In this document: positions 1 through 8,375 of the stretch, one piece after another
How the letters are laid out: each line of letters begins with the position of its first letter
How positions within the stretch are numbered: the first letter of the stretch is position 1
Origin: Anaerolineales bacterium
GTDB taxonomy: Bacteria > Chloroflexota > Anaerolineae > Anaerolineales > UBA4823
Length of the DNA: 8,375 nt
Assembly: GCA_016932955.1 (NCBI GenBank)
Contig: JAFGBV010000272.1
Coordinates: forward strand, 1-8,375
Direction of reading: 5' to 3'
The notes under the pieces: model-generated
Told to the model about the DNA's origin: nothing
Database searches by the model: none
The model's input: the letters and a program-made list of their open reading frames with translations, nothing else
Program-made: the position numbers and the translations under genes

Positions 1-84
1 GAGTGGGCTGCCATTCAGAGCCCGCGAGACCGTGGAATGCGAAACCTGCGCTTCTCTGGCAATATCCTTGATCGTAACCGGCAC
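1..84 (-). CDS. LacI-family transcriptional regulator, N-terminal fragment (cut by window edge)
   Basis: Only the first 28 codons are inside the window. They read MPVTIKDIAREAQVSHSTVS followed by RALNGSPL. This is the classic LacI/GalR helix-turn-helix opening: TIKDIA, then the recognition helix region VSHSTVSRALNG. Such proteins bind a palindromic operator as dimers and respond to a sugar or other small ligand through a C-terminal periplasmic-binding-protein-like domain, which is not visible here. The start chosen is GTG at 84-82. It has an AAAGGAGG ribosome binding site at 92-99 with about 7 nt spacing, and it places TIKD at the usual distance from the N-terminus. An in-frame ATG at 123-121 lies upstream of the predicted transcription start and lacks a clear ribosome site. 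The gene is divergent from the HAD stub and the RpiR gene. Family assignment is secure; the ligand is unknown. Confidence 0.9.
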   Translation of the reverse strand, partial: MPVTIKDIAREAQVSHSTVSRALNGSPL

Positions 85-98
85 GGGAGTGCCTCCTT

Positions 99-112
99 TG
101 CACACGTGTGCA
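99..112. promoter_or_regulatory. Perfect 14-bp palindrome, probable LacI-family operator (autoregulatory)
   Basis: TGCACACGTGTGCA is a perfect palindrome centred on CG (105/106), the usual geometry of LacI/PurR-type operators. It lies between the predicted start site of the lacI-like promoter and its ribosome binding site. A bound repressor there would block early elongation or initiation. That the LacI-like protein itself binds it is inference from position and symmetry. Confidence 0.65.
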
Positions 113-123
113 TCAACATCCAT

Positions 124-152
124 AGTTTACCGAATTATGGCGTAAAAGTCAA
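124..152 (-). promoter_or_regulatory. Predicted sigma70-type promoter of the LacI-like gene
   Basis: On the minus strand TTGACT (complement of 147-152) and TAAACT (complement of 124-129) are separated by exactly 17 nt. Initiation would fall near 117. This leaves the GTG start at 84 inside the transcript, but not the ATG at 123, which supports the start chosen for the LacI-like gene. Confidence 0.6.
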
Positions 153-161
153 TACCTTTTT

Positions 162-177
162 TGAAAGTATACTTGCA
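162..177 (+). promoter_or_regulatory. Operator copy 1 (TGAAAG-N4-CTTGCA), overlapping a -35 box
   Basis: TGAAAGTATACTTGCA is a near-perfect inverted repeat with one unpaired position per half. It is one of four sites of the same design at 162, 209, 451 and 501. Its right half contains the TTGCA of the -35 hexamer of the first rightward promoter, so occupancy should interfere with RNA polymerase. The likely binder is the RpiR-type regulator encoded at 569-1453; that is inference. Confidence 0.6.
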
Positions 178-201
178 TTTTTGTAAATTTTGATATATGA
201 C
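173..201 (+). promoter_or_regulatory. Predicted promoter P1 (TTGCAT - 17 nt - TATGAC)
   Basis: A -35-like TTGCAT at 173-178 and a -10-like TATGAC at 196-201 have a 17-nt spacer in an AT-rich stretch. An alternative -10, TATATG at 194-199, overlaps it with a poorer 15-nt spacer. The next gene start is the HAD stub at 313. P1 is flanked by operator copies 1 and 2 in the same way that P2 is flanked by copies 3 and 4. Confidence 0.5.
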
Positions 202-208
202 ATACAAA

Positions 209-224
209 TGAAAGAAAACTTTCA
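209..224 (+). promoter_or_regulatory. Operator copy 2 (perfect TGAAAG-AAAA-CTTTCA)
   Basis: This is a perfect inverted repeat with 6-bp arms and a 4-nt AAAA centre, located immediately downstream of P1 near the expected transcription start. It begins 47 bp after copy 1. A further isolated half-site, TGAAAG, occurs at 238-243. Confidence 0.65.
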
Positions 225-257
225 CAATAATCACAAATGAAAGCCATACTGATAAGA

Positions 258-277
258 TGTGCAACCGGGTATGCACA
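258..277. repeat. Imperfect inverted repeat TGTGCA-N8-TGCACA in the leader before the HAD stub
   Basis: Six-base arms at 258-263 and 272-277 pair perfectly around an 8-nt centre, ACCGGGTA. The arms carry the same hexamers as the 14-bp palindrome at 99-112, but in the opposite (everted) order. It could be a second regulator site or a small hairpin in the leader RNA. Evidence is limited to symmetry. Confidence 0.35.
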
Positions 278-312
278 AGAAACCAACCGCCTGTTCAGGA
301 GAGATTAACAGT

Positions 313-489
313 ATGAACTATGAGATCGAAGCCATTTTTCTGGATGTAGGCAATACACTGCGGCTTGTGATGGAAATTTGCGACCTGCTGGTAGATACCA
401 GCGGAGCCGCGTTGTGGGCAACGGCGGAAATGACGGAAATCTTACAAGCACGAAAGATCACTTGCAAAATATTGAATATTATTGTATGA
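313..489 (+). pseudogene. HAD-superfamily phosphatase, 5' stub only
   Basis: The ORF starts at ATG 313 with AGGAG at 297-301 and opens with MNYEIEAIFLDVGNTLRLV. This contains HAD motif I as FLDVGNTL, with the nucleophile Asp and the conserved Thr four residues on. After roughly residue 20 I no longer recognise the family. The remaining ~38 residues look like non-homologous read-through, and the ORF stops at 487-489. A normal enzyme of this type has about 220-260 residues, so motifs II-IV and the cap are absent. The tail of the ORF overlaps operator copy 3 and promoter P2 of the next gene. That fits a deletion that joined the HAD 5' end to the rpiR promoter region. A second HAD remnant lies at 3480-3949. 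Assignment rests on motif I and the N-terminal pattern. Confidence 0.6.
451..466 (+). promoter_or_regulatory. Operator copy 3 (CGAAAG-ATCA-CTTGCA), overlapping a -35 box
   Basis: It matches copy 1 at 11 of the 12 arm positions (first T replaced by C). As at copy 1, its right arm supplies the TTGCA of a -35 hexamer. It lies in the tail of the HAD stub ORF, which implies that ORF no longer has a coding constraint here. Confidence 0.6.
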
Positions 490-490
490 T
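462..490 (+). promoter_or_regulatory. Predicted promoter P2 of the rpiR-phosphate transport operon (TTGCAA - 17 nt - TATGAT)
   Basis: TTGCAA at 462-467 and TATGAT at 485-490 are separated by 17 nt within AT-rich DNA. The expected start site is near 497, giving a leader of about 70 nt to the ATG at 569. It is the best promoter candidate for the rightward gene set and is bracketed by operator copies 3 and 4. Confidence 0.65.
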
Positions 491-500
491 TTCCAATTAT

Positions 501-516
501 TGCAAGCGTAGTTTCA
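501..516 (-). promoter_or_regulatory. Operator copy 4 (inverted copy, just downstream of P2)
   Basis: The plus strand reads TGCAAGCGTAGTTTCA. Its complement, TGAAACTACGCTTGCA, fits TGAAAG-N4-CTTGCA at 11 of 12 arm positions. It starts 50 bp after copy 3, close to the 47 bp between copies 1 and 2. A further TGCAAG half-site is at 530-535. Confidence 0.6.
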
Positions 517-568
517 TTTGTTTCTCTTTTGCAAGTTTTGTTTTCTATTTAGTGGAGTAATCCAAAAC

Positions 569-1453
569 ATGCAAGACACATCCACACCATCCGGAGATTT
601 CAGCCAGATCATCAGTGACCACTATGATGAGCTGACCAAAAGCGAAAAGCGGATCGCCGACTTTATGCGCCAGAACCAGGATGAGGCTACCTTTCTGTCT
701 GCCAGCGAGATTGCCGAACGCCTGGAATTGAGCGAAGCCACCATGGTGCGCTTTGCACGTTCGCTGGGCTTCGATAGCTACCCGGCGTTGCGCACAGCCC
801 TGCAAGAGAAATTCCGCCACATCGTCACCCACTCCGCCCGCCTGCGCAGCCGGTTGGATGAATTACACGTAACAGGAGATATTTTCGAGCGCCTGGTAGC
901 ATCTGAGATCAACTTCTTAACCGAGTCTCTCCAAACATTGGATCGGAATGCCTTCAACCAGGCCGTAGAGCTGCTGCGTACCCACCAGCGCGTGTTCGTC
1001 TTCGGGTTGGGACCCTCCATTTCCCTCGTGGACCTCCTGGAAATCCGCCTCACCCGCTCTGCCCGCCATGTCATCCCCCTGCGCGTTGCTGGCAAGGAAA
1101 TGCTCGAGCCGCTGCTTTTGATGGGAAAAGATGACTTGCTCATCGCCATCGGATTTATTAACATTACTCCTCCTTTGAAGATCGTCATTGAACAGGCAAA
1201 CCTGCACAAGACCCCCGTCATCCTGGTCACCGATACCCTTGGCCCCCTGGTAGGGGATAAAGCCACCGTCACCCTGGCAGCCCGCCGCGGTCCTGTATCC
1301 GCCTTCCACTCGCTCACAGTGCCAATGACCCTCATTAATGCCTTGCTATTGGCCCTGAGTTCTGTCGACCAGGAACGGGTGATGGCCAATCTGGATAAGC
1401 TGGACCAATTGCGGCATCGGTTTGCGCAGACCAATGGCTCCCTCAGCCGATAA
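569..1453 (+). CDS. RpiR/MurR-family transcriptional regulator (HTH + SIS domain)
   Basis: This 294-residue protein has the full RpiR layout. The N-terminal helical HTH_6 domain spans about residues 10-85, with LTKSEKRIADFM, then FLSASEIAERLELSEATMVR and FARSLGFDSYPALR. The C-terminal SIS sugar-phosphate-binding domain spans about residues 130-265, with RVFVFGLGPS at its start and VILVTDTLGPL further on. RpiR proteins usually sense phosphosugars and control sugar-phosphate metabolism. The start at 569 is chosen because GGAG at 554-557 precedes it and because the residues encoded between 518 and 568 (hydrophobic, Cys/Phe-rich) are not family-like and overlap the leader. It heads a same-strand set leading to DUF47 and PiT. 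Four operator-like repeats upstream suggest autoregulation. Family is certain; the effector is unknown. Confidence 0.93.
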   Translation: MQDTSTPSGDFSQIISDHYDELTKSEKRIADFMRQNQDEATFLSASEIAERLELSEATMVRFARSLGFDSYPALRTALQEKFRHIVTHSARLRSRLDELHVTGDIFERLVASEINFLTESLQTLDRNAFNQAVELLRTHQRVFVFGLGPSISLVDLLEIRLTRSARHVIPLRVAGKEMLEPLLLMGKDDLLIAIGFINITPPLKIVIEQANLHKTPVILVTDTLGPLVGDKATVTLAARRGPVSAFHSLTVPMTLINALLLALSSVDQERVMANLDKLDQLRHRFAQTNGSLSR

Positions 1454-1477
1454 TTTGTCGAATAGAGGAGATCTTAC

Positions 1478-1654
1478 ATGGCAGTGGCACCTGCAATGTC
1501 TTCCCAAATGAACACCCAAAAGCTGACGGCTGCTATTCGAAGGTTCTTCCGCTGGCTCACCAAACCACAAGAGGTCAAGCCCAACACTACGCCAGAGCAA
1601 CTGAAGAACGCTCTTCAGTTCCTGGCACAGAAAGGCTGCATCGTATGGGCATGA
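1478..1654 (+). CDS. Small unrecognised protein (58 residues) between the RpiR regulator and DUF47
   Basis: ATG at 1478 has a strong GAGGAG site at 1465-1470 with 7 nt spacing, 24 nt after the rpiR stop. The product begins MAVAPAMSSQMNTQKLTAAI, has a basic, aromatic amphipathic stretch RRFFRWLTKP at residues 21-30, and then TPEQLKNALQFLAQKGCIVW near the C-terminus, which looks like one or two short helices. There is no signal peptide or membrane segment, and one Cys is present (residue 53). I recognise no family. The ribosome site, spacing and position inside a same-strand set support it as a real gene. It could instead be the remnant of a longer gene. Because it sits between a regulator and a transport pair, a small accessory or regulatory role is possible, but this is only inference. 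Confidence 0.55.
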   Translation: MAVAPAMSSQMNTQKLTAAIRRFFRWLTKPQEVKPNTTPEQLKNALQFLAQKGCIVWA

Positions 1655-1718
1655 TCACAAATGCCCCTGGCAGAGCACAAAGCAATGCCATTGAACGATG
1701 CACACAGGAGATAAAATA

Positions 1719-2435
1719 ATGAAACGTTCAAATCATTTGCCAAACCCCGAAGAAAGAGACCATCACAACGATGGCCTGTCTGCCCCGGTCCCATCACCTG
1801 CTAAGAGTACTTTCTTCGGGCGGCTGTTCAAGAAGCGCCAGGATATTTTCGTTAAGCTCATCCAGGAACAAGCCCAGGTCACCTTGCAAGGCATGGATGC
1901 GCTGAATGATTACATGGTCAACCAGGATCCTGCTATCTCTGCTTTGCTGAGAGCCAAAGAAAAAGAAGCCGATGAAGTGCGCAGGATCTTGATCTATGAA
2001 TTGAACAAAACCTTTATCACCCCCTTCGACCGCGAGGACATATTTGCCCTCTCGCGCACGATTGACGACGTGATCGACTATGCTTATAGCACAGTAAGCG
2101 AGATGGAAATATTGAAGGTTCGCCCCACAACCTTCATGCAGCGCATGGCCTCCCTGCTGCGCGATGCCACTTATGAGCTACTGATGGCTGTGAACCGCCT
2201 GGAACAGCACCCCGGCGTAGCCAGCGAGCACGCCCAGCGCGCCAAGGCGCTCGAAAACCGGGTGGAAGGCGTGTACCGCGAGGCACTGGCAGACTTGTTC
2301 ACCGGCGCAGAGGATATCAAGCATGTGGTTAAAATGCTCAAGAGCCGCGAGGTGTACCGCCACCTGAGCAACGCTGCCGACCGCGGCGATGAAGCCGCCG
2401 ACGTAATCGCCGATATTGTGGTCAAGATTGCCTGA
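1719..2435 (+). CDS. DUF47 / PhoU-like protein, accessory to the PiT phosphate transporter
   Basis: The 238-residue product is almost entirely helical after a polar, Pro-containing N-terminal tail (residues 1-30). It carries the DUF47 hallmarks: AKEKEADEVRRIL (79-91), TFITPFDREDIFALSRTIDD (98-117) followed by VIDY, and near the C-terminus SNAADRGDEAADVI. These Glu/Asp clusters in PhoU-like folds bind metal ions. DUF47 proteins are commonly encoded next to PiT transporters and are thought to modulate phosphate uptake. The start at 1719 follows AGGAG at 1706-1710 with 8 nt spacing. The in-frame ATG at 1698 lies upstream of that site and is less likely. The PiT gene starts 20 nt downstream, so the two are almost certainly cotranscribed. 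Length is near the family norm plus the tail. Confidence 0.92.
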   Translation: MKRSNHLPNPEERDHHNDGLSAPVPSPAKSTFFGRLFKKRQDIFVKLIQEQAQVTLQGMDALNDYMVNQDPAISALLRAKEKEADEVRRILIYELNKTFITPFDREDIFALSRTIDDVIDYAYSTVSEMEILKVRPTTFMQRMASLLRDATYELLMAVNRLEQHPGVASEHAQRAKALENRVEGVYREALADLFTGAEDIKHVVKMLKSREVYRHLSNAADRGDEAADVIADIVVKIA

Positions 2436-2455
2436 TACCTTGCCTGGAGTATGTT

Positions 2456-3442
2456 ATGTCTGTAGCGCTGATTATCGTGATTGTTTTGGCTCTGGCCTTT
2501 GATTTCCTGAACGGCATCCACGATTCAAGTAATGTGGTCGCCACCATGATCTCCTCACGCGCCGTCTCGCCCCGTTTTGCTCTGGGTATCACTGCCCTGG
2601 CAAATTTCATCGGCCCTTTCATTTTCGGGGTAGCGGTGGCAGAGACGATCGGGAATGAGATTGTGCATCCGGATACGATCAACATTCAGGTAATTCTCGC
2701 TGCGTTGACCAGCGCGATCCTGTGGAATTTGCTCACCTGGTATCTGGGATTGCCCAGCAGTTCCTCGCACGCATTGGTGGGGGGCTTCATCGGCGCGGTC
2801 ATTGTCGGTGCTGGCTGGCAGATGATCCAGATCAAAGGCCTGGAGAAAGTGCTCATCGCCCTGTTCGCCTCGCCGATCATCGGATTTGTATTCGGGTTCA
2901 TCGTCACTCGCGTGGTGATGGTTCTGTGCTGGAACGCCACCCCCAAGGTGAATTGGATTTTCAAACGCGGGCAATTGGTGACTGCGCTCTCTCTCGCCCT
3001 TAGCCACGGCACCAACGACGCCCAGAAGACCATGGGGATCATTACCCTGGCTCTGGTCACCGGCGGTTATCTCACAGTATTCAAAGTGCCGACGATCATC
3101 ATATTCTTATGCGCAGGGATGATCGCCCTCGGTACTGCAGTAGGTGGCTGGAAACTGATCCGCACTCTGGGCGGCAAATTCTATAAAATCCGCCCCATGG
3201 ATAGCTTCAACGCACAACTGGCATCTGCCGTTGTCATCCTGGGGAGCTCCATCCTCGGCGGTCCGGTCAGCACCACGCAGGTGGTCAGCTCGTCAATCAT
3301 GGGTGTTGGGGCAGCTGACCGGGCCAACAAGGTACGCTGGAGAGTGGCTGGAGATATTGCCCTCGCCTGGCTGCTCACCATCCCCGCCACCGCCCTGGTC
3401 GCCGCGGGGCTATATCGTCTTATCCTGGTAATCTTCCCCTGA
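2456..3442 (+). CDS. PiT-family inorganic phosphate transporter
   Basis: This 328-residue multi-pass membrane protein has the PHO4/PiT inverted duplication. The first-half signature is DFLNGIHDSSNVVATMISS (residues 16-34, an NGxHDxxN type). The second-half signature is SHGTNDAQKTMGI from residue 183. Each is followed further on by a Ser-rich loop: GLPSSSSHALVGG in the first half and GPVSTTQVVSSSIMGVGAA in the second, where many homologues have His instead of Gln. PiT proteins move phosphate, usually as a metal-phosphate complex, across the cytoplasmic membrane driven by H+ or Na+. Length matches short bacterial members. The start at 2456 has TGGAG at 2445-2449 with 6 nt spacing. The DUF47 gene immediately upstream is the usual partner. 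Phosphate as substrate is family knowledge, not seen directly. Confidence 0.95.
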   Translation: MSVALIIVIVLALAFDFLNGIHDSSNVVATMISSRAVSPRFALGITALANFIGPFIFGVAVAETIGNEIVHPDTINIQVILAALTSAILWNLLTWYLGLPSSSSHALVGGFIGAVIVGAGWQMIQIKGLEKVLIALFASPIIGFVFGFIVTRVVMVLCWNATPKVNWIFKRGQLVTALSLALSHGTNDAQKTMGIITLALVTGGYLTVFKVPTIIIFLCAGMIALGTAVGGWKLIRTLGGKFYKIRPMDSFNAQLASAVVILGSSILGGPVSTTQVVSSSIMGVGAADRANKVRWRVAGDIALAWLLTIPATALVAAGLYRLILVIFP

Positions 3443-3479
3443 TTGCCAAGCGTATTCTGCACAGCTTGTGGAGGTGCCA

Positions 3480-3949
3480 ATGAAAGCCATTTTCTTTAAC
3501 GCCAAACGGATCTTGTACGACCGCCCGAACCCGCACTACTACCTGCGGGCGTTCCTGGAGTCGCAGGGTCTCCCCCTCCCCTCGGATGATGAGATCAAGA
3601 CAATGATCCCCGATGTAAAGAACCTCACCAAGCGCGGCCGTCTGGTGCATGAGGTGTACAGTGATGCCCTGCTCAAGGCATGTGGGCTGACAGACCCCGC
3701 ATTGTTTGTCGCTGGCGAAAGGGCTATCGAACGCGACCGCACCAACATCACCATGCTGCCCTTTCTCAGGCAGGCGTGGCAGCCTCCGAGTCCGTTTTCG
3801 TCGGCTTTCACGAGCGCGAAGTGCTCGGCGCGCGGCGCTGTGGCATGGCCACGGTAGCTTTACCCGGCGATCCTTCTGCTGAAGCAGACTATCGCCTGGA
3901 GCATTTTGAAGATCTGCTCACCCTACCGTTGCTCGAATCCGTGTCGTAA
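3480..3949 (+). pseudogene. HAD-superfamily hydrolase with internal deletion and frameshift
   Basis: ATG 3480 follows GGAGG at 3470-3474, 37 nt after the PiT stop. Frame one reads MKAIFFNAKRILYDRPNPHY through about MLPFL (near 3766). It resembles the N-terminal half of a HAD phosphatase, but motif I has Asn (residue 7) where the family nucleophile is Asp. Frame two continues from about 3767 with QAGVAASESVFVGFHEREV, then LGARRCGMATVALPGD. This is the C-terminal motif IV region (usually FVGD/H...GA...GM.TV), and it ends at the TAA at 3947-3949. The middle of the enzyme (cap, motifs II-III, probably around 100 codons) is missing and the frame changes at the join. A single event, deletion with a non-multiple of three, explains both. 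Left as is, frame one stops at 3857. A sequencing indel alone would not explain the missing centre. Confidence 0.75.
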
Positions 3950-3976
3950 TCTACTGGTTTTGAAAGGTGTTCGCGC

Positions 3977-4267
3977 GTGGTTCAAAATAAACCTTATGAT
4001 GTAGTTTATATCGGTAATTACACCAAAGATACCATCATCTCTCCAGCAGGCACCCGCTATGTGGACGGGGGAGGATCGCGCTATGCTGCCTACGCCGCAG
4101 CGCGCCTGGGGAAAAACGTGGCCATTGTCACCCACCTGGCGCGGGAAGATGAGCGCATCGTTGATGATCTGAAGCGGTCGGGGATTGACTGCTATGCCAC
4201 CTTTACACCATGGGGTTCTATCCCAATAACCTCACATGACAGGTACAATCACGGATCGATTCGCTAA
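3977..4267 (+). pseudogene. PfkB/ribokinase-family sugar kinase, N-terminal fragment
   Basis: GTG 3977 is preceded by GAAAGG (3962-3967). The reading frame opens with YDVVYIGNYTKDTIISPAGT (residues 7-26), then YVDGGGSRYAAYAAARLG, the PfkB N-terminal pattern with the GG substrate-side motif. VAIVTHLAREDERIVDDLK and SGIDCYATFTP follow, ending at about residue 77. Family resemblance then stops, and after about 19 unrelated residues there is a stop at 4265-4267. A functional PfkB kinase has about 290-330 residues, and the C-terminal ATP-binding/catalytic GxGD region is absent, so this fragment cannot phosphorylate a sugar. It follows the HAD remnant by 27 nt, so kinase and phosphatase were probably one operon with the upstream genes before the deletion. 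Confidence 0.75.
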
Positions 4268-4496
4268 AAACAAGCAAGTATAGGAAAAAGAAAGCCGCCA
4301 CAGATCGAGCCCTTTGGCCGCTTCTGCCTGGATGTACCCCCTAGCAGATCATCGTGACCCACCTGGACAAATTGGGCCGCCAGGCAAATGACTGCTGGGA
4401 TGAGGAGCACTATCACCGGGTTCGCCAATGGTTCCATCGCAACGTTCCTGGGCTTCTAGTTCAACGGCGAAGATGGGGGAAAACATTCCACCGTAA
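4268..4496. other. Gene-poor stretch between the PfkB and CPBP remnants
   Basis: No frame in these 229 bases gives a recognisable protein, and the CPBP frame is closed by TAA at 4494-4496. No terminator, tRNA-like structure, insertion-sequence end or long repeat is evident. It most likely holds decayed ends of the two neighbouring genes, since both the 3' part of the kinase and the 5' part of the protease are missing at its borders. Confidence 0.4.
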
Positions 4497-4553
4497 CTCA
4501 ACACAAAGCAGCCCATCCCTCCTGTTCGCGCCAACCACCTCCCCCGTCCGCGC

Positions 4554-4973
4554 TTGTTCGCCCGCCTGGATGGCCTGGGGAGCGGGAGCATCGCCTATTT
4601 CACCGGCCAATCCAACATCAGCATCCAGCTGCTCCCCCTCGGGGAAATCCTTCTCCTCTTCTACAACAACGCGTTTCTGGAGGAGTTCTACCACCGCGGC
4701 GTGATCCAATCCTTGCTCGAGCGCCTCCTCGGGCAGCGATTGGCGATCCTCTGTGGAGGAATCCTGTTTGGACTGACCCATATCGCCTTAGATTATTCCG
4801 CCCTCGGACAAACAGGCGGAATCCTGGCCATATGCTCTGCCCTCCTGCTGCAAACGATGGCAGGCTGGCTGTTCGGCCTGATCTACCTCAAGACCAGGAG
4901 CCTCTGGCCGGGGATCATTTGCCACTACTTGGCAAATTGGCTGCCCTCGATCCTCGTTCTAGCAGCAGGGTGA
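4554..4973 (+). pseudogene. CPBP (CAAX-like) intramembrane metalloprotease, N-terminally truncated, catalytic half intact
   Basis: The frame is open from 4497. The first possible start is TTG at 4554, with no convincing ribosome site, giving 139 residues. All three CPBP motifs are present: EEFYHRG (E43, E44, R48), FGLTH (F72, H76) and HYLANW (H124, N128), spread over hydrophobic segments. Family members are usually 200-300 residues with extra N-terminal transmembrane helices, missing here. The upstream bases give no in-frame continuation past the stop at 4494. Known members cleave prenylated or other membrane proteins, or protect against bacteriocins; no substrate can be inferred here. I call it a truncated gene. 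A short, still expressed protease domain remains possible because the motifs have not decayed. It converges with the minus-strand lipoprotein gene, 29 nt away. Confidence 0.65.
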
Positions 4974-5002
4974 ACCTGGCAAGCCGCGCCAAGGCAATTA
5001 CC

Positions 5003-7225
5003 TTATTCTTGCACATTTCCATCCCCGTCCACCTTGATCAGCAGTGTGTACCAGCCCCGCCCTCCGTCACTGGCATTACCGACGATCAGGTATCCGCCGT
5101 CTAGCGCCTCCAGGATCGCCACGCCTGCCCGGTGACCGCTCCCTTGGGAGATGATCTGTTGCCACATCACTTCCCCCTCCTCGTCCAGCCGGATCAGCGG
5201 GATGCTCCCCTTTCCTCCAGGCTCCGCCAGCCCGGTGACCAGGTAGCCGCCCTCCGAAAGAGCATACACCTCGCCAGCATAATCAAATACACCCGTCTCG
5301 CCAATAGCTGAGGACCATAGGATATTCCCCATCGCATCGACCTGAATGAGCAGTGGGTCCGTATCCGCCGGCTCACCGCTCGCGGAGCGCAGCCCCGTGA
5401 TCAGGTAGTTGCCATCTGACATCGGTAGCATATTGAATCCTGCCTGCACGCCCGGCTCCTCCAAAGCCTTCTCCCACAGCATATTCCCCTGCCCATCCGT
5501 GCGGACCAGGTAGATGTCGGGGTTCTGCGCCAGGTAGTCGCCGCCTGCATGCAGAAGCGCCCCCAGGATCAGGAACCCGCCATCTGGCAGCGCGACCGCA
5601 TCGTACCCCTCTTCGTCCAACTCGCTGCCATAGGTCTGCGCCCACAGCGCATTCCCCAGCGCGTCGGTTTGGATCACGTAAACGTCCGTCCCACCTGCGC
5701 CAAAGGAAGCCGTCTGCCCCACCAGCAGATAGCCGTCCGCGCTGGGCTGGAAACCTGCCGCCATCTCATCCTGCTCCCCGCCATACATCTGCGACCAGAG
5801 CATCTCGCCTTGCTCATCGACCGCCAGCAAGATGATGTCGCGCCCGCCCGCGCCCGCGGAACGGCTCTCCCCCAGGATCATGTATCCCCCATCCATGCCG
5901 GGGAGGATGCCCGCCCCGCGGTCGAAGCGCACCCCGTCCAGCGTTCTCTCCCAGAGCACCTCCCCCCTCGCATCAGTCTTCATCATGTAGAGATCTTCCT
6001 CATCCGTGTTGTAGTGAGAATAATGACTCGCGCCGACGAAAAGGTACCCCCCATCCGCCGTCGTGACGCCATCCAGCGCTGTGCCCGTCGCCTCAGGATA
6101 CGAGCGGCTCCAGGTGTTGGCCTGCTCCTCCCCGCCTGGCTGCCACACCGAGTTGAAGTCATCCCCGGGGCTGTTCGTCAGGCGGTACACATTGCTCCCG
6201 TCCGCATCCATCACATAGATTTCCAGGTTGCCATCCCGCCACGAACTGAACGTGATCCGGCTGCCATCCGGCGACCAGCGCGGGAACCAGTCTGCCGCCT
6301 CGTGATTGCTCAGGTTGCGCAGGTTGCTCCCGTCCGCCTCCATCACGAAGATTTCCTCATTCCCAGTGCGGTCCGAATAAAAGGCGATCTGCTTGCCATC
6401 CGGCGACCAGGCTGGCGCGTGGTCTTCCGCAGGGTCATCCGTCAGGCGGCGCACATTGCTGCCGTCCGCATCCATCACATAGAGCTCATGGTTGCCGTCG
6501 CGATCCGAGGAAAAGACAAGCTGCGCCCCATCCGGCGACCAGGATGCCAGCATATCATCCGCCGGGTGGTTCGATAGATTGACCGGCGTTCCGCCCTCTA
6601 CGCTGATGATAAAGATCTCACGGTTATCGCCTGAACAGCTCCCCCCGTCATAGGTGATCCGCGTGCCGTCCGGCGACCAGTGCGGCGCGCCGTCGCAGGA
6701 GGCGCCATCAGTGAGCTGGCGCGGATTGCCCCCATCTGCATCCATGATCTTGATCACCCAATGCTGTTCGTCGATGTAGCTGTAATAGGCGATCTGCTTG
6801 CCGTCCGGCGACCAGTCGGGGAAGCCATCCCATTCATCCCAATTCGTCAATCGCTGCGGGTTGCTCCCGTCAGCATTCATCACATAGATTTCACCGTTGC
6901 CACCCTGAACGTGCACATAGGCGATCAGCCCGCTGCCGCTGGGCGGAGGGGCAGACGTGTCGGTTGGCGGGGGCAGGGTGCGGGTCGGTGGAGGCAGGGT
7001 CGCGGTTGATGCAAGCGGCGTGGGACTCTCCGGGATAGCGCTTGGCAAAGGGGTGAATGTTGCCTGCCCTGTTTCGCTGGGAGATGCAGGCGTGTTGCTA
7101 GCCGGTGCGCTCGCCGTCTCAGTCGTCGCCGCACAGCCCGTTACCAAGACGACAATAACCATGATCCCAAATGCCTTCATGGTTATCGACAATGAACTGA
7201 CTTGTAATTTCCGTTTTTCCTTCAT
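5003..7225 (-). CDS. Double beta-propeller lipoprotein (TolB-like six-repeat + seven-repeat DGGY domain)
   Basis: The 740-residue product starts with a lipoprotein signal: basic N-terminus, hydrophobic core FGIMVIVVL and lipobox LVTGC with the lipidated Cys at 31. A Pro/Thr/Ser-rich tether follows (about 35-98). Residues ~100-365 hold six TolB/PD40-type blades built on EIYVM.ADGSN..RLT and WSPDG; the last blade has WQPGG. Residues ~370-737 hold seven further repeats of the type DGGYLxxG ... D..G..LW. The protein should be anchored outside the cytoplasmic membrane, probably as a binding or scaffold protein; no catalytic site is visible. The start at 7225 has GAGGTG 6 nt upstream. The ATG at codon 16 has none. 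It follows the MBL gene by 25 nt and is probably cotranscribed with it. Domain order and location are well supported; the ligand is unknown. Confidence 0.9.
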   Translation of the reverse strand: MKEKRKLQVSSLSITMKAFGIMVIVVLVTGCAATTETASAPASNTPASPSETGQATFTPLPSAIPESPTPLASTATLPPPTRTLPPPTDTSAPPPSGSGLIAYVHVQGGNGEIYVMNADGSNPQRLTNWDEWDGFPDWSPDGKQIAYYSYIDEQHWVIKIMDADGGNPRQLTDGASCDGAPHWSPDGTRITYDGGSCSGDNREIFIISVEGGTPVNLSNHPADDMLASWSPDGAQLVFSSDRDGNHELYVMDADGSNVRRLTDDPAEDHAPAWSPDGKQIAFYSDRTGNEEIFVMEADGSNLRNLSNHEAADWFPRWSPDGSRITFSSWRDGNLEIYVMDADGSNVYRLTNSPGDDFNSVWQPGGEEQANTWSRSYPEATGTALDGVTTADGGYLFVGASHYSHYNTDEEDLYMMKTDARGEVLWERTLDGVRFDRGAGILPGMDGGYMILGESRSAGAGGRDIILLAVDEQGEMLWSQMYGGEQDEMAAGFQPSADGYLLVGQTASFGAGGTDVYVIQTDALGNALWAQTYGSELDEEGYDAVALPDGGFLILGALLHAGGDYLAQNPDIYLVRTDGQGNMLWEKALEEPGVQAGFNMLPMSDGNYLITGLRSASGEPADTDPLLIQVDAMGNILWSSAIGETGVFDYAGEVYALSEGGYLVTGLAEPGGKGSIPLIRLDEEGEVMWQQIISQGSGHRAGVAILEALDGGYLIVGNASDGGRGWYTLLIKVDGDGNVQE
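5006..6118 (-). repeat. Seven degenerate coding repeats (DGGYLxxG type) of the second propeller-like domain
   Basis: Seven copies of a DGGYL.VG-like strand (for example DGGYLFVG, DGGYMILG, DGGFLILG, EGGYLVTG, DGGYLIVG) alternate with seven D..G..LW-like strands (DARGEVLW, DEQGEMLW, DALGNALW, DGQGNMLW, DAMGNILW, DEEGEVMW and a terminal DGDGNVQE). Unit length is roughly 45-60 codons. The count suggests a seven-bladed propeller, but blade closure cannot be judged from sequence by eye. Confidence 0.7.
6131..6928 (-). repeat. Six tandem coding repeats (~44 codons) of the TolB-like propeller
   Basis: The plus strand shows a recurring block around TCCGGCGACCAG (complement encodes W-S-P-D-G) together with a GTCCGCNTCCATCAC-type block (complement encodes VM.ADG). 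Each unit is about 130 bases. These are in-gene repeats of one propeller domain. They also create long accidental open frames on the opposite strand. Confidence 0.85.
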
Positions 7226-7250
7226 CTTTCACCTCAACTGGATGAGCAGC

Positions 7251-8204
7251 TCATCCACCAGACTGGCGCTTGAACGTGGCGCGCACATTGGCCTCGAACC
7301 TGTGCCCCAATCCCTGCCAACCATCGAACGGCGCTGGAAGAGTCTGGCGCAGAGCGTCCTTCACCGTCCCACCCCGCTGAACCACCTGCCGCACCATCTC
7401 TTCCAACACCTGGATGTACCTTGCCTCGAGCGCCAGGTCGTCTTTGCCACCCAGCGGCCCATGCCCCGGCACAAAAGTCTCGATCTCCCAATCCGCCATC
7501 TCCTCCAGCCGCGCGATCCATTCATCCGGGTAGCCGTAGGGCATGAACGGCTGCGATTGGAAGAAGCCCAGGTCGCCGATGAAAGCCACCCCATCATCGT
7601 CCAGGCGCAAGACGCAGTCGCTTGCCGTGTGCCCTCTTCCTGTGGCAATCAATTCCGCAGAACGTTTCGTTCCATGGAAGACAAGGTTCCCCTCGAAGGT
7701 CTGGTTGGGCAGCGTCGGTTCCAGCGTGGGCAGCGCCTGCAGCATATGCTGTTGGCGGGCAATCGCATTCTGCAGCAGTCGGCGCCTCTCCGGGTCCTTC
7801 TCCTTCGCCAGCAACTTCTCGCTGCGGCGTATATCCCTTTCGATCACTGCGGGCTTTTTCTTATCTGCCAGCATCTCCTCGGCAATTGGGATCATCTCCT
7901 GGAGCGTACGTTCCGTCGCCAGGATCGTGCTGCCAGCGAAAACCTGCGCCCCGGCCCAGTGATCGGGATGGAAATGGCTGATGATCACCACTTCCGGCTT
8001 GCGCCCGATCAACTGCAGGGATGCCTTCAGCAAATCTTCCGCTGCCGGGGGATTCTCGAAGGTGTCAAAGACCAGCGTGCGCTCCCCCAGGTCGACCAAC
8101 CCCGCGTTCGAAAAACCCGCTCCTGCCTCGGTAGCGATGGCGGCATAAATCCCCTCGCTCAACGGGTGCAGGGTGAAATGTTCTGACTCGCTCAATCGCT
8201 CCAT
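7251..8204 (-). CDS. MBL-fold metallo-hydrolase
   Basis: This 317-residue cytoplasmic-looking protein (no signal peptide) has a complete metallo-beta-lactamase metal site: HFHPDH (77-82), H192 in GRGHTASD, D211 in FIGDLGF and H248 in VPGHGP. It should hold two metal ions and hydrolyse a substrate that cannot be named from sequence. Between the first and second metal motifs is a long, charged, probably coiled or helical insert (about 98-160; KKKPAVIERDIRRSEKLL, then KDPERRRLLQNAIARQQ). The start at 8204 is chosen over an in-frame ATG at 8234 because GGAGGAG lies about 6-8 nt upstream of it and because the extra ten codons include that ribosome site. It lies 42 nt after the serine hydrolase stop and 25 nt before the lipoprotein start, so the three form a likely operon. 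Confidence 0.9.
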   Translation of the reverse strand: MERLSESEHFTLHPLSEGIYAAIATEAGAGFSNAGLVDLGERTLVFDTFENPPAAEDLLKASLQLIGRKPEVVIISHFHPDHWAGAQVFAGSTILATERTLQEMIPIAEEMLADKKKPAVIERDIRRSEKLLAKEKDPERRRLLQNAIARQQHMLQALPTLEPTLPNQTFEGNLVFHGTKRSAELIATGRGHTASDCVLRLDDDGVAFIGDLGFFQSQPFMPYGYPDEWIARLEEMADWEIETFVPGHGPLGGKDDLALEARYIQVLEEMVRQVVQRGGTVKDALRQTLPAPFDGWQGLGHRFEANVRATFKRQSGG

Positions 8205-8246
8205 ATACTTCTCCTCCTCGCAGGTCGCGGGCAAACCGCCGGCGAT

Positions 8247-8375
8247 TCACGGGCAGAGCGGGCTGATCCGATCTGCCTCGCGCAGCGCCGCATCCCAGGT
8301 GAACTCCTGGTTGTCGCTGAAGTAGTAATAGGTGATCCCATTGGGGAACAGCGCCACCACGTTCCCGCTCACCCC
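8247..8375 (-). CDS. C-terminus of a probable beta-lactamase-fold serine hydrolase (cut by window edge)
   Basis: The last 42 codons are visible: GVSGNVVALFPNGITYYYFS, then DNQEFTWDAALREADRISPL and CP before the TGA at 8249-8247. The pattern of G.G..V.LFPNGITYYYFSD followed by W..A..EAD.I.PLC matches my recollection of the tail of beta-lactamase-related (class C-like) serine hydrolases, where this part forms the final sheet strands and helix. The catalytic Ser-x-x-Lys and Tyr motifs lie outside the window, so activity cannot be checked. It is on the same strand as the MBL gene with a 42-nt gap. Confidence 0.6.
   Translation of the reverse strand, partial: GVSGNVVALFPNGITYYYFSDNQEFTWDAALREADRISPLCP

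Follow-up and report, generated by a model that had tools for sequence, protein, structure and literature searches.

The window, the whole 8,375-bp stretch of DNA that was analysed, carries four TGAAAG-type sites which probably (at about 80%) serve as operators for the RpiR-family regulator whose gene lies at 569-1453 on the forward strand. Judging from conserved sites and gene neighbourhoods, RpiR would act through them on two promoters, P1 and P2, each belonging to one half of a gene island. From DNA alone, this would give an uncharacterised Anaerolineae subgroup of RpiR proteins its operator, the layout of its promoters and a target set in two parts.

Scanning the window with the pattern TGMAAGNNNNCTTKCA and allowing at most one mismatch, we found exactly four sites, at 162-177, 209-224, 451-466 and 501-516, the same as those listed in the preliminary description. 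The chance expectation for the 8375-bp window is 0.10 matches, and none of 200 shuffles reached four. A chance origin of the sites in AT-rich DNA was ruled out by local shuffling, as dinucleotide shuffling confined to the AT-rich stretch 120-568 gave a mean of 0.011 matches and reached four in 0 of 5000 cases.

The four sites form two modules of similar construction on the forward strand. In P1, the right arm of the putative operator 1 (TGAAAGTATACTTGCA, 162-177) runs into the -35 box TTGCAT (173-178), which is followed after 17 nt by the -10 box TATGAC (196-201) and, after a 7-nt gap, by the putative operator 2 (TGAAAGAAAACTTTCA, 209-224). P2 repeats this arrangement with a putative operator 1 (CGAAAGATCACTTGCA, 451-466) running into the -35 box TTGCAA (462-467), a -10 box TATGAT (485-490) again 17 nt away, and a putative operator 2 (TGCAAGCGTAGTTTCA, 501-516) beyond a 10-nt gap. 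The operators start 47 bp apart in P1 and 50 bp apart in P2. Both this geometry and these spacings had been described before, and re-measurement returned the same values. Both modules also have a third site, a half operator beginning 29 bp past the start of operator 2 (TGAAAG at 238-243 in P1 and TGCAAG at 530-535 in P2). P1 and P2 are 289 bp apart in the window. A promoter scan called P2 (462-490) and missed the TTGCAT/TATGAC of P1, the -10 box of which has no final T, and a search of the window against the RNA families of Rfam returned nothing at gathering scores.

Orthologues of RpiR were collected from genomes of the class (14 of 396 at E <= 1e-60), of families (9 of 152 and 1 of 28 at 1e-80; 2 of 38 at 1e-110), and of the order and the phylum (21 of 400 and 1 of 400, respectively, at 1e-85), these searches overlapping in genomes. 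We left out of the counts L001/L002 (one genome, with 93 bp upstream), L004 and L026, where the contig begins inside the gene, and L018/L019, which are the same genes as L006/L007. In a tree of 40 RpiR proteins, the window protein and 26 others fell on one side of a 100/100 split. Usable upstream DNA was available for 25 of these 26, the exception being L002 with its 93 bp.

All 25 orthologues have an operator pair, or a variant of it, beside rpiR or at the start of its gene row, so that the phylogenetic footprinting proposed as a check in the preliminary description came out strongly positive. Since several of the genomes are close kin, however, counts among the relatives are not independent. 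The pair lies immediately before rpiR in 14 of the 25 and at the head of the gene row, 4.0-5.8 kb upstream, in eight; the remaining three (L028, L030 and L031) carry variant TGTAAG/TTACA operators. The distal pair was found 5.8 and 5.7 kb upstream in L029 and L033, the former with an additional single site 50 bp before rpiR. L038-L041, L043 and L044 have no pair near rpiR, yet when about 11 kb were followed, all six showed one before a HAD gene 4.0-4.5 kb upstream, with a spacing of 46-47 bp and two to three mismatches in operator 2. These six extra loci (about 73 kb) also contained six single near-matches without a partner. Among the 13 distant RpiR relatives on the other side of the split (41-49% identity), nine carry, in the 300 bp upstream, a site that deviates from the pattern at one position at most. 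In seven of the 13 (L010, L011 and L013-L017), the site ends in a TTGCA(A/T) -35 box with TATAAT 17 nt further on; L009 shares this promoter, its operator carrying two mismatches, L005-L007 have TGGCAA and TATAGT, and the operator-in-minus-35 layout could not be fitted to L008 and L012.

The module recurring in Anaerolineae comprises TGAAAG-N4-CTTGCA, the right arm of which is the -35 box, 17 nt, a -10 box and another operator, 46-48 bp away from the first. Pairs were accepted with at most four mismatches in total, at most one in one of the sites, and a spacing of 44-52 bp, -10 boxes being tried at 16-18 nt only; because this finder required resemblance, the letter counts given below are conditioned on resemblance, the spacing counts much less so. 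Across 26 modules (24 from relatives and the two of the window), the spacing is 47 bp in 17, 48 bp in eight and 50 bp only in P2 of the window. At 19 loci, near-matches with at most one mismatch numbered 36 in 3,000 bp of promoter stretches versus three in 311,522 bp elsewhere, part of this background being counted twice where L048 and L049 overlap by ~5 kb. The 3,000 bp represent 25 stretches, namely the 24 modules and a single-site stretch before rpiR in L050.

The third site is conserved as well: a half-site resembling TTG(A/C)AAGT was found 29 bp past the start of operator 2 with at least six of eight letters in 17 of the 26 modules, and the other 52 offsets gave 0 or 1 each. A TG 29 bp past the start of operator 1 is present in 24 of 24 relatives and in P1 of the window (191-192), but absent from P2 of the window; it may be a promoter element or a degenerate half-site. 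This TG sits just upstream of the -10 box, and a G before the -10 is frequent. A reading of the conserved letters as elements of promoters used by a special sigma factor, instead of as operators, would agree with the invariance of this TG and of the CTTGCA of operator 1, which doubles as the -35 box (24/24 in the relatives). We nevertheless consider it extremely unlikely, as the left arms and operator 2, which lie outside the promoter boxes, are also conserved (operator 2 ends in TT(T/G)CA in 24/24 and has G at position 6 in 22/24), and both operator arms mirror each other.

The proposed binder is a 294-aa protein comprising an N-terminal HTH_6 domain (PF01418; E 3.5e-20, 72.2 bits against a cut-off of 28.3) and a C-terminal SIS domain of the sugar-phosphate type (PF01380; E 1e-7, 32.3 bits against 25). 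In all six genomes searched, RpiR was the sole match to PF01418 at E <= 1e-5. None of the NCBIfam models for RpiR subfamilies (HexR, MurR, AlsR and others) scored above its curated cut-off for the window protein, the best being PRK11557 with 80.1 bits against 355, followed by HexR (63.5 against 296) and MurR (38.7 against 408). The best PDB match was 8tx9 for the HTH domain and 4ivn for the full-length protein. We take 8tx9 to be Streptococcus pneumoniae NanR, because it carries exactly the residues named for that protein in its description (PMC12713135). In the alignment, Arg56, Ala52 and Arg67 of 8tx9 correspond to Arg61, Ala57 and Pro72 of the window protein.

The three orthologues with variant operators also differ in their recognition helix, which reads SEPTML where the other displayed rows of their side of the tree have SEAT, placing Pro at the position of Ala57. 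Their operators 2 are TGTAAGTTAATTTACA or TGTAAGTCTAATTACA, with TGTA(A/G) again at +29, and the operator 1 of this clade keeps only the -35 arm (CTTGCA; CTTGCT in L048). Among the 24 ordinary operators 2, a TTACA right arm occurs in none and a TGT left arm in six. The change from SEAT to SEPT accompanies the TGTAAG/TTACA operators in three of three cases, which count as one event because L028, L030 and L031 form a single clade (100/100).

Using the exact pattern, we scanned 12 genomes and obtained 25 sites versus six for a reversed control; 11 of the 25 lie in the island and 14 elsewhere. Of the 16 sites examined as loci (L065-L080), five have a partner at 47-48 bp, all in the island, while the remaining 11 have none, ten of them being located inside open frames of more than 200 codons. 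As none of these 16 sites has a partner outside the island, the regulator looks local rather than genome-wide, to the extent of the exact pattern.

A second regulator gene adjoins P1. The first 84 nt of the window encode, on the reverse strand and divergently from P1, the N-terminal 28 codons of a LacI-family regulator (PF00356, E 1.1e-9), the rest of which lies beyond the window. Its probable promoter (TTGACT, 17 nt, TAAACT; 124-152, reverse strand) was assigned by consensus match only, and downstream of it lies a CG-centred palindrome, TTGCACACGTGTGCAT (98-113), which is probably an autoregulatory LacI operator. This LacI protein, rather than RpiR, might bind the TGAAAG sites: lacI adjoins P1 in six relatives as well as in the window, and PtxS, a LacI-family protein, binds TGAAACCGGTTTCA (PMC5902321), so TGAAA arms by themselves do not argue against a LacI protein. 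The comparison of loci with and without an adjacent lacI makes this very unlikely. The core of the palindrome, GCACACGTGTGC, is present at seven of seven loci with an adjacent lacI (window included) and at none of four without. At the latter four P1 loci (L050, L054, L057 and L060), none of which has an adjoining lacI ORF of that cluster, the TGAAAG pair persists without the palindrome; by eye, the sequence before P1 in L057 looks like a decayed lacI start. Furthermore, the TGAAAG sites do not have the CG centre of a LacI operator, which the palindrome at 98-113 does have, and the TGAAAG pair also occurs at rpiR, kilobases away from lacI. Together, the footprint, the sole PF01418 protein, the separate palindrome of lacI and the half-site of NanR support the earlier proposal that the motif would be the binding motif of RpiR.

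In the relatives, P1 is followed in varying order by genes for HAD hydrolases, a phosphoglycerate-mutase-like protein, an apgM-type mutase, PRK-type kinases and, in some, an MFS protein. P2 is followed by rpiR and genes for an ABC permease (closest to the NCBIfam model PhnU2, with 156 bits against a cut-off of 593), an ATPase, a binding protein, and HAD and HAD-TIM proteins, to which many relatives add DUF47, PiT and a PfkB kinase. The distance between P1 and P2 is 3.4-7.7 kb in the eight relatives in which both were found, and in the probable ancestral layout the promoters would head the two halves of one island, separated by that distance. The row of divergent genes on the lacI side of P1 contains iolB and iolD in L056, with iolE nearby in L057 (myo-inositol catabolism). 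These neighbours and the gene content suggest, without proving, that the substrate of the island is a phosphorylated cyclitol or sugar.

The protein encoded at L058:13508-15094 on the reverse strand is a naturally circularly permuted cofactor-independent phosphoglycerate mutase, whose residues 315-525 match 3-213 of 1EJJ and residues 16-306 match 219-508. In its cluster (L045-L063), ADHGN precedes LDGW and GNSE in 11 of 12 members, the twelfth being a fragment. Our literature search on circularly permuted phosphoglycerate mutase found no report.

The window itself retains a reduced island. BLAST against the open reading frames of relatives identified two 58-codon remnants on the forward strand, each an in-frame fusion. 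The first (313-489) fuses the initial 19 codons of the HAD hydrolase gene of P1, which is the gene the preliminary description had supposed to be once attached to P1, to ~25 codons of the terminal part of a PRK-type kinase gene found ahead of rpiR in relatives. In the second (1478-1654), the initial ~30 codons of the ABC permease gene run into ~24 codons from the 3' end of the HAD-TIM gene, the match to the HAD-TIM tail being weak (44-61% identity over 18-25 residues, best E 3.7e-5). The two fusions imply that several kilobases are missing on either side of the intact rpiR, most likely through a real double deletion rather than a misassembly. Behind them, also on the forward strand, lie genes for a DUF47 (PhoU-like) protein (1719-2435; PF01865) and a PiT-type phosphate transporter (2456-3442; PF01384), both in the same place as in relatives. 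We had considered an insertion of this gene pair behind rpiR and dropped it, since relatives have the pair there too. Behind the PiT gene, the stretch 3480-4267 holds two decayed genes on the same strand, a HAD hydrolase remnant broken over two frames (3480-3949; BLAST against relatives' open reading frames) and the N-terminal remnant of a truncated PfkB-type kinase (3977-4267; 48-71% identity to relatives' PfkB proteins). Because the two deletions took most of the island, RpiR would now govern mainly itself and the phosphate transporter; the regulator and its promoters have outlived most of the island they served. Two further genes on the reverse strand, for a 740-aa protein with repeated WSPDG motifs (5003-7225; of the TolB/propeller type by eye) and a metallo-beta-lactamase-fold protein (7251-8201), are apparently unrelated to the RpiR island.

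In the mechanism we propose, RpiR dimers would recognise TG(A/C)AAG half-sites and control HAD hydrolases, phosphoglycerate-mutase-like proteins and PRK-type kinases in the P1 half, and RpiR itself, the ABC importer, HAD proteins, DUF47-PiT and the PfkB kinase in the P2 half. Operator 1 overlaps the -35 box, and operator 2 lies over the likely start of transcription, so that bound RpiR would exclude RNA polymerase. The protein is probably a tetramer spanning ~47 bp, perhaps touching the half-site 29 bp further, and repression would be lifted by a phosphorylated sugar or cyclitol bound in the SIS domain. By arithmetic, 47 bp of B-DNA correspond to ~160 Å and ~4.5 helical turns, which places the operator dyads on opposite sides of the DNA. 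This arrangement suits a flexible tetramer that bridges the operators more than it suits contact on one face of the DNA or a small loop. Of the earlier suggestion that spacings of 47 and 50 bp suit cooperative binding or a small loop, the spacings stand, but ~4.5 turns fits the small loop less well. The spacing may also be set by the geometry of the -35 box, the -10 box and the transcription start.

The operator positions point to repression, which is not certain, as RpiR-family activators exist. GlaR, for instance, is named as one in the title of a paper (PMC6528599). S. pneumoniae NanR is likewise described as an activator in the sialic acid pathway, with a degenerate half palindrome ~23 bp off (PMC12713135), so where the operators lie is not enough to decide between repression and activation. 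By analogy with what has been proposed for NanR, operator-bound RpiR might aid RNA polymerase; half-sites are present here at 29 bp and the -35 boxes of P1 and P2 (TTGCAT and TTGCAA) are poor, but operator 1 on the -35 box and operator 2 on the likely start are polymerase-blocking positions, and we regard activation as unlikely. Each promoter could be gripped by an RpiR tetramer at two combinations of a full palindrome and, exactly 29 bp on, a degenerate TG half-site: operator 1 would pair with the TG just upstream of the -10 box, and operator 2 with TG(A/C)AAG in the leader. We put this forward tentatively, as a possible but doubtful refinement. If true, the repeated combination of a full site and a half-site at 29 bp would be a new DNA-recognition layout for the RpiR family, serving an undescribed organophosphate (perhaps inositol-phosphate) island. 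The modules offer a test case for RpiR tetramers possibly using paired sites and half-sites.

A search of the literature on Chloroflexi RpiR regulons, inositol-phosphate transport and Anaerolineae inositol regulators, mostly without subscription journals, found no published account of this regulon; the mechanism looks like one of a known kind, and the regulator and gene cluster seem unstudied. S. pneumoniae NanR was crystallised on TCTGAAAGTACTTTTAGA, with Arg56 essential and Ala52 facing the groove, and its sites have the half palindrome downstream; an extended tetramer of ~160 Å is described as well (PMC12713135). The two systems share the TGAAAG half-site, the HTH and SIS domains, the arginine at Arg56 (Arg61 here) and a proposed downstream half palindrome. 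They differ in the spacer (2 bp in NanR, 4 bp here), in the distance of the half palindrome (~23 versus 29 bp) and in the minor-groove Arg67, which aligns with Pro72 and has no equivalent here. Escherichia coli MurR, as recounted in the same source, binds two adjacent sites over the -35 and -10 boxes, for which bridging by a tetramer was proposed; these sites are 17 bp apart and span 47 bp, whereas the sites described here start 47 bp apart and span 63 bp in total. For Clostridium perfringens NanR, which belongs to the RpiR family like the window regulator, conserved GAAAAATATTTTC elements near transcription starts, possibly its own site, are reported (PMC4509764); this motif is shorter and the pathway is another. 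Finally, Pseudomonas HexR, with KDPG as its ligand, has several operators in each promoter region, close to the start (PMC5902321), as in the modules described here, although its motif, TTGT-N7/8-ACAA, differs.
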